From positions 1-64,000 of the forward strand of contig JACRBM010000060.1 of NCBI GenBank assembly GCA_016219275.1: 64,000 nt of DNA, in the 5' to 3' direction. Below the pieces are notes generated by a model, which had not been told where the DNA came from, ran no database searches, and saw nothing but the letters and a program-made list of their open reading frames with translations. The translations under genes and the position numbers were made by a program. Origin of the DNA: Chloroflexota bacterium. Lineage in GTDB: Bacteria > Chloroflexota > Anaerolineae > UBA4142. Positions 1 to 64,000 of the stretch are shown here, in pieces (positions within the stretch are counted from its first letter, which is position 1; each line of letters begins with the position of its first letter).

Positions 1-26
1 GTAGCATTGCTACTGCGAATTTGGTG

Positions 27-107
27 TTTACCGCCGAGACGCAGAGGGCGCAGAGAAAAATCAAAAGAACTCTGCGTTCTCAGCGTGCTCCGCGCCTCGG
101 CGGTAAA
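27..107. repeat. Intergenic inverted repeat, GCCGAGACGCAGAG type
   Basis: Two arms face each other: TTTACCGCCGAGACGCAGAG on the left and the complementary CTCTGCG...GCGCCTCGGCGGTAAA on the right, with an internal partial repetition of GGCGCAGAG. It fills the space after the esterase gene that ends at 144. No coding signal is seen in 1-143. It may fold in the transcript, but there is no U-tract, so calling it a terminator would be a guess. Confidence 0.7.
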
Positions 108-143
108 ATTTCCGACGTATCAGTAACGGTGCTACAGTGTCGT

Positions 144-818
144 TTATCTGCGTCCAAAATTTTTGTGCGCCATCATCCATTCGTACAATTCCGGATTCCC
201 GTACGTGCGTGTCCACGCATCGTGTTTCGCGTCCGGATAAATCGTCAGTCGCACATCGCCGCCGAGTGATTTCAGTTCATCCGCCATTTTGATAGATTCG
301 TCCACCGATACGATCGAATCAAGCGCGCCGTGAAAAATCCAAATCGGCAAATGAATCAACGCGCGCATTCGTTCGGCGCGCCGCATTACATCCGGGCGCG
401 GACCGCAGATCGGCGCGAGCGCGGCAAAACGATGCGGTTGCAGTGCAGCGAGCTGGTACGCGCCGCGCCCACCCATGCTCAAGCCGGTGAGATACACACG
501 CGATTCATCCACCGCGAGATTCGTCGTGATGTGATCGAGCAACGCGATCAAGCCATCCATCTCGACTGACCAATCGGAATCCGCCGGGCATTGCGGCGAA
601 ACGACGATGAACGGAAAATCCGGTTGCTCACCAATCAATTTGGGAATGCCGTGCCGTTTCAAAATTTCCACGTCATCGCCGCGTTCGTCGCGCCCGTGCA
701 AAAAGAAAATCAGTGGAAATTGTTTGGCAGGATCATAGTCCGGCGGCAAATGCAAAAGATAATTGAGTCGGACCCTTTTGGTGATTTGCGTTTCGAGTGT
801 TTTAGATTGTAGAGTCAT
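144..818 (-). CDS. Alpha/beta hydrolase, esterase/phospholipase type
   Basis: A 224-residue cytoplasmic serine hydrolase of the phospholipase/carboxylesterase or dienelactone-hydrolase type. The nucleophile elbow GLSMGG places the catalytic Ser near residue 114, with Asp167 in GALDSIVSVDES and His199 in DAKHDAW completing the triad. The oxyanion-side motif FFLHGRDERG is near residue 39. There is no signal peptide. It is the last gene of the minus-strand operon that starts with the LacI regulator at 12.4 kb, separated from the ADP-ribosylglycohydrolase paralog by a 59-base gap that is mostly an inverted repeat. The start ATG follows the repeat directly and has no clear ribosome binding site, so translation may be weak or the start may differ. 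Its substrate is unknown; the setting suggests an ester released from, or attached to, the imported compound. Confidence 0.75.
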   Translation of the reverse strand: MTLQSKTLETQITKRVRLNYLLHLPPDYDPAKQFPLIFFLHGRDERGDDVEILKRHGIPKLIGEQPDFPFIVVSPQCPADSDWSVEMDGLIALLDHITTNLAVDESRVYLTGLSMGGRGAYQLAALQPHRFAALAPICGPRPDVMRRAERMRALIHLPIWIFHGALDSIVSVDESIKMADELKSLGGDVRLTIYPDAKHDAWTRTYGNPELYEWMMAHKNFGRR

Positions 819-825
819 TTCGATT

Positions 826-881
826 TGTAGGGGCGCGCCTCGTGCGCGCCCATACGGGCGACCACACGGGTCGCCCCTACA
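826..881. repeat. Inverted repeat with TGTAGGGGCG ends
   Basis: The arms begin TGTAGGGGCG (826-835) and end CGCCCCTACA (872-881), with GGGCG/CGCCC repeats inside. The right arm, read on the minus strand, contains the TAG stop codon of the upstream ADP-ribosylglycohydrolase gene. The same TGTAGGGGCG element recurs at 1917-1983 and, as a single arm, after parB near 22183. Confidence 0.75.
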
Positions 882-1905
882 TCAACGCGCGCGCCAATTC
901 ATCGAGCCGCGCGCCGGCAACGAATGGCAAACACAAGCCGCGACACACGTTCAACTGTGCGCGCCACGTTTCGCTGATCGCGCTGACGCCTTGATGCGCG
1001 CCGCACAACGCGCCGACCATCGCGGGGAGTGAATCCGCCGATTTCGGAATCGCGTTCGCGAGCAGCACCGCGCTCTGCAAATCGCCGCGCCACACTTCGA
1101 TTATCGCGAATGCGGCGGGCAAAGTTTCCGGCGCGGCGTTGCCGTACGAGTACACCGTGTTGATGACACGCTTGGTCAACGCAAGCAGCAAATCTTGCGG
1201 ACTCGACGCGTCGCGTGCACCCTCGCGCGCGAGTTGATCGCCGCGCGCGAGCCACGAGTCTGTCGGAACTTCCGCACGCGCACGCGTCAACGCGTCGCTG
1301 ATATTTTCACCGGACGCGAGCAACGCGATGGCGACTGCCATTGCGCGCGCGGCAGAGATGCCATCTTCCGCATTCGTCACTTGAGCATCCCATTGCGCGA
1401 TCTGCGCGGCGCGTTCGGGATTGCCGGCGCAGAGCAAGCCAATCGGTACGGCGCGCGCAACCGCAGAATCGTCGTAATGCTGGGGATTGTCGTTGCCCGT
1501 CGCCGGGGGTTCGAGTCCACGCTTGAAATTTTCGATTGCCGCGCGTTCGGAAAAACCAGTGAGCACGCGATCCGCCATCGGCACGATGCGTTCGCGCCAC
1601 GCAGCAGAAAATGTCGCAGCAGAAATGTCGCGCGCGTGCAACAACGTTTGCGCGGTGAACACGGCGTACTCGGTGTCGTCGGTTGGAAATGGTTCGAGCG
1701 TTTCCAGCGCGTTGCGATGCGTGAACGGCATTGTCAAACGCAGGATGCGGTTGCGCGCGGAATCGCGATTCGTGCGCCACAAGAATTCGCGTCGCCGCTC
1801 GACGAATTGATGCGTGCGATGAAAGAGCGCGGGAAAGGAAATCGCATCGCCGTACGCGAGACCCAGGAGTGCGCCGTAGGATTTTTCAAAAAGAGATGGG
1901 TTCAT
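877..1905 (-). CDS. ADP-ribosylglycohydrolase-family protein, paralog 1 (degenerate)
   Basis: A 342-residue member of the ADP-ribosylglycohydrolase (DraG/YegU-like) family, which uses two Mg ions to cleave N-glycosidic bonds to ribose. The N-terminal LLGLAYGDAIS and the metal motif TDDTEYAVF are present. The C-terminal motif, GRDADT in the two other paralogs of this operon, reads PKSADS here, so one metal-binding side is probably altered. The ATG at 1905 is chosen because the family domain begins within ten residues; longer upstream reading runs into a repeat. The gene lies between citF and the esterase. It may have changed substrate, lost activity or serve as a regulatory partner of paralogs 2 and 3. 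The stop codon TAG is supplied by the downstream inverted repeat. Confidence 0.8.
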   Translation of the reverse strand: MNPSLFEKSYGALLGLAYGDAISFPALFHRTHQFVERRREFLWRTNRDSARNRILRLTMPFTHRNALETLEPFPTDDTEYAVFTAQTLLHARDISAATFSAAWRERIVPMADRVLTGFSERAAIENFKRGLEPPATGNDNPQHYDDSAVARAVPIGLLCAGNPERAAQIAQWDAQVTNAEDGISAARAMAVAIALLASGENISDALTRARAEVPTDSWLARGDQLAREGARDASSPQDLLLALTKRVINTVYSYGNAAPETLPAAFAIIEVWRGDLQSAVLLANAIPKSADSLPAMVGALCGAHQGVSAISETWRAQLNVCRGLCLPFVAGARLDELARALM

Positions 1906-1916
1906 TAGAATACCTG

Positions 1917-1983
1917 GTAGGGGCGAGGCATTTGCCAGACGATTTCTCAAGCGAGTGCCATTACGCAAATGCCTCGCCCCTAC
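1917..1983. repeat. Inverted repeat with perfect 18-bp arms
   Basis: The arms are GTAGGGGCGAGGCATTTG at 1917-1934 and its exact complement at 1966-1983, with a 31-base loop. It separates citF from ADP-ribosylglycohydrolase paralog 1. Read on the minus strand, the first arm supplies the TAG stop codon of citF. No U-tract follows. Confidence 0.85.
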
Positions 1984-3533
1984 ACGACGACTTGTTTGAC
2001 GCTGTCCATGATCGTGCCATCAACCCAGGTCACAACCGCGATGGTTTGCTCGCCCACGCGCGCGGGTTGCGGCGCGCCGCCGCAGATTGATTCCGCTTCG
2101 GCTTTCAATTCGGCGAGCGTGCGGAGAGGTAATTTTGTTCCGCGCAACGCATCGAACAAATCCTGGCGACGCGGATTGATCGCGATGCCGCGCTCGGTGA
2201 CAACAACGTCAATCAATTCGCCGGGACCGCATAGCGTTGTAAGTTGATCGCGAATGACTGGGATGCGGTCACGGAACGAGGGCGCGGTGAGGATCGTGCA
2301 ACGCGCGAACAACGCGTCTTGCCAGCCGCCGATGCCGTGCAATAAATATCCATCCGAATGTGACACGACGTTCGCGTTGAAATCCAAATCAATCTCGGTC
2401 GCGCCCAGCACGACGCAATCGAGCAGCGATGCGAAATTGCCCTTGCCATGATAATTGTAACTCGTGAACGGACTCGTCGGCAAGTGGCGCGGATTGTCGC
2501 GCAGCGAGCGCACGCCGTCGAGATCGAAACTCTGCCCGTCGAGAATGTAATCGCACAGACCTTGCTCGAGCAATTCGACCAGGTAACGCGTCGAGCCGCC
2601 GCGAATAAATCGCGCCTTGATCTTGGCGTCGCGCATCATCGCGCCGAGAAAAATTGTGAACGCGAGACTCGTGCCGCCCGCGCCGGCTTGGAACGAAAAA
2701 CCATCGCGCATGATCCCGGCATCGCGCACGAATCGCGCGGCGTACTCGGCGATCAACAAATGATCCGGCGATTTTGTAACCTGGGTTGTCCCCGAAACGA
2801 TTCTCGCCGGATCGCCGATCTGATCCACGACGACGACTTGATCCACGTAATTGCCTTGGATGTGCCAGGGCACGCACGGAAACGGCACGAGCGTATCCGT
2901 CACCACAATCACATGATCGGCGTACTGTGCATCGGCGAGCGCGAATCCGAGCGGACCGCACGCCGCGCGTCCGCCGACGCCGGAACAATCGCCGAACGCA
3001 TCGGCGGCGGGCGCGGCGATGATCGCGATGTCCACGCGCACATCGCCGTCCTGGATCGCGCGATAGCGACTGCCGTGCGAACGCAGAACGCCCGTGCCGC
3101 GCATTTTGCCGAGCGATGCGTAACGACCGATTGGTCCGTTCAAACTACCTTCGATGTGATGAATCAATCCGCTATCGAGATGCGCGAGCAGAGGTTCCTG
3201 GGATGGAAAAACCGCGGTCGGCAACCACACGAGATCGCGCACACCCAGCTCTTTTGCGGACGCGAACACTTGCGCCATCAACAAATCGCCATCGCGAAAA
3301 TGGTGATGCGATGAAATCGTCATCCCATCGCGCAAACCCGCGCGGCGCAACGCTTCGATCAAACTCGGTGCGACCTTGTTGCCGTCCGGCGCGTACTGCG
3401 CGCACGCGCGAATCGGCGGCGCGGCATGGCGACCTTGCGGAATAAATTTACCGACGCCTTGATACGACACAACCGCGCGCCCATTGACCTGGGTTGGCGC
3501 CATTCTCCCAGCGGCGTTTTCAATCTGTTGCAT
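1980..3533 (-). CDS. citF: Citrate lyase alpha subunit (citrate:acetyl-ACP transferase)
   Basis: A 517-residue protein matching full-length CitF, the subunit that exchanges acetyl for citryl on the acyl carrier protein so that CitE can split citrate into acetate and oxaloacetate. Recognisable segments include ISSHHHFRDGD, EGSLNGPIG, the glycine-rich AGAGGTSLAFT near the middle, DCVVLGATEIDLDFNANV and, toward the C-terminus, VVTERGIAINPRR. It acts in the cytoplasm. The nearest upstream gene is the CitD-CitE fusion, 75 bases away, so alpha, beta and gamma functions are all encoded here. The accessory genes citC, citX and citG, needed to make and attach the prosthetic group, are not in the window. 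Two adjacent ATGs follow GAGG; the second, at 3533, has the better spacing. The stop codon lies inside a repeat. Confidence 0.88.
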   Translation of the reverse strand: MQQIENAAGRMAPTQVNGRAVVSYQGVGKFIPQGRHAAPPIRACAQYAPDGNKVAPSLIEALRRAGLRDGMTISSHHHFRDGDLLMAQVFASAKELGVRDLVWLPTAVFPSQEPLLAHLDSGLIHHIEGSLNGPIGRYASLGKMRGTGVLRSHGSRYRAIQDGDVRVDIAIIAAPAADAFGDCSGVGGRAACGPLGFALADAQYADHVIVVTDTLVPFPCVPWHIQGNYVDQVVVVDQIGDPARIVSGTTQVTKSPDHLLIAEYAARFVRDAGIMRDGFSFQAGAGGTSLAFTIFLGAMMRDAKIKARFIRGGSTRYLVELLEQGLCDYILDGQSFDLDGVRSLRDNPRHLPTSPFTSYNYHGKGNFASLLDCVVLGATEIDLDFNANVVSHSDGYLLHGIGGWQDALFARCTILTAPSFRDRIPVIRDQLTTLCGPGELIDVVVTERGIAINPRRQDLFDALRGTKLPLRTLAELKAEAESICGGAPQPARVGEQTIAVVTWVDGTIMDSVKQVVV

Positions 3534-3549
3534 CATCAATCCTCAAATT

Positions 3550-3599
3550 GGACGCGGATGGACGCAGATAAAAATAAAAATCCGCGTACATCCGCGTCC
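3550..3599. repeat. Inverted repeat between citDE and citF
   Basis: GGACGCGGATG on the left faces CATCCGCGTCC on the right, around an A-rich loop. It fills the short gap between the citDE stop codon and the citF start. Confidence 0.65.
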
Positions 3600-3608
3600 T
3601 ATTCCATT

Positions 3609-4931
3609 TTATTCGATATCGCGCACACGCGGTTCCCACTCGGCAGGCAAGCACTCCATCGCCCGCGCGAGGCGAATCGTGCGCTGTGCGCGCGCGACGA
3701 CCGGCGCGTCAATCATCTTGTTGTTCAGCGCGACGACACCCAGTCCCAACGCGCGCGCTTGCTTGAACGCGATCGCGATGCGACACGCGTTTTCGATCTC
3801 GTCCGGCGTCGGCGCAAACGCGTGATGAGCAACTGGCACTTGGCGCGGATGCAAACAGCCGATGCCCTCGAATCCCATCGCGCGCGCATCGTTCACGAAC
3901 GCGCGCAACCCAGTTTCGTCCGCGACATCGCTGAACACCGAGCCGAGCGGTGTGACGCCAGCCGCGCGCGCCGCGTTGACGATTTGACTGCGCGCCCACA
4001 AACTCTCGCGCCCCTCGGCGGAGCGTTCCGCGCCAATGTCTTTGGTGTAATCTTCCAGACCCAGCCCCAGTGCGATGACGCGCGGCGATGCGCTGGCGAT
4101 CTCGAACGCCCGCAGAACACCGCGCGCGCTTTCGATGATCGGAATCAGAAATGGAGGTTGGAGGTTGGAGATTGGAAATTGGAAATTAGAGATTGGAGGT
4201 CGGATAGTTTGGCTTGATGCATCATTTCCAACGTCCAACGTCCAACGTCCAACGTCCAAATCTGGAGATTGCTTCGCCGCTTCGCGGCTCGCAATGACAG
4301 ATTCCACCGCGTGCATTTCATCCGCGCTTTCAACTTTGGAAATCAAAAACGTGTGGACGCCGTGCGGAATGAGCGCGCGTACATCGTCGAGTCCCCGCGG
4401 CAGTTGATTGACGCGCACCATTTTTTCTGCGCCGTAAAAATCCACTGCGCGCAACGCGTTGCGAACGAGAATTTGCGCCGCGTCTTTTTCGTCCGGCGAG
4501 ACCGCATCTTCGAGATCGAGAATGATCGCGTCGGGTTTGTGCAAACCGGCATTGACGAAAAATTTCGGCGTATTGCCGGGGAGGTACAAACGCGTGCGCC
4601 GCAAGCGTTCGCGCGCAATCGAGTACTGCGCGGCGGGGTTGAGGTCAGGTAGGCACACGGACGAAGTGTCCGGGCGCAAACGTTTCACCGCCGCTTCGAG
4701 GCGCGCCATCAGTGTGAATGGCAATCCGCCGCTGTCCTCCAACGTCACCGACAAATCGGATGCGTCGAGCGCGGCAAGCGTTGATCCGATCAACGCGCGA
4801 ATCGAATCGCCGTAGAGCGCGGCGACCTTGCTTTTGATTTGAATTGTCGGCGCACCCGATTTCTCGACCAGAACCCAGCAATCGGAGCGAACATCTGCGC
4901 CGCGCGCGCCGGCACTGGCAGAATTGTTCAT
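3609..4931 (-). CDS. Fused citrate lyase gamma (ACP) and beta subunit, CitD-CitE, with repeat insert
   Basis: A 440-residue fusion. Residues 1 to about 95 match CitD, the citrate lyase acyl carrier protein: GADVRSDCWVLVEKSG with a candidate prosthetic-group Ser16, then IQIKSKVAALYGDSI and VTLEDSGGLPFTLMARLEAAV. Residues from about 108 on match CitE (HpcH/HpaI-aldolase fold), which cleaves citryl-ACP: RTRLYLPGNTPKFF, DAIILDLEDAV (metal-binding acids), MVRVNQLPRG, and IPIIESARGVLRAFEIA. Between residues 215 and 260 lies an in-frame insert (about 4152-4289) made of intergenic-type repeats; without it the CitE part has normal length. The start overlaps the previous gene as ATGA, so the two are probably translationally coupled. 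Whether the insert is tolerated depends on its being a surface loop, which I infer but cannot show. Confidence 0.85.
   Translation of the reverse strand: MNNSASAGARGADVRSDCWVLVEKSGAPTIQIKSKVAALYGDSIRALIGSTLAALDASDLSVTLEDSGGLPFTLMARLEAAVKRLRPDTSSVCLPDLNPAAQYSIARERLRRTRLYLPGNTPKFFVNAGLHKPDAIILDLEDAVSPDEKDAAQILVRNALRAVDFYGAEKMVRVNQLPRGLDDVRALIPHGVHTFLISKVESADEMHAVESVIASREAAKQSPDLDVGRWTLDVGNDASSQTIRPPISNFQFPISNLQPPFLIPIIESARGVLRAFEIASASPRVIALGLGLEDYTKDIGAERSAEGRESLWARSQIVNAARAAGVTPLGSVFSDVADETGLRAFVNDARAMGFEGIGCLHPRQVPVAHHAFAPTPDEIENACRIAIAFKQARALGLGVVALNNKMIDAPVVARAQRTIRLARAMECLPAEWEPRVRDIE
4152..4289. repeat. Composite repeat inserted in frame within citE
   Basis: About 138 bases built from three repeat types that are normally intergenic: tandem TTGGAGATTGGAAATTGG, four copies of CCAACGT, and a GCTTCGCCGCTTCGCGGCTC segment also found at 36.6-36.7 kb. 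The first type recurs between the sugar-binding-protein and permease genes at 8.76-8.84 kb. The length is a multiple of three and the piece is open in the citE frame, encoding stretches such as PPISNFQFPISNLQPP. Confidence 0.8.
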
Positions 4932-6001
4932 TGTGTTTCATCCGCGTGGGGCAAATTTCCAATTTGCCCCGTTATGGTCGGCAAATTGGAAATTTGCCCC
5001 ACAAGTTGTTCCGCGACCTGCTCGATGTTCATGCCCGCGACGAAACCGATGCACTTGCCGGGCGCGACGGTTGCGCGCGCGAGCCATTCGTTTGGAATCG
5101 CGTCGCGTCCGCTGTACGCGCCGGCGAGCGAGCCGACGATTGCGCCAATCGTGTCTGCATCGCGCCCCAGCATCACACCCGCCGGAATCGCGCGACGCAA
5201 ATCGCCACGCGTCGCGAGGAACGCGCCGAACGCGAGTGGCGCCGCTTCGGTCACGAGGTCTGCCCAGTGCCACCACGACACGACCAACTCGTCGCTCAAT
5301 TTTTCGAGTGCGGCGTCGAGATCGTCCGGCAAATTTTGCGCGACCCGCGCGGCGCGCTCCAGCGCGCGATGCGTCCACGAATTTTCTGGCACGGCATCGA
5401 GCGCGGCGCGCAACATTTCATCCGGCGATGCGCCGATCATCGCGACACTGATCGCGGCGGCGACGGCTTGCGCGGCGAAAATTCCATCGCGTCCATTCGA
5501 CACACCGCCGAGCGTCGTCGCGAGTCGCGCGGCAAGTTCCGGCTTGCCCGCCGCGATAATTCCGGCAGGACTGATCGCCATCGCAACGCCATCGCTCCAC
5601 ATTTGTTGATTGAACGCGCCGGAGTGCGGCGCGTGTAATCCCGCCGCGAGATTGCGCGTCGAGATGACATCACTGAAACCGCCGGGACGATACGCGCGGT
5701 TCGGCGCAAGCAGTTTGTCGCGCCACTCGGCTTCAACCTGGTCGGGTGTGATGCTCGCGCCATGTTGGATCAGCAAGTACGCGTTGAACAATGTAAAATC
5801 GGTGTCGTCCGTACCGACGGCGGCATCGCTCACAAAGCCGGTAATGCGTCCGAACTGCGCGCGAATTTCGGCGGCGCTGCGTCCTTCGACTGGCGCGCCC
5901 ATCGCATCGCCAATCGCGACGCCGAAGAGCGCGCCCTGGGCGCGGCAAATAAAACCGGGAATTCGTGATTCAAAATTCGTAAATGGTAATTGGTTATTCA
6001 C
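4928..6001 (-). CDS. ADP-ribosylglycohydrolase-family protein, paralog 2
   Basis: A 357-residue family member with both metal motifs intact: GALFGVAIGDAMGAP and TDDTDFTLF near the N-terminus, and GRDADTIGAIVGSLAGAYSG near the C-terminus. Family chemistry is hydrolysis of an N-glycosidic bond on ribose; the substrate here is unknown. The GTG start overlaps the Kelch gene's stop codon (shared bases GTGAATAA), and the stop codon overlaps citDE as ATGA, so three genes are coupled. Both ends look repeat-derived: the first 15 residues come from an AATTACCATTTACGAATT-like element, and the last 25 or so (GQISNLP twice) from the inverted repeat at 4947-5002. The catalytic core between them is of normal size. 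Confidence 0.85.
   Translation of the reverse strand: MNNQLPFTNFESRIPGFICRAQGALFGVAIGDAMGAPVEGRSAAEIRAQFGRITGFVSDAAVGTDDTDFTLFNAYLLIQHGASITPDQVEAEWRDKLLAPNRAYRPGGFSDVISTRNLAAGLHAPHSGAFNQQMWSDGVAMAISPAGIIAAGKPELAARLATTLGGVSNGRDGIFAAQAVAAAISVAMIGASPDEMLRAALDAVPENSWTHRALERAARVAQNLPDDLDAALEKLSDELVVSWWHWADLVTEAAPLAFGAFLATRGDLRRAIPAGVMLGRDADTIGAIVGSLAGAYSGRDAIPNEWLARATVAPGKCIGFVAGMNIEQVAEQLVGQISNLPTITGQIGNLPHADETQ
4947..5002. repeat. Inverted repeat encoding the paralog 2 C-terminal tail
   Basis: GTGGGGCAAATTTCCAATTT on the left faces its complement on the right with a short GTTATGGTC-like spacer. It lies inside the coding sequence and encodes GQISNLPTITGQIGNLP, where the two GQI(S/G)NLP copies reflect the two arms. 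Confidence 0.75.
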
Positions 6002-6950
6002 GTTTCACGCATCCAAGCTCAATCCACTCAATCGTGTTGCCAATACGATCCGCCTCTTCGCCGCCGAGGGTGAGCACGCGATTGCCAAACGGCACAGCCG
6101 CAAACCAGGATCGCGGAAAACGCATCGGCGATGGATTGCAGGTTCGTCCAGTGCGCGGATCAATGCGCTCGACGAGACCCAGGAATCCGTCACGATTGTA
6201 TCCGCCGAGAATCACGATGGAATATTCGGCGACGACGGTTGCCGTCCAGGTGCGCGCGACGATTTTCCAATCGAGCGTCTGCCACGCGTCCTGGGTTGGG
6301 TCATAACGTTCGACTGTGTTGAGATAACCGTCGCCCGCAACGTATCCGCCAATGGCGTAGAGCTGATTTTCGACCGCCGCCATCGTCAAGCCACGTCGAG
6401 GGACATGCAATCGCGCGAGGCGTTGCCATGCCTGGGTGTCAAGATCGTACGCTTCGACCACATCGAGATAGCCGTCAATCTCGCCGTCGTTCACACCGTT
6501 GAATCCACCCGCGACGATGATACGCCGACCCAACAACGCCGCGGCGGGTTCACGTCGCGGCGTCGGCAAGTGCGTTCCGATGCGCCAAGAGTTTTTGGTT
6601 GGCGAAAAAACCTCGACCGCGGAAACGAGTCCGCGGTCTGCGCTCCACCCGCCAATGACCCAGATCGCGTTGTCGGCGACGACGCTCGCGTGCTGACTGC
6701 GCGCGATGTTCAACTCTGGAGCAGACTGCGCTTGAAGCGTTTGCGGATCGAGTGATTCGACCACATTGAGTTGCGTCGCCTGCCCGTTCCATCCGCCAAT
6801 GGCGTAGATGCGATTATCGAGCAGCGCGGCGGTGAACGCGCGGCGAGGAGTGAACGACGGAGATTGGGCGCACGCCGTCAGTAATAACCCAAAAGATGAA
6901 AGATGAAAGATGAAAGATGAAATCCGATTCGCGTTCTTCACTTTTGTCAT
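5994..6950 (-). CDS. Kelch-repeat lipoprotein
   Basis: A 318-residue predicted surface lipoprotein. After a signal peptide ending in the lipobox LLTAC (Cys27), about six Kelch blades follow, each with a pattern like IYAIGGWNG, VIGGWSADRG, IIVAGGFNG, YAIGGYVAGDG, VILGGYNRDG and TLGGEEADR; these normally close into a beta-propeller. Such proteins can bind glycans or act as galactose-oxidase-like scaffolds, but no catalytic residues are evident. It lies between the permease and ADP-ribosylglycohydrolase paralog 2 in the operon, overlapping the latter by eight bases. The ribosome binding region (AAAGGATG), the start codon and the hydrophobic ISSFIFHLSSF of the signal peptide all fall in an inverted repeat of AAAGATG units. 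A role at the cell surface in capturing the imported substrate is inferred from context. Confidence 0.8.
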   Translation of the reverse strand: MTKVKNANRISSFIFHLSSFGLLLTACAQSPSFTPRRAFTAALLDNRIYAIGGWNGQATQLNVVESLDPQTLQAQSAPELNIARSQHASVVADNAIWVIGGWSADRGLVSAVEVFSPTKNSWRIGTHLPTPRREPAAALLGRRIIVAGGFNGVNDGEIDGYLDVVEAYDLDTQAWQRLARLHVPRRGLTMAAVENQLYAIGGYVAGDGYLNTVERYDPTQDAWQTLDWKIVARTWTATVVAEYSIVILGGYNRDGFLGLVERIDPRTGRTCNPSPMRFPRSWFAAVPFGNRVLTLGGEEADRIGNTIEWIELGCVKRE

Positions 6951-6966
6951 CTTTCATCTTTCATCC
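6891..6966. repeat. Inverted repeat of AAAGATG units covering the Kelch gene start
   Basis: Four AAAGATG-type units on the left face three TTTCATC units on the right. Read on the minus strand, the first arm contains the ribosome binding region and start codon of the Kelch gene, and the second arm encodes SSFIFHLSSF of its signal peptide. The paired state would hide the start codon. Confidence 0.8.
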
Positions 6967-7845
6967 TTTAATTCCCACATTCGCGAGTCCGCCGATCAAG
7001 TACTTTTGCGTCAAGAAATAAATGATGACGCACGGCGACATAGCGAGGAGCGACCCCGCCATAATCATGCCCCACTGGATATTGAAACGTCCCTTGAGCA
7101 TGTTCAAGCCAAGTTGAATCGTGTAATCATCATAGTTGCTGATGTAGATCAGCGGATTCAAAAAGTCGTTCCATTTCCACAAGAACGTCAGCACCGTGAT
7201 CAACACCATCGGCGGAATGCAGAGCGGCATGATGATGCGCGCGAAAATATCCCAGGTCGTCGCGCCGTCAATGCGCGCGGCTTCGTCGAGATCGCGCGGC
7301 AGCGTCATAATGTACTGGCGCATCAGGAAAATGAAGAACGCGTCGCCGAAAAACGAGGGAACGATCAGCGGCAAGTACGTGCCGACCCAACCCAGTTTTT
7401 GAAACAGTGCGAACGTGGGGATGAGCGTGACCTGGTGCGGAATCATCATCGTCGAGAGCAGGAGCATAAAAAGAAAATCACGACCGGGGAAACGCAGCCG
7501 CGCGAACGTGAACGCGACGAGACTGCACGACAAGACGCGTCCGATAATGTTCATCACCGCGATGAACAACGTGTTGGCGGCAAAGCGCAGAAACGGCAGA
7601 CTTTCGATCACGCCGGTGTAATTGTCCCAGCGAATCGGATCTGGAAAAATGTTGGGGGGCCATGCGAAAATTTGCTTGGCGTCTTTGAGCGCCGTGAGAA
7701 ACACCCATCCGACCGGGATGCCGATGACGACGACGGCGAGGAACAACAAGGTCAGGAAAACGAGGATCGAATTGGCGCGCCGCGCCAACATCTGCGACGA
7801 GAAAAAGCGCGCGCGCGATTGACGAGATGCCGCAAGCGTTGCCAT
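6961..7845 (-). CDS. Carbohydrate ABC transporter permease, MalG/UgpE type
   Basis: A 294-residue inner-membrane permease with six predicted helices. The cytoplasmic EAA loop EAARIDGATTWDIFARIIMPLCIPPM is the contact site for the ATPase. It pairs with the permease just upstream, three bases away, to form the channel of a family-1 sugar-type importer. No ATPase gene is nearby, so a shared MsmK-like ATPase from elsewhere is likely, as is common for this importer class. The start at 7845 has AGAGG seven bases upstream. The gene ends in the AAAGATG repeat that begins the Kelch gene. Confidence 0.92.
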   Translation of the reverse strand: MATLAASRQSRARFFSSQMLARRANSILVFLTLLFLAVVVIGIPVGWVFLTALKDAKQIFAWPPNIFPDPIRWDNYTGVIESLPFLRFAANTLFIAVMNIIGRVLSCSLVAFTFARLRFPGRDFLFMLLLSTMMIPHQVTLIPTFALFQKLGWVGTYLPLIVPSFFGDAFFIFLMRQYIMTLPRDLDEAARIDGATTWDIFARIIMPLCIPPMVLITVLTFLWKWNDFLNPLIYISNYDDYTIQLGLNMLKGRFNIQWGMIMAGSLLAMSPCVIIYFLTQKYLIGGLANVGIKG

Positions 7846-7848
7846 CGT

Positions 7849-8748
7849 CTACCTCTTCGCTTCCGATTCGTAGTACACCCACAAGGGCGAACTCTTGAAC
7901 ACGAGCGCGGTGAAAATCAAAATGATGATGCCGAGCACCCACGCGAGCGCGGACGCGTACCCCATTTCGAAATCGGTGAACGCGGTGCGGAACATGTAGA
8001 GCATGTAGAACAAGGTCGAGCGCATCGGTCCGCCGTCCGTGATGATGTACGCGGCGGTGAACACCTGGAACGCGTCAATCGCTTCCATCACGAGTTGAAA
8101 GAATAGCGTCGGCGTCAGCATCGGAATCGTCACATTCCACAATTTCGACCAGATCCCCGCGCCGTCCATTTCGGCGGCTTCGTACAAATGCGGCGGAATG
8201 TTTTGCAAGCCAGCGAGATAAATGATCGCGCTGCCGCCGACGCGCCACAAGTTCATCAAGACGATACTCAACAGCGCGGTGTCCGGATCGAAAAACCATT
8301 TGGGTCCGGGGATGCCGACGGCTCCTAGAATCGAATTGACCACACCGTAATCGGGATTGAGCAACCACATCCACATCAGCGCCACCGCGACGCCGGACAA
8401 AACCGTCGGCAGATAAAACACGGTGCGAAAGATGCCGATGCCCGGCAACTTGTGATTGAGTAACAGCGAGAGCGCGAGACCAAAGATGAGATTCAGCGGC
8501 AACGCGATGATGACGTACGTGAACGTCACGCGCAGCGCCTGGTAAAAATCGCGGTCGCCGGTGAACATCTCGATGTAGTTGTCCAAGCCGACCCATCGCG
8601 GCTCGGTCGTGATGCGCCAGTTCGTAAATCCGAAATAAAGCGAAGCGAGCATTGGACCCAGGGTGAACACGAGAAAGCCGATCAACCAGGGGCTGATGCC
8701 AATGTATCCTTCAATCGCTTCGCGTATAACCGGGCGTTTGATGTTCAT
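7849..8748 (-). CDS. Carbohydrate ABC transporter permease, MalF/UgpA type
   Basis: A 299-residue permease with six predicted helices and the EAA loop YEAAEMDGAGIWSKLWNVTIPMLTPT. With the downstream MalG-type partner and the upstream binding protein it forms a sugar-type importer. The start codon lies right after a repeat and has no clear ribosome binding site. That repeat separates it from the binding-protein gene, an arrangement that usually lowers permease expression relative to the binding protein. Confidence 0.92.
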   Translation of the reverse strand: MNIKRPVIREAIEGYIGISPWLIGFLVFTLGPMLASLYFGFTNWRITTEPRWVGLDNYIEMFTGDRDFYQALRVTFTYVIIALPLNLIFGLALSLLLNHKLPGIGIFRTVFYLPTVLSGVAVALMWMWLLNPDYGVVNSILGAVGIPGPKWFFDPDTALLSIVLMNLWRVGGSAIIYLAGLQNIPPHLYEAAEMDGAGIWSKLWNVTIPMLTPTLFFQLVMEAIDAFQVFTAAYIITDGGPMRSTLFYMLYMFRTAFTDFEMGYASALAWVLGIIILIFTALVFKSSPLWVYYESEAKR

Positions 8749-8759
8749 AGGTGGAAATT

Positions 8760-8840
8760 AGAAGTTGGAGGTTGGAGGTTGGAAGTTGGAAGTAGATGGT
8801 AATCGCATCCAACCTCCAACCTCCAATTTCCAACATCCAG
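8760..8840. repeat. Inverted repeat of TTGGAGG units between binding-protein and permease genes
   Basis: Left arm: tandem GAAGTTGGAGGTTGGAGG. Right arm: CCAACCTCCAACCTCCAATT. The family is the same as part of the citE insert at 4.15-4.29 kb. It sits exactly in the binding-protein/permease gap and could stabilise the upstream transcript or partly block downstream transcription. Confidence 0.75.
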
Positions 8841-8844
8841 AGCA

Positions 8845-10296
8845 CTACGACAAACCAAGTTTCTTGCGTTCGTCGTCCACGATCTTTTGCGCCTCGGGCA
8901 CGGCTTTGTCCAGCGCGCCCTGGATTTCACTGCGCTTGATCTTGCCCAGGTAAATCTGATCGTACAGATCCTGGTTCAAACGCGTGACCTTGCTAAAGTA
9001 CGGGAAGCGCCCGGAGAATTCCCAGACTTGTTTCGTCTCGAGAATCTTGAAGAAGAATTGGACGCGTTTGTCATTCGCGGCGGGGTGGCTCTTCCACAGC
9101 GCGGGAATCGTCGGCGTGAACCCGTTGTTGCGGTTCATCAAGAATTTTTGTCCTGGCTCGCCGGTAAACCATTTCAAGTACTCCCACGCGGCATCCTTGT
9201 TCTTGCTTGCGTTCGGGATACCGATTTGGAGTGTCCAGCCATTGGTGATGACGTCTTCACCGGCGACCGTAGGATTGTGCACAAGCCCGAACTTGACGCC
9301 GGCTTTGTCCACGAGCAAGAATTGTCCGTTGTTGAGCGGCGCGAAACCGAGACGCCCGGTGTTGAACAGATCGAGCGGACCGGTGCCGGCGGTTTGCAAG
9401 ACCTGGAATTCGGCGGCAGTGGGAACAGCGCCCGATTGCGCGAGATCGTAAAAGAACTCGTATGCCTTGACGGCTTTCGGTCCGTTCATGTAACCCGCGA
9501 CGGTCTTGCCATCTTCGCTGAACGGGCGCGCGCCGAACGCGAACATTTCCGCGCGCCAGATACGCGTCTGCATCGTCGCGCCAAAAATCTTCTTGTCGCG
9601 ATTCGTGATCTTGACGGCATCGTTCAGGAACTGCTCCATCGTGTAACCCCACTCGGGGTACTTGATGTTTTTTTCGTCGAACAACGCGGTGTTGTAAAAG
9701 TACATCGTCGCGCCAACGCCGATGGGCATGCCGATGATCTTGTCGCCAAAGCGGCAACGCGAATCAAAGTGAACCTTGGAGTACATGGTGATGTCCACTT
9801 TGTCGCGCGCGATGTACTCGCGCAGATCGGTCGCCTGCGGGAACCAGCCGGCATCCCAGAACGTCGTCACATCGGGAACGCCGGAACCGGTGCCGAGCAC
9901 GGTGTTCATCTTTTCCGAAAAGCCATCATCCGGCAAAAAGGTCTGTTTCATTTTGACCCAGGATGCGGCGGGGCTTTTCGCGAATTCTGCGGCGAGAGCT
10001 TCTTGATCGGCTTGATTGCCAACATCCGCGCCGGCAACAGTCCACCAATCAATCGTTGTCACGGGACGCGCGGTGGGCGGAACCGCCGTGGCGGGAATCG
10101 CGGTGGGCGCAGTGGTAGGCGGCGGAGCGGCAGTCGCCGCGGGCTTGGGCACATCAGTTGGTTTTACCGCCGGTACAGCGGTGGGCGGCACTGGGGTCGC
10201 CGTTGGCGTCGGCGCGCAGGACGCGGCAACCAGACCGGCGGCGGTGAGAACACTCGCGCGCAAAAATTCGCGGCGCGATAAAATTTGGTCAGACAT
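8845..10296 (-). CDS. Sugar-type ABC substrate-binding lipoprotein with Tat signal
   Basis: A 483-residue family-1 extracellular binding protein. The N-terminus carries a twin-arginine motif (SRREFLRAS) followed by a hydrophobic stretch and the lipobox AASC, then a Pro/Thr/Ala linker, so it is probably exported folded and anchored as a lipoprotein. The domain body shows typical features: AAEFAKSPAASWVKMKQTFLPDDGFSEKM, WGYTMEQFLNDAVKIT and AAWEYLKWFTGEPGQ. The start at 10296 follows GAGGAGGAG. The substrate cannot be read from sequence. The co-transcribed ADP-ribosylglycohydrolases point to an N-glycosidic compound such as a nucleoside, while the citrate lyase points to an acid as a breakdown product; both are inferences. 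Confidence 0.92.
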   Translation of the reverse strand: MSDQILSRREFLRASVLTAAGLVAASCAPTPTATPVPPTAVPAVKPTDVPKPAATAAPPPTTAPTAIPATAVPPTARPVTTIDWWTVAGADVGNQADQEALAAEFAKSPAASWVKMKQTFLPDDGFSEKMNTVLGTGSGVPDVTTFWDAGWFPQATDLREYIARDKVDITMYSKVHFDSRCRFGDKIIGMPIGVGATMYFYNTALFDEKNIKYPEWGYTMEQFLNDAVKITNRDKKIFGATMQTRIWRAEMFAFGARPFSEDGKTVAGYMNGPKAVKAYEFFYDLAQSGAVPTAAEFQVLQTAGTGPLDLFNTGRLGFAPLNNGQFLLVDKAGVKFGLVHNPTVAGEDVITNGWTLQIGIPNASKNKDAAWEYLKWFTGEPGQKFLMNRNNGFTPTIPALWKSHPAANDKRVQFFFKILETKQVWEFSGRFPYFSKVTRLNQDLYDQIYLGKIKRSEIQGALDKAVPEAQKIVDDERKKLGLS

Positions 10297-10384
10297 TTTT
10301 TCTCCTCCTCGAGAGTGGGTAATCATTATTTGAACGCGTGGCGATGCGAAAAATTTCTAGGTTCGCGATTCCTCCTTTCCGTTT

Positions 10385-11368
10385 TCAATGAATCAATTCT
10401 GCCAATTGTTCAGCCAGCGAAACGATATCTTCGTGCGCGGTAAATTTGAGGCACACGCCGGCGGGACGACGAACGGAGGCGATCCATTTTTCCGGGATGA
10501 TGCCGATGCCGTGAAGTGCGCCGCACAGTGCGCCGATGACCGCGCCGAGCGTGTCCGCATCGCGACCAAAGTTGCACGCCCAGAACATGCCACGTTTGAA
10601 ATCACCCTGGGTCAACCGAAAGAGCGCGTAGATTTGCGGAATCGCTTCGGCGCTCGCGGAATGCGAGGGCGTCCACAACTCGGTGTGCAAACGCTCCCAC
10701 GCATTCTCAATCGTTTTTTCTTCGTCGCAAATTTTCATCGCGCGCGCCGTCGCGCGACCCAGCCAGCTGTCTGCCGGAATTTGCGCGATGCCGGTCGCGA
10801 CAATTTCTTCGACCGAGGCGTTGACCATTGCGACGGCGACGCTCGCGGCGACGGCTTGCGCCGCCCAGATGCCATCGGCGGAATGACTGATCTGCGCGTC
10901 CGTCTCGGCGAACGCGACGGCGCGTTTCACATCGCCCGCGCAGACGATGCCGATCGGCGCAACGCGCATCGCCGCGCCGTCATCGTAATTCGCCACATTG
11001 TCTTGACCTGAGAGGGGCGGCAACGCGCCGCGTTTCAGATTGGCGACCGCGCCGTACTGCGGCATGCCGCCGCGCTCGAACACGCCGCCGTTATCAATGA
11101 TGTAACGCTGCCACGCCGTGACCACCGCCGCGGTCGTCAAGTCGCCGCGACAATCGAGTAGCGTGCGCGCGGTGAGCAAGGCGAACTCGGTGTCGTCCGT
11201 GCTTTTCGCGTCCGCGTACAGATTCGTCACGATGCCATAGCGTTTGCGATAATCGTCGCGGCGCCCCAGGTCGCCGAGCGCATCGCCGACCGCCAAGCCG
11301 ATGAGACCGCCCAAGGATTTTTCCGTACACCATTTTCGATTCGCGATCAGTTCAGCGCGTGTAAGCAT
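10385..11368 (-). CDS. ADP-ribosylglycohydrolase-family protein, paralog 3
   Basis: A 327-residue family member with intact metal motifs: GGLIGLAVGDALGDLG and STDDTEFALLTARTLL at the N-terminal side and GRDADTLGAVIGALCGALHG near the C-terminus. It is the first enzyme gene after the LacI regulator and is preceded by a LacI-type operator. RBS GAGG lies six bases before the ATG. In E. coli the relative YegU sits with a PfkB kinase and a nucleoside transporter, so this subfamily may cleave nucleoside-like or ribosylated small molecules rather than ADP-ribosyl proteins; that is context-based. Confidence 0.87.
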   Translation of the reverse strand: MLTRAELIANRKWCTEKSLGGLIGLAVGDALGDLGRRDDYRKRYGIVTNLYADAKSTDDTEFALLTARTLLDCRGDLTTAAVVTAWQRYIIDNGGVFERGGMPQYGAVANLKRGALPPLSGQDNVANYDDGAAMRVAPIGIVCAGDVKRAVAFAETDAQISHSADGIWAAQAVAASVAVAMVNASVEEIVATGIAQIPADSWLGRATARAMKICDEEKTIENAWERLHTELWTPSHSASAEAIPQIYALFRLTQGDFKRGMFWACNFGRDADTLGAVIGALCGALHGIGIIPEKWIASVRRPAGVCLKFTAHEDIVSLAEQLAELIH

Positions 11369-11393
11369 ACATTGCCTCTAGCCGATAATTTGC

Positions 11394-11405
11394 GGGAACG
11401 TTCCC
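11394..11405. promoter_or_regulatory. LacI-family operator, GGGAACGTTCCC
   Basis: A perfect 12-bp palindrome with a central CG, the usual symmetry of LacI-family operators. It lies between the lacI-type gene and ADP-ribosylglycohydrolase paralog 3, 26 bases before that start codon. An identical palindrome lies upstream of the regulator itself. Confidence 0.85.
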
Positions 11406-11423
11406 AAGAATATCGAAAAAAAT

Positions 11424-12452
11424 TTACGTATGCAGCGGCGCGACCGTACCGCGCTCGATGAGCGTGCACGGCAGAACGCACCGGCGTCCTTCGCGCGGCG
11501 CGTTGCCCGCGATCCGTTCGATCAGAAATTGCGCGGCTTGGCACCCGATCTCGTACTTTTGCTTCGCCATCGTTGTCAACGGCGGCGTCATCATCGAAGC
11601 CGGATAAATATCGTCCATGCCGATGATCGAAATATCCGCCGGAATCTTGACGTCGAGTTGCGCGGCGCGTTGCATCGCGGCAATCGCGAGAATATCGTTC
11701 GAGGCGAAGACCGCGGTCGGCGGTTTCGGCAAACTCAGCAAGGTTTGCATGCCGCGTTCGCCGCCGGCGCGATCGAAGGGAACTTGAACGATGAAGGTTG
11801 GATCGAGACGCAGGTTGTGTTGTTTGACAAAATCCGTGTACGCCTGATACCGCGCGTGTCCCGGATCGGTATCGTAGCGACCGTGAATAAAACCGATGCG
11901 GCGATGTCCCTTTTGATACAGGTAGGTCAGCGCATCGAGCGTGCCGCGATAACTATCGGAGCCGACCATATCAATTTGGGGAAAGCCATCGCGAATACCC
12001 AGGATCACGGTGGGGATGCCCGTCGCGCGCAGTTCGCGGCAGTGAATCGTCGTCGGATTGATCGCGACCCCATCGAAGCGATTGCGGCGCGCGGTTTTGA
12101 GAAACTGATTTTCGCGATGCGGGTCCCAGTCGCCGTTGCCGACGACGACGGAATAACCGGCGTGCTCCATCGTGTCTTGCAAACCACGTGTCACTTCGGA
12201 CCAGAAGGGATTGGCGATGTCGGGGGCGATCAGCATGACCGTATTCGTGCGCGCGGTGCGAAGACTACTCGCGATGGCGTTGTGCTCGTAGCCCAGTTTG
12301 TGGATCGCGCGCGTAACCGCTTGGCGCGTTTCCGCTTTGACGGACGCCGCGTCGCCCTGGAGGACGCGCGACACGGTGGATTTGGAAACGCCTGCCGCGC
12401 GTGCGACGTGAATGATGGTCGGTCGGGTAGGTTGGTTTTTAGGGCTACTCAT
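11424..12452 (-). CDS. LacI-family transcriptional regulator of the ADP-ribosylglycohydrolase/ABC operon
   Basis: A 342-residue repressor. The N-terminal helix-turn-helix IIHVARAAGVSKSTVSRVLQ is followed by the hinge region and a periplasmic-binding-protein-like effector domain (VMLIAPDIANPFWSEVTRGL, TAVFASNDILAIAAMQ, ISIIGMDDIYPASMMTPPLTT). It is the first gene of the operon. Two identical palindromes, GGGAACGTTCCC, flank it, one at its own promoter and one before the next gene. This supports autoregulation plus control of the catabolic genes. The effector is unknown, presumably the imported sugar-like compound. Confidence 0.93.
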   Translation of the reverse strand: MSSPKNQPTRPTIIHVARAAGVSKSTVSRVLQGDAASVKAETRQAVTRAIHKLGYEHNAIASSLRTARTNTVMLIAPDIANPFWSEVTRGLQDTMEHAGYSVVVGNGDWDPHRENQFLKTARRNRFDGVAINPTTIHCRELRATGIPTVILGIRDGFPQIDMVGSDSYRGTLDALTYLYQKGHRRIGFIHGRYDTDPGHARYQAYTDFVKQHNLRLDPTFIVQVPFDRAGGERGMQTLLSLPKPPTAVFASNDILAIAAMQRAAQLDVKIPADISIIGMDDIYPASMMTPPLTTMAKQKYEIGCQAAQFLIERIAGNAPREGRRCVLPCTLIERGTVAPLHT

Positions 12453-12518
12453 CCGCGAGTGTATTCCATGGCATCACTGCTCAACGTACTCCGTCGTGAA
12501 ACGACGGGGCGAATTTAT

Positions 12519-12530
12519 GGGAACGTTCCC
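12519..12530. promoter_or_regulatory. LacI-family operator at the lacI promoter
   Basis: A second exact copy of GGGAACGTTCCC, flanked by T and A. It covers roughly +1 to +12 of the predicted lacI transcript, a repressing position. Confidence 0.85.
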
Positions 12531-12537
12531 AAACACA

Positions 12538-12566
12538 ATCCTACTATAACTCGAACGAATTGTCAA
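12538..12566 (-). promoter_or_regulatory. Sigma-70-type promoter of the lacI-led operon
   Basis: On the minus strand, TTGACA (12566-12561), a 17-base spacer and TAGGAT (12543-12538). Transcription would start near 12531, directly at the operator. Confidence 0.7.
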
Positions 12567-12589
12567 GCGGCAATTTTTCGTTCGGTTAT

Positions 12590-12618
12590 TTGCTCATTTG
12601 TCCGTTTCTAGGTATAAT
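12590..12618 (+). promoter_or_regulatory. Promoter of rpmH
   Basis: TTGCTC, a 17-base spacer and a perfect TATAAT at 12613-12618. The predicted start near 12625 leaves a short leader before the AAGGAG of rpmH. Confidence 0.7.
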
Positions 12619-12651
12619 GCGCCGCGCTATCTTACAGAACAAGGAGTGATT

Positions 12652-12816
12652 GTGAAACGAACGTATCAACCTAAACGGCTCAAACGAATGCGCACGCACG
12701 GCTTCCGCTCCAAAATGCAAACCAAGGGCGGACGCAAAGTGATTTCCGCGCGACGCGCGCGCGGGCGCAAACGTTTGACGGTCACGCATACCCGCAGTGG
12801 CTTGAAGCAAAAGTAA
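12652..12816 (+). CDS. rpmH: 50S ribosomal protein L34
   Basis: A 54-residue, strongly basic protein. [21 protein letters not shown] and the Arg/Lys-rich C-terminus are diagnostic of L34, a late-assembling large-subunit protein. The GTG start follows AAGGAG at the right spacing and gives the standard family N-terminus; reading further upstream adds a non-homologous extension. It begins the conserved rpmH-rnpA-yidD-yidC-jag block that marks the replication-origin region in many bacteria. Here dnaA does not precede it; a LacI regulator does. Confidence 0.97.
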
Positions 12817-12821
12817 AGGCG

Positions 12822-12902
12822 GAAGGATAAAGGATGAAGGATGAAAAAGCCCCAGCAAGGGCACGTGTGATTTCCTCCTTCATCCCTCGTCCTTCATCCG
12901 AT
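12822..12902. repeat. Inverted repeat of GGATGAAGGATGAA units between rpmH and rnpA
   Basis: GGATAAAGGATGAAGGATGAA on the left (broken across units) faces TTCATCCCTCGTCCTTCATCC on the right. It fills nearly the whole 99-base gap. A related element occurs at 35.42-35.48 kb. It might help process or stabilise the rpmH message; that is inference. Confidence 0.65.
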
Positions 12903-12915
12903 AATGAGCTAGCCC

Positions 12916-13257
12916 ATGAAGCGCGCGTTCAGTCTGCGCCGCGGTGAAGATTTCCAGCGCGCGTGGGACGGCGGCAAGTCATGGTCGCATCCACTGGTAA
13001 TTCTACGCATCCGCACGAACTCGCTTTCGATCAATCGTTTTGGTTTTGTCGCTGGGAAGAAACTGGGGAACGCCGTCGCGCGTAATCGCGCCAAACGCCG
13101 GTTGCGTGAAGCGATGCGTCATCGGCTGACGCAAATCGCGTCCGGCTATGACATCATCGTGATTGCCCGCACCGGGGTCGTGCGCGCCACATTCAACGAG
13201 CTGGACACGGCAATCGAAACACTGATTCAGCGCGCGGGTTTGCCTAAGCGTGATTAA
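12916..13257 (+). CDS. rnpA: Ribonuclease P protein component
   Basis: A 113-residue basic protein that helps the RNA subunit cut the 5' leader of tRNA precursors. Family signatures are FSLRRGEDFQRAWDGG, RFGFVAGKKLGNAVARNRAKRRLREAMR (the conserved RNR motif region) and GYDIIVIARTGVV. It is separated from rpmH by a repeat but keeps the usual gene order. The catalytic RNA gene rnpB is not seen in the window. Confidence 0.97.
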   Translation: MKRAFSLRRGEDFQRAWDGGKSWSHPLVILRIRTNSLSINRFGFVAGKKLGNAVARNRAKRRLREAMRHRLTQIASGYDIIVIARTGVVRATFNELDTAIETLIQRAGLPKRD

Positions 13258-13275
13258 ACCTTCGCAAGGTTTTTT
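13256..13275 (+). terminator. Small hairpin with T-tract between rnpA and yidD
   Basis: AACCTT-CGC-AAGGTT followed by TTTT. The stem is only six pairs, so it is at most a weak terminator. The second arm also supplies the AAGG that probably serves as the yidD ribosome binding site, which would tie folding to yidD translation. Confidence 0.4.
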
Positions 13276-13278
13276 GTT

Positions 13279-13494
13279 GTGAAACATCTCGCACTCATTC
13301 CAATTCGACTTTACCAAAAGATTCTTTCGCCGTTGTTACCGCCGAGTTGCCGGTTTGTGCCGACCTGCTCGCAGTACGCGGTCGAAGCGATTTCGCATTG
13401 CGGTCTTTTCAAAGGCGGTTGGCTCGCGGTGCGGCGCATTGCGCGCTGTCATCCTTTGAACCCGGGCGGATACGATCCGGTGCCATTCGATTAG
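13279..13494 (+). CDS. yidD: Membrane protein insertion efficiency factor YidD
   Basis: A 71-residue protein with the family hallmarks [30 protein letters not shown], in which the conserved cysteines flank Pro-rich turns, and a C-terminal [13 protein letters not shown]. It lies at the inner face of the membrane and assists YidC. The start codon is GTG. It ends shortly before a short repeat region and the PQQ-propeller gene. Confidence 0.95.
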
Positions 13495-13496
13495 GT

Positions 13497-13550
13497 TTCA
13501 GATTTCAGTCTTGAAGCGCGCGGCGCTTGAAGGTTGAAATCTGCAACTTG
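13497..13550. repeat. Short inverted repeat after yidD
   Basis: TTTCAGATTTCAG on the left and GAAATCTGCAA on the right surround CGCGCGGCGCTTG. It is similar in style to the ATTTCAGATTTCAG element at 60.68-60.74 kb. Confidence 0.5.
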
Positions 13551-13567
13551 TTCGGAAGGAGTTTCGC

Positions 13568-14659
13568 TTGGTAAACTTGACGCGTTTGCGGCTGGCGTGG
13601 TTTGTCGTTCTTCTCATCGCCGCCGCGTTTCTTTTGGTGGGCTGTGGCGGCGCGCCGGTCACCGGTTGGTCCAGCCCCACGCTTAGCGGCGCCACAATCT
13701 ATGTTGGCGGGATGGGCGGTAAGCTCGTCGCCGTCAACACGGCGGACGGTAGCTCGCCGTGGCAATTCCCCAAAGACCCTTCCCTCGTTTCGATCTACTC
13801 GACGCCGGCGGTCGCGAACAATGTCGTCTATTTTGGCGCATTCGACAAAAAGTTTTACGCCGTGGACGCGACGACCGGCTCTGAGAAATGGAAAGTGGAC
13901 CTTGGCGCCGCGGTCGTTTCGTCTCCTATCGTGAAGGATAATCTCGTTTACTTTGGCGCGAACGACAAAAAAATCTACGCGCTCGACGCCGCGACCGGCG
14001 CAAAGAAATGGGAATTTGCGACGGGCGGCGAAGTGTGGGCAGACCTCACGCTTGTGGGCAATGTGTTATACGCGCCCTCGCTCGATCACAAATTGTACGT
14101 GCTCGACGCGGCGACCGGCGCAAAGAAATGGGAATTTAACGCCCAGGGCATCAGTGTGACCAAACCCGCCGTCGTCGGCAATTCGGTGTATGTCGCCGGC
14201 TTGCAAAATATGTACGCGCTCGATGTCGAGACCGGCAAACAAAAGTGGATGTTCGCCGCGAATAACTGGGTCTGGTCGAATCCGAACGTGGTGGATGGCG
14301 TGATTTATTTTGCCGCGCTCGACGGCACGGTGTACGCGCGCGACGCCGCGACCGGCGAAAAGAAATGGGAATTCAAAGCCGCCGATGGCGTGCGTTCGAC
14401 GATTGTGATCGAGAAAGGCGTCGCGTACTTTGGCGCAGATGATTTCAAAGTGTACGCGCTCGATGCGAACACGGGCGCGCTCAAGTGGACCCGCGCGACC
14501 GGCGCGCGCATCGTGAGTTCGCCGGCGCTCGGCGATGGCGTCGTCTACATCGCGTCGCAGGATCGGTTGTTGTACGCGTTGAACGCGGTGGATGGTCAGG
14601 TCAAGTGGGCGTTGGACACGACGAGTTTCAAATTAGCCACGCCCACGGCGAACAAGTAA
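13568..14659 (+). CDS. PQQ-type beta-propeller lipoprotein (BamB-like)
   Basis: A 363-residue predicted lipoprotein. The TTG start is supported by GGAAGGAG just upstream. A signal peptide with a long hydrophobic core ends at the lipobox LLVGC. About seven propeller repeats follow, spaced about 40 residues apart, each with a motif such as YALDAATGAKKWEF or YARDAATGEKKWEF. Propellers of this kind scaffold envelope assembly machinery (BamB) or occur in dehydrogenases; no PQQ-binding dehydrogenase residues stand out. Its position between yidD and yidC, two membrane-insertion genes, is unusual and hints at a role in envelope protein assembly. The repeated DNA is nearly identical between some blades, which suggests recent duplication. 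Confidence 0.85.
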   Translation: MVNLTRLRLAWFVVLLIAAAFLLVGCGGAPVTGWSSPTLSGATIYVGGMGGKLVAVNTADGSSPWQFPKDPSLVSIYSTPAVANNVVYFGAFDKKFYAVDATTGSEKWKVDLGAAVVSSPIVKDNLVYFGANDKKIYALDAATGAKKWEFATGGEVWADLTLVGNVLYAPSLDHKLYVLDAATGAKKWEFNAQGISVTKPAVVGNSVYVAGLQNMYALDVETGKQKWMFAANNWVWSNPNVVDGVIYFAALDGTVYARDAATGEKKWEFKAADGVRSTIVIEKGVAYFGADDFKVYALDANTGALKWTRATGARIVSSPALGDGVVYIASQDRLLYALNAVDGQVKWALDTTSFKLATPTANK

Positions 14660-14668
14660 TGACCCCCA

Positions 14669-14703
14669 CCTCGTTCCTCCCCCGTCAAGAACCGGGGAGG
14701 GAG
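14669..14703. repeat. Inverted repeat before yidC
   Basis: CTCCCCCG faces CGGGGAG around TCAAGAAC in the 66-base gap between the propeller gene and yidC. No T-tract follows, so termination is not predicted. Confidence 0.5.
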
Positions 14704-14725
14704 AGTTGGCAAGTAGGAGCAAAGG

Positions 14726-15541
14726 ATGTTTGATTTTCTCGCCCCGATATGGAATACGTTCGTGTTCAACCCGATGGTGAACACGTTATTGTTTATCTAT
14801 GTCGTCATCAAGAATTACGGTCTGGCGATCATTCTCTTTACGTTGCTCGTGCGCCTGGTGACGTTGCCCTTTTACTGGCAACAACAAAAGGCGTTCAAAA
14901 AGCAACAGACGCTGATGGCGAGCGCCGAATGGCAAGAGATGCAGAAAAAGTACGCCAAGGATAAAGAGAAACTAGCGCAAGAGCAGATGAAGTTGTATCA
15001 ACAAAACGGCGTCAACCCGCTGGGCGGTTGTTTGCCCGCGCTGATTCCGTGGCCCATCATGATTGGCTTGTATCAATCCATCACGATGGTGATGGGCGCA
15101 CAGCCCGAACAACTGATGGACCTGGCAAAACATCTCTACAACTTTATGCCGGAACTCGCCGCGGCGGTGCCCGTGCAACCCGATTTCCTGGGTTTGAATC
15201 TCGCAGGCACGCCGGACTGGAGCGCGCCAGTGACGCTGATTGTGCCGGCGCTCGTACTCGGCAGCACCTGGGTTCAGCAAAAAATGATGACGATGCCGTC
15301 GGCGGACCCGCAAGCCGCGCAGATGAACCAGTCCATGCAAATGATGATGCCGATTTTCATCGGTTACATTTCGTTGTCGTTCCCGATCGGCTTGTCGCTG
15401 TACTGGATCGTCTTCAACGTGGTCGGCATCATTCAACAGTACATGACCAGTGGCTGGGGTAATTTGTTCGGCGGCGCGAAACCGGCGCCCGCCATCACCG
15501 GCGCGGCAAAAGGAAAAAAGGATGTCAGAAACAAAGCGTGA
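14726..15541 (+). CDS. yidC: Membrane protein insertase YidC (short Gram-positive type)
   Basis: A 271-residue insertase. It lacks the large periplasmic domain of proteobacterial YidC, as usual for Oxa1/SpoIIIJ-like forms. Helix 1 follows the N-terminus, and the basic cytoplasmic coiled hairpin QQQKAFKKQQTLMASAEWQEMQKKYAKDKEKLAQEQMKLYQ (about residues 50-90) precedes GVNPLGGCLPALIPWPIMIGLYQSI, the usual signature. The C-terminus is basic (KGKKDVRNKA). The jag start lies inside its 3' end, a 20-base overlap. Confidence 0.95.
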   Translation: MFDFLAPIWNTFVFNPMVNTLLFIYVVIKNYGLAIILFTLLVRLVTLPFYWQQQKAFKKQQTLMASAEWQEMQKKYAKDKEKLAQEQMKLYQQNGVNPLGGCLPALIPWPIMIGLYQSITMVMGAQPEQLMDLAKHLYNFMPELAAAVPVQPDFLGLNLAGTPDWSAPVTLIVPALVLGSTWVQQKMMTMPSADPQAAQMNQSMQMMMPIFIGYISLSFPIGLSLYWIVFNVVGIIQQYMTSGWGNLFGGAKPAPAITGAAKGKKDVRNKA

Positions 15542-16175
15542 GTTTTCCGCCAAGTCCGTTGACGATGCGATTGCTAAAGGACTGGCGGAACTAGGATTAC
15601 CGCGCGACGCGGTCGATGTCGAAATTGTCAGCGAAGGCACGCGCGGTTTGCTTGGCATCGGCAGCGACGCCGTCGTGCGTCTCGCGCCCATCGCGTCGGC
15701 GAAGAGTTATACCGACCAGGACATCTCCGCCGTCGCGCAAGAGATTCTCAAAAAATTGTTGGATGGGATGGGCATGGACGCGCGGGTCGAGGTTCTGCCG
15801 GACGTGGCGTCGGAAGACGAAAACGCGTTCGTGTTGAACATCGTCGGCGAAGACCTCAGCGTGTTGATCGGTCGGCGCGGCGAGACATTACGCGATCTCG
15901 AATACCTCGCGCGCTTGATGGTCTCGTCCCAGACCGGCAAAGCCAAGTTTTTGGTGGATGTCGAGGGCTATCGCACGCGGCGCGAGCGGCAACTGCGCGA
16001 ACTCGCCAAGCGCATGGCGACGCGCGTCGAATCGAATCGCCAGCCGATCACGCTCGAAGCGATGCCGCCGAACGAACGGCGCATCGTGCACATCGCGTTG
16101 CGCGAGCATCCGCACGTCAAAACCCACAGCATCGGCGAAGGCGATCATCGCCGCGTGATGATTCTACCAAAGTAG
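15522..16175 (+). CDS. jag: Jag/KhpB RNA-binding protein
   Basis: A 217-residue protein with three expected modules: an N-terminal Jag domain (FSAKSVDDAIAKGLAELG ... RGLLGIG), a KH domain with the loop LIGRRGETLRDLEYLARL, and a C-terminal R3H domain (ERRIVHIALREHPHVKTHSIGEGDHRRVMI). KhpB pairs with KhpA in other bacteria and binds RNA linked to cell division. The ATG at 15522 follows AAAAGGAAAAAAGG inside yidC and gives the normal N-terminus. Confidence 0.94.
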   Translation: MSETKREFSAKSVDDAIAKGLAELGLPRDAVDVEIVSEGTRGLLGIGSDAVVRLAPIASAKSYTDQDISAVAQEILKKLLDGMGMDARVEVLPDVASEDENAFVLNIVGEDLSVLIGRRGETLRDLEYLARLMVSSQTGKAKFLVDVEGYRTRRERQLRELAKRMATRVESNRQPITLEAMPPNERRIVHIALREHPHVKTHSIGEGDHRRVMILPK

Positions 16176-16183
16176 TTGGCTCG

Positions 16184-16236
16184 TTGTGTAGTTGGATAGT
16201 TTGTTAGTTGTGCTCGAACTATTCAACTATGCAACG
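16184..16236. repeat. Inverted repeat, GTTGTGTAGTTGGATAGTT type
   Basis: GTTGTGTAGTTGGATAGTT on the left and the imperfect complement AACTATTCAACTATGCAAC on the right, in the gap between jag and the PfkB kinase gene. Confidence 0.65.
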
Positions 16237-16255
16237 ATCCAATCCGCAAACTTAC

Positions 16256-17083
16256 ATGATTGATTTTCTCGTTATCGGTCACGTCGTGCAAGACGTGGTG
16301 CCCAACGGCTATACGGTCGGCGGGACGACGACCTACAGTTCGATCACCGCACGCAATCTGGGGCGCAAGCCGGGCATCGCAACCCGTCTCGCCCCTGATT
16401 TTGTTTTGCCCCCGGTTTTGCGCGACATTGACGTGCATCGAGTTGCCTCCACGCACACGACGACCTTTCACAACATTTACAACGACGGACATCGCCAACA
16501 ATTTTTGCTCGACCGCGCGGATTCGATGGAACCGAGCGACGTGCCGGACGTGTGGCGCGCGACGCCAATTGTGCACCTGGGTCCGCTCGCGCGCGAACTC
16601 GACGCGCGTTTTGCGAAATTATTTCCGCATGCACTCGTCGGCGTGACGCCGCAAGGTTGGCTGCGTCAGTGGGACGAAACGAAACGCGTGCGGATGCGTC
16701 CCTGGCTCGAAGCGCCGGAGATTTTACCGCACGTGGACGTGCTCGTGTTGAGCGAAGAGGATTTGAACGGCAATCTCGAGTTGATGGATGATTACGTGCG
16801 GATGACGCGTATCGCAGTGATGACCCAGGGTTCGCGTGGTTGCGTCGTGTTCACGAACGGCGAGTCGCGCCAGATTCCCGGTTTCCCCGCGCGCGAGGTA
16901 GACCCGACCGGCGCGGGCGATGTGTTCGCCGCCGCGTTCTTGATTCGCCTGCACGAAACGAACGACCCGTACGAGTCCGCGCGATTCTCGAACGCGACCG
17001 CATCGTTCTGCGTCGAAGGTGCAAGCGTGACGACGATTCCAACGCGCGAACAGGTCGCGGCGAGATTGGATGGATTCAAATGA
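16256..17083 (+). CDS. PfkB/ribokinase-family carbohydrate kinase
   Basis: A 275-residue ribokinase-fold kinase. The N-terminal GHVVQDVVPNGYTVGGTTTYSSI and the C-terminal active-site motif DPTGAGDVFAAAF, with the catalytic Asp in GAGD, are typical. It probably phosphorylates a sugar, nucleoside or related alcohol; specificity is unknown. The ATG at 16256 is preferred because the Rossmann-like first strand starts there; an ATG at 16229 would add nine residues derived from the upstream repeat region. The stop overlaps the next gene as ATGA. Nucleoside-type kinases of this family are partners of ADP-ribosylglycohydrolases in other bacteria, so a functional link to the 1-12 kb operon is possible but unproven. 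Confidence 0.82.
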   Translation: MIDFLVIGHVVQDVVPNGYTVGGTTTYSSITARNLGRKPGIATRLAPDFVLPPVLRDIDVHRVASTHTTTFHNIYNDGHRQQFLLDRADSMEPSDVPDVWRATPIVHLGPLARELDARFAKLFPHALVGVTPQGWLRQWDETKRVRMRPWLEAPEILPHVDVLVLSEEDLNGNLELMDDYVRMTRIAVMTQGSRGCVVFTNGESRQIPGFPAREVDPTGAGDVFAAAFLIRLHETNDPYESARFSNATASFCVEGASVTTIPTREQVAARLDGFK

Positions 17084-17937
17084 CACGCATTGGCATTCTG
17101 CATCCCGGCGAAATGGGCATCTCCGTTGCCGCGTCCGTGCGGAATAGTGGGCATCCAGTTTATTGGGCGTCCGAGGGACGCAGTGCGGATACGCGCGCGC
17201 GCGCGGACAAGTACGGATTGCTCGACGCGCTCACCTTGAAGAATCTTTGCGCGGAATGCTCGATCATCGTGAGTGTCTGTCCGCCGGACGCGGCGGAAAA
17301 TCTCGCGCTTGACGTCGCGGCGGCGGGTTTTGCCGGACTGTACGTGGATGCAAACGCGATTTCGCCGCAACGCGCGCAGCGCATCGGCGAGATGCTGGCA
17401 CGCGCGGGCATCGCGTTTGTAGATGGCGGCATCATCGGCGGACCAGCGTGGAAGCCGGCAAGCACGTGGTTGTATTTGGCCGGCGCGCGCGCAGAGGAAA
17501 TCGCCGCGTGTTTCGCGGCGGGACCGCTCGAAACGCGTGTGTTGAGTTCGCGGATTGGCGACGCGTCCGCGCTCAAGATGTGCTACGCCGCGTACAACAA
17601 AGGCACGAACGCGCTCCTCGCGGCGATTATCGCGACCGCCGAAAACCTGGGTGTGCGCGATGCGTTGTACGCGCACTGGTCGCAGGACGACGCGAATTTT
17701 GTCGCGAACGCCGAGCAACGCGTACGCCGTTCGACTGCGAAAGCGTGGCGCTGGGTCGGCGAGATGGAAGAGATCGCCGCGACGCTCGACGATGCCGGGA
17801 TGCCCGGCGAGTTACACACTGCCGCCGCAGAAATCTTTCGCCGCCTCGCGCCGTTCAAGGATGCGCGCGCGATGCCGACGATGGCAGAAGTTTTAGCGGC
17901 GTTAGGGAAAAGTGAGAACAGGGCGAGCGATGAGTAA
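17080..17937 (+). CDS. NAD(P)-dependent oxidoreductase, beta-hydroxyacid-dehydrogenase type with DUF1932
   Basis: A 285-residue protein. The N-terminal Rossmann domain begins RIGILHPGEMGISVAASVRNSGH; the family version of this loop normally reads GxGxMG. VDANAISP and DGGIIGGPAW correspond to the substrate-binding and catalytic region of 6-phosphogluconate/3-hydroxyisobutyrate dehydrogenase relatives. The C-terminal all-helical domain with KMCYAAYNKGTNALLAAI matches the DUF1932 type. It overlaps the kinase gene by four bases, so the two likely act in one pathway. The substrate is not known. Confidence 0.8.
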   Translation: MTRIGILHPGEMGISVAASVRNSGHPVYWASEGRSADTRARADKYGLLDALTLKNLCAECSIIVSVCPPDAAENLALDVAAAGFAGLYVDANAISPQRAQRIGEMLARAGIAFVDGGIIGGPAWKPASTWLYLAGARAEEIAACFAAGPLETRVLSSRIGDASALKMCYAAYNKGTNALLAAIIATAENLGVRDALYAHWSQDDANFVANAEQRVRRSTAKAWRWVGEMEEIAATLDDAGMPGELHTAAAEIFRRLAPFKDARAMPTMAEVLAALGKSENRASDE

Positions 17938-17958
17938 CGCGAGTGGAGTGTGTTGGCG

Positions 17959-19389
17959 ATGCTCAATCTAGTCAACACAGCTAGACCGTTGATCCCGAAA
18001 CAGAATACGGCGTTGGATGAAATCGAACGACTCGATAAAATTTTGTTGGAGCATTTCGAGACCCAGTTCGTCGTTCAGCCGTCGCTGACGCGTTCTCTGG
18101 TAAGTTTCCAAGCCAACAAGACGCGTCCGGTGTATCGTTGGTACAAATACAAAGAGGCGTTCTCTGCCGCGTTAGTCGAGTACTTTCTTCACAAGTACGC
18201 AATTACTCAAGGCAGAATTCTCGACCCCTTTGCAGGGAGCGGCACAGCTCTGTTTGTCGCCAGTGCGCTAGGACTCGACGCGGATGGAATCGAACTCTTG
18301 CCGATCGGACAACAAATCATCGCGACCAAGCAACTGATCGAATCTGAATTTACCGCGCAGGATTTCGCGGTGTTGCAACGATGGGCAACGTTGCATCCAT
18401 GGGAGCAATCGTCGCAGAAAGTAAATCTGCCCGAGTTGCGGATAACGAAGGGCGCGTATCCTGCCGAGACAAAAGACGCGATTGAAAAATATCATGCGGC
18501 TTGCCAACAAGAAAATCCGCGCGTGCAAACCGTTTTGCGATTCGCGCTGCTCTGCGTTCTCGAATCCATCAGTTTCACGCGCAAGGACGGACAATATCTG
18601 CGCTGGGATTATCGCGCGGGGCGAAGTTGGGGCAAAAAGATTTTTGACAAGGGCGAGATTTTGAGTTTTGCGCGAGCCGTTTCTGAGAAAATCAATGAAA
18701 TCATTGCCGACCTCGCGCCGGAACAACAAACCGGGTTGTTCCCACGTGAGACAAGCCAGGGCAAACTACGTGTGCATAACGGTTCATGCCTCGAGATTTT
18801 GCCCACATTATCCGCCCACCACTATGACGCGATTTTCACTTCGCCGCCGTACTGCAATCGTTACGACTACACGCGCACCTACGCATTGGAGCTGGCTCTG
18901 CTTGGCGCAGACGAACCAGGTCTAGTGAAACTACGTCAAGAGATGCTCAGTTGCACGGTCGAGAATCGCGCCAAAGATTTACTCAAGATCAACCCGCGTT
19001 GGACGACTGCCATCGCGATTGCCGACAAACAGAATCTTTTGCAAGCGATTCTGAAATACCTGGACGGACAAAAGGCGGCAGGCGCATTGAACAACACCGG
19101 TATCCCACGCATGGTCAAAGGGTATTTCTATGAAATGGCTTGCGTGATTGCAGAGTGTGCGCGGGTTTTGAAATCAGGTGGGTTGTGCTTCATGGTCAAC
19201 GATAATGTGCGCTATGCCGGCGCGAGTGTGTCGGTAGACCTGATTCTTTCTGCGTTCGCGGAGCAACTTGGATTTCGCGTCGAGAACATTCTGGTGTTAC
19301 CGAATGGCAAAGGCAATAGTAGTCAACAAATGGGTGAACACGGACGCGAAGCACTACGTAAGTGTGTGTATGTGTGGAGAAAATTATGA
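17959..19389 (+). CDS. Site-specific DNA methyltransferase, probable N4-cytosine, of the BsoBI/AvaI-type system
   Basis: A 476-residue amino-methyltransferase. Motif I, DPFAGSGT, is near residues 89-96 and binds S-adenosylmethionine. The catalytic motif IV is TSPPY near 294-298; an SPPY form is typical for N4-cytosine enzymes, in contrast to the DPPY/NPPY of most adenine enzymes. The roughly 200 residues between them probably carry the target-recognition part. The stop overlaps the endonuclease start as ATGA. Because the partner resembles BsoBI, the expected target is CYCGRG. The ATG at 17959 with GGAG upstream is chosen; a GTG at 17950 is possible. Base use looks less GC-rich than in neighbouring genes, consistent with transfer. 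Confidence 0.87.
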
Positions 19390-20351
19390 AGCGAACATCC
19401 GCGCGTCCTTATCGAAACCATCTCCAATCCAGCGACGATCTCGTAACAACGTACCAAGCGACGCGCGCGGGTTTTGTCGCTTTGGCTCTTGAGAAAAACC
19501 GACGAGCGACGCCGCATATCGCCGAAGCGCGCGCGCTCCAAGAAGCCGCTTCTGTTGCCAGGACGCCTGCTGATTTGTTGCAAGTGGAAGGCATCGAAGC
19601 CGGTTTGTTGACTGCCGCAGGTCTATCTGACAAATCGCTTAATCACTTGTTGCCACAAGATAAGCAAGAAGCCATCAACGGGTTAGTCAAAAATTTCCTT
19701 GAACCAGCCGGAGCCAAGTTTGTGGAAGAATTGGTTTTTCGTTTCCTCCTCACGCGTGGTGAAACGCTGGGTGGTTCGATGCGAAATGTTGGTGGAGCGA
19801 TTGCACAGAGAAAACTCACGCGCGCCATTATTTCAACTTTGACGATAGCCGGCATCCATTATCGTTGGCAAGATTCCAAGACGCGAAAATGGATTGACAT
19901 GTCTGACGACGATTCGGACATTGAGCTATCTTTGCGCGGCTTGTGTTGGCAAAGCAAGAAGGGTAATCGCACGCTGATTTACAACTTGACGGTTCCGCTC
20001 GTCAAGAACAATGTGGATTTGTGTTTGTTCAATCTGACTCCCGACAAGTTGGAAGGCACGGAATATAATTCAGCCAAATTGTATCTCGCGTTGGGTGAAC
20101 TCAAGGGCGGGATTGATCCTGCCGGCGCAGACGAACACTGGAAGACTGCGCGAACAGCTTTAGATCGGATTCGTACCGCATTTTCCAAAGTCGGTGTTTC
20201 GCCTTATACATTTTTTGTCGGCGCGGCAGTTGAGAAAAAGATGGCAAATGAAATCTGGGATCAGTTGGAGAGCAAGACACTCAGCAACGCCGCAAATCTG
20301 AATGATGAGGGACAGGTCGCTTCAATTTCACGCTGGCTGTGCAATTTGTAG
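19386..20351 (+). CDS. Type II restriction endonuclease, BsoBI/AvaI family
   Basis: A 321-residue endonuclease that I recognise as a BsoBI relative over its full length: [20 protein letters not shown] near the N-terminus, [20 protein letters not shown] and [22 protein letters not shown] in the middle, and [20 protein letters not shown] toward the C-terminus. The catalytic acidic residues and lysine of the PD-(D/E)XK core are visible as the Asp in NNVDLCLFN and the Glu and Lys of GELKGG. Known relatives cut C^YCGRG. It starts inside the methyltransferase stop codon, so protection and cutting are made from one message. It lies between the kinase/dehydrogenase pair and parAB. Confidence 0.9.
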
Positions 20352-20387
20352 GTAGACAAATCGAAAATCGAAAATCGGCAATCGTAA

Positions 20388-21200
20388 ATGTCAACGATCT
20401 ACACCTTCGCTAACCAAAAAGGCGGTGTCGGCAAGACGACGACCGCGATCAACATCGCTGCGTACCTCGCCGTGCGCGAGAAACGCGTCCTGCTCGTGGA
20501 CATGGACCCACAAGCGAACGCGACGTCGTCGCTCGGCGTGGACAAGCACGCGCCGACGTTTTCGATTTATCACGCGCTCGTGGACGACGCGCCGCTCGAC
20601 CAAATCGTGATGCTCACCAAGCGATTGCACCTCGACCTGATTCCATCGTCGCCCTCGCTCGCCGGCGCGGAGATCGAACTCGTCAGCGCGGAACGACGCG
20701 AGCATTTGCTCGAACGCGCGCTCGCACCGCTTCTTTCGCGTTACGATTACGTGATTGTTGATTCGCCGCCGTCGCTTGGCTTGCTCACGATTAACGCGCT
20801 CACTGCATCGGACGCGGTCATCGTACCGATTCAGTGCGAGTATCTCGCGCTCGAAGGATTGACGCAACTGCTCAACACGATTCAACTCGTGCAAGCAAGT
20901 TTGAATCCGCGTTTGAGAATCGCGGGCATGGCGATGACGATGTTCGATTCGCGCACACACCTCGCAATGCAGGTCGTTGAAGAAGTCAACAAACATTTTC
21001 CGGCGTTGATTTTTCACACCGTCATTCCGCGCAGTGTCCGCATCTCCGAAGCGCCGAGTTACGGCGAGCCGCTCGTCTCGTTCGATCCGAAATCGCGCGG
21101 CGCGCAGGCGTACGATGCGCTGACGGTGGAACTGCTGGAGAGAGAGCAAGCAAGTTCCAATCGTTCCCTACATTCCCTCGAAAAGAACAAAGGGAACTGA
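20388..21200 (+). CDS. parA: Chromosome partitioning ATPase ParA/Soj
   Basis: A 270-residue deviant Walker-type ATPase: NQKGGVGKTTTAIN at residues 8-21, LLVDMDPQANATSSLG and IVDSPPSLGLLTINAL. It acts on nucleoid DNA with ParB to segregate origins. ParB follows after 77 bases. The start is preceded by an AATCGAAAATCG repeat and has no clear ribosome binding site. The last dozen or so residues (SLHSLEKNKGN) and the TGA stop come from a TTCCCT/AGGGAA repeat, while the catalytic domain is complete. Confidence 0.95.
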   Translation: MSTIYTFANQKGGVGKTTTAINIAAYLAVREKRVLLVDMDPQANATSSLGVDKHAPTFSIYHALVDDAPLDQIVMLTKRLHLDLIPSSPSLAGAEIELVSAERREHLLERALAPLLSRYDYVIVDSPPSLGLLTINALTASDAVIVPIQCEYLALEGLTQLLNTIQLVQASLNPRLRIAGMAMTMFDSRTHLAMQVVEEVNKHFPALIFHTVIPRSVRISEAPSYGEPLVSFDPKSRGAQAYDALTVELLEREQASSNRSLHSLEKNKGN

Positions 21201-21240
21201 AGGAAATGATTTCCCTTATTTCCCTCAGTTCCCTCATTGC
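21172..21240. repeat. TTCCCT/AGGGAA repeat at the parA 3' end
   Basis: GTTCCCTACATTCCCT, AAAGGGAACTGAAGGAAATG and TTTCCCTCAGTTCCCTC alternate, forming nested inverted repeats. The first part is coding for the end of ParA and contains its stop codon; the rest is the gap before parB. Confidence 0.65.
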
Positions 21241-21277
21241 CCACTAAACGGACTCAAGGGAAACCAAAGAGGTAACT

Positions 21278-22177
21278 ATGCCTCCAACAAAACATGGTCT
21301 CGGTCGCGGGCTGGGCGCGCTAATTCCGCCGAGCACACCGAACGAACTCGCGCCCGGCGTCCGCCAAGCCCAGGTCGCCGCGATTGTGCCGAACCCGATG
21401 CAACCGCGTCATCGTTTCGATTCCGACGCGTTGCGCGAGTTGTCCGACTCGATCAAAGAGCACGGTTTGATTCAGCCGCTCATCGTGACGCCCGCGCCCG
21501 ATTCGACGGAGCTTGCACCGCGTTATCAACTCATCGCGGGCGAGCGACGCTGGCAAGCCGCGAAACTCGCCGGGCTGGCGACCGTGCCGGTCATTGTGCG
21601 CGGCGCGTCGCCGCAAGAGATGCTCGAACTCGCGCTCGTCGAGAACATTCAGCGCGCGGACTTGAATCCGCTCGAAGAGGCGAACGCATATCGGCAACTG
21701 ATGGGCGATTTCGGTTTGACCCAGGAAGAGGTCGCGTCCAAGGTCGGCAAGAATCGCACGACCGTTGCGAACGCGTTGCGATTGTTGAAGTTACCGGCAG
21801 AGATCCAAAAAGAAATCGCGGAAGAGACGATCAGCGAGGGACACGCGCGCGCGATTCTCACGGTCGGCGATGAACTCAAGCAAAAGCAACTCTTGCGCGC
21901 GGTGATTGACGCCGGGTTGTCGGTGCGGCAAACCGAGGAGGCCGCGCGCCGCGTGAATGAATCCAAGACCCCCGACCGCCGACCGCCGACCGCGCGCTCA
22001 TCGCGCGAAGAGCGCGAAATGCCTGCGGCGACGCGCGCGCTCGAAAGCGATTTTCGCTCCGCGCTCGGCACCAAGGTTCAAGTGTATCGCTCGCGCAAGG
22101 GCGGCAAGGTTGTGATTCACTTTTACTCGGAAGAAGAACTCGAAGCGATCTATGACAAGATTGTGGGACGACGATGA
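21278..22177 (+). CDS. parB: Chromosome partitioning protein ParB/Spo0J
   Basis: A 299-residue CTPase/DNA-binding protein. After the opening KHGLGRGLGALIP come the ParB N-terminal motifs (PNPMQPRHRFD, ELSDSIKEHGLIQPLIV, YQLIAGERRWQAAKLAG and LVENIQRADLNPLEEA, including the GERRW CTP-binding part), a helix-turn-helix (TQEEVASKVGKNRTTVANALRLL) and a C-terminal dimer domain. RBS AGAGG lies before the ATG. No convincing parS site was found in the window. Confidence 0.95.
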   Translation: MPPTKHGLGRGLGALIPPSTPNELAPGVRQAQVAAIVPNPMQPRHRFDSDALRELSDSIKEHGLIQPLIVTPAPDSTELAPRYQLIAGERRWQAAKLAGLATVPVIVRGASPQEMLELALVENIQRADLNPLEEANAYRQLMGDFGLTQEEVASKVGKNRTTVANALRLLKLPAEIQKEIAEETISEGHARAILTVGDELKQKQLLRAVIDAGLSVRQTEEAARRVNESKTPDRRPPTARSSREEREMPAATRALESDFRSALGTKVQVYRSRKGGKVVIHFYSEEELEAIYDKIVGRR

Positions 22178-22234
22178 TTTTTTGTAGGGGCGATTCATGA
22201 ATTGCCCCCATGCGTCGCTCCTGCGAAATATAGG

Positions 22235-23179
22235 ATGGATTTGATGGCTCCGCTTCTGCATCAACTAACCGACCATATCTGGACGATTGATCTGCAATTC
22301 CAAGGACGCGCCGAAGTGATCGCGTCCTATCTTGTTTACGATGGCGCATCTGCCGCGATCATCGAACCTGGTCCCGCCTCGACCTTGGATGCATTGCTCG
22401 AAAGCGTTCAAGCCACGGGCGCGTCACTCGAATCCGTACGCCAAATTTTTCTCACGCACATTCATCTCGATCACGCTGGCGCAGCGGGCGTCCTCGCGAA
22501 ACAATTACCCTGGGTCACGGTGTACGTGCATCCCATCGGCGCGCCGCACGTCGCCGATCCATCGAAACTTGTCGCGAGCGCGCAACGCGTGTACGGCGAC
22601 AAGATGGATTCGTTGTGGGGTTCGGTGTTGCCCGTGCCGTCGCCGAATCTCGTGATCGTCAACGACGGCGACACGCTTGCCATTCCTGGGTCTACGTTGC
22701 GCGTGTTCGATACGCCAGGACACGCGCGGCATCATCACGCATACCTGGACGAACGCAGCCAGTTGTTGTTCGCGGGCGACATCGCCGGCGTGCGAATGCC
22801 CGGCGTGCGCTATGTGCGTCCGCCAACCACGCCGCCCGAACTCGACATCGAAACGTGGCGCGCGAGCATCGCGCGTTTGCGCGCGCTGAATGTGTCCGGT
22901 TTGTGTCTCGCGCATTTCGGTCTATTTCGCGGCAATCTCAATTGGCACTGGAACGATTTGGAGACGCGCCTAGTCGCGTGGGCAAACGTGATTCGCGCGG
23001 CGATGCTCGATGATGCGGATGAAACGGAGATGGTCAAGCGACTCACCGCGAGCGCGACGCAAGAGATGCAAGCGGTCGGCGCGGATGTGGATGCGTACAA
23101 CGTGGCGTCAAGTTACGAGGGAATCGTACAAGGGCTGGTGCGGTACTGGAATAAGAAAAACGCGAACGCAGGCAAGTGA
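22235..23179 (+). CDS. MBL-fold metallo-hydrolase
   Basis: A 314-residue metallo-beta-lactamase-fold protein. The metal motif THIHLDHAGAAG (HxHxDH) is followed by the later ligands in DTPGHARHHHAYL and FAGDIAGVR. The C-terminal 80 residues are helical, as in glyoxalase II-like or lactonase-like relatives. The substrate is unknown. The start at 22235 is uncertain: no good ribosome binding site, and a second ATG nine bases on. The gene is on the plus strand and converges with the radical SAM operon, the two stop codons being only two bases apart. Confidence 0.8.
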   Translation: MDLMAPLLHQLTDHIWTIDLQFQGRAEVIASYLVYDGASAAIIEPGPASTLDALLESVQATGASLESVRQIFLTHIHLDHAGAAGVLAKQLPWVTVYVHPIGAPHVADPSKLVASAQRVYGDKMDSLWGSVLPVPSPNLVIVNDGDTLAIPGSTLRVFDTPGHARHHHAYLDERSQLLFAGDIAGVRMPGVRYVRPPTTPPELDIETWRASIARLRALNVSGLCLAHFGLFRGNLNWHWNDLETRLVAWANVIRAAMLDDADETEMVKRLTASATQEMQAVGADVDAYNVASSYEGIVQGLVRYWNKKNANAGK

Positions 23180-23181
23180 AG

Positions 23182-24723
23182 CTACTCGAACTTTATGACC
23201 ACCGACGACCGACCGGAGACTGCCGCAATTGGCGCACAAGCGGAATTGATCGCCATCGCCCAATCTCCCACCTGTGCATTCACTCTAGTCGCATCGTAGA
23301 TATCCCTCGCGCGCGCAAATTCCAACATCTCTCCCCAGACTTGGAGCGATGCGACATTTAGTTGGGTGACCACACCTCGAAGTTTCTGCCAGTTCCCCGC
23401 ATTGTCCAATTCGCGATGAAAGCGCCGCGTCAGCAACAGCGCGCACCAATCCTCGGTCAACGCGCGGCAAGTCCGACCATACGCGCCCTGAGAATCGAAT
23501 ACCAGACGACTCACTCGGCGGAGAAACTCTGCGCGCGGATCGGCAATCGTGTAGGGCATTAGCCCAGGCGTCGGCACGCCGGCTCTTGTGCGACCCAGTT
23601 GGCGCGCGAGCGGTGTGCCTGGATAAATTTCTATCTCGCGCACGTCGAGCGCGGTCGGCAAGTGCGATTGCATCGCTTGCAGAAAATCAATCTCTGCCGC
23701 GACCGTCTCAAGTGTGCTCCACGGATGAAAGAGCAAACAGCGAAAATCAAAAACAATTCCCAGGTTCTCTAGCATCGCGCAAGCCGCCGCGTTCTGCTGA
23801 ACGGTCGTGCGCTTGTTGAAAAGTTCCAACGTCGCCGGGCAACCGGATTCGACCCCCAGGTAGACTCGCAACAATCCCAGCTCTTTCAGTCGCCGAAAAA
23901 GCGATGCCTCCACATCATCGGCGCGGCATTTGATCGTGAACGCAATCGTTAGATTCTTTCGTTCAAGTTCGACCGCAAATTCTTCGACGCGCGCGACGCG
24001 CGTCAGACCGGGCGGCAGAAATTGATCGTCGTCGAACAGGAACAACCGCACGCCCCGGCGATATAACTCCTCGATTTCGTCCACGATCTTGGCGACTTCG
24101 CGTTGGCGGTACGGCATCCCTTGCGCGCGATATGACGCCGCGGGTAGACAAAACGAACAAGCGTGATAACATCCGCGGCTCGATTCAATCGTCGCAAAGG
24201 GATAACCTCGGAAGCAAGGGGCGGGTTCCTCGCGCAACGGGCGCGGAAAATCATCGAGCGAAATATTTTCTCGCGGCGAAAAATTCGAAAGCGGATCGGA
24301 TGATCGCAAGGCGATACCTGGCACGGTTTGCCATTCGCCCTGACTCGCCAGACAACGCGCCAGGTCTGGCGCGCACGCTTCGGCGTCACCGCGCAACACC
24401 GAATCCAGGGTAGGGCAAGCCGCCAAAAAATCGGTACACGCCAGAGTCGGCAGATGTCCGATCAATGCGAAATGCGCGCGGAGACCGGCCGCGCGCAACA
24501 ATGTGATGAGCGCGAGATGTTCGTCTACGCGGTCGGCGAAGAGGATGGAGAAAATAATCAAGCCCGGTGATTCGGCGCGCGCGGACGCGATAATCGCCGC
24601 GTATCCATCGTTCAGATCAACGAGGTGGACGCGCAAACCTTCGCGCTGGAACGCGGCAGACATGGAGCGCGCCGGAAGTTTTTGTCGAGCCAGGTCTTCG
24701 ACGATCAAAACGTCAACCGACAA
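23182..24723 (-). CDS. B12-binding-type radical SAM enzyme 1
   Basis: A 513-residue protein. The N-terminal 140 residues form a Rossmann-like cobalamin-binding-type domain; the radical SAM domain carries the [4Fe-4S] motif SRGCYHACSFC (Cys185, Cys189, Cys192). The C-terminal 150 residues are helical. FLFDDDQFLPPG and LGVESGCPATLELFNKRTT are typical of this B12-dependent class. A TTG start at 24723, with GGAGGGA eight bases upstream, is chosen; it overlaps the CDPxPPP lipoprotein gene by 11 bases. It is the last gene of an operon with that lipoprotein and a second radical SAM enzyme of similar layout, so the two enzymes may act in turn on the lipoprotein or on a shared small molecule. Confidence 0.85.
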   Translation of the reverse strand: MSVDVLIVEDLARQKLPARSMSAAFQREGLRVHLVDLNDGYAAIIASARAESPGLIIFSILFADRVDEHLALITLLRAAGLRAHFALIGHLPTLACTDFLAACPTLDSVLRGDAEACAPDLARCLASQGEWQTVPGIALRSSDPLSNFSPRENISLDDFPRPLREEPAPCFRGYPFATIESSRGCYHACSFCLPAASYRAQGMPYRQREVAKIVDEIEELYRRGVRLFLFDDDQFLPPGLTRVARVEEFAVELERKNLTIAFTIKCRADDVEASLFRRLKELGLLRVYLGVESGCPATLELFNKRTTVQQNAAACAMLENLGIVFDFRCLLFHPWSTLETVAAEIDFLQAMQSHLPTALDVREIEIYPGTPLARQLGRTRAGVPTPGLMPYTIADPRAEFLRRVSRLVFDSQGAYGRTCRALTEDWCALLLTRRFHRELDNAGNWQKLRGVVTQLNVASLQVWGEMLEFARARDIYDATRVNAQVGDWAMAINSACAPIAAVSGRSSVVIKFE

Positions 24724-25615
24724 TGACGTATCCCTCCGCGGTGACGGCAAGCCCAATCGAATCTACCGCCAATCCATCCGCGCCCCAATCCGCCACGAGT
24801 TGCAAAAGATAACGACCCGGCTCGGCGGGCGGTTGCCAAATCACACGAGTTTGTTCTTCGATGAGTGTGCCACCCGAAACACTCCAGCGATAGCGCGCAT
24901 CCGCCCACGCGGTTTCCACGGTAAAAGTCAAATCATCGCCCCAGACAATATCCACGACGCGAATTTCTGCCAATGGTAACGGCGCGAGTGATTGCGGTTC
25001 GAGTTCTTTCCATTCGACATTCGCTACATCGAAGGGCTTGAGTTGCAAGGCAAGCGCGCTCGCCTTGTCTCCGCCGATGATCAGTTGATACGACCCAGGA
25101 TTCGCGACGCGGAGAAAGAACGCGCCGTTGCGCGCGGTCGCCGTTTCGATGATCGTGTTGCCGGCTTGCAACGTGATCTTGACCTCGCCGAACGGTTGAT
25201 CTTGTCGGTCGTAGATGGAGCCGCGCACCGCCGCACCATTCAGTGTAGAATCCGTCGTCATCTGCAAACCGCGCAACTGAAAGCGACGCGATGCGACGGG
25301 CGTGGCGGTTGCTTGCGGCGTCGTCGTCCTGGGTGGCGGCGGCGGATCGCAGATGATCGGCGTACGCAACGGCGTTCGCGTCGCCGATGGAACCGGCGAG
25401 GCATCGCGCGGTTGCGTCGGTCGAACCGAAGGCGGCGGTGCGGGATCGCAGATGATCGGACTGGGTCGCGGCAGTGGAGTCGCCGTCCTGGGTGGCGGCG
25501 CGGGATCGCACACCACCGGCGGACAACAACCAGTGAGATTCGCGCCTCCGGACAAGACCATCAAAGCCAGGATGCTTTTCTGCGCGTCGGGTGTCAGTTT
25601 GCGCCACGGAATCAT
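24713..25615 (-). CDS. CDPxPPP-repeat lipoprotein, candidate radical SAM substrate
   Basis: A 300-residue protein that I do not recognise as a named family. A short signal peptide ends at a possible lipobox LTGC (Cys30), directly followed by CPP. Residues 34-95 contain three repeats: VVCDPAPPP, IICDPAPPP and IICDPPPPP, 20 and 33 residues apart, in a Pro/Thr/Arg-rich linker. Residues from about 125 to 200 look like a carboxypeptidase-regulatory-like beta-sandwich (GSIYDRQDQPFGEVKITLQAG, ATARNGAFFLRV), and the C-terminus like a second beta domain (YRWSVSGGTLIEEQTRVIWQPP). Its ATG overlaps the stop of radical SAM enzyme 2, and its end overlaps enzyme 1. Each repeated Cys-Asp-Pro would be an attractive site for crosslinking, but modification is a hypothesis. 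Confidence 0.75.
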   Translation of the reverse strand: MIPWRKLTPDAQKSILALMVLSGGANLTGCCPPVVCDPAPPPRTATPLPRPSPIICDPAPPPSVRPTQPRDASPVPSATRTPLRTPIICDPPPPPRTTTPQATATPVASRRFQLRGLQMTTDSTLNGAAVRGSIYDRQDQPFGEVKITLQAGNTIIETATARNGAFFLRVANPGSYQLIIGGDKASALALQLKPFDVANVEWKELEPQSLAPLPLAEIRVVDIVWGDDLTFTVETAWADARYRWSVSGGTLIEEQTRVIWQPPAEPGRYLLQLVADWGADGLAVDSIGLAVTAEGYVIVG

Positions 25616-27192
25616 TCGGACCTCCGTTCAGTTTCCAGATTCGCGCTGATCTGCGCGCGCCAATCGGCAAGTTCGATCTGCATCTTCAAATCAAAAAGAC
25701 GAATCTGGCTTGCCCACGCAACCACTTGCGCGTTGACGCGATTCACGTCGTAAATGTTCTCGCGCAAATTGTACGCGAGCATTTCTTCGAGCATGGCAAG
25801 CGAGTGATTGTTGACGCGGGCGACCATGTCGCGTAACCGCGCGCCCAAGCCAGGGTCCGCGCGACCTTGACGTCCAAACTCGTACATCATCTGTTCGTAG
25901 CACGCGAGCGAGCATTGTTTGCCGACGCCATTCCCATCATAGTGGCGCTGGCGCATCGTCGCGTACATCATCCGGAACAACAACTCGACGCGTGGATCCG
26001 CCATCGTGTACGTCCACGCCATATAATCGCCGGTCAGCCGACCCGCGCGTTGCAGTTGCGCGAGCATCGGCGTGCCCGCGTACACTTCCATCCGTCCAAA
26101 GCTAAGCGGCGCTTGACCTTCGCCTGCCATCGCGTGAAAGAAATCCAGATTCGCGCGAACGTCTTCCACCGTACTTTCGGGATCGAAAAAAATCATACCA
26201 AAATCCGCGAGCATCCCGACGCGCTGGAGTACTTGGAGCGCGCGCCGATTTTGCGCGACCGTCGTCTTTTTGTTCAAGGTCTGCAGACTGTGATCGGAAC
26301 CAGACTCGACGCCGACGTACGCGCGCACGACCCCCAACGCTAACAGACGGCGAAATAATTCTTCTTCGATGTCGTCCGCGCGACATTTGATGCTCATCAT
26401 CACGTCGAGCCGGCGACCGCGCAATTCGCGTTCCAACTCGGTGATGCGCGGGATACGCGCGCGCCCGGGCGGAAACCATTCGTCGTCGTTGAATATGAAA
26501 AAGCGGACGCCAAACTGGTGATACAATTGCTCCATCTCGTCCACGAGATTCGGCACACTGCGAAAGCGTTGGAGCGCGCCGCGACTTGCGCCGTAGAACG
26601 CGTGGATGCTACAGAACGCGCAATCGCGATAACAACCCCGGCTACCCAGGATGGGCGACACACCGATACCGAGATGATGTTGCGGCGGCGTATCGCGCGC
26701 CGGGAAAGGCAACGTATCCAGGTCTGCGATGAGGGGACGCGCCGCGTTGTTCACGATGCACTCCTCGCGTCGAAACGACAGACCGAGAATCTGATCCCAG
26801 GTTTCGGGCGCAGCGAGGTGTTGGACGAGCTCGACGAGCGTCACTTCGCCTTCGCCGCGCACGACCGAGTTCAACGCCGGATAATCGCGCAGGAGGTCGG
26901 ACGCGGTGAACGTGCAAAAGTGTCCGCCCGCGGTGATGTGGACGTTCGGCAAAAGTTGACGCAACTGTTCGGCGAGCTTCAAGAATTCGGGAGCGCGATA
27001 CTGAAAGATGATGGACAGTCCAATGACGCGCGGCTGTGTGGCGCGTGCGCGCTCGACGACCGCGTCCATCTCGGCGGTGGTACTGAAAGGAACGAGTTCC
27101 ACGACATAACCGCGCTGACGCAATACCGCCGCGAGATAACGCGTCGCGAGATTTTCCAATTCCTCCGCGCCGACCAGCAGAACATCCAGCAT
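25612..27192 (-). CDS. B12-binding-type radical SAM enzyme 2
   Basis: A 526-residue enzyme with the same layout as enzyme 1: an N-terminal cobalamin-binding-type domain (LDVLLVGAEELENLATRYLAAVL, VIGLSIIFQYRAPEF, ITAGGHFCTF), then the radical SAM motif SRGCYRDCAFC (Cys187, Cys191, Cys194), FIFNDDEWFPPGR and AYVGVESGSDHSLQTLNKKTT, and a helical C-terminus. The ATG at 27192 with GGAG six bases upstream is chosen; in-frame codons further upstream fall in a structured leader. It shares ATGA with the lipoprotein gene. The two enzymes resemble each other along their whole length, which suggests duplication with separate roles. Confidence 0.87.
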   Translation of the reverse strand: MLDVLLVGAEELENLATRYLAAVLRQRGYVVELVPFSTTAEMDAVVERARATQPRVIGLSIIFQYRAPEFLKLAEQLRQLLPNVHITAGGHFCTFTASDLLRDYPALNSVVRGEGEVTLVELVQHLAAPETWDQILGLSFRREECIVNNAARPLIADLDTLPFPARDTPPQHHLGIGVSPILGSRGCYRDCAFCSIHAFYGASRGALQRFRSVPNLVDEMEQLYHQFGVRFFIFNDDEWFPPGRARIPRITELERELRGRRLDVMMSIKCRADDIEEELFRRLLALGVVRAYVGVESGSDHSLQTLNKKTTVAQNRRALQVLQRVGMLADFGMIFFDPESTVEDVRANLDFFHAMAGEGQAPLSFGRMEVYAGTPMLAQLQRAGRLTGDYMAWTYTMADPRVELLFRMMYATMRQRHYDGNGVGKQCSLACYEQMMYEFGRQGRADPGLGARLRDMVARVNNHSLAMLEEMLAYNLRENIYDVNRVNAQVVAWASQIRLFDLKMQIELADWRAQISANLETERRSE

Positions 27193-27340
27193 GACCATCT
27201 CCGGCAAAGACCACATCGCGCAAAACAAAAACTCGCTCGGAGCCGCGCCCCAAGCGAGTGAAGAGTCAAGCAAGCATCGTCCAGGGCGCGACCCGGCAGG
27301 GGCAGTCACCCTCGTCAGTAACGTGACCCGACGACCTTGA
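27193..27340 (-). promoter_or_regulatory. Structured leader of the radical SAM operon, possible attenuator or riboswitch
   Basis: About 148 bases between the GH88 stop codon and the radical SAM start. It contains several GC-rich pairable segments (GGGTCAC / GTGAC, GGGTCGCGCCC) and ends in a strong intrinsic terminator only 29 bases before the ATG. That leaves too little room for a separate promoter plus ribosome binding site after the terminator. I could not match it to a known riboswitch class, and the cobalamin-riboswitch box GCCACTG is not seen. Confidence 0.5.
27221..27259 (-). terminator. Intrinsic terminator in the radical SAM leader
   Basis: Minus strand: ACTCGCTTGG pairs with CCGAGCGAGT (ten pairs including one G-T) around a nine-base loop, followed by TTTTGTTTT. 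This is the clearest rho-independent terminator in the window. It ends either the upstream GH88 transcript or a leader RNA. Confidence 0.85.
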
Positions 27341-28498
27341 TTACAAATTCATTCTAGCATGGTTCGGTAGAATTGCAAACGTGTTGGTCGGGGCAAGCCG
27401 GGTCAACGCTTCGACGAAATAATAATCGCCGTAGATCAAACCGTGATCCATCGAATCTTCGGGTTTGGAGCGCGTGCCGTGCAACAGGATGCAGGGTTCG
27501 CGCGTCCCGCGACTGCTATAGTTGTTCCACAGTGATTCCAACATTGCGAGCGCTTCCGCGCGCCAACAATCGGCGTGCGCCGGGTCTGGCTCGAGCGTTG
27601 CCAGGTTCAACAATGCCGATGCCAGGATCGCGCCGGCGGAACTATCGCGCACATCGTTTGGAATCAAGGGGCTGTCGTAATCCCAGTACGGCACGCGATC
27701 GGAAGGCAAGCGGCGCAAGCAATATGCGGCGAGATGGCGCGCGGCGTCGCGAAACCGCGCGTCGCCGGTTTCGCGATAACACTCGACAAAACCGTAGACG
27801 ACCCACGCCTGCCCGCGCGACCAACACGAGGTCGCGCTCAGACCCTGCGCCGTATCTTGCTTGATGAACGCGCCGGTCTCCGGGTCGAAATCGGTCACGT
27901 GTGAGGTTGACCAATCCGCGCGCACATGGCGCTTGAGCGTCGTGTCCGCGTGAGCGATGGCGATATCGGCAAAGTGGCGTTCGCCGGTTTCCTGGCTCGT
28001 CCAAAAAAGCAAGTTCAGATTCATCATCGTGTCAATGATCGCGCGCCCGCGTTCACTGGGCGCGCCATCCAACGCGCCCCACGCTTGGAAGAAATTGCCT
28101 TTGGCATTGAATCGTCGCGCGAGCGTACGCGCGGCTTGAATCGCCGGCGCTTTGAACGACGCATCGCCGGTGAGCCGCCAACCCAGGATGTGCGATAACT
28201 CGAAAAGAAATCCCAGGTCGTGTGTGGTTGTATCGTTCTGGCGCGGCGTGAGTCGCGCGGTCCATGCGCGCGCGGCGCGTTCGAGTGTGTCGTCGCCGGT
28301 GTGCGCGTACGCCAGCCAAAGCAATCCCGTCCAGTGCCCGCCCGTCCAAAAACCATCGTCACTACACAACCATTTGCCATCCTTCGCCAGTTCCGGGAAA
28401 CTCGTTACCGTCGCGAGATTCTGGCGCGTCAGGTCAAGACTGTACGCCAGCGCCGCGGGAACAAAACTAGGCAACGCGCTTGAATGTTCTTGATTCAT
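27341..28498 (-). CDS. Glycoside hydrolase family 88, unsaturated glucuronyl hydrolase type
   Basis: A 385-residue enzyme with the (alpha/alpha)6 fold of unsaturated uronyl hydrolases, which remove the 4,5-unsaturated uronic acid left by polysaccharide lyases. IIDTMMNLNLLFW contains the conserved Asp, and DTAQGLSATSCWSRGQAWVVYGF, VPYWDYDSP and DSSAGAILASALL are family signatures. There is no signal peptide, so it works on imported oligosaccharides. It fits with the heparinase-like lyase and GH2 enzyme upstream in the same direction. The ATG at 28498 gives the normal N-terminus; upstream in-frame codons fall in the repeat at 28.53 kb. Confidence 0.9.
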   Translation of the reverse strand: MNQEHSSALPSFVPAALAYSLDLTRQNLATVTSFPELAKDGKWLCSDDGFWTGGHWTGLLWLAYAHTGDDTLERAARAWTARLTPRQNDTTTHDLGFLFELSHILGWRLTGDASFKAPAIQAARTLARRFNAKGNFFQAWGALDGAPSERGRAIIDTMMNLNLLFWTSQETGERHFADIAIAHADTTLKRHVRADWSTSHVTDFDPETGAFIKQDTAQGLSATSCWSRGQAWVVYGFVECYRETGDARFRDAARHLAAYCLRRLPSDRVPYWDYDSPLIPNDVRDSSAGAILASALLNLATLEPDPAHADCWRAEALAMLESLWNNYSSRGTREPCILLHGTRSKPEDSMDHGLIYGDYYFVEALTRLAPTNTFAILPNHARMNL

Positions 28499-28524
28499 TG
28501 TTGCTTTCTCAACATCTTCGCTAG

Positions 28525-28559
28525 AATCCAGGTTTCCCCGAAGGGAAGACACCTGGATT
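28525..28559. repeat. Inverted repeat between the URO-D-family and GH88 genes
   Basis: AATCCAGGT faces ACCTGGATT, with TTCCCCGAAGGGAA as an inner hairpin. No U-tract follows on the minus strand. Confidence 0.65.
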
Positions 28560-28564
28560 CGTTG

Positions 28565-29728
28565 CTAACCAAACACGCGCCGCATTTTTTCGCAATAGTA
28601 CTGGACATTTTCCCAACGCGCGTCGCCGGGAATGCGATGATCGGGACACGGAATATATCCGCCCAAGTCAACCAACGGACGCAATCGTTCGATCTCGGCG
28701 TCCATCGCGGCATAGTCGCGCGCGAAAACATTTTTGTTCATGCCGCCGACGCCGCGCAATGCTCTGCCGTACTGGGCGCGCCAGGGTTGGATGCTCGCGT
28801 TCCACGTACCGACCTCGATGGGAAACATCGTGTTCACGCCGTTCTCGAGCCAGGTCGGAATCAGCGCGTCAATTTTGCCATCGCAATCGAGCGAGACGTT
28901 GTGAATGTCGTACTGCGCGACCAAATCGGTGAGGCGCTTGTAGTGCGGTCCGATTTTTTTCGCGAACACGCGCGGGTTGATGAGCGGACCGCTGTTGTAA
29001 CAAATGTCTTCCCAGAAATGCGCGTAATCAAACCGCGCGCCGGTTTCTAGAATTGCACGCACACCTTGATAGCACAGGTCGCTCACCGTCACGATGATTT
29101 CGTCAAAGAGCGCGGGATCGTCCGCCATCAAGTAGCTCATCCCAACCAAACCCAGCCAATCGCGAATCACGCCGAGCAGACTGCCGCAGTACAGTCCATA
29201 CGGATTCGCGCGCTCGGTTGATCGCAACGCATCGCATCCGCCGTTATCAAAGCGCAAACTTTTTTCGCCGAAGTGAACCAGCGTGCCGTTGATGCGCGCC
29301 ATATCGAATTGCAAACGCGATTTGAAAATCGCGTCCCACTCTTGGCGGCTTTTGAGCAGGTGATCCACTTCGGTCGGAATCGAGACGACGCCGCGTTTCT
29401 TGATGACCAAGCCGCCGTCTTCATCCAGGAAAATATAGGAACCATCCGCGCGCTCTTCGACGATTTTGCTTTCGATGGGCGGAAACAGACGCGTCTTCCA
29501 ATTGAAATTCGCGCCCCAGTTGAAATCGAAACCGAGGCGACGACTGATCGTCTGGTCAATCAGATTGCCGTCCGCCCAGTTCGTCGCCTCGTCCTGGGTC
29601 AGATGACCTTCTTCCGCCCACCTGGCGAGCAACTCGCGCCAATAACCGAAATGCACGATAGGCAACCGGTCGTACGATTCATAATTGAGAATCGCCAGCG
29701 CGCGCGTCCGATTGTTCATTCGTGTCAT
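28565..29728 (-). CDS. Uroporphyrinogen-decarboxylase-family protein (URO-D fold)
   Basis: A 387-residue URO-D/MtaA-type TIM barrel. RTRALAILNYESYDRLPIVHFGYW at the start and YIPCPDHRIPGD near the end are typical of the non-haem branch of the family, in which a C-terminal Cys/His set often binds zinc for methyl transfer (as in MtaA or CmuA). It is unlikely to act in haem synthesis given its place in a polysaccharide locus. It overlaps the GH2 gene as ATGA. A possible task is removing a methyl group from a methylated sugar, but no corrinoid protein is encoded nearby, so this is speculative. Confidence 0.75.
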   Translation of the reverse strand: MTRMNNRTRALAILNYESYDRLPIVHFGYWRELLARWAEEGHLTQDEATNWADGNLIDQTISRRLGFDFNWGANFNWKTRLFPPIESKIVEERADGSYIFLDEDGGLVIKKRGVVSIPTEVDHLLKSRQEWDAIFKSRLQFDMARINGTLVHFGEKSLRFDNGGCDALRSTERANPYGLYCGSLLGVIRDWLGLVGMSYLMADDPALFDEIIVTVSDLCYQGVRAILETGARFDYAHFWEDICYNSGPLINPRVFAKKIGPHYKRLTDLVAQYDIHNVSLDCDGKIDALIPTWLENGVNTMFPIEVGTWNASIQPWRAQYGRALRGVGGMNKNVFARDYAAMDAEIERLRPLVDLGGYIPCPDHRIPGDARWENVQYYCEKMRRVFG

Positions 29729-31464
29729 TGCCATATCTCGCGCAGGCGATGCGCGGCGAGTTTGGGACGACGGTCGCGCGTAAAGACGCCTTTCAAGTTC
29801 ATCCCGCCCACGCGTTGCACGGCTTGTGATGTTTTGAAATCGCACATGTTCCACACGTGCTCGCCGATGACGAAAGGTTTGCGGCGCAGAACCTGGATGT
29901 ACGCGGCGAGCAGCTCGGCTTGGAATTCTTCCGCGAACATTTCCGGCGGTTGCGCGTGAAAACCGGAAATCGTATCCGCGCCAAACTCGGTCAGGATGAG
30001 CGGCTTGCGGTACTTTTGATACAACGCGTCGAGTTCTGCCGAAAGACACGCCGCGCCTTCGGCAATTTTGCCGGATTGCGAGTACCAGCCAAAGTAACGA
30101 TTGAGACACATCAAGTCGCAAAACTCGAACGACTCTTCGCCGACGCCGATATACGTGGTCAGCGTGATCGGGCGCGTTGGATCGAGCGACTTGCATTGAT
30201 CGTACAGATTTTTGAAAAATGGTTTGGCGGCGGGCAACCACGAATGCGGCTCGTTCGCGATGCTCCACGCGATCACGCTGGGATGATTCTTGTCACGCGC
30301 GACGAGTTCCTGCGTGTACTGCCGGCACAATTCCAAACGACGCGCCAACCCTTCTTCGGCGAAGAACAATCCGACTGCCGGCGTTTCATCAATGACCAAG
30401 AATCCCAGCCGATCCGCCAAGTCCATCATTTGTTCCGAGTACGGGTAATGCGTCGTGCGGAACGAGTTCGCGCCGATCCATTTCATCAGCGCGTAATCCT
30501 TGACGATGAGCGCCGGCATCAAGCCGCGCCCGGCAATGGGGAAATCTTCGTGACGCCCGAAACCTTTGAGATAGATCGGCTTGCCATTCAACAACAATGT
30601 ATCGTCCTGGATTGCAATCGTGCGAATGCCGATGGGCAAGGTGTAGCGGTCGAAGGTTTCACCGCCGCGCGCGAGTTCCACGCTGAGATCGTACAGGTGC
30701 GGTGAATCGGGCGACCACAACGCGGCGTCCGGCACTTGCAATTCGATCTCAGTCGCCGCGCCGGCAATGGTTGTTTCAGTGACAACGTTCGCACCGCGCA
30801 GAGTGAAGCGCGCCGTCGCCGCGTCGCCTTCCTCGCGATTCAATTTGACGCGAACGATCCCGGTGTTTCCGGAAATGCTCGTCGTCACCGTCAAATCGGC
30901 GATGGCTAGGCGCGGTGTCGCGTACACCAAGACCGGGCGATGAATTCCGCAGAATGGAAAAAAGTCGAACGACGCCGGCGGATAATTTTCGGTTTGACTG
31001 ATGAACATGTGTTTGGGATCCGCCGGGACATTGCCGGGTGGGACGCGATCTGGCTCAAGTTCGCCTTCGACGCGCGCGATGAGCACATTGCGCTCGCGCT
31101 GCGCGTAAGGCGTGATGTCGAATTCGAAAGGCAAATGTCCGCCTTCGTGTTGACCGAGCCGCACGCCATTCAACCAGACCTCGGCGAGATAATTCACCGA
31201 GTTGAAACGCACGCGCATGTGTTGGCGCGCTGCGTCCCAGCCCCAGGGCAAATCGAAACGCGTTTGATACCAGGTATTGCCGAGATAATCGCGCCCATCT
31301 TCGAATTGATCGTTCCAACTCGCGGGCACGGCGGCAGGACGCCCGCCGGTAAAACCGGCAGACCAATTCGATTGGCGACCCAGGTTTTCCGGATCGAAAC
31401 GCAAATCCCAGAAACCGGATAGGTCAATGCACTGACGAAACAGATTAGATTGCGGATAAAGCAA
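29725..31464 (-). CDS. Glycoside hydrolase family 2, beta-glucuronidase type
   Basis: A 579-residue enzyme with the usual three-domain start: a jelly-roll sugar-binding domain (LSGFWDLRFDPENLG, PASWNDQFEDGRDYLGNTWYQTRF, VWLNGVRLGQHEGGHLPFEFDIT), an immunoglobulin-like domain, then a TIM barrel. The general acid/base is the Glu in VIAWSIANEPHSW and the nucleophile the Glu in PLILTEFGAD. KGFGRHEDFPIAGRG resembles the beta-glucuronidase active-site loop. No signal peptide is present. The TTG start is backed by GGAGG. It probably hydrolyses glucuronides produced from imported uronate oligosaccharides. Confidence 0.92.
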   Translation of the reverse strand: MLYPQSNLFRQCIDLSGFWDLRFDPENLGRQSNWSAGFTGGRPAAVPASWNDQFEDGRDYLGNTWYQTRFDLPWGWDAARQHMRVRFNSVNYLAEVWLNGVRLGQHEGGHLPFEFDITPYAQRERNVLIARVEGELEPDRVPPGNVPADPKHMFISQTENYPPASFDFFPFCGIHRPVLVYATPRLAIADLTVTTSISGNTGIVRVKLNREEGDAATARFTLRGANVVTETTIAGAATEIELQVPDAALWSPDSPHLYDLSVELARGGETFDRYTLPIGIRTIAIQDDTLLLNGKPIYLKGFGRHEDFPIAGRGLMPALIVKDYALMKWIGANSFRTTHYPYSEQMMDLADRLGFLVIDETPAVGLFFAEEGLARRLELCRQYTQELVARDKNHPSVIAWSIANEPHSWLPAAKPFFKNLYDQCKSLDPTRPITLTTYIGVGEESFEFCDLMCLNRYFGWYSQSGKIAEGAACLSAELDALYQKYRKPLILTEFGADTISGFHAQPPEMFAEEFQAELLAAYIQVLRRKPFVIGEHVWNMCDFKTSQAVQRVGGMNLKGVFTRDRRPKLAAHRLREIWQ

Positions 31465-31479
31465 GGTTGCCTCCGTCGT

Positions 31480-33288
31480 TCATTCGTTTGTTTTCGAGAT
31501 TTCCATTCGCACGCGAAACTGTGGTTCGTCCTGCACGGGTAAGACGACGCTCAATCGCTTGAGAATTTCCGGCTTGGCATTATCGCGGCTCGCTTTTTCC
31601 AGTTGCTCAAGCGCAAAGTGCGCGTCGTTTGGTGTTTCGATGATCAGCCGCAACTCGTGATGCTTGCCGCGGACGAGCGCCGTTGCACCGTTCACCTGTG
31701 CGTCGCACCAGGTCATCAATGCTTCTTCGACCGCGACCGGGTTTTCGGAAAAGCGGAAGACATCATTTAACGTCACGACACCGGCAGGGTCAAGTGTGAT
31801 CTGTCGCCGCGCGCTCGCCAGGTTTGTCACCGCATACGCGCGTGCAAATTCCATCTCGACGCGTTTGACCGGTGCGTTCATCTCGACGTTCACGATTTCG
31901 CCGTGAAACTCGCGCCCCTCTTTCTGCACGTGTCCGCCGACACGCGGCACGCTGTGGCTGTAGGAATTGGCAAACAGGTTTTCATAACGGCGCTGATTGA
32001 AATAGTCGCGCGCGTACAATCCGCGACCTGGGTCGGTGAGCAACGTTTCGTCGTCCACGTGCAAAATGAAACTGCCGATGTCGTTGTGGTTGTGGTTTTC
32101 GTCGTTGTGACCAGCTTTGATCGCGACCACGACCTGGGTATTCTGCGGCGTGCGTGCGACCAGACGCGCGATGCCGCCCAGCGGCAAGTACGTGTCGGTG
32201 ATCGGCGCAGGCGCATGGTACGTGCCATCCCACCACAAGATGCTTCGCAACATCATCGTCAGCCGCCAGTTGGTGTTGCTGGTGAGTTCGCTGGCGACAG
32301 GTGCGGTCAACAAATTCAACAGCGATTTTTCGCCGGTGCGTTCGAGCAAGCGCGCGATGATGCCATGGTTGAAATTGAGCGCGTCGTCGCAATCGGAAAA
32401 GGTCGCGAACTTGGAAGGAGACAGGAGCAACTTGGCGGGGTACGCCGCGATATCGCGCAAGCGTTCCGAGGCAAGCAGATCAATCGCGCCTTTCGTGCGT
32501 GCGCGCAACATTTCCGCCAGCGCGACAAAATTGATCAGCCCATAATGCCAATAGCTGACGCCTTCGGTTGAACTGCCGTCCTGTTCAAATCCCGCGTCCA
32601 AAAAGACGCGCAAACCAGCCAGCGCAATTTCGAGCGCGCGCGCGACGCGCGCCGGTTCCGGTTCAAGCATCAAGAATGTTGCCGCGACCGAACTGTTGCA
32701 CACGCCGTTCCAATTCATCCCGGCTTTGTGCCACCAGTGCAACTGGTGAAAACGCAGGTACGGCTCAAAGAGGCGGCGTTCGATTTCGGCGCGAACCCGC
32801 GCGCGCACTTGGGCATCGAGCGCGTCGCCCAAAAGCGTCAGTGTTTCCGCGAGCGCAAAGCCGGTCTCGGCGGAAAAAAGGTCAATGATGTCTCTTTCGT
32901 GCGCGGGCAAGACCCAGTTCGTTTCTTCGCAAATGTTCCATAGATAATCTTGCACGGCGTCTTTTAGTTCGGATTGACCCAGGAACATTCGCAGCGTCGC
33001 GCTCGCGAGTTTCGCGCGTTTGAGAAAGTACGGTTTCTCGTAATTCGTGCGATCCCCGGTGCGAATGAAATACCGATAGTGCGAAAAAGTCGTCTGCGGA
33101 ATCTGCGCGAGCGATTCGACGATGGATGCAGTCTGCGCGAGAATGATTCGCGTTTGCGGCGCGTCGCGCAAAGTATCCAGGTTCTGGCGCGCGCGGTCCA
33201 GTTCCGGCAAGTGCGCTGTGCCGGGAACGATGAGGCGTTGAATTTCGGCGGCGGTTAGATTTAATGGATCAGTGATTGCTTGTGGCAT
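31480..33288 (-). CDS. Heparinase II/III-family polysaccharide lyase
   Basis: A 602-residue protein with an N-terminal alpha/alpha toroid (FHQLHWWHKAGMNWNGVCNSSVAATFL, EDGSSTEGVSYWHYGL-like segment with catalytic Tyr/His candidates) and a C-terminal beta-sandwich (IKAGHNDENHNHNDIGSFILHVDDETLLTDPGRGLY, the His-rich family signature). Such lyases cleave uronic-acid polysaccharides or oligosaccharides (heparan, alginate) by beta-elimination and yield unsaturated ends, the substrates of GH88. There is no signal peptide, so it probably acts on imported oligomers. ATG at 33288 with GGTGAG upstream. The exact polymer cannot be told from sequence. Confidence 0.88.
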   Translation of the reverse strand: MPQAITDPLNLTAAEIQRLIVPGTAHLPELDRARQNLDTLRDAPQTRIILAQTASIVESLAQIPQTTFSHYRYFIRTGDRTNYEKPYFLKRAKLASATLRMFLGQSELKDAVQDYLWNICEETNWVLPAHERDIIDLFSAETGFALAETLTLLGDALDAQVRARVRAEIERRLFEPYLRFHQLHWWHKAGMNWNGVCNSSVAATFLMLEPEPARVARALEIALAGLRVFLDAGFEQDGSSTEGVSYWHYGLINFVALAEMLRARTKGAIDLLASERLRDIAAYPAKLLLSPSKFATFSDCDDALNFNHGIIARLLERTGEKSLLNLLTAPVASELTSNTNWRLTMMLRSILWWDGTYHAPAPITDTYLPLGGIARLVARTPQNTQVVVAIKAGHNDENHNHNDIGSFILHVDDETLLTDPGRGLYARDYFNQRRYENLFANSYSHSVPRVGGHVQKEGREFHGEIVNVEMNAPVKRVEMEFARAYAVTNLASARRQITLDPAGVVTLNDVFRFSENPVAVEEALMTWCDAQVNGATALVRGKHHELRLIIETPNDAHFALEQLEKASRDNAKPEILKRLSVVLPVQDEPQFRVRMEISKTNE

Positions 33289-33298
33289 ATTCTCACCG

Positions 33299-33331
33299 AA
33301 ACCCGAAGGGTCTTCAACACTCTTCGGGTTT
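33299..33331. repeat. Inverted repeat with AAACCCGAAG ends
   Basis: AAACCCGAAG faces CTTCGGGTTT in the gap between the OppF-type and heparinase-like genes. The same arm sequence forms the strong terminator at 41.2 kb; here the central part is less well paired. Confidence 0.65.
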
Positions 33332-33335
33332 ATCT

Positions 33336-34358
33336 TCAATTTACAATTTGCGCTACGCCGCGCAAACTCAACTCTTCCGCGCGATGGCAGGCGACCGAAC
33401 AATTTTGTCCGACCTCGCGCAACGCCGGCGTTTCGATTTTGCAGCGCGCCTCGGCGTAGCGACAACGCGGATGAAAGTAACACCCGCTCGGCGGATTCGC
33501 CGGGTCGGCGACATCGCCTTCGAGGACGATGCGTTTCGAGCGCATCGTCGGATCGGGCTTGGGCACGGCGGAGAGTAACGCTTCGGTGTACGGATGCCTG
33601 GGATTCGCAAACAGTTTGGCGGTCTCCGCCATCTCGACGAGCTTGCCGACGTACATCACCGCGACGCGGTCGGCAAGGTACTCGACGACGCTCAAATCGT
33701 GCGAGATGAAAAGATACGTCAGATTCAACTCGGCTTGCAAATCTTCCATCAGGTTGAGAATCTGCGCTTGCACCGACACGTCGAGCGCGGACACGGCTTC
33801 ATCGGCGACGACGATGCGCGGATCGAGCGCGAGCGCGCGCGCGATGCCGATGCGTTGGCGTTGTCCACCGCTAAACGCGTGGGGATAGCGGCGCATGTAC
33901 TCGGGACGCAAACCGACGCGTTTCAAAAGATTCGCGACGCGGTCTTCCAACTCGGCGCCTTTGGCGATGCCGTGCACCTTGAGCGGCTCGCTGACAATAT
34001 CGAGCACGGTCATGCGCGGGTTGAGCGACGAGTACGGGTCCTGGAAAATCATCCGCAATTCGCGGCGATACGGTTTCAGTTCGCTTTGTCTGAGCGTCGC
34101 TAGATCAACCGGGTCTCCCTGCTTGTTCCAGTACGAAATTTTACCAGCGGTTGGATCGTACGCGCGCATGATGCAACGCCCAATCGTCGTCTTGCCGCAA
34201 CCGCTCTCGCCGACAAGTCCTAGGGTTTCGCTACTGCGAATCGAAAAACTCACATCGTCTACCGCTTTGACGTGACCGACGATGCGTTGCTGAAATCCTT
34301 TGCGGATTGGAAAGTGCATTTTCAAATGATTGACCGCGAGCATTGTATCGTGTGCCAT
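33336..34358 (-). CDS. Oligopeptide-type ABC transporter ATP-binding protein (OppF-like)
   Basis: A 340-residue ATPase: Walker [13 protein letters not shown], signature [17 protein letters not shown], Walker [14 protein letters not shown], plus the C-terminal Opp/Dpp extension with a Cys-rich segment ([16 protein letters not shown]) that binds an iron-sulfur cluster in some relatives. It starts just after the OppD-like gene. It energises the Opp-type importer encoded upstream. It and the next gene are the only ABC ATPases in the window, although four importer sets are present. Confidence 0.93.
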
Positions 34359-34359
34359 A

Positions 34360-35409
34360 TCACGCGTCCTTGTTTTCCGATGGTTCGCCGTACAACAAAC
34401 AGCGCACCGCGCGCCGATCGCCTTGTTCGGTCAGTCCGGGATGAATGCGATCACATTTTCCCGGCATCATTTGCGAACAGCGCGGATGAAATGGACAACC
34501 GGTTGGACGATTGTACGGATCAGGCACCGAACCCTGGATCGGATCGAGCCGACCTTGCTTGATTTGTCCCAGGCGTGGAATGGAGCGCATCAGCGCGCGC
34601 GTGTACGGATGCAGCGGCTCGCGAAAAAGCGAGTACACGTCGGAACGCTCGACGACTTCGCCGAGGTACATCACGACCACGTCCTCACAAATCTCGGCGA
34701 CCATACCCAGGTTGTGCGTGATGAGCATCACCGCCATACCCATATCGCGTTGCAGTTCCTGCATCAATTCGAGAATTTGCGCCTGCGTCGTCACATCGAG
34801 CGCGGTCGTCGGTTCGTCCGCGATGAGCAAACTGGGATGGCACACGAGCGCCATCGCGATCATCGCGCGTTGGCGCATCCCGCCGCTGAGTTGAAACGGA
34901 TACGCGTCCACGCGTTCCGCCGGCTTGGGAATGCCGACGCGATGCAACATCTCGATGGCTTGCTGGCGCGCGGTCGCTTGGTTGACGCCGCGATGCAGTT
35001 GGATCACTTCTTCGATCTGATTGCCGATAGTGTGCACCGGGCTGAGCGACGTCATCGGCTCTTGAAAAATCATCGCGATTTCTTCGCCGCGAATTTCGCG
35101 CATCGTGCGGCTGTCCGGTTTGAGCGCGGCAAGATCAACGATGTCGGTCATCGGCGATTGCCCGGTGGATTTTAACGGACGATGAAAAAGAATCTGCCCT
35201 TCGACGATTCGCCCCGGCGATTCGATGAGTTGCAGAATCGAGTACGACATCACGCTTTTACCGCACCCACTCTCGCCGACAACGCCCAGCGTGCCGCCGC
35301 GTTTGATCTGCCAGTCCGCGCCCTCGACGGCTTTGACGGTGCCTTCGTCGAGGAAAAAGTGAGTTTTGAGATTTCTTACTTCAAGTAGAATACTATCAAG
35401 TGTCTGCAT
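34360..35409 (-). CDS. Oligopeptide-type ABC transporter ATP-binding protein (OppD-like)
   Basis: A 349-residue ATPase: Walker [13 protein letters not shown], signature [15 protein letters not shown], Walker [15 protein letters not shown], and the C-terminal extension [17 protein letters not shown] with conserved cysteines. It pairs with the adjacent OppF-like ATPase to drive the permeases OppB/OppC. In this operon the cargo is probably an oligosaccharide, since the flanking enzymes are carbohydrate-active, as found for some Opp-type systems of other bacteria. Confidence 0.93.
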
Positions 35410-35417
35410 ATATTTCT

Positions 35418-35480
35418 CTATCCAAAGGCAGAAGGATGAAAATTGGTTTCAAACTTTTCATCCTTCATCCTTCTGTCTTC
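35418..35480. repeat. Inverted repeat between oppC-like and oppD-like genes
   Basis: AAGGCAGAAGGATGAAAA and CTTTTCATCCTTCATCCTTCTG face each other. The units resemble those at 12.82-12.90 kb and 6.89-6.97 kb. Confidence 0.65.
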
Positions 35481-35485
35481 ATCCT

Positions 35486-36613
35486 TTATCTTGCATACGG
35501 ATCCGCCGCATCGCGCAAACCATCGCCGAGAAAGTTCAACGCGAGGACGGATACGACGACCGCGAGCGCGGGAATCAGCAACCACGGCGCGGTCGCAATC
35601 GAACGAATATCCTGCGCGTCTTGCAACAACACGCCCCAGCTCACGACCGGCTCGCGCAGACCCAGCCCCAGGAAGCTCAATGCGGTCTCGGAGAGAATCA
35701 TCCCAGGAATTGCGAGCGTGATCGCGGCGATGATGTGGCTTGTGAACGCCGGGAGCATGTGACCCAGGATGATGCGGATTTCGCTCGCGCCGTCCAAACG
35801 CGCCGCCATCACAAAATCTTCTTCGCGCAACGAGAGGAAACGTCCGCGCACGACGCGCGCCAAGCCCGTCCATCCGATCAAGGATAGAATGACGGTGATC
35901 GCAAAATAAACTTGGAGGGGGGGCCAATCCAAGGGCAAGGCGGCGGAGAGTCCCATCCACAATGGGATGGATGGAATCGAACGGAGAAATTCGATCATGC
36001 GTTGAATCAAGTTGTCAATGTTCCCGCCATAGTACCCAGACAATCCGCCAAGCAAAATCCCCAGGATCAAACTCAGCAGAACGCCGATCAATCCGATGGA
36101 CATGGACACGCGCGTGCCGGTAATCAGGCGACTCAAGACGTCGCGCCCCAGGCGATCTGCGCCGATTAGATACATCGGCTGGCTGGGATCGAGCGGGGCG
36201 AGCAAATGCCGATTCAGCGGAATCAGGTTGAACAATTTGTAGGGCACACCTTCGACGAAAAAGCCGACGGGCAGTTTTACGCTCGCATCAACTTCAAACG
36301 TGCGCCGCAAGGCGACCGGGTCAATCTTGGATGTGTACCCATAAACGTACAATCCCCAATTGCCCTGGTCGTCAACGAAATGGAGGGGCTGGGGCGGGGC
36401 ATACAGGTATTTGGAATTGGTCTGGTCGGGCGTAAACGGTGCGAGGAATTCGACGAACAGCGCGACCAGATAAATCAAAAGCGTGATGATTCCGCTGATC
36501 AGCGCGAGTTTGTGTTTGCGGAATTTCCACCAGACGAGTTTCCATTGCGGCGCGACATAGACCTGCGCTTCTTTTTCGGCGAGGTTGGTCGCGGTGATTG
36601 AGATGCTGGACAT
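35486..36613 (-). CDS. Oligopeptide-type ABC transporter permease (OppC-like)
   Basis: A 375-residue permease. An N-terminal cytoplasmic segment and first helix are followed by an external domain of about 130 residues (FAPFTPDQTNSKYLYAPPQPLHF ... LLAPLDPSQPMYLIGADRLGRDVLSRLITG) and five more helices. The EAA-like loop near LRDPVVSWG-type C-terminal sequence is conserved. The ATG at 36613, with GAGGA just before it, is chosen because the longer reading frame runs through the repeat region at 36.6-36.7 kb and encodes repeat residues (PRSGEAIPNLQVGDCFVAK). Confidence 0.9.
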   Translation of the reverse strand: MSSISITATNLAEKEAQVYVAPQWKLVWWKFRKHKLALISGIITLLIYLVALFVEFLAPFTPDQTNSKYLYAPPQPLHFVDDQGNWGLYVYGYTSKIDPVALRRTFEVDASVKLPVGFFVEGVPYKLFNLIPLNRHLLAPLDPSQPMYLIGADRLGRDVLSRLITGTRVSMSIGLIGVLLSLILGILLGGLSGYYGGNIDNLIQRMIEFLRSIPSIPLWMGLSAALPLDWPPLQVYFAITVILSLIGWTGLARVVRGRFLSLREEDFVMAARLDGASEIRIILGHMLPAFTSHIIAAITLAIPGMILSETALSFLGLGLREPVVSWGVLLQDAQDIRSIATAPWLLIPALAVVVSVLALNFLGDGLRDAADPYAR

Positions 36614-36621
36614 GAGTTCCT

Positions 36622-36722
36622 CTGAGCGCATGTCATTGCGAGGAGCGGTCTTCGCGACGAAGCAATCTCCGACTTGTAAGTTGGGGATTGCTTCGCCGCT
36701 ACGCGGCTCGCAATGACCATGC
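36622..36722. repeat. Inverted repeat, GCAATGACATGC... GATTGCTTCG type
   Basis: CATTGCGAGGAGCGGTC...GAAGCAATC on the left and GATTGCTTCGCCGCTACGCG...CTCGCAATG on the right. A fragment of this family, GATTGCTTCGCCGCTTCGCG, is part of the citE insert. It fills the gap between oppB-like and oppC-like genes. Confidence 0.75.
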
Positions 36723-36728
36723 GGGGTC

Positions 36729-37715
36729 TTACTGATACCGAATGCGCGGGTCGAGCCACGCCAATAAAATATCCGAGACCAACGTGCCGACAATCGTGAG
36801 GGCACTGAGAATTAGAATCAACGCGCCGGCGAGATACATATCTTGAACTTGGAGCGCGCGCAATAACATGGGTCCAGTCGTGGGCAAATTCATCACGACG
36901 GAGAGAATGATCGAACCGGAAACGAGGTACGGCAACGTCCAGCCAATCGTGCTGACAAACGGATTGAGTGCGAGCCGCACCGGGTATTTGAGGAGCACGC
37001 GCCATTCCGGCAGACCCTTGGCGCGCGCGGTAACTACGTACGGCTTGCGCAGTTCGTCGAGCAAGTTCGCGCGCATGATGCGAATCAATTCCGCCGTGCC
37101 GCCGAACGCGAGGATGAGCACCGGAATCCAAATGTGCCCGAGCAAATCCACAACCTTGTCCCAACTCCAAGGAGCATTGGACATCTCGGTGGAGAACAAG
37201 CCGCCGGAGGTCGTGCCAAAGTATTTGAACTGGATGTACATCAGCACGAGCGCCAGAAGAAAACTAGGAACGGCAATGCCGATGAATCCCAGGAACGTGA
37301 AAAGATAATCGCCGGGTGAATATTGCTTGACTGCAGAATAAATGCCAATCGGAAAAGCCAGGAGCCACGTGATGATGACACTGCCAATGGATAGTACGAT
37401 GGTGAGCCAGACGCGTTCCCAGATCAGAGAGGCAACCGGCTGGCGCATTTCGAACGCGATGCCATAGTTGCCCTGGGTTAGAATGCCTTGCATCCATTTC
37501 AGATAGCGGACGGTGACTGGCTGATCTAAACCATACTGCTCGCGAATAACGCGCGCGGTCTCTTGACTCGCGGTATCGCCTTGCGCGGCAAGGTTGGCGA
37601 CGTACGATGTCGCAAAATCGCCGGGCGGAAGTTCGATGATGATATAGGCAACCAGCGATGTAACGAGCAACGTGGGTATCATGAAAAGGGCGCGGCGGAG
37701 AATGTATTGGAGCAT
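36729..37715 (-). CDS. Oligopeptide-type ABC transporter permease (OppB-like)
   Basis: A 328-residue permease with six predicted helices. MLQYILRRALFMIPTLLVTSLVAYIIIELPPGDF is the standard OppB N-terminus and the loop AKGLPEWRVLLKYPVRLALNPFVS the ATPase contact. The ATG at 37715 is chosen on that basis. It is separated from the binding-protein gene by an inverted repeat, as in three other importer operons of this window. Confidence 0.92.
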   Translation of the reverse strand: MLQYILRRALFMIPTLLVTSLVAYIIIELPPGDFATSYVANLAAQGDTASQETARVIREQYGLDQPVTVRYLKWMQGILTQGNYGIAFEMRQPVASLIWERVWLTIVLSIGSVIITWLLAFPIGIYSAVKQYSPGDYLFTFLGFIGIAVPSFLLALVLMYIQFKYFGTTSGGLFSTEMSNAPWSWDKVVDLLGHIWIPVLILAFGGTAELIRIMRANLLDELRKPYVVTARAKGLPEWRVLLKYPVRLALNPFVSTIGWTLPYLVSGSIILSVVMNLPTTGPMLLRALQVQDMYLAGALILILSALTIVGTLVSDILLAWLDPRIRYQ

Positions 37716-37735
37716 ACGCGTGTCTCTTTCAGACA

Positions 37736-37769
37736 AGACCTGACCGGTTCGCAAAAACCGGTCAGGTCT
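37736..37769. repeat. Inverted repeat with 14-bp arms, AGACCTGACCGGTT
   Basis: AGACCTGACCGGTT and its exact complement surround CGCAAA. The same arms recur at 42.72-42.76 kb. It sits between the binding-protein gene and the first permease gene. Confidence 0.8.
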
Positions 37770-37785
37770 ACTAGTTTCCGATCAC

Positions 37786-39843
37786 CTACTTGGTAAAAAA
37801 GTACGCGAACGTGTTCGTCGGCGCGGGAGTGGGATACTGCCAGCCGTTGATCATCTTCTTCGGCACGTTGCCCATGTTGTTCTTGACGATGCCATACGCC
37901 AAGGGCGGGGTAGTCACGCCGATGCAGAAGAAATAGTCCGCGGACATTTGCAACATTTCATTCATCGCCTTGACCTGTCCGGTAAACTCGGGCTGGGTCA
38001 TGGCTTTGTTGAACGCATCCATGATCTTTTTGACATCGGCGGGCGGTTCTTCGGCGGTGTTATCGCGAACGCCATTATACCAGTACTGCCACGCCTCCGC
38101 GAAAGCGGACTCGGTGCTGTACGGGAAGAAATTGCGCGGGTCGAACATCGGACCCAAGCCGCCCTCGCCATTCCAGATCATCGCGTCCAGATCATTCGCG
38201 TCTTTGCGTTGATACAACAGCGCGCGATCTTCCGGTTTCGCTTGCACGTTCACGCCGACCGCCTTCCAGTACTTGGCGATCAAGTTGCCGGCGTCCACCT
38301 GGTCTTGGAGCGAATTGGAAATCTCGATGACGAAGGTCAAGGGTTTGCCATCGGCGCGCAAACGCATTCCGTTGGCATCTTTCTTGGGCAGCACTTTGTC
38401 GAGGTACTCGTTCGCCTTCTTCACATCGTACTCGATGTACTGCGTAGCGAGTTGTTTGTTGTAGAACGGTGTGTCTGCCAAGGGCGCGGCTTGCGCGGGT
38501 GTGCCTTGCCCAACGTAAACGGTGTCAATGATTTCCTTACGGTTGATCGCGTATGACAAGCCGACGCGGAAATCCTTGCTCTGGAAAACTTCGCGCAGCG
38601 CCTTGTCTTTGTGCGTCAGGTTCAGGTTAACGACGACGGCGTTGCTAGTGACGGGCACCAGATCAATGAAACTGAAATCGCCTTTCTTTTGATTGTCGAA
38701 GAGCACCGCTTTGTTCGGGAGCGTGTTAAAGTGGCGCATCTGTAAATCAATCTCGCCGTTGGTTGCCTTGAGGAGCATCGCGGCGGCATCGGCGAAGACG
38801 CCGTACGTCAGACGATCAATGTACGGATATTGTTGTCCATTCGCGTCCACTTTCCAGTAGTACGGATTGCGGACGAACGATACCTGGGTCGCCGTGCCGG
38901 ACATGGGTTGTTCGACCATCCAGGCATAGAGCATCGGACGACCGGCGACACTGTATTGCCCAAAGCCGCCGCCATCGGCTTGCCCGACGCGCGCGATAAA
39001 GTACTCGCGCCAACTCGAGAACCCGGCGGCTTTGACCGCTTCATCGAGTTTGGCTTTTTCAACGTACTTGGCGTGATACTGCTGGGCAAAGTGCTTGGGG
39101 AAGTTGAGCATCGAGCGACCATTCGCGCTCGCGACGTTTTGCAAAAAGAGACCGTACGGCGCGGCAAAGGTGAATTTCACCGTGGTGTCGTCAACCTTCG
39201 TCACCGAGCCAGGTTTGCCATTGACGATCATCCAGACCGGCGGCGCGGGTGCGAGGTCTTTGTTCAGTTCAACATCGTCCCACCAGAACACAATGTCATC
39301 GGCAGTGAAGGGTTTGCCATCCGACCATTTGACGCCTTTGCGAAGATAGAAGGTGTACTCGGTCGCCTCTTTGTTCACGTCCCACTTTTCGGCGAGGTTG
39401 GGAACAATGTCAGACCACTCGATATTCCAACGGACGAGTGGTTCATAGGTAAAGATTTTGTAGAACGAAGGATCGTCCGTGCCGGCGGTCATACCCATGC
39501 GCCAGGTTCCACCGTATGTACCGATTTTTTCCGCTTTCACGACCAACGGATTTTGCGGCAGACGTTGTTCGACCGGCGGAAGTTTGCCGGCTTTGACTTG
39601 CTCGACAAGCAGGGGCGCTTCGGTGTACTTGGCGGCGGGTGCGGTCGTCGGCGCGGGAGCTGCTTTGGTCGGTTCCATCACCGGCGCCTTGGTTGGTTCA
39701 GGTGGTTTTGCCGTCGCGGGTACCGCAGTGGGTTGCGGCGGTTGGGTTGGAGCAGGGGCAGGAGCTGGCGCGGCACAGCCAACCACCAACATCAGAACGA
39801 CGAGCACGAATACGGCTCGCTGGATCAATCGAATCGTAGACAT
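37786..39843 (-). CDS. Extracellular solute-binding lipoprotein, family 5, of the uronate locus
   Basis: A 685-residue family-5 binding protein. The signal peptide ends at the lipobox VVGC, followed by a Pro/Thr/Ala linker. Hallmarks are EYTFYLRKGVKWSDGKPFTADDIVFWWDD and later FRVGLSYAINRKEIIDTVYVGQG. Its length exceeds that of typical dipeptide-binding proteins and fits members that bind oligosaccharides. GGAGA lies nine bases before the ATG. It is the first gene of the Opp-type/uronate operon and has its own promoter facing the LacI gene. Confidence 0.92.
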   Translation of the reverse strand: MSTIRLIQRAVFVLVVLMLVVGCAAPAPAPAPTQPPQPTAVPATAKPPEPTKAPVMEPTKAAPAPTTAPAAKYTEAPLLVEQVKAGKLPPVEQRLPQNPLVVKAEKIGTYGGTWRMGMTAGTDDPSFYKIFTYEPLVRWNIEWSDIVPNLAEKWDVNKEATEYTFYLRKGVKWSDGKPFTADDIVFWWDDVELNKDLAPAPPVWMIVNGKPGSVTKVDDTTVKFTFAAPYGLFLQNVASANGRSMLNFPKHFAQQYHAKYVEKAKLDEAVKAAGFSSWREYFIARVGQADGGGFGQYSVAGRPMLYAWMVEQPMSGTATQVSFVRNPYYWKVDANGQQYPYIDRLTYGVFADAAAMLLKATNGEIDLQMRHFNTLPNKAVLFDNQKKGDFSFIDLVPVTSNAVVVNLNLTHKDKALREVFQSKDFRVGLSYAINRKEIIDTVYVGQGTPAQAAPLADTPFYNKQLATQYIEYDVKKANEYLDKVLPKKDANGMRLRADGKPLTFVIEISNSLQDQVDAGNLIAKYWKAVGVNVQAKPEDRALLYQRKDANDLDAMIWNGEGGLGPMFDPRNFFPYSTESAFAEAWQYWYNGVRDNTAEEPPADVKKIMDAFNKAMTQPEFTGQVKAMNEMLQMSADYFFCIGVTTPPLAYGIVKNNMGNVPKKMINGWQYPTPAPTNTFAYFFTK

Positions 39844-40014
39844 GTCAATGTCTCCTTTCAGGTTTCGTCGTCGAAAATGATCAGCACAACATTGTTGAGC
39901 ATCGGCTGTCACACAGCGACGGGTCGCCAGCCCTAGTGATGCCGGGTAATCCGGATTTCAAATGTTTGGCACATCCCTCCTCAACCAAACCGAAGTAACA
40001 GACAGCTACGGGTC

Positions 40015-40037
40015 TGTAATTTTCATAGTAAGTTACA
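40015..40037. promoter_or_regulatory. Operator O1 of the uronate-locus LacI regulator
   Basis: A 23-base element of form TGTAATTT-N7-AAGTTACA. It differs at only four central positions from O2 at 40091-40113. It covers about +1 to +22 of the predicted binding-protein transcript, so a bound repressor would block it. Confidence 0.75.
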
Positions 40038-40042
40038 TCATT

Positions 40043-40070
40043 ATTCTATCATATATTTTTGTTTTGTCAA
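40043..40070 (-). promoter_or_regulatory. Promoter of the family-5 binding-protein/uronate operon
   Basis: Minus strand: TTGACA (40070-40065), 16-base spacer, TAGAAT (40048-40043). Expected start near 40036, inside O1. The leader to the ATG at 39843 is about 190 bases and holds no gene. Confidence 0.7.
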
Positions 40071-40079
40071 TGTATTCTA

Positions 40080-40108
40080 TTGACAATTAGTGTAATTTGC
40101 AGTATAAG
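40080..40108 (+). promoter_or_regulatory. Promoter of the uronate-locus lacI gene
   Basis: TTGACA (40080-40085), 17-base spacer, TATAAG (40103-40108). The -10 element lies inside operator O2, which supports autorepression. Confidence 0.75.
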
Positions 40109-40113
40109 TTACA
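40091..40113. promoter_or_regulatory. Operator O2 of the uronate-locus LacI regulator
   Basis: A 23-base element of form TGTAATTT-N7-AAGTTACA, overlapping the lacI -10 element. The centres of O1 and O2 are 76 bases apart, about seven helical turns, compatible with looping. Confidence 0.75.
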
Positions 40114-40128
40114 TGAAAGGAAAATACG

Positions 40129-41175
40129 ATGAAGACGAAGAAACCTGCCACGTTGGCTGATGTGGCGCGTCATGCGCGTGTTTCGACGGCAACCGCGTCG
40201 CGTGTCCTGCACAACACCGGTCCAGTGAGCCAAGACTTGCGTAAAAAAATCGAGGCGTCCGTCGCTGTGTTAGACTATACGCCCCACCGCACTTCGAAAC
40301 CACGCAGTCATGGAACGATTGCGTTGCTCGTCGAAGATTTGCTCAATCCCTATTTCCCAGAGATCATTCGCGGTGTGCAGGATGAAGTGAATCTTGCCGG
40401 GATCATTCTCACGTTGTACAACTTGACCGATCATCCCGAGCATCCGCAGCAGTTGCTCCAGAAAATGAGCAAGCAGTCGCTGGACGGCATCATCATCACC
40501 GGTTCCTCGCCTTTTCCGGAATTGCTCGACTGGCGCGACCGCCACAAAGTTCCTATGGTCATCATCAATCGCCAAGTCGCCCGCCCGGGCGTGCATTGCA
40601 TCAAAGTGGATTTTGAAAACGCGATGTACCGCGCGACCCAGCATTTGCTAAGTTTAGGTCACACGCGCTTGGGACACCTCGCGTCGCCCGTCACTGGCGA
40701 GATCGAACAGAGCCGGCAACGCGGGATCGAGTTGGCGCTCAAAGAGGCGGGGCTAACGTTGCGTCCCGAATGGTGTCCGATCGTTCCGCCCGGTACCGAA
40801 GTCGAAGGGGGATATCAAGCCATGCGCGCGCTCCTCGATATGCCGGCTGATCATCGTCCGACCGCGGTGCTGGCGTTCAACGATATCATTGCGGTTGGCG
40901 CATTGCACGCGGCGCGCGGGTGTGGCTTGCGCGTGCCCCAGGATATTTCGATTATCGGCGTAGACGATATTTCCATCGCCGCGCATGTTTATCCGCCGCT
41001 GACCACGATTGGACAGCCCAAATATCGCATGGGCAAACTTGCCGTCCAAACCCTGCGCCAAATGCGCGAAGGGAAAATGCCGGTCGGAAATAATTGCACG
41101 CTTTTGGAAAGCCCGTTGATCGTCCGCGAGTCGAGCGGTCCAGCGCCGCAAAGCACTCCGCTTCTCAATCGTTAA
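40129..41175 (+). CDS. LacI-family transcriptional regulator of the uronate locus
   Basis: A 348-residue regulator with the DNA-binding start ATLADVARHARVSTATASRVLHNTG and an effector domain containing IALLVEDLLNPYFPEIIRGVQDEV, HTRLGHLASPVTGEIEQSRQRG, TAVLAFNDIIAVGALHAARGCGLRVP and ISIIGVDDISIAAHVYPPLTTI. It is transcribed away from the family-5 binding-protein operon, and two matching operators lie between them. A uronate or oligosaccharide effector is likely from context. Confidence 0.93.
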   Translation: MKTKKPATLADVARHARVSTATASRVLHNTGPVSQDLRKKIEASVAVLDYTPHRTSKPRSHGTIALLVEDLLNPYFPEIIRGVQDEVNLAGIILTLYNLTDHPEHPQQLLQKMSKQSLDGIIITGSSPFPELLDWRDRHKVPMVIINRQVARPGVHCIKVDFENAMYRATQHLLSLGHTRLGHLASPVTGEIEQSRQRGIELALKEAGLTLRPEWCPIVPPGTEVEGGYQAMRALLDMPADHRPTAVLAFNDIIAVGALHAARGCGLRVPQDISIIGVDDISIAAHVYPPLTTIGQPKYRMGKLAVQTLRQMREGKMPVGNNCTLLESPLIVRESSGPAPQSTPLLNR

Positions 41176-41214
41176 CCTATAACACGCAAGTCGTATGGTC
41201 ATTCTTCTAAACTA

Positions 41215-41250
41215 AAAACCCGAAGGGTCTCTGAAGACCCTTCGGGTTTT
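41215..41250. terminator. Bidirectional terminator between lacI and the creatininase-family gene
   Basis: AAAACCCGAAGGGTCT and its exact complement around CTGA, a perfect 16-bp stem with A/T ends on both sides. It lies between two converging genes and can serve both. Confidence 0.85.
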
Positions 41251-41260
41251 GGTTCCTACA

Positions 41261-41989
41261 TCACTTCCAACCAGCGATGAAATCGCAAATGCGTTTGATC
41301 ATGCGATCAAAAAGAACCTTGCCTTTCTCCGCACTAGCTTCGGAGGTGTCGCCGTGCATTCCATCCGGCATTCGCTCGCGCGCATCAATTGGAAAAGTGA
41401 AATCCTGATACGATGAGAGCGTCGGCTTGTTGTACATTTTCTGCGATGCGTCAACGAGGTCGGGACGTAGATAGAGCATGACCGATGTGCCGGCTTCCGA
41501 CGCGTGACCGTGTGGATTGTAATTTTTGAACAGCTCCTGGTCGTGACTGCGCGCAAAAGACCAAACCTGGATCGTCGCGCCCTTTGCGCCGCGTTCCGAT
41601 AATTCCTGCATCACGGCATTCACAAAATCATTGTTGCCGGCATGTCCGTTGACGAAAAAGAAACGCCGCGCGCCGGATTTGACGAGCGAGAAAACCATGT
41701 CGCGCAACAACGTTTCCATCGCCTCGCGTCGAACAGAGAGTGTGCCAGGAAATGCCGCGAGCGTCGGCGTCGTGCCGACCGGAATCAGCGGCGTTCGTAA
41801 TGCTTTCATCGCGCGCGCAACGGCATCGGCGATTGCTTCGGCGGCAATGCCATCCGTGCCTTGCGGCAAATGTCCATAAACTTCGACGCTACCCAGCGGC
41901 ACGATCACCAAATCAGTTTCTTTCAACGCGGCTTCAGCAACGCGCCACGGCAATTCCGCCAACGAGTGTTCGTAATACTTGAGCGTCAT
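41261..41989 (-). CDS. Creatininase-family amidohydrolase
   Basis: A 242-residue protein of the creatininase fold, which uses two metal ions to hydrolyse cyclic or linear amides. Signatures: VIVPLGSVEVYGHLPQGTDG (metal ligands; the Glu and His of the family motif), RRFFFVNGHAGNND, and HASEAGTSVMLYLRPDLVD. RBS AAGGAG. It overlaps the RraA-family gene as ATGA. Relatives act on creatinine, formamides of riboflavin synthesis or mycofactocin; the substrate here is unknown but probably an amide linked to the peptide-type transport operon. Confidence 0.87.
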   Translation of the reverse strand: MTLKYYEHSLAELPWRVAEAALKETDLVIVPLGSVEVYGHLPQGTDGIAAEAIADAVARAMKALRTPLIPVGTTPTLAAFPGTLSVRREAMETLLRDMVFSLVKSGARRFFFVNGHAGNNDFVNAVMQELSERGAKGATIQVWSFARSHDQELFKNYNPHGHASEAGTSVMLYLRPDLVDASQKMYNKPTLSSYQDFTFPIDARERMPDGMHGDTSEASAEKGKVLFDRMIKRICDFIAGWK

Positions 41990-42687
41990 TTCTTCTCCTT
42001 GAGTTGCGCCAATTTTTCCGCGATCTCTTTCTGCTTGGCTTCGATCAAGCGATTCGCGCCGCTCAACTCTCCCAAGGGAGTACCTTGCTCGATCAAAGGC
42101 AAACGTTCCGAGGAACGTTTTTGCATCATTTCAAATTCGGGCAACCATTGCCACGCCATTTCCGGCGACAGCGCGATCACGCCGCAATCGTCTGCGATGA
42201 TGAGATCGCCCGGATTCACCACGGCATTTCCGCATCGCACCGGCACATTGATTTCGCCGCCCGTTCCCAGCATTCGCGTCGTGAGACACGTCCACGCGCG
42301 TCCCCATACCGGAAATTGCAGGTCTTCGATTTCGTTCACGTCGCAGACCGGTCCATCGATTACCGCGCCGATCGCGCCATGGGCGCGCGCCGCGCGCGAA
42401 ACGCCGCCGCCCCAACAACTGTGTTCGCGTTCGCCCGCCATGTCCACGATCACGACATCACCCGGCTGCACCAACTCGGTCGCTTTGTGAACAATCGTCG
42501 AATCAATTCCGACTGTCCGCACGGTAATGGCGCGCCCAGTGATGTGTTGGCGACGCCACACCGGTTTGATGTCAACGCCGACAAAGCCGGCATTGAGCCG
42601 ATGTCCGACGGTCGTCGGTTCGATGTGCCGATAGCGTTCGACCAACTCGGCGTCGAGCGCGGGCGGATTCGGTTTGATGATAAACAT
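41986..42687 (-). CDS. RraA/HMG-aldolase-family protein
   Basis: A 233-residue member of the RraA-like family (4-hydroxy-4-methyl-2-oxoglutarate aldolase/oxaloacetate decarboxylase or RNase E regulator-like). IEPTTVGHRLNAGFVGVDI at the start, GDVVIVDMAGEREHSCWGGGVSRAARAHGAIGAVIDGPVCDVNEI with the Gly-rich region and the Arg/Asp active-site set, then PGDLIIADDCGVIALSPE. In a bacterium without a clear RNase E partner here, an aldolase/decarboxylase role is more likely. The ATG at 42687 has AAGGAG upstream. The C-terminus is a Lys/Glu-rich helix of about 30 residues. Confidence 0.85.
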   Translation of the reverse strand: MFIIKPNPPALDAELVERYRHIEPTTVGHRLNAGFVGVDIKPVWRRQHITGRAITVRTVGIDSTIVHKATELVQPGDVVIVDMAGEREHSCWGGGVSRAARAHGAIGAVIDGPVCDVNEIEDLQFPVWGRAWTCLTTRMLGTGGEINVPVRCGNAVVNPGDLIIADDCGVIALSPEMAWQWLPEFEMMQKRSSERLPLIEQGTPLGELSGANRLIEAKQKEIAEKLAQLKEKK

Positions 42688-42717
42688 CCTGCTCTCCTTG
42701 GATGACCAGAGTTGATG

Positions 42718-42757
42718 GAGACCTGACCGGTTTTCGCGAAGCGAACCGGTCAGGTCT
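42718..42757. repeat. Inverted repeat with AGACCTGACCGGTT arms
   Basis: The arm sequence is the same as in the repeat at 37736-37769, with a longer loop containing TTCGCGAA. It lies between the gamma-glutamyltransferase and RraA-family genes. No U-tract follows on the minus strand. Confidence 0.75.
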
Positions 42758-42766
42758 TCTGACGCT

Positions 42767-44446
42767 CTAGAATCCGGCGGCGACGCCGGTTGTAAAAAGA
42801 TCAACGCCGCCGCGAAACTCAGTGCCGTCGAATGTAATCGCGGCAGGATTGCCGGACAAGCGGGGCCAAATTGTTGTTTCTTGCGCGTCGAGCTGATGTC
42901 CGCGCGCGACAAGTTCAGCAATCACTTGCGCGCCGAACGCGCGATCGATCAACACGGTCTGCCCGGCGGGGTCAATGAACGGACTGCCGCACGCGGCTTG
43001 CGGTCCCATTCCAAAATCAATCAGGTTCAACATCACTTGTGTGACCGTGTCGATGATTTTGCGTCCGCCCGGCGCGCCCGCAAGCGCAATGGGTTTGCCA
43101 TCGCGGCGAACGATGACGTGCGCCATGCTCGATAGTGGACGCTTGCCTGGCGCAATCGAATTCGGCTGACCTGGACGTGGATCGAACAACACCATCGCGT
43201 TGTTGAGCAAAATGCCCGTGCCCGGCACTGCGACGCCTGAACCGTACGAGCCATTCACGGTTTGGGTCAGAGCGACGACATTGCCGTGATTGTCCCACGC
43301 CGAAAGAAATGTCGTGCAACTCTCCGCGCTGGGTTGATAACCGGTCGCGCCCGGCTTGATCGGCTCGTACGTCCCGAGCGCTTGATCACCGATGACCTTG
43401 CAACGTTCGGCGGCAAATTCACGCGAGGCGAGCGCGCGTGAGATCGTCGAAGGTTCGTTCGCTTGCTCATCTGCGAGAAATGCCATTCGGTCCGCCAGCG
43501 ATAATTTGCACGCCTCAATCAAGCGATGCACGTACGCCGCGCTGGCGTGACCCAGTTCCTTGAGATTCCATGGTTCGAGCATGTGTGCGATTTCGGCGAT
43601 GGTTGGTCCACCGGTTGCGCCCGGCAGCAACAACAATTCCAGACCACGATAATCGGTCTTGAGCGGCTCTTTCACAAGCGCGCGATAGTTGGCTAGGTCG
43701 TCGAGCGAAATGCCATAGCCGCCGGACTGAAGTTCGGCGACGATTTTCTGCGCGAGGTCGCCTTGATAAAACGCGCGTGCGCCCTCGACGCTGATTTTTT
43801 CGAGCGTGTTTGCGAGATCGGGATTACGAAAGTACAATGGCTTGTCGCCCATCGGCACGAAAGGCATTCCATTGTTCAGAAATAATCGCGACGCTTCGGC
43901 ATTCCGTTTCAGAATGCCCATGCCAATCGCGCTGGAGAGCGTATCGTGAAATGTGACGGCGATGCCATCACGCGCGAGTCTAATCGCCGGTGCGATGATT
44001 TCAGCGCGTGGCAGTGTGCCCCAGTGTTCGAGCGCGAGTAACGCGCCGGCGACCGCGCCTGGAATTCCGACCGCGCGATGACCGACCGCATTTGCGTTAT
44101 CTTTCACGCCGGTAAAACCCAGCTTGTCGGCTTTGAATTCCGGCGTCAGTTCGTACAGGTCGGGTGTTGCGCCGGATGGCGCGCACGGAAAGAAATCGAC
44201 GACGTAATTCTCGCCGTTCGCGAGCGCAATGGTCATGAATCCGCCGCCGCCGATGCCGGTCATGCGTGGCTCGATGGTGTTGATCGCAAATGCCATCGCG
44301 ACCGCCGCATCAATCGCGTTGCCGCCGCGCTGCAAAATCGCGATGCCGATTTCGGCAACCACCGGATGCTTGGCAGTGACCATTCCGTTTTTTGCGACAA
44401 CTTCGGTTCGCACGATACTTGATTGCGTCATTTCAAACTGTGGCAT
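42767..44446 (-). CDS. Gamma-glutamyltransferase-family Ntn hydrolase
   Basis: A 559-residue Ntn-type hydrolase made as one chain that cuts itself before a catalytic Thr. The N-terminal RGGNAIDAAVAMAFAINTIEPRMTGIGGGGFM and the processing site ESCTTFLSAWDNHGN are visible; the first Thr of TTFLS (about residue 378) should be the new N-terminus of the small subunit. LTQTVNGSYGSGV and LAGAPGGRKIIDTVTQVMLNLIDFGM follow. There is no signal peptide, unlike secreted E. coli Ggt, so it would act on imported gamma-glutamyl compounds. The third of three close ATGs (44446) is best placed after GGAG. It is downstream of the peptide-type permeases. Confidence 0.9.
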   Translation of the reverse strand: MPQFEMTQSSIVRTEVVAKNGMVTAKHPVVAEIGIAILQRGGNAIDAAVAMAFAINTIEPRMTGIGGGGFMTIALANGENYVVDFFPCAPSGATPDLYELTPEFKADKLGFTGVKDNANAVGHRAVGIPGAVAGALLALEHWGTLPRAEIIAPAIRLARDGIAVTFHDTLSSAIGMGILKRNAEASRLFLNNGMPFVPMGDKPLYFRNPDLANTLEKISVEGARAFYQGDLAQKIVAELQSGGYGISLDDLANYRALVKEPLKTDYRGLELLLLPGATGGPTIAEIAHMLEPWNLKELGHASAAYVHRLIEACKLSLADRMAFLADEQANEPSTISRALASREFAAERCKVIGDQALGTYEPIKPGATGYQPSAESCTTFLSAWDNHGNVVALTQTVNGSYGSGVAVPGTGILLNNAMVLFDPRPGQPNSIAPGKRPLSSMAHVIVRRDGKPIALAGAPGGRKIIDTVTQVMLNLIDFGMGPQAACGSPFIDPAGQTVLIDRAFGAQVIAELVARGHQLDAQETTIWPRLSGNPAAITFDGTEFRGGVDLFTTGVAAGF

Positions 44447-44458
44447 TGACATCTCCAT

Positions 44459-45325
44459 TTATCGTTTCAATCGCGGGTCAAGCCAATCGCGCAGACCATC
44501 CACCGACAGATTGAATCCGACGACGAGGATCGCGAGAACGAGCGAGGGCCAGATCAACATCCAAGGTTGATTGTAGAGATAACCACGCGCGGTGCTGACC
44601 ATAATTCCGAGCGTTGGTTCCGGCGGCGGCGCGCCCAGCCCGACGAAACTCAAACTCGATTCGATCAACACGACTCGCCCTAGCATCAACGCGAGTTCGG
44701 TGAACAGCGGCGTCGAGACATTTGGGAGAATGTGTTTGAACAAGATGCGCCGCTCGCGCGCGCCAATCGAATGCGCGGCTTCGACGTAATCGCGTTGACC
44801 TTCCGCGAGTGTGCTCGCATGGATGATCCGTCCAAAGTTCGGCGCGACGAGGAGCGACAACACGATGATGAGATTCGTGATGCTGCCGCCGATGAAACTG
44901 ACGATTGCAATCGCGACGAGAATCGCGGGAAAGACGAGAATCACATCCACCAAGCGCATCAACACTTGTTCGACCCAGCCGCGAAAATAACCCGCGCTCA
45001 ATCCGGCAAGCGTGCCGACGAACGCGCCGATCAACGTACTCGTGATCGCGACAAAGAGCGACGTGCGCAATCCGTAGACGATTCGCACCAACAAATCGCG
45101 CCCGTTCTCGTCGGTGCCTAACAAGCCACCTTGCCCAGGTCCCGCAAGTGAATTGAGCGCATTCGTTTTGAACGGGTCGCCGATATTCAACATCGGACCC
45201 AGGATGGCGACGAGCGCAAGTGGCACGACGAAACTCAAACCCAGGATCAAACGCGGATTGCGCGCCCACCAATTGATCCTGGGACGCGTTTCAACTGTAA
45301 CGGATGCGCGGGTCAAGATAGCCAT
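44459..45325 (-). CDS. Peptide-type ABC transporter permease (DppC-like)
   Basis: A 288-residue permease with PGQGGLLGTDENGRDLLVRIVYGLRTSLFVA at the first external region and the contact loop EAAHSIGARERRILFKHILPN. It overlaps the upstream DppB-like gene by 35 bases. No ATPase gene exists in this operon. Confidence 0.92.
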   Translation of the reverse strand: MAILTRASVTVETRPRINWWARNPRLILGLSFVVPLALVAILGPMLNIGDPFKTNALNSLAGPGQGGLLGTDENGRDLLVRIVYGLRTSLFVAITSTLIGAFVGTLAGLSAGYFRGWVEQVLMRLVDVILVFPAILVAIAIVSFIGGSITNLIIVLSLLVAPNFGRIIHASTLAEGQRDYVEAAHSIGARERRILFKHILPNVSTPLFTELALMLGRVVLIESSLSFVGLGAPPPEPTLGIMVSTARGYLYNQPWMLIWPSLVLAILVVGFNLSVDGLRDWLDPRLKR

Positions 45326-46235
45326 ACAAAATCTCCGTGACGAGATTGACCATCAGGAAAATGAGCGCGATGACGGCGATGACGGCTTGCACCGCCGTAT
45401 AGTCGCGCAAGCCAATCGAACCGATGAGGAGCGAACTGATGCCGGGCCAATTGAACACCGCTTCGGTGATGACCGTGCCGCCGATGAGGTTGCCAAGTTG
45501 GATGCCGAATGCGGCGATCACCGGGAGCAGTCCGTTGCGAACGACGTGGCGCGAAAGCACGACCCGATTCGGCAATCCTTTCGCGTGCGCGGTGCGAACG
45601 AAATCACGACCCAGCACGTCAAGCATCGACGCGCGCGTCATCCGAATGATACTCGCGGAGAGACCGATGATCAGCACGCTCGCCGGCATCACCAAGCTCG
45701 CGATGTGCTTGCCCGGGTCTTGCGCGAAATCGGTATAGCCCCCGCTCGGTAAAATTTTCCACAGCACGCCGAAGACGAGGATCGCCAGCGTGCCGGTGAC
45801 AAAATTCGGTACGGAAAGACCCAGCAACGCGCCGGCGGATGCAATGGCATCGCCCAAGCGATTGCGATGTGACGCGGCATACACGCCCGCCGGCAATCCG
45901 ACCAACAGCGCGCCGAGTGCGGCAATGATCGCGAGTTCGAGTGTGCGCGGCAAGCGTTTGGCAATGTCGTTCACGATGGGACGTCCGTCAATCAGCGAAA
46001 CTCCCAAATCCAAACGCGCGAATTTGGAAATCCATCGGATGTACTGATCTGAAAGTGCGTCTTCCAAGCCCATCCGTTGGCGAACGAGTTGCACTTGTTC
46101 CTGGCTGGCGTTCTCGCCAACGACGACCTGGGCTGGGTCGCCGGGGATGAGACGAATGAGGAAAAAGACCATCGTCACCACGAGCACGACGAGCACGAGC
46201 GAAATGAAAACGCGTCGAATGATGAATGGAAGCAT
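45291..46235 (-). CDS. Peptide-type ABC transporter permease (DppB-like)
   Basis: A 314-residue permease: MLPFIIRRVFISLVLVVLVVTMVFFLIRLIPGDPAQ is the typical N-terminus, AKGLPNRVVLSRHVVRNGLLPV the ATPase-contact loop and TVITEAVFNWPGISSLLIGSI the C-terminal motif. It follows the binding-protein gene after an inverted repeat. Confidence 0.92.
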   Translation of the reverse strand: MLPFIIRRVFISLVLVVLVVTMVFFLIRLIPGDPAQVVVGENASQEQVQLVRQRMGLEDALSDQYIRWISKFARLDLGVSLIDGRPIVNDIAKRLPRTLELAIIAALGALLVGLPAGVYAASHRNRLGDAIASAGALLGLSVPNFVTGTLAILVFGVLWKILPSGGYTDFAQDPGKHIASLVMPASVLIIGLSASIIRMTRASMLDVLGRDFVRTAHAKGLPNRVVLSRHVVRNGLLPVIAAFGIQLGNLIGGTVITEAVFNWPGISSLLIGSIGLRDYTAVQAVIAVIALIFLMVNLVTEILYGYLDPRIRYS

Positions 46236-46249
46236 GAATCACACCAATC

Positions 46250-46298
46250 AATGCAAAGGGGCTGGGGACGCTGTGTCCGCCAGCCCATACATTGCATT
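46250..46298. repeat. Inverted repeat between binding-protein and DppB-like genes
   Basis: AATGCA...GGGCTGG on the left and CCAGCCC...TGCATT on the right. It fills the 76-base gap. Confidence 0.65.
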
Positions 46299-46311
46299 AT
46301 GCCGCCGAAAT

Positions 46312-47928
46312 TTATTTGTCGAGCCAGACGTAGCGCAACGCGGCGTTGTTGTTGCTGACCAAGCCAGGACCCAAGCGGCGATAGCCCTTGACGTACGTAG
46401 CGGCAGCTTCGCCTTCTGCGCGCGCGACAATTGGAATGATCGAGAGTTGTTGCAGCGCGTACTGATTCAGTTCGCGGTAAATCGAAATGCGTTCCGATTC
46501 GGTGAGCGTCGCGCGACCTTTCAGTAAAAGGTCATCGTACTTGGCATCCACATACCCGGTGCGATTGCTGTAGAGCGAACCCTTGGCGAACAACTGGGTC
46601 ATATAGTTCGGATCGGGCTGGTCAATTTGGAACGACGAGGTGAGAATGTCGAACTCGCCTTTGTTGAATTTTTGACCAAAGACCGTGAAATCCACCGATT
46701 CGATTTTCGGCTTCATGCCAATCGCGACGAGTTGCTGTTGCACTAATTCAGCCGTCTGTTGCAAGAACGAGTACGTCGAAGTGGTCACGATGATAAACTC
46801 GGTCCCTTCTTTATATCCGCCTTCGGCAAGGAGTTTCTTGGCTTGCGCGACATCGAATTTGTAAGGCAAACTTTGTCCTTCGCTGTAGGACCCGACCGGC
46901 AAGAATCCGCCGGTCGTAGGCGATGCGCGTCCAAAGAAAACGGCTTTCGCGATGGCGTTCGGGTCTACCGCGCTGGCGACGGCTTGGCGCACCTTGGCGT
47001 TATCGAACGGCGGCTTGCGCGTGTTCATGTAAAGCGCCGAGATAATCGTTGGCGTCGCGTACATCTTGAACGCGGCTGTGTTTTCCAATTCGTCAAAGTT
47101 GCGCCACGGCACATAGTCAATGATGTCCACCGCGCCGGATTGCATCGCGGACACACGCGCGCGGTCGTCGGGGTACATGATGAAATCAATGCCATCGAGA
47201 TAAATCTTGTCGGCTTCCCAGTAATCGGGATTGCGACGCAGTTCGATGCGGACACCTTTTTCGCGATTCGTGTACTTGAACGGACCCGTGCCCATCATCG
47301 TGACGTTCACATCGCCACTGCTCTCCGCGAATTTCTTGCTGACGATGGAAACGGTTTCGCGCCCGAGCACAGAAAGCAACGACGCGTTCGAATCGCTCAA
47401 AGTGAGCTTCACCGTCTTGGGATCGACGACCTCCACTTTGCTAATCATTCCAAGGTCGGCTTGCCGCGTTGCGCCGTTTTTCTTGTCGAGGATGCGGTCG
47501 AAGGTGTACTTGACGTCGTCTGCGCTGAACGGTGAACCATCGTGCCACTTGACGCCATCGCGCAGAGTAAAAACGTAGGTCTTGTTGTCCGGCACTTGCC
47601 AGCTCACCGCTAGACCTGGGATGATCTTGCCGGTTTCGTCATACCGCGTCAGCGTATCATAGACCATGGTCTTGATGAACGCCGGCGCAGCGCCGTTGTG
47701 GATGTGAGGATCGAGTCCGGCGGGATCAACGGAGAGACCGTACTTGATGATGCCGCCTTTCTTCGGCGCGCTTGATGCGGCGCTCGTCGTGGGCGCAGCG
47801 CCGCTTGTCGCCGGCGTGGCATTCGATGGCTGCGCCGCTGGCGTGGAACACGCGGCGAGGAGAAATGCAAGCAAAAGTGCGACGAGCAAAACGAGCGGGG
47901 TGGGGAAGGGGCGAAACACGCGATTCAT
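46312..47928 (-). CDS. Peptide-type ABC substrate-binding lipoprotein, family 5
   Basis: A 538-residue family-5 binding protein with a signal peptide ending in LLAAC, a short linker and the signature KTYVFTLRDGVKWHDGSPFSADDVKYTFDRIL. VRQAVASAVDPNAIAKAVFFGRASP follows in the usual place. GGAGGA lies before the ATG. With the two permeases, gamma-glutamyltransferase, RraA-family and creatininase-family genes it suggests uptake and breakdown of a gamma-glutamyl peptide or related amide. Confidence 0.92.
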   Translation of the reverse strand: MNRVFRPFPTPLVLLVALLLAFLLAACSTPAAQPSNATPATSGAAPTTSAASSAPKKGGIIKYGLSVDPAGLDPHIHNGAAPAFIKTMVYDTLTRYDETGKIIPGLAVSWQVPDNKTYVFTLRDGVKWHDGSPFSADDVKYTFDRILDKKNGATRQADLGMISKVEVVDPKTVKLTLSDSNASLLSVLGRETVSIVSKKFAESSGDVNVTMMGTGPFKYTNREKGVRIELRRNPDYWEADKIYLDGIDFIMYPDDRARVSAMQSGAVDIIDYVPWRNFDELENTAAFKMYATPTIISALYMNTRKPPFDNAKVRQAVASAVDPNAIAKAVFFGRASPTTGGFLPVGSYSEGQSLPYKFDVAQAKKLLAEGGYKEGTEFIIVTTSTYSFLQQTAELVQQQLVAIGMKPKIESVDFTVFGQKFNKGEFDILTSSFQIDQPDPNYMTQLFAKGSLYSNRTGYVDAKYDDLLLKGRATLTESERISIYRELNQYALQQLSIIPIVARAEGEAAATYVKGYRRLGPGLVSNNNAALRYVWLDK

Positions 47929-47988
47929 TTTTCCTCCTGGGAGAGACAGAATTTCACTACCATACACTTTTTATGGATATGATCGGTT

Positions 47989-48420
47989 TCACTCTGGAAT
48001 AATCTCAAAGCGCGTTTTCACGTTCGCAGATTTACCCAGCATCGCGCTGATGCCGCAGTATTTCGTCTTTGAAAGATGAATGGCGTCCTCGACGGCTTTG
48101 GGCGAAACATCCTTGCCGCGCACGATATAGACCACTTCCAGATCGGTGTACATCTTGGGGTAGGTATCGCCGCCGATAACTCCTTCAACCCGGATCTCAA
48201 CTCCGCTGATAGCTTGCCGCATTTTGCAGAGGATATCCACCACGCTGATGCCGGTGCAGCTTCCCAAACTGGCGAGCAAAAGTTCCATCGGACTAGGACC
48301 GTGATTATTTCCACCGGCTTGGATGCGCGCATCCGTCCGCACGCGATGCCCCGATCCGGTGGTCGTCTCAAATTCTTTTCCTTCGATCCAGCGCACCTGT
48401 ACATGCCTCACGTCTCCCAT
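47989..48420 (-). CDS. OsmC-family peroxiredoxin-like protein
   Basis: A 143-residue OsmC/YhfA-type protein. The two redox cysteines are Cys55 in LASLGSCTGISVVDIL and Cys122 in KTKYCGISAML, as in hydroperoxide reductases of this fold. The ATG at 48420 follows AAGGAG; a TTG 15 bases upstream is less likely. It may have its own AT-rich promoter in the region shared with the plus-strand operon. Confidence 0.92.
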   Translation of the reverse strand: MGDVRHVQVRWIEGKEFETTTGSGHRVRTDARIQAGGNNHGPSPMELLLASLGSCTGISVVDILCKMRQAISGVEIRVEGVIGGDTYPKMYTDLEVVYIVRGKDVSPKAVEDAIHLSKTKYCGISAMLGKSANVKTRFEIIPE

Positions 48421-48456
48421 GTGCTCTCCTTGCAATCCCGTCTTATGATATGTTTA

Positions 48457-48535
48457 TAATATACTATGATTCGCCAACCACGTCAAGATTGACAAACCAC
48501 AGGGCTTGTAATATACTACAGACATATTATTACAA
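48457..48535. promoter_or_regulatory. Candidate operators in the osmC/family-5 binding-protein intergenic region
   Basis: TAATATACTA occurs twice, at 48457-48466 and 48509-48518, 52 bases apart (five helical turns). The second copy overlaps the -10 element, and TTGTAATA-N14-TATTACAA spans 48506-48535. The GntR/FCD regulator encoded downstream in the same operon is a natural candidate to bind here. Confidence 0.45.
48489..48517 (+). promoter_or_regulatory. Promoter of the 48.6 kb peptide-type operon
   Basis: TTGACA (48489-48494), 17-base spacer, TATACT (48512-48517), a near-consensus sigma-70-type promoter. It gives a leader of about 130 bases before the binding-protein start. Confidence 0.75.
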
Positions 48536-48653
48536 TATCTACACAGACAATCCCCTGGAGTCGGAGGAAGGAGGCAATGGATCAAGCTAAAGCGCGCAAG
48601 GAGTAACGCCGTTTATTCGTATCGTGAAAATCCGTGAGAGGGAAAGGAGAACC

Positions 48654-50513
48654 ATGACAAAGCCCAATCAATTCGCATTCGGAATCAGTCTGCTCATTCT
48701 GCTGGTCTTCTTAGCCGCGTGCGCCGCGCCGACGGCTGAGCCACCCAAGCCCACCGCTCTGCCGGCGGCTACTCAAGCACCCGTTGCAACCACCGCACCT
48801 GTCGCGACGCCTGTACCGACAACCGCCGCACCTGCCGCGACTTCGCCCGCAGCAACAACCAAGGGGTCCTGCGGAACATTGCGATTACTTTGGTGGCAGG
48901 CATCGACGATCCTCAATCCACATCTCGCATCCGGCTCGAAAGACTGGGATGCCATTCGGCTCGTGAATGAACCGTTAGCCGGACTTGACGTGAACGGAAA
49001 GCCAGACGTGCAATACGGTCTCGCGGCTGAAGTGCCCACCTTGGAAAATGGGGGCATTGCCACAGATGGATTGAGCATCACCTGGAAATTGAAGAAAAAC
49101 GTAAAGTGGTCTGACGGAACACCTTTCACCGCCGATGATGTGATCTTTACATGGCAATACGTGACGAACAAGGACACAGCGGCGAGCACCTCGACCAAAA
49201 TGAGTGAGATCAAGACCGTCGAGAAGGTGGACGACTCCACGGTCAAGGTCACATGGAACCGACCCAATCCCACGCCGTACGTCGCTTTCACCGGCGGGTA
49301 CGGGATGATCATTCAGAAAAAAGCATTCGAGAATTACACCGGCGCCAAGGCGAAGGATGCGCCGGCAAATTTGAAACCGATCGGCACGGGACCGTACATC
49401 GTCCGCGAGTTTAAGCCGAACGACGTGGTCGTCTATGATCTCAATCCGAATTATCGCGATGCCACCAAGCCGTGTTTCAAAGAAGTCATTCTGAAAGGCG
49501 GCGGCGACGCCACGAGCGCCGCGCGTGCTGTGTTGCAAACCGGCGATGCAGACTATGCCTGGAATCTGCAAGTCGAAGCCGACGTGCTCCAGAGTTTGAT
49601 GAAGGGCGGCAAGGGCAAAGTCCTCGGTTCAATGAGCGGGACGCTGGAGCGCATCGCGATTAACTTTTCCAATCCCGATTCGGCGCTCGGCGACAAGCGC
49701 AGTGAGCCGGATCTGCCGCATCCTTTCTTGACCGATTTGAAAGTGCGCCAGGCATTGGCATTGGCGGTGGATCGGCAAACCATCGGCAAAGAATTGTACG
49801 GCGATGGACTGTTGGGTGTCGCGACTTGCAATGTGGTCAATGTTCCCGAGGCGCACGTATCAACCAGCAAGCATGATGTTTGCGAGTTCAATCTTGACAA
49901 GGCGAACAAGTTGTTGGATGATGCCGGTTGGGCGAAGGGTTCCGATGGCATCCGCCAAAAAGTGGTTGATGGCAAACCGATCAAGATGAAACTCCTTTTC
50001 CAAACCGCCGACAACCCAGTGCGCCAAAAGACGATGCAGATCGTCAAACAAGGTTGGGAGAAACTGGGAATCCAGGTCGAACTAAAGGGAATCCAATCCG
50101 GAGTTTTCTTCTCCAACGATCTCGCGAATCCGGATACCTGGACCAAGTTCTTTGCGGACGTCCAACTCTACAGCCAAGGCATGAGCGCGCCGGACGATCC
50201 GATCTTTGTCGCCAATTGGACGTGTGCCCAGATCAAAACCAAAGCCGCCAACTGGACAGGCAGGAATTTGTCGCGTTGGTGCAACGCCGACTATGACAAA
50301 TTGGTTGACCAGTTGGGAAATACGGTTGACCCTGCCAAGCGTGCGACAATTTACAAGCAACTCAATGATATGCTCGTGGATAATGTGATGATGATTCCCC
50401 TGGTCGCGCGACAATTCCCGGTCATCGCCATCAGCAACAACCTGAAAGGTGTGGTTCCGGATCCTTGGGATTCAAACGATCTAGCGCACCTACCGGACTG
50501 GACGAACAAGTAG
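48654..50513 (+). CDS. Peptide-type ABC substrate-binding lipoprotein, family 5
   Basis: A 619-residue family-5 binding protein. The signal peptide ends at LAAC and a long Thr/Pro/Ala linker (about 45 residues) leads to the domain, with SITWKLKKNVKWSDGTPFTADDVIFTWQYV and VRQALALAVDRQTIGKELYGDG as signatures. The ATG at 48654 has AAGGAG seven bases upstream. It is the first gene of a plus-strand operon with two permeases, a GntR/FCD regulator and a class V aminotransferase. Confidence 0.93.
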   Translation: MTKPNQFAFGISLLILLVFLAACAAPTAEPPKPTALPAATQAPVATTAPVATPVPTTAAPAATSPAATTKGSCGTLRLLWWQASTILNPHLASGSKDWDAIRLVNEPLAGLDVNGKPDVQYGLAAEVPTLENGGIATDGLSITWKLKKNVKWSDGTPFTADDVIFTWQYVTNKDTAASTSTKMSEIKTVEKVDDSTVKVTWNRPNPTPYVAFTGGYGMIIQKKAFENYTGAKAKDAPANLKPIGTGPYIVREFKPNDVVVYDLNPNYRDATKPCFKEVILKGGGDATSAARAVLQTGDADYAWNLQVEADVLQSLMKGGKGKVLGSMSGTLERIAINFSNPDSALGDKRSEPDLPHPFLTDLKVRQALALAVDRQTIGKELYGDGLLGVATCNVVNVPEAHVSTSKHDVCEFNLDKANKLLDDAGWAKGSDGIRQKVVDGKPIKMKLLFQTADNPVRQKTMQIVKQGWEKLGIQVELKGIQSGVFFSNDLANPDTWTKFFADVQLYSQGMSAPDDPIFVANWTCAQIKTKAANWTGRNLSRWCNADYDKLVDQLGNTVDPAKRATIYKQLNDMLVDNVMMIPLVARQFPVIAISNNLKGVVPDPWDSNDLAHLPDWTNK

Positions 50514-50527
50514 GACGGTAATGGATT

Positions 50528-50565
50528 AACCCAGGGGGCAGGTGTTGCTACCCGCCTCCTGGGTT
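50528..50565. repeat. Inverted repeat between binding-protein and permease genes
   Basis: AACCCAGG(G)GGC on the left and GCC(T)CCTGGGTT on the right. No T-tract follows, so it is more likely a transcript stabiliser or a partial attenuator than a full stop. Confidence 0.65.
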
Positions 50566-50656
50566 GTCGAGCCGGTAATCTCTCGTTAAGCAATCGGGCA
50601 TTCGCTTCCAGCGCGATTGGCTTGCGACAAGATACTCTTGGAACGGAGGATGTTCG

Positions 50657-51619
50657 GTGAATCGCTACTTGGCGCGGCGCTTGCTCCTGTTTGTGCCCAC
50701 GCTCCTGGTCACGAGTCTCGTCGTTTTCCTCATCATCTCTTTCGCGCCCGGCGATCCGCTCTCTCAGTTTGCGGCGAACCCGGCGGTTCCTCCCGAAGTG
50801 TCCGCCAACTTGCGTCGTGTCCTGGGACTGGACCAGCCGTGGCCCATCCGCTATGTCAAATGGTTGACGAATCTCATCATGAATGGCGACCTGGGGTACT
50901 CGTTCAATAGCCGAATGCCAGTGAGCGCCTTGATCTTGCAGCGCCTTGGCACAACGCTCGCCGTCCTGGGCACTGCCTATTTGCTCAGTGTTGTTCTAGC
51001 CATTCCCATCGGAATCATTTCGGCGATCAAGCAGTATTCACTTTTCGATCACGTGGCGACGACGTTTGCGTTCATCGGCTTTTCGGTTCCAACTTTCTTC
51101 ACAGCCCTGTTGCTGATTTTGGTTTTTGGCGTGCAACTGCATTGGTTTCCTTGGATTTATGATTCGACGCTGCAAGTGACCGATTCAAAAGTTTTTGTGG
51201 AACTGATCCGTCAGTCCGTCCTCCCGGTGACGGTGTTGACCTTGTTCCAGACCGGCACGCTCACGCGGTATGTCCGTGCGACCGTGCTGGAAAATCTGAC
51301 CCAGGATTATGTGCGGACGGCGCGCGGTAAAGGGCTGCGCGAACTCTTAGTGATTTGGCGGCATGTCTTTCGAAATTCTCTGATCCCAATTGTCACTCTG
51401 CTCGCACTCGGTGTGCCGGCGATTTTCACGGGCGCGATTGTGACCGAGCAAATTTTTCGCGTCCCTGGGATTGGCTCTCTCCTCGTCGCGTCCATCGAGA
51501 CGAGCGACACGCCGGTGATCATGGCAATCATCTGCACTTATGCAGTGCTGGTCGTCATCTTTAACCTCATCGCCGATGTGATCTACACGTTCCTCGATCC
51601 CAGGATCAGATATGATTAG
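50657..51619 (+). CDS. Peptide-type ABC transporter permease (DppB-like)
   Basis: A 320-residue permease: RYLARRLLLFVPTLLVTSLVVFLIISFAPGDPL at the N-terminus, ARGKGLRELLVIWRHVFRNSLIPI as contact loop and IVTEQIFRVPGIGSLL near the end. The GTG start has GGAGGA upstream. Confidence 0.92.
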   Translation: MNRYLARRLLLFVPTLLVTSLVVFLIISFAPGDPLSQFAANPAVPPEVSANLRRVLGLDQPWPIRYVKWLTNLIMNGDLGYSFNSRMPVSALILQRLGTTLAVLGTAYLLSVVLAIPIGIISAIKQYSLFDHVATTFAFIGFSVPTFFTALLLILVFGVQLHWFPWIYDSTLQVTDSKVFVELIRQSVLPVTVLTLFQTGTLTRYVRATVLENLTQDYVRTARGKGLRELLVIWRHVFRNSLIPIVTLLALGVPAIFTGAIVTEQIFRVPGIGSLLVASIETSDTPVIMAIICTYAVLVVIFNLIADVIYTFLDPRIRYD

Positions 51620-51645
51620 CCAGTTCGCGTACCCAAGAGGATAAG

Positions 51646-52590
51646 ATGGTATCCACCAATCAACCCAACTCCACGCCGGTCAATACTTCGGCAGCATCGG
51701 GGAGCCAACGCGCGCCGCGTTCATTTTGGAGCGATGCGTGGCGGCAGTTCCGGCGACAGCGCACCGCGATCTTTGGATTACTCGTCCTCGGCGTGTTGAT
51801 CGTCGGAACTGCTTTGGGTCCATTCATTTACGCGCAAGAACCGAGCAAGATTGATTTTAGTCTCAAGCGCAAACCGCCATCGCTGGAGCATCCGTTCGGC
51901 ACGAACGACTTGGGGCAAGATCAACTGGCGCGCGCATTGTTAGGCGGACGCATTTCCATCGCGGTCGGATTGGCAGCTGTGAGCGTTTCCATTTCGCTCG
52001 GCATCTTGATCGGCGCAATCGCCGGTTATTTTGGTGGACACGTGGATAATTGGCTGATGCGGTTCACGGACTTGTTTCTGTCGCTTCCATTTATGCCGGT
52101 GCTCTTGATGACGATCTACTTGTTTCGTGATGCGCTGCGCGGACCCTTTGGTCCACAACTGGGCATTTTCATCCTGATCGTCGTGTTGATCGGCGGTTTT
52201 CACTGGATGCCGGCGGCGCGCATTGTGCGTGCCTCCTTCCTCTCTTTGAAAGAGACCGAGTTTGTCGAAGCCGCACGCTGCATCGGCGTTCAGACTCATC
52301 AGATCATCCTTCGCCACATTCTGCCGAATGTGCTTTCGCCCGTTATCGTCGCGGCGACGCTCGGAGTTGGATCAGCCATCATTGCCGAGTCCACTCTTTC
52401 GTTCCTGGGATTGGGCTTTCCGCCGGATTTTCCAACCTGGGGGCGGATGCTCTTTGACGCGCAAAACTATCTCGAGCTGTCGCCGCACATGGCTTTTTTC
52501 CCAGGTCTGTTGATCTCCCTGACTGTGTTGTCCATCAACTATGTGGGTGACGGTCTGCGTGACGCATTGGATCCACGCCGAAAAACGTAA
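51646..52590 (+). CDS. Peptide-type ABC transporter permease (DppC-like)
   Basis: A 314-residue permease with PFGTNDLGQDQLARALLGGRISIAVG and the contact loop EAARCIGVQTHQIILRHILPN. RBS AAGAGGA. No ATPase genes follow; the operon moves on to a regulator. Confidence 0.92.
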   Translation: MVSTNQPNSTPVNTSAASGSQRAPRSFWSDAWRQFRRQRTAIFGLLVLGVLIVGTALGPFIYAQEPSKIDFSLKRKPPSLEHPFGTNDLGQDQLARALLGGRISIAVGLAAVSVSISLGILIGAIAGYFGGHVDNWLMRFTDLFLSLPFMPVLLMTIYLFRDALRGPFGPQLGIFILIVVLIGGFHWMPAARIVRASFLSLKETEFVEAARCIGVQTHQIILRHILPNVLSPVIVAATLGVGSAIIAESTLSFLGLGFPPDFPTWGRMLFDAQNYLELSPHMAFFPGLLISLTVLSINYVGDGLRDALDPRRKT

Positions 52591-52652
52591 CCTGGGTCGT
52601 TCACTAGATTAACCGCAGAATTTGCAAACAGGTTTGAAAGGTCCTTACGCTT

Positions 52653-53360
52653 ATGAGAAAAACCGCGCTTCTTTCTGACAAAACGTATCAAACGATCAAG
52701 TACGACATCGTCACGTGCGCGCTCGAACCGGGGCAACAAATCGCACAAGCCGACCTGGCTTCCCGCTATCGCGTCGGCATGACGCCCGTCCGCGAAGCGC
52801 TGCGCCAACTCGCGCAAGAAGGATTTGTCAATCCGATTCCACGCCTCGGCTATATCGTCAGCGTCATTACGTCGGACGATGTGCACGAAATTTATGAAAC
52901 GCGAAGTATCTTGGAAGCGGCTACCGTGCGCCTGGCATCTTTGCGCGGGACTGAAGAACGCCTGCGCCAGATCACCGCCGCCGCCAACTTTACCTACAAG
53001 TACAAGAACCGGCAAAGCTATGCCGAGTTTCTCGATCAGAACAAACAGTTCCATCTCTCCATCGCCCAGGCAACCGAGAATCGCCGACTGACGGAATTGG
53101 TCACGCGAACCCTGGACGAACTGACCAGAGTATTTCATCTCGGTTTGGATCTCCGCGATAGCGCCAAAGAGATGCGCGACGATCATTGTGCGTTGGCGCA
53201 AGCGATTCAAAAACGCGATGCCGATCTCGCCGTCCAGCTCGTTCAGGGCGAAATCGCGCGCTCCCAAGAACGCGTCCTCGAAGCCCTCGCGCATATTCCG
53301 CACCGGTCTCTCACGACGCAAGGTACGCTTGAGTTAGGGCGGCGCAGATTTCACGCGTGA
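52653..53360 (+). CDS. GntR-family transcriptional regulator, FCD subfamily
   Basis: A 235-residue regulator: an N-terminal winged helix (YQTIKYDIVTCALEPGQQIAQADLASRYRVGMTPVREALRQLAQEGFV) and a C-terminal helical FCD domain with metal/effector-binding candidates (EIYETRSILEAATVRLA, DQNKQFHLSIAQATENRRLTELV). FCD regulators usually respond to small acids or amino acids. It is in the same operon as the importer it probably controls. Confidence 0.92.
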   Translation: MRKTALLSDKTYQTIKYDIVTCALEPGQQIAQADLASRYRVGMTPVREALRQLAQEGFVNPIPRLGYIVSVITSDDVHEIYETRSILEAATVRLASLRGTEERLRQITAAANFTYKYKNRQSYAEFLDQNKQFHLSIAQATENRRLTELVTRTLDELTRVFHLGLDLRDSAKEMRDDHCALAQAIQKRDADLAVQLVQGEIARSQERVLEALAHIPHRSLTTQGTLELGRRRFHA

Positions 53361-53397
53361 AGTTGGGGGATGAATCTGAAACTTGGGAGAATGAACG

Positions 53398-54846
53398 ATG
53401 CAATCTAATGCGGCAACGATAGAATCGTTAGATCAAACAACGTGGGGCAACGCGCAAGCCGCGTTTCTAAACGCTTACCCCGAATTTCAAACCACGCGCG
53501 ACCTGGACGAAATCCGCGCAACGGAATACGCGCGCCTGGATCGGTCTGGACACATCTATCTCGACTACACCGGCGGCGGACTCTACGCCGATTCCCAGAT
53601 ACGCGCACACGCCGACCTTTTGTTGAGTAATGTGCTCGGCAATCCCCATTCGACTAATCCCTCGTCGCTCGCCACGACGCGCTTGGTCGAGCAAGCGCGG
53701 AAAGCCGTGCTTGATTTTTTCGACGCCTCGCCAGAAGACTATGTTGTCATCTTTACGCTGAACGCCAGCGGCGCGCTGAAACTCGTAGGGGAATCGTATC
53801 CGTTTGGCGCGGGCGATCAGTACGTCCTGACCTTCGACAATCACAACTCGGTCAATGGCATTCGCGAATTCGCGCATGCGCGCGGGGCGCAAGTTACCTA
53901 CGCGCCAATGCTGCCACCGACGATGCGGATTGACGAAAAGCGACTGACCGCCCTTTTGGAACATGCCGTGCCGGGGAGAAACAATCTCTTGGCGTATCCG
54001 GCGCAGTCCAATTTTTCCGGCGTCCAACATCCGTTGGAGTGGATTACAAAGGCGCAAACACAGGGCTGGGATGTGTTGCTCGATGCTGCCGCATTCGTGC
54101 CGACGAATCGCCTCGACCTGAGTCGGTGGCACCCGGATTTTGTGACGCTCTCGTTCTATAAAATATTCGGCTATCCCACCGGCGTCGGTTGTTTGTTAGC
54201 GCGTCGCGCGACCTTGGCGAAACTGCGGCGTCCCTGGTTTGCCGGCGGAACGATCACGGTCGCTTCGGTCCAAGGCAATCGCTTCTATTTTCAACCGGGC
54301 GCGGAGGCATTCGAGGACGGCACACTCAACTATCTGAACCTGCCCGCGATCGCGATCGGCTTGCGGCATATCGCGCGCATCGGCATGGACAAAATTCACA
54401 TTCGCGTCCGATGTCTGACGGGCTGGTTGTTGAACGAGTTGGAGCAGATTCGGCATAGCAACGGCGAACGGCTCGTCCGCATCTATGGACCTCTGGACAC
54501 GACGATGCGCGGCGGCACGCTCGCGTTGAATTTGTACGATGCGCGCGGGCATTTTATTGATCATCGCTTGGTCGAACAGCGCGCGAACCAGGTCAATATC
54601 TCTTTACGCACCGGTTGCTTTTGCAATCCAGGGAGTGGCGAGCTGGCGCTTGGCATCGAGCCATCCGAATTGAACACCTGCTTTGCCGACAAGTCCCAAA
54701 TGACGCTTGACGATTTCAGGCGTTGCATTGACGACAAGAGCACCGGCGCAGTCCGCATTTCGGTTGGATGGGTCACCAATTTTCATGACGTGTATCGCTT
54801 GACTCAGTTCGTTCGGAGTTTTGTGGACCGCAATTTCGAGCCGTAG
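53398..54846 (+). CDS. Class V aminotransferase, MoCo-sulfurase/cysteine-desulfurase-like
   Basis: A 482-residue PLP enzyme. The PLP lysine is Lys255 in LSFYKIFGYPTGVGCLLAR, and LRTGCFCNPG (Cys407, Cys409) corresponds to the cysteine loop of the molybdenum-cofactor sulfurase N-terminal domain. DYTGGGLYADSQI and NPHSTNPSS are also typical of that branch. There is no C-terminal MOSC domain, so it is a stand-alone desulfurase-like enzyme. In this operon it may take sulfur from a cysteine-containing peptide or amino acid brought in by the importer. GGGAG lies upstream of the ATG. Confidence 0.85.
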   Translation: MQSNAATIESLDQTTWGNAQAAFLNAYPEFQTTRDLDEIRATEYARLDRSGHIYLDYTGGGLYADSQIRAHADLLLSNVLGNPHSTNPSSLATTRLVEQARKAVLDFFDASPEDYVVIFTLNASGALKLVGESYPFGAGDQYVLTFDNHNSVNGIREFAHARGAQVTYAPMLPPTMRIDEKRLTALLEHAVPGRNNLLAYPAQSNFSGVQHPLEWITKAQTQGWDVLLDAAAFVPTNRLDLSRWHPDFVTLSFYKIFGYPTGVGCLLARRATLAKLRRPWFAGGTITVASVQGNRFYFQPGAEAFEDGTLNYLNLPAIAIGLRHIARIGMDKIHIRVRCLTGWLLNELEQIRHSNGERLVRIYGPLDTTMRGGTLALNLYDARGHFIDHRLVEQRANQVNISLRTGCFCNPGSGELALGIEPSELNTCFADKSQMTLDDFRRCIDDKSTGAVRISVGWVTNFHDVYRLTQFVRSFVDRNFEP

Positions 54847-54863
54847 TGGATTGTTCGACCTTC

Positions 54864-55358
54864 TTACTTTAACTCCCACCGAAACGCGCGCTCGGGTACT
54901 TTTGCCAAGTCCTTGATTACGAGTTCGACGTACTGGGGCTTGGTCGTCATTGCCGCGAATTTCAATTTTCCTTCGCGATGGTGCCCGCCCGGTCCCGCGC
55001 CCTCCCAGCCAGTCGGTTTGTACTCCTTGCCCGCATTGTCGCGCAGAATCGAGACCTTGGTCATATCGTCGGCGAGCTCGACCGAGTGCGTATTCATCGC
55101 CACATCGAATACGAGCGGTTGTCCCAATTGAAAATCGAGCAACTGTGCGTCCACTGTCACACTGCCACCCGAATTCGACAGTGCGCCGAATCGCGCGGCG
55201 TTCGTTGCAGGACTAGGCGTGCTGGACGCGCGCGTCGGCGCAGTGATAGTTGGAGCCGGTGGCGCGGAGATCGTTGGCGGCGTCGCGCCGCTACAGGCGA
55301 CCAGGATCAGCGCGGTGGGCATCAACACGCCGGCAAGCAGTATGCTTTTTAACGACAT
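54864..55358 (-). CDS. Lipoprotein with copper-binding-chaperone-like beta domain
   Basis: A 164-residue lipoprotein: signal peptide ending in LVAC, a Pro/Thr/Ala linker and a domain of about 115 residues (GSVTVDAQLLDFQLGQPLVFDVAMNTHSVELADDMTKVSILRDNAGKEYKPTGWEGAGPGGHHREGKL). MNTHSVEL and GGHHREG supply His residues that could bind metal. I do not recognise a named family. It is divergent from the cupredoxin gene and shares with it an intergenic region that holds a CGCCAAATGGCG palindrome. GGAGGG lies before the ATG. Confidence 0.7.
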   Translation of the reverse strand: MSLKSILLAGVLMPTALILVACSGATPPTISAPPAPTITAPTRASSTPSPATNAARFGALSNSGGSVTVDAQLLDFQLGQPLVFDVAMNTHSVELADDMTKVSILRDNAGKEYKPTGWEGAGPGGHHREGKLKFAAMTTKPQYVELVIKDLAKVPERAFRWELK

Positions 55359-55381
55359 TCTAATTCCCTCCTGCGATGCGG

Positions 55382-55397
55382 TACGCCAAATGGCGGT
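55382..55397. promoter_or_regulatory. Copper-cluster palindrome, copy A (TACGCCAAATGGCGGT)
   Basis: The core CGCCA-AA-TGGCG matches the perfect copy at 63.1 kb; the right outer bases differ. It lies between two divergent genes of the cluster and could serve both. Confidence 0.65.
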
Positions 55398-55458
55398 TGC
55401 CAATCTCGCTCTGGCGCGATACAATTTGTTCAGAATTCAACCAGAGGAGGACCCTGCA

Positions 55459-55881
55459 ATGAAACGATCCGCGTGTGTGTTCATATTGTTCGTCGTGCTC
55501 GCGCTTGCATTGACGGCGTGCGGCGGAGCGCCAAGTCGGGTACAAGAGGTGCAAGTCGAAACGACCGAGTTCAAGTTCCTGCCCGCGACGATTCAAGTTG
55601 AAGCCGGCAGACCGGTGAAACTGACTCTGCTCAACAAGGGCGCGGTCGAGCACGACTTGAGCGTCGTCGAAATTTTGCTGTCCGATGTCAAGACGACGAC
55701 GGACTCGCATGGTCACGATATGAGCAATATGCCAGTTCAACCGAAACTGCACATCGCCGCTGTCGCCGGCAAATCGAGTGTCATCGAGTTTACGCCGACG
55801 CGACCTGGGACGTACGATGTGCTCTGCACCGTGGCGGGTCACAAAGAGGCAGGGATGCTCGCCAAACTCGTCGTCAAATAA
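55459..55881 (+). CDS. Cupredoxin-domain lipoprotein
   Basis: A 140-residue lipoprotein with signal peptide and lipobox ALTAC. The cupredoxin fold carries a type-1 copper site: His65 (AVEHDL), Cys123, His128 and Met133 (CTVAGHKEAGM). DSHGHDMSNMP in a loop may bind a second metal ion. GAGGAGG lies before the ATG. It probably shuttles electrons or carries copper at the outer membrane face for the redox proteins encoded nearby. Confidence 0.88.
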   Translation: MKRSACVFILFVVLALALTACGGAPSRVQEVQVETTEFKFLPATIQVEAGRPVKLTLLNKGAVEHDLSVVEILLSDVKTTTDSHGHDMSNMPVQPKLHIAAVAGKSSVIEFTPTRPGTYDVLCTVAGHKEAGMLAKLVVK

Positions 55882-55945
55882 CACTGCCCATGCGTTGGCT
55901 GCGGCGATACGAATGCGTGTCGCCGCGTTTTTGTTCTGTTTGCGT

Positions 55946-56428
55946 TTACGACCCGTAGATTTGCCCTTGCGGTTTGCCGACGTACACCTTACCGGCTTTG
56001 ATCACGATTTCATACGGCGGTAGCGGGCGCGGCGGCGGTCCGCCAATGACCGCGCCTGTAACTGGGTTGAATCGTCCATCGTGGCACGGCGAAATGATGG
56101 CGCTTTTTTCTTTTTTCCAATCCACCACACAACCCAGGTGCGTGCAGATCGCGGAGAATGCTTTAATTCCGCCTGCTTTCGTGTTAACGATGATAACGGG
56201 TTTGTCATTCACCGCCATCACTTTGCCCGTGCCAACCGGGAAATCCGCGACTGCCCCAATCATCGTAGGACCTTGGTAGCCCACACCTTGGCGCGAAACG
56301 GGCAAGAGGTATCCGATGACGGGAACAAAAATGCCCGCGATCGTACTGACGACCGAAAAGCCAAGCAACCATCGCAAGAAACCGCGCCGCGAGACATTTG
56401 GCGTTTGCCAATCGGTTTGCGCATCCAT
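55946..56428 (-). CDS. Rieske [2Fe-2S] protein
   Basis: A 160-residue Rieske protein with a Tat-like N-terminus (SRRGFLRWLLG) followed by one helix. The cluster ligands are in ICTHLGC and SPCHDGRF, each giving a Cys-His pair, as in cytochrome bc1/b6f-type or menaquinol-oxidising subunits. PPPRPLPPYEI follows as usual. There is no cytochrome b gene next to it, so its partner is not obvious; the NosR/NapH-like and CuA proteins in the cluster are candidates. RBS AGAGG. Confidence 0.92.
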   Translation of the reverse strand: MDAQTDWQTPNVSRRGFLRWLLGFSVVSTIAGIFVPVIGYLLPVSRQGVGYQGPTMIGAVADFPVGTGKVMAVNDKPVIIVNTKAGGIKAFSAICTHLGCVVDWKKEKSAIISPCHDGRFNPVTGAVIGGPPPRPLPPYEIVIKAGKVYVGKPQGQIYGS

Positions 56429-56451
56429 TGTCGCCTCTTTGATTCTTTACG

Positions 56452-56799
56452 CTAGTGACAACTCTTCTGCTCCACTGGCGTTTTTGTTTCTGCCAGTTGT
56501 GTGGACTGGGATACCTCAGTGTGCTGGGTGCTCATGGGATGCTGATGCGCGTCCGCCGCGCTGTGGTCGTGTCCCACACCAGCACTCTTTGCAGAGACCT
56601 CTGGTCTTGCGTGCGGGGCAAGTGTCCCGCGCATCATGAAAATCATCATCAGCGGGCACATCAACACGAGCGCGAACGGAACGAGCGGTTGCAATGCGCC
56701 GAGCGAGAGTCCAAACACACTGACCGCGAGAATCAGCGCGAACGGAACGAGACAACACGCGAGCATCAGGAACATGTGTTTTGTGTGATCGTGATTCAT
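56452..56799 (-). CDS. Small His-rich membrane protein (DUF2933-like)
   Basis: A 115-residue protein. After MNHDHTKH come two helices separated by a short turn (MFLMLACCLVPFALILAVSVFG and LVPFALVLMCPLMMIFMMRG), then a hydrophilic tail rich in His (GHDHSAADAHQHP) ending in KSCH. The layout resembles small heavy-metal-resistance-linked membrane proteins. Metal handling is likely, the mechanism unknown. The next protein upstream also ends in Cys-His. GTGAGG lies before the ATG. Confidence 0.65.
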   Translation of the reverse strand: MNHDHTKHMFLMLACCLVPFALILAVSVFGLSLGALQPLVPFALVLMCPLMMIFMMRGTLAPHARPEVSAKSAGVGHDHSAADAHQHPMSTQHTEVSQSTQLAETKTPVEQKSCH

Positions 56800-56813
56800 T
56801 TGACGCCTCACTT

Positions 56814-57362
56814 TCAATGGCACGCCGGCTTGGTTTCCACTATCGCCGGTAGCGCGCTCATGTGCGCGCGCGATTTGCGAATCGTGCGAATCGTGATCAG
56901 GATGCCGATCGCATTCACCGCGAGACCGAGCGCGATGAACGCGTACTTCCATTCGTTGAGAAACGCGATTGTCCCCGACAGACTGCTCGCGCCCGTGAGC
57001 GCGACGAGCGGCGCGAGATCGGTGAGGTGATGCGCGCAACACGCGACCATGCCGAGTGTAGACGTCGTCGTGCCAGCGCCCGTCGCCGCCGTTGCGCCGG
57101 CGGTTTTCGCCGCGTTCATGAGTAAACGCAAGTACGCGTACAATCCAATCTGCGCGCCAAAGCCGGACGACACCATGCCGACCCAGAACCAGTCTTGCCC
57201 CGCTTGTTGCATCGCATGCGTGAAATCCTGAAAGACCGTCAGAATCAAAACGTACAGCGCAACCATACCAATCGCCGCGAGGATGCCGGCGAGAATGGGC
57301 AGCGCGACAATTCTCGATTTGGGTTGACGGGTTGGTGAAAGCCCCAATGCTAAACTTGACAT
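56814..57362 (-). CDS. Four- to five-helix membrane protein with CCAHH motif
   Basis: A 182-residue membrane protein that I cannot name. Helices are predicted at about 20-43, 58-80, 95-115, 120-135 and 138-160. The motif GMVACCAHHLTDLAPLVAL places two Cys and two His in a membrane-facing loop, and the protein ends in KPACH. It is ten bases from the truncated Cu-ATPase-like gene and 15 from the His-rich protein, so all three are co-transcribed. A role in copper transfer is inferred. Confidence 0.65.
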   Translation of the reverse strand: MSSLALGLSPTRQPKSRIVALPILAGILAAIGMVALYVLILTVFQDFTHAMQQAGQDWFWVGMVSSGFGAQIGLYAYLRLLMNAAKTAGATAATGAGTTTSTLGMVACCAHHLTDLAPLVALTGASSLSGTIAFLNEWKYAFIALGLAVNAIGILITIRTIRKSRAHMSALPAIVETKPACH

Positions 57363-57371
57363 TCGCGACTC

Positions 57372-58262
57372 CTATTTCGTATGAGGGTTGGCGTCGTGCG
57401 GTTCCGCAAGCAATCCCAACGCGATTTGCCGTGCGACTTGATTTTGCCACGCGGGTTTTTGAATCAAAGTCACCGCGCGCGCGCTGAACCATCCAGCCGT
57501 CAGTCCAATCGAAACGATGAAACCAGCACTCGTGAACGCGCCCGTCGGCGTAAGCAATGCCAACGGCAATCCGAAAAACAAACCGGCGGAGGCGACCAGC
57601 GCAATCACTACACTCACGTCGAAGATACCGCGCAGGAGAACCGTTTCAAACGCCACGCGATAGAATCGCCGCGCAATCCCGTAGGCAATGACGACCGAAA
57701 TCGCGATGACGACAAGCGGCGCGTGCAGGATGCCTGCCTCGAAGAGACCCGCGTGCGCGCCCGCGCTCACGAGACTGAGCAGAGCCAACGCGATCATCGC
57801 GAGGGCGCGCAGAACGAACGGGCGCGTCGCGTTTTGCGCGGGTTGATCAATCACGCGCATGCCCAGTGCGGCGATTTCGTTTGCGAAATTGGTGTGATTC
57901 ACATATTCGTTGAGCACGTCTAACGTGATCTGTTGCGCGTTCAAGTCAACCGACACGTGCGCCACGCCATCCATTCGCGCCAAAACTTTTTCCATGGTGC
58001 GCGTCGAACTCGCGTAGATCAAGTCCGCCACGTTCAGTACGATCCGTTGGCGCGGCACATCAAATCCTTCGCCTTGCGCCACACCCACCATCGCGATTGC
58101 CGATACGCGCGCGGGATCGAAGGTGACGGTCGCGCGTTCGGTCGCATAGTTCACGCGCGCGGCGATGACCCCATCGAGCCGCGTCAACGCGCGCTCGAGC
58201 GTGACCGCACAATTCGCGCTAAACATTCCTTCTATGGCAAATGAGATTTGGCGTGTGTTCAT
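57372..58262 (-). CDS. Truncated Cu-ATPase-like membrane protein with two degenerate HMA domains
   Basis: A 296-residue protein. Residues 3-68 form an HMA-type domain whose metal motif GMxCxxC is reduced to GMFSANC; residues 70-135 form a second HMA-like domain with no Cys. About five helices follow (residues 150-280), resembling the first helices of a P1B-ATPase. The phosphorylation motif DKTGT, the actuator TGE and the nucleotide-binding domain are all missing, and the next gene begins directly after the stop codon. It could be a remnant or a stand-alone metal-responsive membrane protein. The ATG at 58262 is chosen because the HMA domain starts at once. Confidence 0.75.
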   Translation of the reverse strand: MNTRQISFAIEGMFSANCAVTLERALTRLDGVIAARVNYATERATVTFDPARVSAIAMVGVAQGEGFDVPRQRIVLNVADLIYASSTRTMEKVLARMDGVAHVSVDLNAQQITLDVLNEYVNHTNFANEIAALGMRVIDQPAQNATRPFVLRALAMIALALLSLVSAGAHAGLFEAGILHAPLVVIAISVVIAYGIARRFYRVAFETVLLRGIFDVSVVIALVASAGLFFGLPLALLTPTGAFTSAGFIVSIGLTAGWFSARAVTLIQKPAWQNQVARQIALGLLAEPHDANPHTK

Positions 58263-58335
58263 CTTGGCAAATCTTTCGCTGAGAGTGTACCTCGGATCGT
58301 CAGTGGTGGTGAGCGCAATCTGTCCTGTTTCGCGG

Positions 58336-58351
58336 CAAGCCATTTGGCGTA
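58336..58351. promoter_or_regulatory. Copper-cluster palindrome, copy B
   Basis: CAAGCCATTTGGCGTA, with two differences from the consensus in the left half and a perfect right half. It lies 75-90 bases upstream of the truncated Cu-ATPase-like gene. Confidence 0.6.
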
Positions 58352-58372
58352 TGGGCAGGATCGAAGAAAAGT

Positions 58373-58404
58373 GGAAACGGTCACCCGCGTGGGTAACCGT
58401 TTCC
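58373..58404 (-). terminator. Terminator-like hairpin after the DoxX-family gene
   Basis: GGAAACGGT and ACCGTTTCC enclose CACCCGCGTGGGTA, which pairs further. On the minus strand ACTTTTCTTC follows. It probably ends the doxX transcript before the next operon. Confidence 0.7.
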
Positions 58405-58424
58405 TCGGGGGGAGAGAGATTCAG

Positions 58425-59015
58425 TTATTCGGCGAGCGCGGAGCCAGACGCGCGTTTGGGTGGACTGGCGATAAACCCAGGTTTCCACGGTGTGCCGAGC
58501 GCCGGCAACAGATAGCGGTCAAGCCCCCAGTACCCGGCAGTCTTCCACGCGAAGATCAACAAGATCGAGAGCGTGAAGAAAACCGGATTGACGCTCGTCG
58601 TGCCTGCCATCATAAAATTCCAGTTCATAAACCCGCCGAAGAATGCGGCGATGCCGGTGAACGCGCCAACCAATAGCGCGATGCCGATGAGCAATTCGCC
58701 GAACACGACGAGTTTAGCAAACCACACGTACGCTTGCGTATCCACCAAGAATTGAATGAATACGCGGTACCAATCGAACGTAATCACGGGTTTGGGATCT
58801 AGCTTGAGCGCGTTGACCCAATAGCCCTTGAGCGCATCGCCCGTATTCAGCCATGCAGGATTGTTGAACTTGCCCCACCCCGACGTGATCCAAGTGTACG
58901 ACATGTACAGCCGTACGATCAACCAGATCCACGCAAAACGCGTGTCCGAGAAAATGAACCGCGTGATGGGTGGGTCAGTCATCTCTCCGTTTCGATATGC
59001 AGCGAGTCGTGCCAT
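58425..59015 (-). CDS. DoxX-family membrane protein
   Basis: A 196-residue membrane protein with four helices; RLYMSYTWITSGWGKFNNPAWLNTGDALKGYW and FAKLVVFGELLIGIALLVGAFTGIAAFFGGFMNWNFMMAG match the DoxX/DoxD group, which includes the quinone-reducing subunit of thiosulfate:quinone oxidoreductase. It may pass electrons between sulfur or thiol compounds and the quinone pool. AAGGAG lies before the ATG. Confidence 0.85.
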   Translation of the reverse strand: MARLAAYRNGEMTDPPITRFIFSDTRFAWIWLIVRLYMSYTWITSGWGKFNNPAWLNTGDALKGYWVNALKLDPKPVITFDWYRVFIQFLVDTQAYVWFAKLVVFGELLIGIALLVGAFTGIAAFFGGFMNWNFMMAGTTSVNPVFFTLSILLIFAWKTAGYWGLDRYLLPALGTPWKPGFIASPPKRASGSALAE

Positions 59016-59124
59016 TTCTTTTTCTCCTTCGAAGCGAAATCTTGGGCATAGCGTAGCACACCGCGCTTGAAATCAACAGCGTCATTTGAACTGTCTGTGC
59101 CGTGTGAATTGGCGTAGGCGCGGG

Positions 59125-59140
59125 TGCGCCAAATGGCGTA
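59125..59140. promoter_or_regulatory. Copper-cluster palindrome, copy C
   Basis: TGCGCCAAATGGCGTA, one base from the consensus in the outer left half. An extra half-site TTGGCGTA lies at 59109-59116. It is 110-125 bases upstream of the DoxX-family gene and just after the selenoprotein stop codon. Confidence 0.65.
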
Positions 59141-59166
59141 GGCGTATCAGCAGATTGTGTGCCCGA

Positions 59167-59685
59167 TCAACGCGGCACCCAGTTCGACGCGATGAGGAGT
59201 TTCTTGAGTGGTTGTGTCGAGTCGTTGGTCTTCAACGGAATCTCGAACAAGTGCTTGCCGCCCATGCCTTCATGCATCACAATCTCGGTCGAAATCGTGG
59301 TGGACTGACCTGGTTGGAGTGTCGTCTGACCGACGACGATTTGGGAAGGTCAGCATCCCTCCAACGCAGTGACCAGTCGCGGCATATCGAGTTTCAGCGC
59401 GCCGTCGCCAACATTTTTGACGGTGAAGGTCGCGCGCACGGGTTGATCGAAAATCCGATTGCCCAGGTCAACCTGCTCGCGATCCACTTCCAAGCGCGCG
59501 CCGACTGCGCCGGGCGTCGCTTGGTTCGCCGCCAGGAAAACCACGATGCCGACGAACAGCACGACGGCGGCGGCAATCACAAAGGGCAAGACGCGCGTGA
59601 TGGTATCGCGGCGTTCAGTTTGCTTGCGCGCGCGGGCGCGTTCGGATACGCGCGCGTGCGTTTTGCGAATGGGTTGGTCTGACAT
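59167..59685 (-). CDS. DUF1573-like membrane-anchored selenoprotein (internal UGA read as Sec)
   Basis: A 172-residue protein if the UGA at 59352-59350 is read as selenocysteine. A basic N-terminus and one helix (about residues 31-53) precede an immunoglobulin-like domain: VDREQVDLGNRIFDQPVRATFTVKNVGDGALKLDMP. The chain reads ALEGC-Sec-PSQIVVGQTTLQPGQSTT and continues in frame for 60 codons to WVPR and a TGA at 59169-59167. The part after the UGA is what a DUF1573-type domain needs to be complete. A hairpin with a GGU loop starts 12 bases after the UGA. Vicinal Cys-Sec could form a redox-active selenenylsulfide on the outer membrane face. It follows the CuA-cytochrome c gene after 12 bases. 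Confidence 0.85.
59321..59337 (-). promoter_or_regulatory. Bacterial SECIS element
   Basis: Minus strand: GTCGTC-GGTCA-GACGAC, six perfect pairs. The loop begins with GGU, and exactly 18 bases separate the UGA from GGU, the same distance as in E. coli fdhF. It lies in the coding region just after the UGA, as bacterial SECIS elements do. Confidence 0.8.
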
Positions 59686-59697
59686 TTGTCTCCTTGT

Positions 59698-60675
59698 TTA
59701 TGGGTAATCAAACACAAACGATCTCAAGAAACTAATCACGTTCCACATTTCTTCATCCGTGTAAAGCGATCGCCACTCGGGCATGCCCGTGCCCATCCCC
59801 CCGCGCAGTAGTTTGCCCTGCAAAAGCACATCGCTTGCGCCGAGCATCTGCGCCGCATCCGTGAAATCGGCGGGACCTTTTCTCATCGTCGCGTCCATCG
59901 CGCGCATCCCCGGCAAATTGCGTCCGGCAGGTCCATCGCCTTGACCGGATTCACCGTGACACGCGGCGCAATCGCGCGCGTATAATTTTTGCCCGCGCGC
60001 AAGCGCCGTGTCGCCGGCGGTGCGTTTCCATGCCAACGCCGTCGCGTCCCAGAGTTGCAAATCCGTGTACGATCTCAACATTGCATCGGCGCGCAATTTC
60101 GTAAACACATCACTCGGCGATTTCATCCGCAGGTCATCGGCGATGGCGATGCCGAGCAACGCGCCGCGCGCGGCGGAGGGTTTTTGCGTTGGCGTGTTTT
60201 GCGTCGGGTGCATCGCATCAATGTCAACTTTCAATTGCTGATAGAGCGGCGGCGCAAAGGTCGGCAAAGGCGGATTCGGATTCGCCGGATCAACTACCAG
60301 AATCGTTCCGCGCATTCGCCAGTGATCTACGCTGCACCAACGCGTGCACGCAAATGGAAAGCGTCCCGCGCGCGTCGCGGTGAACTCGATTTCCTCGACG
60401 TGTCCCGGCAAAATTTCATCCACGCGAATTCCCAGCGTGGGAACTTCAAACCCATGCGCAACATCAGGCGACGAAATTCGCAAACGCACGCGCTCGCCCA
60501 CGTTCACGCGAATTGTATCGGGAACCCAGCCGCCGGTCGCCGGCGCGTTCGCGGTGAGCGCGATGACGCGCGTATCGCCCGCGTTCGTCCGCCATGCCTG
60601 GTATCCCCAAAGCGACGCGGGAAACGCGACGAAGATGAGGAATACAACTGTAAGTGCGAAAAGTTCTTTTCTCAT
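59698..60675 (-). CDS. CuA-domain and cytochrome c fusion protein
   Basis: A 325-residue protein: one N-terminal helix, a cupredoxin domain with a complete CuA site (His74, then CTRWCSVDHWRM giving Cys110, Cys114, His118, Met121), a linker of about 80 residues, and a class I cytochrome c (CAACH at 235-239; axial Met probably in GMGTGMPEW). It looks like a cytochrome oxidase subunit II/cytochrome c fusion, yet the linker is long and no subunit I gene is nearby. It could pass electrons to an oxidase or N2O reductase encoded elsewhere. Confidence 0.9.
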   Translation of the reverse strand: MRKELFALTVVFLIFVAFPASLWGYQAWRTNAGDTRVIALTANAPATGGWVPDTIRVNVGERVRLRISSPDVAHGFEVPTLGIRVDEILPGHVEEIEFTATRAGRFPFACTRWCSVDHWRMRGTILVVDPANPNPPLPTFAPPLYQQLKVDIDAMHPTQNTPTQKPSAARGALLGIAIADDLRMKSPSDVFTKLRADAMLRSYTDLQLWDATALAWKRTAGDTALARGQKLYARDCAACHGESGQGDGPAGRNLPGMRAMDATMRKGPADFTDAAQMLGASDVLLQGKLLRGGMGTGMPEWRSLYTDEEMWNVISFLRSFVFDYP

Positions 60676-60736
60676 TTTAGATTTCAGATTTCAGATTGCA
60701 GATTGAAAACCAAAATCTGCAATTAGAAATCAGAAA
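60676..60736. repeat. Inverted repeat of ATTTCAGATTTC units
   Basis: TTTAGATTTCAGATTTCAGA on the left and CTGCAATTAGAAATCAGAAA on the right. The right end, read on the minus strand, supplies the TGA stop codon of the NosR/NapH-like gene. Confidence 0.65.
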
Positions 60737-62094
60737 TTTAATCCCACCATCACCAGCGTGAACGCGACGCAAAACGCGACAATCGGCAACGCGGCTTGCG
60801 ATGATCCGCGTTGTTCGCCCGTGGTGCGAAACGCAATCGCAATCGCGGCGACCAAGCCGATCAGCAAAATCGGAATCTGCATGTACGCTTGCCAGCCCGC
60901 GAGGTACGGCGTCCATTGCCAATTCGCGGTGCCAAATAAATTCCAGCCCCAGCCGAATGGATCGGAGATCACTTGCCACGCGTACGAAATGTTGACGAGG
61001 ACGAACGACAAACTGAACGACGCCCACGCCCCAAGTCCAAGCGGGAGCAGCGCGGTCGCGTACTCGACGAAGAATTGGCGCGATGATGCTTTCGTACGCG
61101 CGATGAATTTCGACAACGCAACGCACGCGAAGAAAATTCCTGGGACGACGACGAGCGTCAGCGCAAGCAATCCCAGCGCGTACAGCCACCAGCCCGGCGA
61201 AGCGATCGCGTACGCGGCTTCTTTGATCTCCGCCCAGGGTCCCAAAAACACAATCGTGTAGAGCGGCGCGCCCGCGAGCATCATCAAACTGCGATACGCT
61301 TCGTCGAGACGGCGACCTTTGTTCGTCAGCAAATCCTTGCCGAACGGGCGCACGGACAACGCGATGTTATCGAGCGTGCAGGTTTTCAAGCATTCGGTGC
61401 ACAGTCCGCAATTCGTATTCTTGTCGAGCGTCGCGGGAAAGATGAGCCAGGGACAGCCGTACCCTTTTTCACTGCCGATGTAACACGCCTTGTCGTGGTG
61501 CGTCGCGCAAAGTGCGTGATCCTTGACGCGTACTTCGATGGGCGCGACCTGGGAATACAAACCGATGAATCCGCCGACGGGACAAATGTAGCGGCAGAAC
61601 GTTCGCCGCTCGAACAGCAAACTTGTCGCGATGGCGATCCCGGCAAAGATCAACACCGTCACCGCGCTGACGAACGGCGTCGTCAGAATCACTTTAGCAA
61701 AGAGCGCGACGATGAGGAACGCGGCGCTTTGCAACCAGATGTTGTTGAGTTGGCGGGGCCATTTCAATCCGAGGGTGAACAGTTTGCCGCGTTCGTGTAC
61801 CTGCACGAGCGAACGGCGTTGCAACCATTCGCCGGGCGCGGGAATCGGACACACCGCGCACCAAAAACGTCCGGCGAAAGGGACCATCACGAGCATCAAC
61901 AGTCCCCACCACACGATCCACACAAAGACGATGCCAAAGTTGCGATTGCCTGCCGGCGTGCCAAACAATCCGGTCAAAATCGCCAGCACAAAGAACGGCA
62001 AGGTCCCGGCAACGAGCGACCATTGCAACCAACGGCTCGCGAGAATTTTTTTGATGATAGGAATGCGGGTAAGGTCGAGACGAGTATCTGTCAT
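60730..62094 (-). CDS. NosR/NapH-like polyferredoxin membrane protein
   Basis: A 454-residue membrane protein. Helices surround the cysteine motifs FWCAVCPIPAPGEW and RTFCRYICPVGGF, typical of the NosR/NapH/CcoG-type family. Further Cys motifs, CATHHDKACYIGSEKGYGC and CGLCTECLKTC, bind iron-sulfur clusters at the cytoplasmic side. Four or five more helices follow. NosR and NapH feed electrons from quinol to periplasmic reductases. The ATG at 62094 gives the natural N-terminus. Confidence 0.87.
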   Translation of the reverse strand: MTDTRLDLTRIPIIKKILASRWLQWSLVAGTLPFFVLAILTGLFGTPAGNRNFGIVFVWIVWWGLLMLVMVPFAGRFWCAVCPIPAPGEWLQRRSLVQVHERGKLFTLGLKWPRQLNNIWLQSAAFLIVALFAKVILTTPFVSAVTVLIFAGIAIATSLLFERRTFCRYICPVGGFIGLYSQVAPIEVRVKDHALCATHHDKACYIGSEKGYGCPWLIFPATLDKNTNCGLCTECLKTCTLDNIALSVRPFGKDLLTNKGRRLDEAYRSLMMLAGAPLYTIVFLGPWAEIKEAAYAIASPGWWLYALGLLALTLVVVPGIFFACVALSKFIARTKASSRQFFVEYATALLPLGLGAWASFSLSFVLVNISYAWQVISDPFGWGWNLFGTANWQWTPYLAGWQAYMQIPILLIGLVAAIAIAFRTTGEQRGSSQAALPIVAFCVAFTLVMVGLNF

Positions 62095-62156
62095 GGTCTT
62101 TGTCGGACTGTGTAGTATGTGTTGCGTAAGACGGAACATGCAATACGCAACACGCG

Positions 62157-62618
62157 CTATGTCCTGTTCCAGAAATAGATCACCGCGCCGATGGCTGTGA
62201 TCAACGTAGCGATGATTGCGCGCGCGAACGGATAATTTGGCGTGACATCCAATTCGCCGATCATAAACGGATGCAACGTGCCGCACGCAATCGAACAACG
62301 AAATTTGAACTTGCCTTCCTTATCCGCGACAAACGTCACGTCCGCGCTCTTCCCAGGTTCGGCTTGAATGTTCACGGCATAGCCGTCAACCGCCAAGCCG
62401 TGCGCCGCGTCGAGCGATTCGAGATGCACCGTGATCGTATCGCCGCGCTGGACGTTGAGCGTCGCGGGTTCGTACGCGAATTGGCGCGCGCTGATTTCGA
62501 TTCGGCGCGCTTGGGGCGCAGACGCAACGGCAGGGAGCGGCGCGACGAACGCCGCCAGCGTCAGCACCGCCGACACCGCGACAATTGCAAATCGCAATTG
62601 GCGATTCGGTCGGCTCAT
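62157..62618 (-). CDS. CuA-type cupredoxin protein with C-terminal helix
   Basis: A 153-residue protein with a signal peptide, a cupredoxin domain holding a full CuA set (His73, CSIACGTLHPFM giving Cys108, Cys112, His116, Met119) and a C-terminal helix (FARAIIATLITAIGAVIYFW). This reversed anchoring, compared with the CuA-cytochrome c protein, suggests a different partner. It overlaps the PCYCGC gene as ATGA. Confidence 0.88.
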   Translation of the reverse strand: MSRPNRQLRFAIVAVSAVLTLAAFVAPLPAVASAPQARRIEISARQFAYEPATLNVQRGDTITVHLESLDAAHGLAVDGYAVNIQAEPGKSADVTFVADKEGKFKFRCSIACGTLHPFMIGELDVTPNYPFARAIIATLITAIGAVIYFWNRT

Positions 62619-63046
62619 TGATTCGGCGGTCCAAACTGGCTGTACGTCGCCATGATTGCCGCGCGAATGTCCGGCGGCGATTTCCCATCGCGCGTCAGTT
62701 TCATTACATCCTGCGCGATGTCCACGCAAACGCTACACCCCAGCGCATGATCATCAAACACCGGCATGCCATCGGCTTTGATTTCTTTCACGTAACACGA
62801 GTAATCGCTCGTGTGTCCAATCGCGCCGCAACCACAATAGCAGGGCACATTCTTGAGCGCGTCGGGATTCGCTACGGCAAATTGGTACGCTTCGCGCACA
62901 CGCGTCGGCGCATTGTGAATATGCGCGGGCAAGCTACTCGCGGGCGCTAATTTCAATTCTTGCGCTGGAGTTGCCGCACACGCCGTCGTCAAGAGTAAAG
63001 GCGTAAGCATCACAATGAGCAAGACGAAAGATAGAATTCGATTCAC
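62615..63046 (-). CDS. PCYCGC-motif lipoprotein
   Basis: A 143-residue lipoprotein with a lipobox TTAC and the signature NVPCYCGCGAIGHTSDYSCYVKE, then ALGCSVCVDIAQDVM. The many cysteines (CYCGCG, C, CSVC) are suited to binding copper or a cluster, and the family occurs with copper or terminal-reductase genes. It leads the operon PCYCGC, CuA, NosR-like, CuA-cytochrome c, selenoprotein, behind the perfect palindrome at 63.13 kb. Confidence 0.87.
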   Translation of the reverse strand: MNRILSFVLLIVMLTPLLLTTACAATPAQELKLAPASSLPAHIHNAPTRVREAYQFAVANPDALKNVPCYCGCGAIGHTSDYSCYVKEIKADGMPVFDDHALGCSVCVDIAQDVMKLTRDGKSPPDIRAAIMATYSQFGPPNQ

Positions 63047-63074
63047 ATTGCACCCCGCAGATAATCTTGCGCCT

Positions 63075-63082
63075 ATTGTATA
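63075..63082 (-). promoter_or_regulatory. Candidate -10 element of the CuA operon
   Basis: Minus strand TATACAAT with no good -35 element at 17 bases. The palindrome at 63126-63141 lies about 45-60 bases upstream, which would suit an activator that replaces a missing -35 element. Confidence 0.45.
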
Positions 63083-63125
63083 ACCGCGCTAGCAAAATCG
63101 CACGGGCAAAGCGACGCATCGCCGG

Positions 63126-63141
63126 TACGCCATTTGGCGTA
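63126..63141. promoter_or_regulatory. Copper-cluster palindrome, copy D (perfect)
   Basis: TACGCCATTTGGCGTA, symmetrical except for its two central bases. It lies 80-95 bases upstream of the PCYCGC lipoprotein gene. Confidence 0.7.
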
Positions 63142-63235
63142 TGCCAAAAATAAAAAAACGGCGCACAATTTCGCGCGCCGCGTGTGTCCGTCAATTTGTC
63201 GCTCGGAGATTGCTTTGTCGCTGCGCTCCTCGCAC

Positions 63236-63300
63236 TATCCAACCATCGCACTATCGCACTATCGCACCATCGCACTATCGCACTATTGAACTATCGCACT
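63236..63300. repeat. Tandem ATCGCACT repeat at the histidine kinase 3' end
   Basis: CATCGCACT/ATCGCACTA is repeated about seven times with small changes. The repeat ends inside the kinase gene and encodes its last residues (SAIVQ) and stop codon. The units are eight or nine bases and adjoining, so this is not a CRISPR array. Confidence 0.7.
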
Positions 63301-64000
63301 AACCGGCACAAACGCCACCACCTTCGTGCCCTTGCCGTGTTCCGATTTCACATAGACGTTGCCGCCGAACAATTGCGCGCGTTCCTGCATTCCCATCAAA
63401 CCGAAATGCCCGGCGGGCGCGTACGCTGTCGGCGCGTCCGGCGCGACGAAACCGACGCCGTCGTCTTCAATCGTCGCCGCGACTTCGTGCGCGTCGAACG
63501 ACAACGTCACCGCTACGTGCTTGGCTTGCGCGTGCTTGGCAACGTTCCGCAACGCTTCTTGCACGATGCGATACAGCGCGAGCTCGCGCTCCGCATCGAG
63601 CCGCGTTTCTTCGCCGGTCACTTCAAAAGTCGCGTGTGATTCGCGCGCCAGCATTTCCAGTGCGGGAATCAATCCTAGTTCCTCAAGATAGGTCGGACGC
63701 AAATCGCGCACGAAACGGCGCACCGACACAAGCGCCGTTCCAACCAGTTCCCTCAGTTCCTTGATTTTCCCTGCGGCACTGGCTGTGTCTCTACCCAACG
63801 CCTTTTCCACCATCTCGATCCGTTGTTGCAACGCGATGAGCGATTGGATGGTCTCGTCGTGCAGTTCGCGCGCGAGGCGCACACGTTCATCTTCCTGCCC
63901 GCGCGTCATCGCCGTGATGTAATTCTGCATCGCGTCCTGCGCCGCGCTAACCTGGCGCGCCATCGCATCGAGCGTTTCGCGCAGGGCTTCGATTTCACCC
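63283..64000 (-). CDS. Sensor histidine kinase, NarL-type partner (partial, 5' end beyond window)
   Basis: At least 238 residues of a HisKA_3-type kinase. DERVRLARELHDETIQSLIALQQRIE holds the phospho-accepting His, IVQEALRNVAKHAQAKHVAV is the N-box and EDDGVGF the ATP-lid region, ending with GLMGMQERAQLFGGN. The frame stays open to the window edge (GEIEALRETLDA before the first ATG), so the sensor part lies outside. Its response regulator is not seen. Being next to the copper/redox operon, it may control it, but the tandem repeat and palindrome between them mean they need not be co-transcribed. Confidence 0.9.
   Translation of the reverse strand, partial: GEIEALRETLDAMARQVSAAQDAMQNYITAMTRGQEDERVRLARELHDETIQSLIALQQRIEMVEKALGRDTASAAGKIKELRELVGTALVSVRRFVRDLRPTYLEELGLIPALEMLARESHATFEVTGEETRLDAERELALYRIVQEALRNVAKHAQAKHVAVTLSFDAHEVAATIEDDGVGFVAPDAPTAYAPAGHFGLMGMQERAQLFGGNVYVKSEHGKGTKVVAFVPVSAIVQ

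Follow-up and report, generated by a model that had tools for sequence, protein, structure and literature searches.

The window, by which we mean the whole stretch of 64,000 nucleotides of Chloroflexota DNA analysed here, carries on its minus strand a gene whose frame opens with an ATG at 59685, meets a UGA at 59352-59350 (codon 112, directly preceded by Cys111), continues for 60 more codons and closes with a second UGA at 59169-59167. The initial annotation, which had taken this gene for an undeclared selenoprotein with a Cys-Sec pair, correctly described the UGA after a Cys codon and the 60 codons downstream of it; it had left out the strand, which is minus. Its expectation that gene callers would cut the protein to 111 residues is met by the mechanical ORF list, in which the product ends at UGA 112. 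Read through this codon, the gene is predicted, in the absence of protein data, to encode 172 residues that comprise a membrane anchor, a single PapD/HYDIN-like Ig domain on the extracytoplasmic side and, at the UGA, a Gly-Cys-Sec-Pro site. The coordinates of the gene, its parts and its neighbours are listed in Table 1.

Table 1. Features of the putative selenoprotein gene and of the genes around it (positions in the window).
Feature	Position	Strand	Description and basis
Putative selenoprotein gene	59167..59685	minus	172 aa with UGA codon 112 read as Sec; supported by homologues
In-frame UGA (putative Sec112)	59350..59352	minus	motif G110-C111-U112-P113; UGA in homologues except one Cys paralogue
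Putative bacterial SECIS hairpin	59321..59337	minus	stem GUCGUC/GACGAC, loop GGUCA, 6 bp, 18 nt after UGA
N-terminal membrane anchor, ~residues 33-53	59527..59589	minus	sequence and AlphaFold2 helix 10-53; exact limits inferred
PapD/HYDIN-like Ig domain, ~residues 65-171	59173..59493	minus	PF22544, AlphaFold2, 2qsv match
Conserved loop M137-H-E-G-M141-G-G-K-H145	59251..59277	minus	alignment conservation; metal-ligand role inferred
Upstream neighbour: CuA-type COX2 domain (C-x3-C-x3-H-x2-M) fused to cytochrome c (CAACH)	59698..60675	minus	motifs, synteny
Polytopic Fer4_5 (NapH-like) protein	60730..62298	minus	listed start TTG; true start probably near 62080
Second CuA-type cupredoxin (C-SIA-C-GTL-H-PF-M)	62157..62729	minus	listed start overlaps next gene; true start probably near 62618
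PCYCGC lipoprotein-like partner, all Cys	62615..63046	minus	PF13798, 102 bits
DoxX family protein, downstream neighbour	58425..59015	minus	present in some relatives

Gene neighbourhood

The CuA motif is present in both COX2-like proteins next to the gene, and a haem c motif in one of them. In most Anaerolineae examined, the genes for the PCYCGC protein, the cupredoxin, the Fer4_5 protein, the COX2-cytochrome c fusion and the Sec protein follow each other in this order, and in distant classes the PCYCGC and Fer4_5 genes adjoin the Sec gene. In some relatives (L099 and L105, for instance) none of the copper neighbours lies within the DNA fetched. An in-frame UGA was sought in the PCYCGC neighbour of the window and none was found; the relatives of this protein that were seen have Cys throughout. 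Genes for an HMA protein, a MerT-like and a DUF2933-like protein follow in the window cluster and are not constant neighbours. In other Chloroflexota classes, ccmE and ccmF lie near the Sec gene at two loci (L102 and L103), and ccmH at one of these (L103).

Reading of UGA 112

A homologue search retrieved the protein from 22 of 400 Chloroflexota genomes, each time with a UGA at the same Cys-UGA-Pro codon, whereas in four more genomes only weak matches lacking the UGA turned up, and those that were read are ordinary CGC-type DUF1573 proteins. The UGA homologues span many Chloroflexota families, all have the C-U-P motif, and in a sample of 199 genomes from the class of the source genome the protein is present in 34, in its UGA form in every case. 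The initial annotation had conceded that its reading would fall if homologues truly ended at this position. They continue instead into a conserved domain, nearly all of them with the UGA, and downstream of the UGA close pairs show a dN/dS of about 0.1, the mark of purifying selection on this stretch. That nearly all members use Sec suggests that it is needed and not optional. A protein search of plasmids returned no match, and no relative turned up on viral contigs. Frameshifted copies of the Sec gene were seen twice (L051, 3072-3532; L046, G112:C1:4125077-4125534), reflecting either real decay or assembly error.

The hairpin downstream of the UGA was described accurately in the initial annotation as to stem, loop and spacing, and it satisfies all four published criteria of the bSECIS model (loop of 3-9 nt, stem of 4-16 bp, a G in the first two loop positions, 16-37 nt from the UGA, MFE <= -7.5; PMC13188914), with a loop of 5 nt (GGUCA) starting 18 nt past the UGA, a stem of 6 bp and an MFE of -9.7 kcal/mol. 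It is the only one to follow any of the 1986 TGA triplets on both strands of the window when a perfect 6-bp stem and a 5-nt GU-type loop at exactly 18 nt are demanded; six triplets pass under relaxed limits. The weight that had been given to it was nevertheless too great, as all six pairs also form in 19% of synonymous recodings of the window peptide and dinucleotide shuffling puts the z-score at just -1.7. A scan of the window with Rfam gave nothing at gathering thresholds. Taken alone, the window hairpin is weak evidence for Sec and becomes decisive only through comparison, so that the case had to be decided on the homologues.

In an alignment of 31 sequences, 97.3% of the hairpin cells are paired, both partners have changed in five of the six pairs, and the covariation score is reached by none of 500 shuffles and destroyed by sliding the partners. 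Extended to 68 distinct UGA forms, the comparison finds the five inner pairs kept, with compensatory changes, in all 68, where synonymous recoding reaches 14 on average and never more than 22. The spacing is 18 nt in 66 of them and 21 nt in the other two, after insertion of one codon. The peptide after Sec (VVGQTT, TIGSMV, VVGPTT, AVSSTV) varies together with the hairpin (alignment A2, columns 16-32; window 59321-59337), and the RNA thus seems to shape the protein sequence.

The Cys-Cys-Pro variant by which the initial annotation would have had the Cys-Sec-Pro site checked occurs in one genome (G507), as a tandem paralogue, KGCCPQQPTVGQ, in which TGT (Cys) replaces the UGA (KGCCPQ) and only two of the six hairpin pairs are retained. 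The Sec and Cys copies stand side by side on contig C380 of this genome (L150 / L149), the TGT copy being without the SECIS hairpin, and this pair makes a clean natural control.

The same annotation had tied its reading to selA, selB, selC and selD, all of which were found in the source genome (6.16 Mb, 97.9% complete): a tRNA-Sec with UCA anticodon (70.6 bits), SelB (335 bits), SelA (585 bits) and SelD (366 bits). The SelD is itself a selenoprotein, with an in-frame UGA at the known Sec site CAGUASK (L113, G000:C52:100040-100975). Among the 22 UGA-bearing Chloroflexota genomes SelB is found in 19, including 14/14 of high quality; three (82-89% complete) gave no SelB match and two (G029 and G270) no SelA match. 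Co-occurrence with SelA was rejected as a statistical test, because SelA is present in 331 of the 400 genomes anyway; it is required without being discriminating and proves little by itself.

The proposal of a selenoprotein is thus supported by the Sec machinery, the homologues, the covariation of the hairpin and the Cys paralogue, and each check proposed in the initial annotation that lent itself to sequence analysis gave a positive result. The comparison of 68 sequences, the lost hairpin of the paralogue and the bSECIS criteria settle the Sec reading as far as sequence can, and although neither protein nor RNA data are at hand, we are highly confident that the UGA at 59350-59352 encodes selenocysteine. 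It would be decoded by the SelB and tRNA-Sec of this genome, with the downstream hairpin as SECIS element. The conserved downstream frame alone would equally permit UGA 112 to be recoded or read through as another residue, such as Trp, under a changed code or at a leaky stop; this we hold to be very improbable, given that the same gene terminates with UGA, that no sense codon other than TGT (Cys) was seen at this position in the homologues, that the SECIS-like hairpin covaries and that the Sec machinery is complete. Even less can be said for a sequencing error or a real stop followed by decayed sequence or a separate fragment. Gene callers do end the ORF at UGA 112, and the hairpin of the window by itself is only moderately unusual, but 68 distinct sequences share the UGA at this codon, the stretch downstream is under purifying selection, and the hairpin covaries and is lost in the Cys paralogue; short of protein data, the comparison has already refuted this reading.

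Fold, family and relatives

AlphaFold2, run with a 28-member alignment, returned a model (pLDDT 88) consisting of an N-terminal helix (residues 10-53) and one Ig-like domain, with pLDDT above 90 across most of the latter. The best structural match is 2qsv (Z 13.3, rmsd 1.9, 102 aligned residues), followed by other PapD/ASH-like domains; these Foldseek and VIA-align matches to Ig domains were not taken as functional evidence. At sequence level the single protein had no match in the PDB, and the alignment profile matched nothing besides 2qsv and ciliary Ig domains of the HYDIN-like type. PF22544 (HYDIN/VesB/CFA65-like Ig) scores 30.6 bits, above its gathering cut-off of 25.5, while PF07610 (DUF1573) stays at 21.9 bits, under its cut-off of 26.1; the label DUF1573-like therefore holds in the sense of a distant relationship and not as membership of that Pfam family. 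Within the domain an M-H-x-G-M-x-G-x-H motif (137-145) is strongly conserved among homologues, and from the strand order, without distances having been measured, we infer that this Met/His loop and Cys-Sec share one end of the domain.

Ordinary DUF1573 and HYDIN/VesB-like Ig proteins (PF07610, PF22544; 2qsv) share the fold of the window protein. The ordinary bacterial DUF1573-like members seen have a CGC motif and no UGA, one distant WS1 relative having CC, and the MHxGMxGxH loop is absent from the ordinary DUF1573 proteins examined.

A DUF1573 selenoprotein, OS_HP2, was reportedly first described from a symbiont of Olavius algarvensis in a 2007 paper. The window protein has in common with it (NF041425; PF07610) the broad DUF1573-like domain class and a Sec in a short Cys-rich motif, but differs in that motif, which in OS_HP2 is U-G-C (PMC13188914) or UxC (PMC2398784) and here C-U-P. 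Against NF041425 the window protein scores 21.0 bits and does not reach the NCBIfam cut-off of 100, and a search of the 400 Chloroflexota genomes with the OS_HP2 profile gave nothing above cut-off, the matches being mostly ordinary CGC-type proteins together with one UGA member.

An inventory of prokaryotic selenoproteins from 2026 distinguishes 119 families and subfamilies and treats different Sec positions as separate subfamilies; a DUF1573 protein with a CU motif is not among them (PMC13188914). A literature search found no paper naming a DUF1573-like CU-P selenoprotein, the 2007 Olavius paper and unpublished annotations lying outside that search. From its motif and its absence from the inventory, the C-U-P protein appears to represent a new selenoprotein subfamily, distantly related to the DUF1573 selenoprotein and found across Chloroflexota. 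About one sixth of the class genomes sampled carry it, and its members can be expected to be truncated by gene callers.

Two families with Sec members elsewhere have representatives next to the Sec gene, namely CYCXC/PCYCGC (PF13798, NF041379) and UxxU (NF041115), although both representatives remain under the NCBIfam cut-offs, the PCYCGC neighbour being all-Cys and the UxxU-like neighbour having S-x-x-C. The latter is the HMA protein (window 57372-58343, minus strand), which scores 73.6 bits against the UxxU metal-binding (seleno)protein family (cut-off 95), has its S-x-x-C at the metal site and continues with sequence that looks membrane-spanning.

Possible function

The CuA, Fer4_5, PCYCGC and Ccm neighbours suggest a role in the maturation of copper sites or of cytochrome c. 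Resting on the neighbourhood and on a reading of the motif only, our proposal that the Sec protein helps to assemble or maintain CuA and cytochrome c centres outside the membrane is a tentative one, for which we would not claim even odds. A redox or copper-transfer role of the Cys-Sec pair within a copper/redox cluster had already been put forward in the initial annotation; it is still inferred, and it remains plausible, now with CuA-motif, Fer4_5 and PCYCGC neighbours beside it.

Sco, PCuAC and CcoG are assembly factors of copper sites. The likeness that we see to them concerns the proposed working only, that is, extracytoplasmic delivery or reduction of Cu(I) for CuA, Met/His and Cys ligands and an Fe-S membrane partner, and no relation in sequence or fold is claimed. 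In this scheme the Cys-Sec pair, which probably lies close to the Met-His-x-Gly-Met-x-Gly-x-His loop, would have one or both of two tasks: to bind Cu(I), and to reduce, by its thiol/selenol chemistry, the Cys ligands of both neighbouring CuA-motif proteins. Electrons would come from the Fer4_5 membrane protein, and the PCYCGC protein would be a partner carrier. An Ig-fold, Sec-dependent CuA/cytochrome c assembly factor, in which Cys-Sec and the Met/His loop bind or reduce extracytoplasmic copper, is a possibility short of probable, the binding itself being inferred. If true, it would give Sec a role outside the thioredoxin fold and link selenium to copper in Chloroflexota respiration. The neighbourhood makes it possible to test directly whether selenium has a part in maturing copper sites or cytochromes.

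The protein could, with no better than a fair-sized chance, be a general thiol/selenol oxidoreductase instead, reducing extracytoplasmic disulfides or peroxides or the Cys residues of apocytochrome c, and not a copper-site factor. A redox function is assumed for most selenoproteins (PMC13188914), the adjacent Cys and Sec might form a strained selenenyl-sulfide, and the CcmE, CcmF and CcmH genes mentioned above would fit such a role; the fold, however, is Ig/PapD-like and not thioredoxin-like, and the conserved Met/His loop and the two CuA-motif neighbours favour copper. The copper-site reading also has to be set against a selenoprotein for the extracytoplasmic handling of toxic metals (mercury, silver or copper in excess), which we regard as unlikely. 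It could draw on the HMA, MerT-like and DUF2933-like genes of the window cluster and on the resemblance of the HMA protein to the UxxU family, but the genes that constantly accompany the Sec gene are those for the PCYCGC and Fer4_5 proteins and, within Anaerolineae, for the CuA proteins.
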